A DNA stretch of 8,683 bases from Candidatus Mcinerneyibacteriota bacterium. Its GTDB lineage: Bacteria > AUK180 > JAQVHJ01. The stretch is from assembly GCA_030630935.1 (NCBI GenBank), contig DAOVMD010000104.1, forward strand, positions 1-8,683, given 5' to 3'. A program made the translations under genes and the position numbers. Shown one piece after another: positions 1 to 8,683 of this stretch. Below the pieces are notes generated by a model. That model had not been told where the DNA came from. It saw nothing but the letters and a program-made list of their open reading frames with translations, and did not search any database. The stretch's first letter is position 1, and each line of letters opens with the position of its first letter.

Positions 1-1119
1 ACCTGTAATTATTCCAATCATTAACGCGAAAGAAAAATTATGTAAAGCTTCTCCTCCCCAAATAAAAATTGCCAAAACAACCATGAATGTTGTTAATGAT
101 GTAAGGAATGTTCTACTAAGGGTTTGATTAATAGAGTAATTAATTAGTTCCTCATACGTTTTCTTATGACGGCTTGTTTTAAGAGTCTCTCTAATTCTAT
201 CATAAATTACAATTGTATCATTCAACGAATAACCAATAATCGTCAGAATAGCCGCAATAATAGGAATGTTAAACTCTTTATTCAGCAATGCAAAAACTCC
301 AATTGTGATCAAGATATCATGGATAAGCGCAAGGATTGCACCAATTGCATATTTTAATTCAAATCGTAAACTAATATAAACTAGTAACCCTATTAATGCA
401 AAAATAATTATTACAAAAGCTGTCTTCCTTAATTCTTTTCCTACTTTTGGTCCAATCAAGGTTGTTTCTCTAATCAGGAAATCATCCTTACCTTCAAATA
501 AAGTCTTAAGGTCAGATTGAAAAGAATCAACTATACTCTGGGTCATTAAATCAGCAATCCCTTCCTTAATCTCACGTTTATTAGCAGTGTTAAGGTTTAT
601 CTTCATCAATTCCGGATTGAGATCCTCAGAATCAACCGCAATTACAGAAGTCTCTGAAGTCTTCTTGAGATTATTCAGATCTGGAGGTGACATAACCTGA
701 ACAGTGAAGATCCTCTTAAAATCATTCATCTGAACTGTTTTAAGCCCAATAACTTCTGCTGCTTCCTTAAGTGTCTTAAAAGAACCCTTGGCTGTGCGAG
801 CTTTGATTAACTTCTCACTCAACTCCTCAGAAAATGCTGGGATCTTCTTCTCAATGATTATCTCTGTGCCTTCTTTTCCCTTAATCCGCTTAACATTTAC
901 ATTTAATTCCTTCCTGATCATATTCTGTTCATCAAGGGTTAATTCATTTTCAAACTTAATCTGCATCTTAATCCCGCCATCAAAATCAATTCCAAAGTTC
1001 AGGCCTCCACGGATTACAATTATGAAAAATAATCCTATTAAAATTAATATCCCGGAAATAAGATATGCCTTTTTTCGGAAGTTAATAAAATCAACATTAG
1101 TATTCCTTAGCCAACGCAT
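1..1119 (-). CDS. secF: Protein translocase subunit SecF, C-terminus cut by window edge
   Basis: SecF works with SecD in the inner membrane, using the proton gradient to pull proteins out of the SecYEG channel on the periplasmic side. The visible 373 residues start at an ATG preceded by AGGAG six bases upstream. Transmembrane helix 1 is near residues 17-36, followed directly by the SecF signature FGIDFDGG (42-49). Helices 2-5 lie near 232-250, 256-276, 284-304 and 335-355, and a sixth begins at about 360. Asp268 (in LIHD) and the SLNDTIVIYDRIRE motif (298-311, including Arg308/Arg310) match the conserved charged positions implicated in proton transfer in SecDF. The periplasmic segment (about 37-231) is about twice the usual SecF size. 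Residues about 92-193 are extra and hold GSFKTLKEAAEVIGL and INLNTANKREI, which look like pieces of a ComEA helix-hairpin-helix. The gene follows secD by 13 bases, so co-translation is likely. The end, perhaps 20-40 residues, is outside the window. Confidence 0.95.
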   Translation of the reverse strand, partial: MRWLRNTNVDFINFRKKAYLISGILILIGLFFIIVIRGGLNFGIDFDGGIKMQIKFENELTLDEQNMIRKELNVNVKRIKGKEGTEIIIEKKIPAFSEELSEKLIKARTAKGSFKTLKEAAEVIGLKTVQMNDFKRIFTVQVMSPPDLNNLKKTSETSVIAVDSEDLNPELMKINLNTANKREIKEGIADLMTQSIVDSFQSDLKTLFEGKDDFLIRETTLIGPKVGKELRKTAFVIIIFALIGLLVYISLRFELKYAIGAILALIHDILITIGVFALLNKEFNIPIIAAILTIIGYSLNDTIVIYDRIRETLKTSRHKKTYEELINYSINQTLSRTFLTSLTTFMVVLAIFIWGGEALHNFSFALMIGIITG

Positions 1120-1132
1120 GGTTTTCTCCTAT

Positions 1133-2557
1133 TTATATGCTTAATTTTTTCACTTTAAAATTATTCAAAATAATATCAAATGCCAGCTTAGTAAAAACAA
1201 TTGCCGTAAACATACTGGCTAAAATTCCAATCGATAATGTTACTGCAAATCCTTTGATTGGACCTGTTCCAAATTTAAAGAGTACCAATGCCGCGATAAG
1301 AGTAGTTACATTAGCATCTAAAATTGTAACCCAGGCCTTTTTAAAACCAGCATCAATTGCTGCTCCAACTGTCTTACCGAGCCGTAGCTCTTCTTTTGTT
1401 CTTTCAAATATTAAAACGTTTGCGTCCACAGCCATACCAACCGTCAGAATTAAACCTGCAATTCCGGGAAGGGTAAGGGTGAAATGGAATAAGGTCATAA
1501 TCCCAAGAACAATTATTAAATTTAAAAACAATGCGAAATTAACAATTAAGCCGGAAGCTTTGTAATAAAATAACATGAATAAAATCACAAAAACCCCACC
1601 AATTAAGATTGAGATCGCACCAAAATAAATTGAATCCTTTCCAAGAGATGGACCAATTGTCTGATTGTGCAATACTATAACCGGAGCAGGTAAAGCACCT
1701 GTCCTTAACTTCAATGCCAGGTCACTCGCAGTGTCAAGTGTAAATCCGCCGCCGCTTATCCTCGCACTTCCACTTGGAATAGGTTCATCAATAACCGGTG
1801 CGGAAATAATAACATCGTCAAGGATAATTGCTAACCGCTCATTAACATGTTGTGATGTAATTCTATAAAAAATCTTACCACCCTTCTTGTTGAAGTTTAT
1901 AGTAACATACGGTGCTCCCATTGTACTTGATGAAAAATTCATCCGGGCATCTTTAATCATATCACCGGTTAAGAGTGTCTTTGATTTTACAAGAAAAGGT
2001 TTTTTGAGGACTTTCCCATATTCATCTCTTCCATATTGAAAAAGAATCTCTCTACCTCTTGGTAAAATAACATCTTTAACAATTTTACCTGTTTCAGGAT
2101 CAATGTACCTGGTTATATCTCCTTTCTCATCCAATAATTTAAACTCTAAATAAGCAGTGGATTGAATTAAGTCAATCGCACGATCAGTATCAGCGATGCC
2201 GGGAAGCTCAACCACTATCTTAGTCGAACCTTCTTTGGCAACTGTCGGTTCTGAAACTCCAAACTCATCAATCCTGGTCCTGATCTTTGCAATTACACGG
2301 TCAATTGCATCTTTCTTCTGAGCTGCTGGAATTTCTGAAGTATCAACCTCAAGAACTACACGAATACCTCCTTGAAGGTCAAGACCAAGGCTGATCTTCC
2401 TCTCTTCTAATTGTTTAATCTCAGCAGATGTAAGCTTCTCTAAACGTTCTTCATCAGAATACGAATACCATTTCAAAGTCGGAATAATTGACATAATGGC
2501 TAAAACTACAACAACCACTACTAATAAACTTCTCCATAAAATACTTTTTCTTCTCAT
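1133..2557 (-). CDS. secD: Protein translocase subunit SecD
   Basis: SecD is the larger partner of SecF in the RND-like export motor that completes Sec-dependent translocation. This 474-residue protein has an N-terminal transmembrane helix (about 10-28) and the SecD signature SLGLDLQGG (56-64). A large periplasmic region follows, with RIDEFGVSEPTV (95-106), VVELPGI (115-121) and the stretch ending LRTGALPAPV (284-293). IGPSLGKDSI (301-310) leads into five C-terminal helices, near 308-330, 335-355, 360-383, 408-428 and 436-462. GMAVDANVLIFERTKEE (374-390) holds Asp378, matching the essential intramembrane Asp of Thermus SecDF. The ATG start has AGGAG five bases upstream and a plausible promoter in the preceding 85-base gap. 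The protein ends KLSI, 13 bases before secF. No yajC lies upstream, where many bacteria carry it; an exported hypothetical protein takes that place. The gene looks intact and of normal length. Confidence 0.97.
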   Translation of the reverse strand: MRRKSILWRSLLVVVVVVLAIMSIIPTLKWYSYSDEERLEKLTSAEIKQLEERKISLGLDLQGGIRVVLEVDTSEIPAAQKKDAIDRVIAKIRTRIDEFGVSEPTVAKEGSTKIVVELPGIADTDRAIDLIQSTAYLEFKLLDEKGDITRYIDPETGKIVKDVILPRGREILFQYGRDEYGKVLKKPFLVKSKTLLTGDMIKDARMNFSSSTMGAPYVTINFNKKGGKIFYRITSQHVNERLAIILDDVIISAPVIDEPIPSGSARISGGGFTLDTASDLALKLRTGALPAPVIVLHNQTIGPSLGKDSIYFGAISILIGGVFVILFMLFYYKASGLIVNFALFLNLIIVLGIMTLFHFTLTLPGIAGLILTVGMAVDANVLIFERTKEELRLGKTVGAAIDAGFKKAWVTILDANVTTLIAALVLFKFGTGPIKGFAVTLSIGILASMFTAIVFTKLAFDIILNNFKVKKLSI

Positions 2558-2606
2558 AGATACTCCTAAATAATAATATTATTTACTATATTATATAAAA
2601 GAAATG

Positions 2607-2635
2607 ATTTTAACATAAATTTAGAAAAAAATCAA
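2607..2635 (-). promoter_or_regulatory. Candidate sigma70-type promoter for secDF
   Basis: Read on the minus strand, TTGATT (2630-2635) and TAAAAT (2607-2612) are separated by exactly 17 bases and lie about 50 bases upstream of the secD start codon. A second TATAAT-like box sits at 2590-2595 but lacks a good -35 partner. The gap is very AT-rich, so chance matches are likely. If real, it would let secDF be expressed independently of the upstream ackA-led genes. Confidence 0.4.
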
Positions 2636-2642
2636 GGTGTTT

Positions 2643-3971
2643 TTAGAAAAATTTCAAAATCATTAACTTCCCTGATTTAAATACTAGGATATCATTTTTT
2701 ATCTTATCAGCATTATAAACATAGGAGATTCGTTTGATGTCACCAACGTCAATTGTAAAAATCGGTAATCCACCTATACCAAGTTTTTCATCATTGATAT
2801 GAACACTAAGCTTGCCTTTATAATAATAAATTACATCTTCAATTTTATCGCCTGTAATATCGCTTAAGAAAAAATTATTCAGTGTATAAAACAAATCTGA
2901 CTTACCGTCAACTTGAATAAACTTATAGGCCTTTGTGGGCATCCTTTTATAGCGCCCCTTTTCCCACTGTATCCGGGGTACAAAATAAACATCTAAAACC
3001 TTATCTTTCTTGACATATTGCTTAAGCGCAATAGGTTGAATATAGTAAATCACCAGAAGATCTGATAACTTCCCCTTGTCCAGCCGACCCCCATGAATAT
3101 CAACTGCATTTTCCTTAATTCTCGATATTAATGGAGGAGTTGAAATATCTCCATCAAAATATATCTCTACTTTTGTACTGGTATAGATATCAGAAAAAAT
3201 CATCAAGTCACGGTGACCATTTAAATCAATATCGCGGAAGGAATATCTGAAGTTTTTATAGGGAGCTATCTTTATTTTAAATTCTAGACTTAAATCTTCA
3301 TTGTTAATAATTTTATACAATAAAATGCTATTGCCCACAAAAACTGTGAAATACCGGTCATCACCTTTTGAAAAAATATGCAGGTATTTAAATTCGTAAC
3401 TAAGTTTTTCTGATGGTGGTATTGAATTATAACTGACAGAAAATTCCGTTTTAACCTCACCCGGCAGAAAAACACCCTTACTTGTAATCGGTTTGTCTCC
3501 CATTCCAAAATAAACCCGGTAACCGTCATCTTCCGGAATTGAAATTGCATAATTGTCATCGTCAAATTTAAATATAAAATTATTCCTATAGTTGATACCT
3601 AACCTAATTGGGAAAACAGTTGCGATGTCTCTTAGTTTCTTAGGCTTGCTGCCGTCCAACGGAACATATTCAATGCTACTTTTCTTAAGTAAAATCAAAA
3701 AATCATTAAATATCTCAAAATCAATACAGTTCTCTCTTGTCGAATAAATCTCCTTAAGCTCTGATGTCTCAGGATTGTATTCCTGAAAAATAACCATATC
3801 AGCAGTCCTTAACATAAAAATATATTTCGACAATTCAGAATCTTTAATGTTGCTGCCTTTTATCTTTACAATATCTCCCGTTATATTGATGGTGTCCTGC
3901 TTATACTGATATGGAAAAGTGAAATTTACTGTTAAAAAAAGAAGGAAAATTATAAGAATATTTTTTTTCAT
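2643..3971 (-). CDS. Exported hypothetical protein with FG-GAP/VCBS-like repeats
   Basis: I do not recognise this 442-residue protein as a named family. It has a signal peptide: Lys2-Lys3, a hydrophobic core (about 5-18), and likely cleavage near residues 20-22. There is no lipobox cysteine, so it is probably periplasmic or outer-surface. The rest is beta-rich with no membrane helices. In the second half, short Asp/Gly turns precede hydrophobic strands: DIDLNGHRDL (247-256, close to the calcium-loop pattern DxDxNGxxD), GGRLDKGKLSDLLVIY (294-309), SDITGDKIEDVIYYY (370-384) and NADKIKNDILVF (420-431). This spacing suggests blades of a degenerate integrin-alpha-like beta-propeller (inference). 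Its ATG overlaps the stop of the upstream DUF1573 lipoprotein gene as ATGA, and no strong Shine-Dalgarno is seen, so translational coupling is likely. That link suggests the two exported proteins act together. The function is unknown. Confidence 0.85.
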   Translation of the reverse strand: MKKNILIIFLLFLTVNFTFPYQYKQDTINITGDIVKIKGSNIKDSELSKYIFMLRTADMVIFQEYNPETSELKEIYSTRENCIDFEIFNDFLILLKKSSIEYVPLDGSKPKKLRDIATVFPIRLGINYRNNFIFKFDDDNYAISIPEDDGYRVYFGMGDKPITSKGVFLPGEVKTEFSVSYNSIPPSEKLSYEFKYLHIFSKGDDRYFTVFVGNSILLYKIINNEDLSLEFKIKIAPYKNFRYSFRDIDLNGHRDLMIFSDIYTSTKVEIYFDGDISTPPLISRIKENAVDIHGGRLDKGKLSDLLVIYYIQPIALKQYVKKDKVLDVYFVPRIQWEKGRYKRMPTKAYKFIQVDGKSDLFYTLNNFFLSDITGDKIEDVIYYYKGKLSVHINDEKLGIGGLPIFTIDVGDIKRISYVYNADKIKNDILVFKSGKLMILKFF

Positions 3972-4990
3972 TTTAACACTTGGAATTGTAATTTAATTTT
4001 AAACATACTAACTTTTTCATGAGAAGTTTTTATTACTAACTCATCTTTAATTAAACCCGGTTTAACATTCTCTGTATCAAGCCAGACTATTATTCCATAA
4101 CGGCTGCCTTTCTTCAACTCGGAAATCTTAACCTTAATGTTTGGATTTTTCACCTTTACACTCTTAACAGAGAATTTAACCTTATCAGAATAAACTAAAA
4201 GCATCTGAGCACGGAAGTCTCCCCGTCTTTGCCTGATCGTAATATTACTACGATTAACGTTAATATCAGATTTTATATCGGCGGAAACCGGAACTGTAAT
4301 CTTTGGCATCTTTTTATCATCAAGCTCAATAATTATCTTACCGTTTACCCTTCCAATATAGTTCCCCTTAATACTTACCTCTAACTCTATCCCTTTCCTG
4401 CCTTTCTCAACAAAATCTTTTTGAACAAAACTAAAGAATGAATCATTAATTCCATAGACTCGTTTTACTATTACTGCTTTGGCACGGTCGGGAAATATCC
4501 TGATTTTCCTCTTATAAGGATAAGCATAGGGAATCTTACCAAAATTCAGATTAGTTGGCCTGACAACAATGTATGCACGAACAAAACCAGCAATTGTTAT
4601 CGGAATATTCTCCTTCAAAGGATCATTGGTAATTACATGAATGGTCTTCTTCACTTTATTCAGATAGGTTCCCGTCTTAAATATTACTTTAATCTCACCC
4701 GTTCCACCGGGGGGGATTGGTTCTTTGGGCCACTTCGGAACTGTACAACCACAGGTGGACCTGACATTCTTGATTAAAAGAGGACCGGTTCCGATATTCT
4801 TAAACTTATAAATGTGTTCAATCGAAACCTTCTGGTCAGCCTCGCCAAAATTAAACTCTGTCTCGGAAAATTTGATCCTGGGAATACGCTCTTCGACAAT
4901 TAAACCCTTCTCTTCAGTTTCACAACTTGTTGCAAAAAAGATCAGTAATAAAAACATTGAAATCAGAATAGATCTGCTGCTCCTTCTCAT
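3968..4990 (-). CDS. DUF1573-domain lipoprotein with three Ig-like (ASH-type) domains
   Basis: This 340-residue protein begins with a lipoprotein signal: basic MRRSSR, a hydrophobic core (8-19), then lipobox ATSC with Cys23 as the predicted lipidated residue. The first mature domain (about 38-137) has the DUF1573 hallmarks: FNFGEAD (46-52), a KFKNIGTGPL strand-turn (62-71), the STCGCTVP cysteine motif with Cys80 and Cys82, the proline-glycine turn PPGGTGEIKVIF (93-104), and ITND near 120. A second similar domain opens with RPTNLNFGKI (144-153), and a third beta-rich domain fills about 245-340. DUF1573 belongs to the ASH/MSP-like immunoglobulin superfamily. Such proteins are common in diderm anaerobes, but their role is mostly unknown; a scaffold or binding role at the envelope is inference. 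The ATG start has AAAGGAG six bases upstream. It follows ackA by 28 bases and overlaps the next exported gene by four, so all three are probably one transcript. Confidence 0.88.
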   Translation of the reverse strand: MRRSSRSILISMFLLLIFFATSCETEEKGLIVEERIPRIKFSETEFNFGEADQKVSIEHIYKFKNIGTGPLLIKNVRSTCGCTVPKWPKEPIPPGGTGEIKVIFKTGTYLNKVKKTIHVITNDPLKENIPITIAGFVRAYIVVRPTNLNFGKIPYAYPYKRKIRIFPDRAKAVIVKRVYGINDSFFSFVQKDFVEKGRKGIELEVSIKGNYIGRVNGKIIIELDDKKMPKITVPVSADIKSDINVNRSNITIRQRRGDFRAQMLLVYSDKVKFSVKSVKVKNPNIKVKISELKKGSRYGIIVWLDTENVKPGLIKDELVIKTSHEKVSMFKIKLQFQVLK

Positions 4991-5018
4991 TCTTCGCTCC
5001 TTTCTAATTTATTAAAAA

Positions 5019-6224
5019 TTACATTGATTTATAAATCCTTAAAGTATCACGCGCAATTACTAATTCTTCGTTGGTTGGAATGACAATAACTTTTACTTTG
5101 GAATCATCTGCATTTATAAAGCCTTCCTTACCCCTTACTGTTTCCTTATTCTTTTCTGAATCGAGTTTTATCCCGAGACATTCAAGGTTCTCACAAGCTG
5201 CTGCTCGAGTAAGATCTGAATTCTCTCCAATACCTGCAGTAAATACAAGCGCGTCAAGCCCGCATAAAACTCCAATATAAGACGCAATATATTTCTTTAA
5301 ACGATAAGCCGTTACATCAAATGCTCGTTTCGCTTCTTTACTTCCTGATATCATCTTTTCTTCTATCTCTCTTGAGTCATTTGAAATACCGGATAAACCT
5401 AATAATCCACTCTCCTTATTAAGAATATCATCCATATCCCTGTAATCAACATCATAATTCTCCATTAAGAAAATAGGAATAAACGGATCAATATCACCGC
5501 AACGTGTTCCCATTACTAATCCCTCCAATGGCGTAAAACCCATTGATGTATCAACTGATTTGCCGCCGTCAATCGCTGCAATACTACAACCATTCCCTAG
5601 ATGAGCAGTAATAATTTTTAAAGATTCAATCGGCTTACCAAGTAATTCCGCAGCGCGATGTGCTACATAATAATGCGAGGTACCGTGAAAACCATACCTG
5701 CGAATAAAATACTTTTTATAATATTCCATCGGTAATGCATATAAATATGCATGTTCAGGGATAGTCTGATGAAAGGCAGTATCAAAAACTGCTACTTGAA
5801 TTACTCCTTTAAATAACTTCTCAGAAGCCTCAATACCATGAATATTATGAGGATTATGCAATGGCGCTAACTTCTTACAATCATGTAAAACTTTCATAAC
5901 TTCCGGTGTCACTAATGTAGATTCCGAAAACTTCTCACATCCATGAACTACACGGTGACCTACTGCCTTAATATCCGAAACATCTTTAATCACTCCATAC
6001 TCCGAACTGAGAAGAATTCTAACAACTTCTTTTATTGCTTGTGAATGGTTTTTTATATCTTTAACTTCCTCAAATCTCCGACCGTCTCTACACTTGTGCT
6101 TAACCTTAGCATCTTCCTCACCTAATCGTTCTACTAAACCCTTCGCTAAATATTTTTCTGTACTCATCTCTATTAATTGATACTTAACTGATGAACTGCC
6201 GCAGTTCAAAACTAATATACTCAT
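5019..6224 (-). CDS. ackA: Acetate kinase
   Basis: Acetate kinase (EC 2.7.2.1) interconverts acetyl phosphate plus ADP with acetate plus ATP, the substrate-level ATP step of acetate fermentation, in the cytoplasm. The 401-residue length is typical. Residues important in the Methanosarcina enzyme are present at almost the same numbers: Asn7 in VLNCGSSSVKY, Arg91 in HRVVHG, His123 in APLHNPHN, Asp148 in VAVFDTAFHQTIP, His180 in RRYGFHGTSHY, Arg241 in MGTRCGDIDP, and Glu386 in PTNEEL. The AGIGENS glycine loop is at 330-336. The usual VVHGG reads VVHGC here (Cys96). The frame stays open to 6269, but I chose the ATG at 6224. It starts the conserved SILVLNCGSS strand, has GGAGGT just upstream, and lies downstream of a promoter that the longer start would overlap. 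No phosphotransacetylase gene (pta) is next to it; the gene leads an operon with envelope-protein genes. Confidence 0.97.
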   Translation of the reverse strand: MSILVLNCGSSSVKYQLIEMSTEKYLAKGLVERLGEEDAKVKHKCRDGRRFEEVKDIKNHSQAIKEVVRILLSSEYGVIKDVSDIKAVGHRVVHGCEKFSESTLVTPEVMKVLHDCKKLAPLHNPHNIHGIEASEKLFKGVIQVAVFDTAFHQTIPEHAYLYALPMEYYKKYFIRRYGFHGTSHYYVAHRAAELLGKPIESLKIITAHLGNGCSIAAIDGGKSVDTSMGFTPLEGLVMGTRCGDIDPFIPIFLMENYDVDYRDMDDILNKESGLLGLSGISNDSREIEEKMISGSKEAKRAFDVTAYRLKKYIASYIGVLCGLDALVFTAGIGENSDLTRAAACENLECLGIKLDSEKNKETVRGKEGFINADDSKVKVIVIPTNEELVIARDTLRIYKSM

Positions 6225-6227
6225 CTT

Positions 6228-6233
6228 ACCTCC
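6228..6233 (-). promoter_or_regulatory. ackA: Ribosome binding site fixing the ackA start
   Basis: On the minus strand GGAGGT lies three bases before the ATG at 6224, a strong though slightly close Shine-Dalgarno. No comparable site precedes the alternative in-frame ATG at 6269, which would add 15 Asn/Ile/Lys-rich residues not typical of acetate kinases. Confidence 0.8.
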
Positions 6234-6259
6234 AGATGTTTTTATATTAATATTTATTA

Positions 6260-6289
6260 AGTTTATCATATTTTATTAAAATAAGTCAA
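6260..6289 (-). promoter_or_regulatory. Candidate sigma70-type promoter for the ackA operon
   Basis: The minus strand has TTGACT (6284-6289, five of six consensus bases) and TAAACT (6260-6265, four of six) with an 18-base spacer. This predicts a start near 6253 and a leader of about 28 bases ending in the ackA ribosome binding site. It is the best -35 match in the gap and sits correctly for the 6224 start. The -10 box is only moderate. Confidence 0.5.
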
Positions 6290-6400
6290 GAACATTTTTG
6301 AGGTTTTTTTAGTGGGAATAAGCGCACAAATATCTTAAAAACACTCACAAAGGTGGCGACGTGTCCCTAAAACATATGGTCACTGTTGAGAATTAAACAT

Positions 6401-6421
6401 AAGGAGTGGAGAATGTGGTAA
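6401..6421 (+). other. Orphan ribosome binding site with a two-codon frame
   Basis: On the plus strand AAGGAG (6401-6406) is followed after six bases by ATG TGG TAA (6413-6421), a well-formed initiation site that encodes only Met-Trp before a stop. It lies in the GC-richer patch and faces the 3' end of the oppositely oriented icd gene, so no plus-strand gene follows. It may be a scar of a lost gene or mobile element, or simply chance. Confidence 0.3.
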
Positions 6422-6462
6422 ATATATAAAAATTATTCTAATTTATTAAGGCAGTTTTTGAT

Positions 6463-6477
6463 AAATCGACGCGATTT
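6463..6477. repeat. Short perfect inverted repeat
   Basis: AAATCG and CGATTT are perfect reverse complements separated by three bases (ACG). Neither side is followed by a T run, so it does not look like an intrinsic terminator for icd. It could be a protein-binding site or a weak RNA hairpin, but six base pairs can arise by chance in a gap of this size. Confidence 0.35.
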
Positions 6478-6578
6478 GGAGAGATATATATTTGTCTAAA
6501 TAATAGAAAAAAGTATAACACCTAAGAAAACCTTAACTTCATAGTCGAAATTCCTTACAGTTCATATAGTGCAAATTT

Positions 6579-7775
6579 TTATTCTGAATATTTTTCCCAG
6601 CGAGCATCAAGGTCGGGTGATTTGATCGTCTCAATCAGATAACTTACAAACTCATTCCCAGTCACACCATCACTATGTCCGGTTAAAACAACTTTTTTCT
6701 CATATTGTGTACATATATCCAGAGCTTTTTCTAATCTCTCTGCACTTTTAGCAACATTTATATGTCTCAAAAGCATTGCAGCAGCCCTTATGATACTGGA
6801 AGGGTCAGCATATTTTGCTCTACCTTCTTCCACCATCCTGGGAGCACTTCCGTGTATTGCTTCAAACATAGCATATCTCTTTCCGATATTCGAACTACCT
6901 GCAGTTCCTACTCCGCCCTGGAGCTCCGCAGCCTCATCAGTAACAATATCACCATAAAGATTCGGTAATACAAAAACTTTAAATTGCTGACGCCGTTTGG
7001 GATCCAATAACTTAGCAGTTATAATATCAACAAACCAATCATCAGCTTTTATCTGGGGATACTCTTTTGCCATATCATAAAATATCTGCAGGAATGTTCC
7101 ATCAGTAGTCTTTAAAATATTTGATTTTGTAACACAAGTAATTCTGTTTATTCCATTATTCTTTGCATAATCAAATGCAAGTCGGATAATCCTTTCAGCA
7201 CCAGGTTTTGTAATTACCTTGAAATCAAAGGTTATATCATCACCAAGTGCAATACCTTTTGAACCAAGTATGTATGCACCCTCTGTATTCTCTCTAAAAA
7301 ATACCCAATCAATATTATCCTTCGGAACCTTTACAGGTCTAACATTTGCAAAAAGATCTAATTCCCTTCGCATAGAGACATTTGCACTCTCAATATTAGG
7401 CCAGGGATCTCCTTTCTTTGGTGTGGTAGTAGGACCTTTTAAAATAACATGACATTTTTTTATCTCTTCTAAGATATCATCAGGTATAGCTTTCATTACC
7501 TTGACACGATTTTCTATTGTTAACCCCTTAATCTCTTTGAACTGAACTTTTCCTGATTTTTCTTCATCATCAAGTAAAAATTTCAGGATATTCTCTGCAT
7601 GTTTTGTTATAATTGGGCCTATTCCATCACCACCGACAATACCAATAATAATCGGTTTTAATTCGGTGTAATCAATCCAGTCCTGCTGGGATTTCATCTT
7701 CTCAACCCGGAGAATTTGTTCCTCAACAAGTTTTCCAAAATGGTCTTGTCCTTGTTTTATCAAATCTTCATTCAC
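6579..7775 (-). CDS. icd: Isocitrate/isopropylmalate-family dehydrogenase, probably isocitrate dehydrogenase
   Basis: This 398-residue cytoplasmic beta-decarboxylating dehydrogenase probably converts isocitrate to 2-oxoglutarate. The nucleotide-fold motif GIVGGDGIGP is at 45-54. The substrate loop reads SANVSMR (Ser130, Asn132, Arg136) with Arg146 in FANVRP. This matches the Ser-x-Asn-x-x-x-Arg pattern of isocitrate enzymes rather than the Leu-rich loop of isopropylmalate enzymes. Other family residues are present: Arg161 and Tyr168 in RENTEGAY, Lys217 in TCVTKSN, Asp250, and Asp276/Asp280 in NLYGDIVTDEAAELQGG. The coenzyme loop HGSAPRM (308-314) has Arg-Met where the E. coli NADP enzyme has Lys-Tyr and many NAD enzymes have Asp-Ile, so coenzyme choice is uncertain. 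The start is GTG, with AAGGAG seven bases upstream. The only nearby ATG is out of frame. It follows leuD by 29 bases, so it is likely co-transcribed with the dehydratase. Isopropylmalate or homoisocitrate dehydrogenase remain alternatives. Confidence 0.88.
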   Translation of the reverse strand: MNEDLIKQGQDHFGKLVEEQILRVEKMKSQQDWIDYTELKPIIIGIVGGDGIGPIITKHAENILKFLLDDEEKSGKVQFKEIKGLTIENRVKVMKAIPDDILEEIKKCHVILKGPTTTPKKGDPWPNIESANVSMRRELDLFANVRPVKVPKDNIDWVFFRENTEGAYILGSKGIALGDDITFDFKVITKPGAERIIRLAFDYAKNNGINRITCVTKSNILKTTDGTFLQIFYDMAKEYPQIKADDWFVDIITAKLLDPKRRQQFKVFVLPNLYGDIVTDEAAELQGGVGTAGSSNIGKRYAMFEAIHGSAPRMVEEGRAKYADPSSIIRAAAMLLRHINVAKSAERLEKALDICTQYEKKVVLTGHSDGVTGNEFVSYLIETIKSPDLDARWEKYSE

Positions 7776-7782
7776 TATTTAT

Positions 7783-7788
7783 CTCCTT
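7783..7788 (-). promoter_or_regulatory. icd: Ribosome binding site supporting a GTG start for icd
   Basis: AAGGAG on the minus strand is seven bases before the GTG at 7775. An ATG four bases inside the gene is out of frame and soon meets a stop, and no in-frame ATG occurs until residue 27. The GTG is therefore the best supported start. Confidence 0.75.
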
Positions 7789-7804
7789 TAAGAATGATGA
7801 ACTC

Positions 7805-8305
7805 TTAATCAATTTTAAAATCTTTATGTTTCTCAATATGTTTTAATAAACCACCATCATTCAATATATTCAACATAGCTTTAGGTAATGGAGGTGTGGT
7901 CATCTCAAAATTTTTTGTAACATCTCTGACAACACCATTCTCTAAATCAACTTCAATTTCATCTCCAATATCTATTTTGTCGGTATCACAGATTAAAACA
8001 GGGAGACCAACATTGATTGCATTTCTGTAGAAAATCCTTGCAAAGGATTTTGCTAGAATTGCAGAAATTCCGGCAATTTTAATAATTGCAGGTGCATGTT
8101 CCCTTGATGAACCAAGACCAAAATTATTTCCACCCACAACAAAATCACCTACTTTCATCTTCATTGCAAATTCAGGATCAGCATCTTCAAGAACATGTTT
8201 TGCTAGTTCTGGGAGGTTAGACCTGAGATGAAAATATCGACCTGGGCATATTAAATCTGTAGAAATATCATCACCGAATTTCCATGCTTTTCCTGTCAAC
8301 TTCAT
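7805..8305 (-). CDS. leuD: 3-isopropylmalate dehydratase/aconitase-type small subunit (LeuD family)
   Basis: This 166-residue protein is the swivelling small subunit of a two-subunit hydro-lyase that pairs with the LeuC-type iron-sulfur subunit encoded just upstream. It begins with KAWKFGDDISTDLICPGRY (6-24). The core signature GGNNFGLGSSREHAP (58-72) and FARIFYRNAINVGLPVL (88-104) follow. The loop after GRY reads FHLRSN, the region that helps set substrate choice among isopropylmalate, homoaconitate and citrate enzymes; I cannot decide specificity from it. Length fits the archaeal-type LeuD class. The frame is open to 8359, but the ATG at 8305 is chosen: it has GGGAGGTG five bases upstream and begins the conserved domain. 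Its ATG shares one base with the leuC stop (TAATG), implying coupled translation of the two subunits. The next gene encodes an isocitrate-type dehydrogenase, so an aconitase role is possible. Confidence 0.92.
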   Translation of the reverse strand: MKLTGKAWKFGDDISTDLICPGRYFHLRSNLPELAKHVLEDADPEFAMKMKVGDFVVGGNNFGLGSSREHAPAIIKIAGISAILAKSFARIFYRNAINVGLPVLICDTDKIDIGDEIEVDLENGVVRDVTKNFEMTTPPLPKAMLNILNDGGLLKHIEKHKDFKID

Positions 8306-8683
8306 TATAACACCTCCCTTGGATCCGAAATTTCTCCTTTTAAAACAGAGTATGCACAAGTTGCAGGAGATGCAAGGTATACAAACCCTTCAGGGTTCCC
8401 CATTCTCCCCTTGAAATTTCTATTAGCGGTTGAAAGGCATATCTCCCCGTCTCCCAAGACACCTTCATGAACTCCAACACATGGTCCGCAACCGGGACCC
8501 ATTACAGTTCCTCCTGCCTGCATAAATATTTCCAACAATCCCTCGCGTGCTGCTTGAATATAAATATCTCTTGACGCAGGAACAACAATTAATCTTGTGT
8601 CAGGTGCTCTATATTTCCCCTTTAATATATTTGCTGCAATTCTTAGGTCTTCAATTCTACCATTAGTACAAGTACCAATAAAT
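8305..8683 (-). CDS. leuC: 3-isopropylmalate dehydratase/aconitase-type large subunit (LeuC2 family), N-terminus cut by window edge
   Basis: Only the C-terminal 125 complete residues are visible; the frame is open to the right edge, so the start and most of the catalytic domain lie outside. The gene product is the [4Fe-4S] subunit of a citrate/isopropylmalate/homocitrate-type hydro-lyase. All three expected cluster cysteines are visible: Cys5 of the fragment in IGTCTNGR, and Cys65 and Cys68 in [14 protein letters not shown] (33-39) and [12 protein letters not shown], followed by YLASPAT, are typical of the family's shorter class (LeuC2/homoaconitase, about 420 residues), which works with a separate small subunit. 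It ends DPREVL, and its TAA overlaps the leuD start by one base. Specificity cannot be fixed from this fragment; the downstream isocitrate-type dehydrogenase argues for considering aconitase. Confidence 0.93.
8311..8318 (-). promoter_or_regulatory. leuD: Ribosome binding site fixing the leuD start
   Basis: GGGAGGTG on the minus strand, inside the last codons of leuC, sits five bases before the leuD ATG at 8305. It favours this start over an extension to 8359 that would overlap leuC by 18 codons. Confidence 0.8.

Follow-up and report, generated by a model that had tools for sequence, protein, structure and literature searches.

A probable circularly permuted helix-hairpin-helix domain in the periplasmic part of SecF

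The window analyzed here, a stretch of 8,683 nucleotides from a Candidatus Mcinerneyibacteriota bacterium (contig DAOVMD010000104.1, assembly GCA_030630935.1), carries a secF gene whose product has an enlarged periplasmic domain, which raises the question of what the additional residues are and what they may do. Current models assign to SecDF the task of pulling substrates, and its periplasmic domains contact outer-membrane assembly in E. coli (PMC7695460). An added and deeply conserved SecF domain would indicate that lineages never studied at the bench have a partner or mechanism that has gone unrecognised. Our literature search found no paper that treats SecF together with the helix-hairpin-helix (HhH).

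The secF gene occupies positions 1..1119 of the minus strand (373 codons), with its C-terminal end removed by the contig edge. The product belongs to the SecF family according to two models (TIGR00966, 266.7 bits versus a cut-off of 160; PF02355, 203.8 versus 20.5), and the gene adjoins that of its partner, the upstream secD (1133..2557, minus strand; TIGR01129, 441.7 bits), as expected for SecF. A piece corresponding to residues 307-373 at 96% identity, and reaching the C-terminus, is found on another contig of the same assembly (G000:C68:1-201); this repeat suggests strain variation within the assembly. Farther along the window, positions 2643-3971 encode a 442-aa protein that is predicted to be secreted and has no Pfam match, and this frame overlaps by 4 bases with its neighbor at 3968-4990, a candidate DUF1573/HYDIN-type Ig-like lipoprotein.

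In the AlphaFold2 model of the full SecF (mean pLDDT 77.7), the first transmembrane helix (TM1, residues 11-37, 1009..1089 of the minus strand, as are all features below) is followed by the first half of the periplasmic (P) domain (residues 42-92, 844..996), comprising the GG motif (Sec_GG, 39-58), strand 1 (49-56), helix 1 (62-72), and strands 2 (75-78) and 3 (86-92). The ferredoxin-like domain is completed by helix 2 (residues 194-207, 499..540) and strand 4 (residues 214-222, 454..480), which runs into TM2 (residues 224-252, 364..450). The extra material, about 99 residues (93-191), sits between strand 3 and helix 2; window positions 541-846 correspond to SecF residues 92-193. The enlargement reported in the first-pass annotation is thus real, with 177 residues from the GG motif to VGP versus 78-89 in most other sampled SecFs, while its figure of about 195 residues between the transmembrane helices has to be corrected to 186 in the AlphaFold2 model. 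The remainder of the protein is a conventional SecF. It shares the GG motif and GYSLNDTIVIYDRIRE with E. coli SecF and Thermus SecDF (5mg3, 3aqp), and its transmembrane bundle and P domain superpose on Thermus 3aqp (VIA Z 19.6, rmsd 3.0 over 262 residues), which establishes the SecDF fold; the list of VIA matches to the full model is filled by SecDF and RND pumps. What distinguishes the window SecF from both known proteins is the additional domain between strand 3 and helix 2. Going by the standard topology of ferredoxin-like folds, this loop is expected at the membrane-near side of the P domain.

The insert contains all four helices of an HhH domain, in the order b-c-d-a. Helix b, the second helix of HhH motif 1 (residues 93-111, 787..843, IPAFSEELSEKLIKARTAK), comes first and falls within the match to the Pfam family HHH_3 (HHH_3 18-54). 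It is followed by helix c, the first helix of motif 2 (residues 117-123, 751..771), which aligns with the IEDIMNV helix of canonical units, and by helix d, the second helix of motif 2 (residues 128-137, 709..738), aligned with their EKTFEKLQPY. A disordered and variable linker (residues 143-172, 604..693; disordered over about 145-168, with pLDDT <50 at 151-168) then joins what are the C- and N-terminal ends of a canonical domain; it takes about 30 residues in the window and few residues in most homologues. Finally, the INLNTA cap and helix a, the first helix of motif 1 (together residues 174-190, 550..600; helix at 181-190), stand at the C-terminal end of the domain, so that the break lies in hairpin 1. 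Both sequence motifs noted previously are where they were placed, EKLIKARTAKGSFKTLKEA at approximately 101-119 and INLNTANKREI at 174-184. The AlphaFold2 helix boundaries coincide with the expected places of HhH helices, with pLDDT of 85-91 for b-c-d and about 89 around helix a in a model of the fragment. Bridge-type residues appear at 138-139 and 174-175 in both the full and the fragment models, and, judged from the DSSP string alone, helix a may pack on b-c-d as it does in ComEA. Asparagine 177 and arginine 108 are invariant across 19 insert sequences from two phyla. Between the window and its sister genome (G001), identity is 70% in the HhH parts and 78% in the rest of SecF, compared with 32% in the linker. 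Conservation of the HhH parts nearly matches that of the remaining SecF sequence, in contrast to the linker, and this pattern speaks for a maintained fold.

The resemblance to HhH is supported by several scores. A profile search of the insert region, as proposed in the first-pass annotation, places it far above chance. Pfam HHH_3 matches residues 92-128 of the window SecF (E=1.2e-4) and the SecF of the sister genome (1.3e-5). In native order, the window scores 22.6 bits as a whole protein or 26.5 as a fragment, below the Pfam cut-off of 27, which native-order homologues pass (46 bits for L093, the SecF of a genome from another phylum, and 31.9 bits for L116). When the window insert is un-permuted, its HHH_3 score rises from 26.5 to 33.2 bits, and the same operation on the L093 insert raises its score for the GspK domain (T2SSK) from 22.8 to 29.0 bits (cut-off 24.2).

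We also built a local HhH model from 35 canonical units of related genomes. These were gathered by a pattern that forces N at position 4, so the conservation of that asparagine is partly circular. On native residues 86-222, the model matches unit positions 13-62 (16.8 bits) and then positions 1-13 (5.5 bits); on the rejoined window insert it gives 32.5 bits over positions 1-61, with shuffles of the joined sequence reaching at most 8.1. The profile of 19 inserts behaves in the same way in hhalign, matching positions 13-64 of the canonical units (pairwise E-value 1.8e-14) and then positions 1-14 (pairwise E-value 1.5e-4) and, after rejoining, giving a single ungapped match of 63 columns over positions 1-63 (pairwise E-value 2.9e-21). 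In a profile-profile comparison, residues 92-142 correspond to unit positions 13-63 and the helix a segment to positions 1-14. Each half scores above all of 200 column shuffles (71.0 versus a best of 18.5 for b-c-d; 25.8 versus a best of 15.2 for a). Complementary and non-overlapping halves in swapped order are the expected outcome of circular permutation, and the earlier suggestion of reversed halves, as in a circular permutant, is borne out. Structure searches with the insert model were less informative: Foldseek returned four matches, all with E >4 and none of them HhH, and VIA-align gave no useful candidates, both methods belonging to the sequential aligners that perform poorly with permuted folds of about 50 residues.

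The ComEA DNA-binding domain (HHH_3; 8dfk, 8dss, 2duy) is among the closest known systems. It shares with the insert two loop-joined HhH motifs, the INxNTA cap, the IIxYR helix and the GxF-S/T-xEEL helix, 63 gap-free columns once the insert is un-permuted, and a place of action outside the cytoplasmic membrane. In contrast to ComEA, where the domain is free or membrane-anchored, the insert is embedded in SecF, runs b-c-d-a, and lacks the hairpin glycines and lysine. Another HhH-like unit that belongs to secretion machinery is the SAM/HhH-like domain of GspK, whose cut-off is passed by the un-permuted L093 insert. However, the un-permuted window insert reaches just 16.4 bits against T2SSK and so does not qualify as a GspK domain, and GspK is a pseudopilin rather than an RND-type motor. 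With the rejoined window sequence passing HHH_3 and the rejoined homologue passing T2SSK, the proposed reading as a permuted HhH/SAM-like unit akin to those in ComEA and GspK is upheld.

We conclude that the extra part of SecF is probably one complete ComEA-type HhH domain of two motifs, a natural circular permutant placed between strand 3 and helix 2, which may serve as a protein-contact or stiffening element rather than as a DNA binder. It would be a clear instance in nature of circular permutation in an HhH domain, and relatives still show the empty site.

The suggestion that the insertion is lineage-specific does not hold in the narrow sense, because the b-c-d-a order is conserved in three phyla, as a homologue survey of the kind suggested earlier revealed. 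The permuted insert is present in all seven genomes examined from the phylum of the window. In the second phylum (17 genomes, with G185, the source of L093, as the first match), 12 SecFs covering the region (L150-L161) carry it, as does one partial sequence (L165), and its HhH likeness is often much stronger there. Two genomes of the second phylum, G256 (L162) and G033 (L163), lack the insert and preserve the empty site, VLIRCGTKESAKERLAQKIQEAL; helix 2 is present in these SecFs as well. A further genome, G257, carries a SecF copy without the insert (L166) beside an insert-bearing one. In the third phylum (G132, 14 genomes), b-c-d-a is found in 12 SecFs, which are all the readable ones that span the region, and these score 21-37 bits against the insert model versus a shuffled maximum of 4.3. 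Weaker signs of the insert, with weak scores, appear in the phylum of G024. The SecFs of the phylum of G035 look alike by eye, but their scores are at background and we did not count them. Named insert-bearing copies come from the MAGs STE_202, AUK180, CSMAG_2929, SRR6284161_bin.61, RS_10_39 and RS_12_30; a scan of genome contigs recovered only these same six genomes with the insert alignment as query, and none with the full SecF.

Most other SecFs examined from the survey of 241 genomes have a short P domain, and about ten have an expanded one without HhH. Nine SecFs considered as possible carriers of the same insert (L097, L109, L111, L112, L114, L118, L119, L025 and L031) have P domains of at least about 160 residues and no convincing HhH match, and were rejected; their P domains are apparently ferredoxin-like units that have been enlarged or doubled. 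A different site, between helix 2 and strand 4, also bears HhH-like pieces, here in the usual order, in SecFs of other phyla (L017, L057-L059, L095, L117). The pieces at this site are strong in G144 (L117, HHH_3 30.8 bits, above the cut-off), and weak in the G040 group, in G095 and in L095. The SecFs of G040, G095 and G144 share with the window an HhH-like unit in the P domain, but differ in its site and in its unpermuted order, and the scores of G040 and G095 are weak. It is conceivable, though doubtful, that a permuted ComEA-type HhH has been fixed as a docking or gripping element of SecDF in several phyla and that elsewhere a second, independent HhH capture took place at another loop.

An alternative is that b-c-d of one HhH unit and a of a second one form a truncated tandem that does not fold into one domain, in which case the swapped order would be an effect of register and not a structural permutation. 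Linker-joined tandem units are indeed common in the phylum of the window, and the 30-residue linker resembles theirs. However, each element occurs in the insert once and no more, SecFs that lack the insert still have helix 2, the few residues between d and INxN in most homologues leave no room for a pair of separate domains, and the AlphaFold2 models mark bridge residues both where d ends and at INxN; altogether these observations make a truncated tandem unlikely. Still another explanation, a helical insert that resembles HhH through convergence or chance, could draw on the absence of a Foldseek match for the insert model in the fold library and on family f2, a group within the phylum of the window, in which the b-c-d half alone scores 0.9-9.8 bits against the HhH model, close to background. 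As f2 is strongly diverged, it is assigned to HhH through its alignment with the other families. The 46-bit Pfam match of L093, the complementary halves that each exceed every shuffle, and the same order in three phyla render convergence or coincidence extremely improbable.

DNA binding by the insert was evaluated from the residues that contact DNA in canonical units. Glycine 18 of hairpin 1 is found in 29 of the 35 canonical units and in 0 of 19 inserts. The corresponding counts for glycine 49 of hairpin 2 are 28/35 and 0/19, the count being alignment-dependent in the second phylum because an indel may shift part of hairpin 2 there, and those for lysine 51 of hairpin 2 are 27/35 and 0/19. The inserts therefore lack the hairpin GhG and lysine that characterize DNA-binding HhH. 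In ComEA, a loop joins two HhH motifs whose lysines are needed for transformation (PMC9747964). The proposal that the SecF HhH still binds nucleic acid, and so provides a periplasmic link between export and DNA uptake, could appeal to the DNA bound by ComEA HhH domains (PMC9747964) and to HhH relatives in the phylum of the window that adjoin a ComEC-like gene (L034). Against it stand the absence of either hairpin glycine and of the hairpin-2 lysine from 19/19 inserts, their mostly negative net charge (the window itself has +4 and its sister +2), and the use of hairpin 1 for attachment. Since the hairpin glycines and lysine are missing and hairpin 1 is spent on joining SecF, we regard DNA binding as very unlikely.

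With the DNA-gripping tips gone, the permuted domain probably has a structural or docking role within the export machinery. The chain would come in through the tip of hairpin 1 and run through b-c-d; the linker would then connect the former C- and N-ends, and the INxN cap and helix a would follow, with the way out, again through this hairpin, leading to SecF helix 2. An opening at hairpin 1 would place the points of entry and exit next to each other, an arrangement well suited to a loop insertion, and would consume the hairpin that otherwise touches DNA. Mounted on the P domain, the insert may dock a periplasmic partner or substrate during SecDF cycling, or may act as a stiffener. The periplasmic domains of E. 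coli SecDF contact BAM, with a smaller share for SecF (PMC7695460), and this makes docking or stiffening the most economical proposal.

The phylum of the window stands out by its many ComEA-type HhH units, having 6-11 HHH_3 matches per genome (G000-G006) versus 0-2 in nine searched genomes outside the class, and many of these matches are tandem units with linkers. Duplication followed by trimming is the textbook route to a circular permutant. We infer that the insert arose from the tandem HhH proteins of the phylum by capture in the tandem register: if b-c-d came from one unit, together with the linker, and a from the unit behind it, exactly the b-c-d-a order would result. In trees of the transmembrane region, the window and the second phylum form one clade with support of 83 in a quick tree, whereas a careful tree lacks that clade, which is nevertheless not rejected (p-AU 0.467); the tree appears compatible with either one capture or several. 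Among the HhH proteins of the phylum, the sister genome has a locus (L034:775-6000, G001:C137) that encodes an outer-membrane-type protein carrying a tandem pair of HhH units at its C-terminus, then one of 669 aa whose HhH unit is N-terminal and, downstream of the latter, a ComEC-like frame (HVLAVSGLHV). This locus is possibly a DNA-uptake island in which HhH units are fused to outer-membrane proteins.
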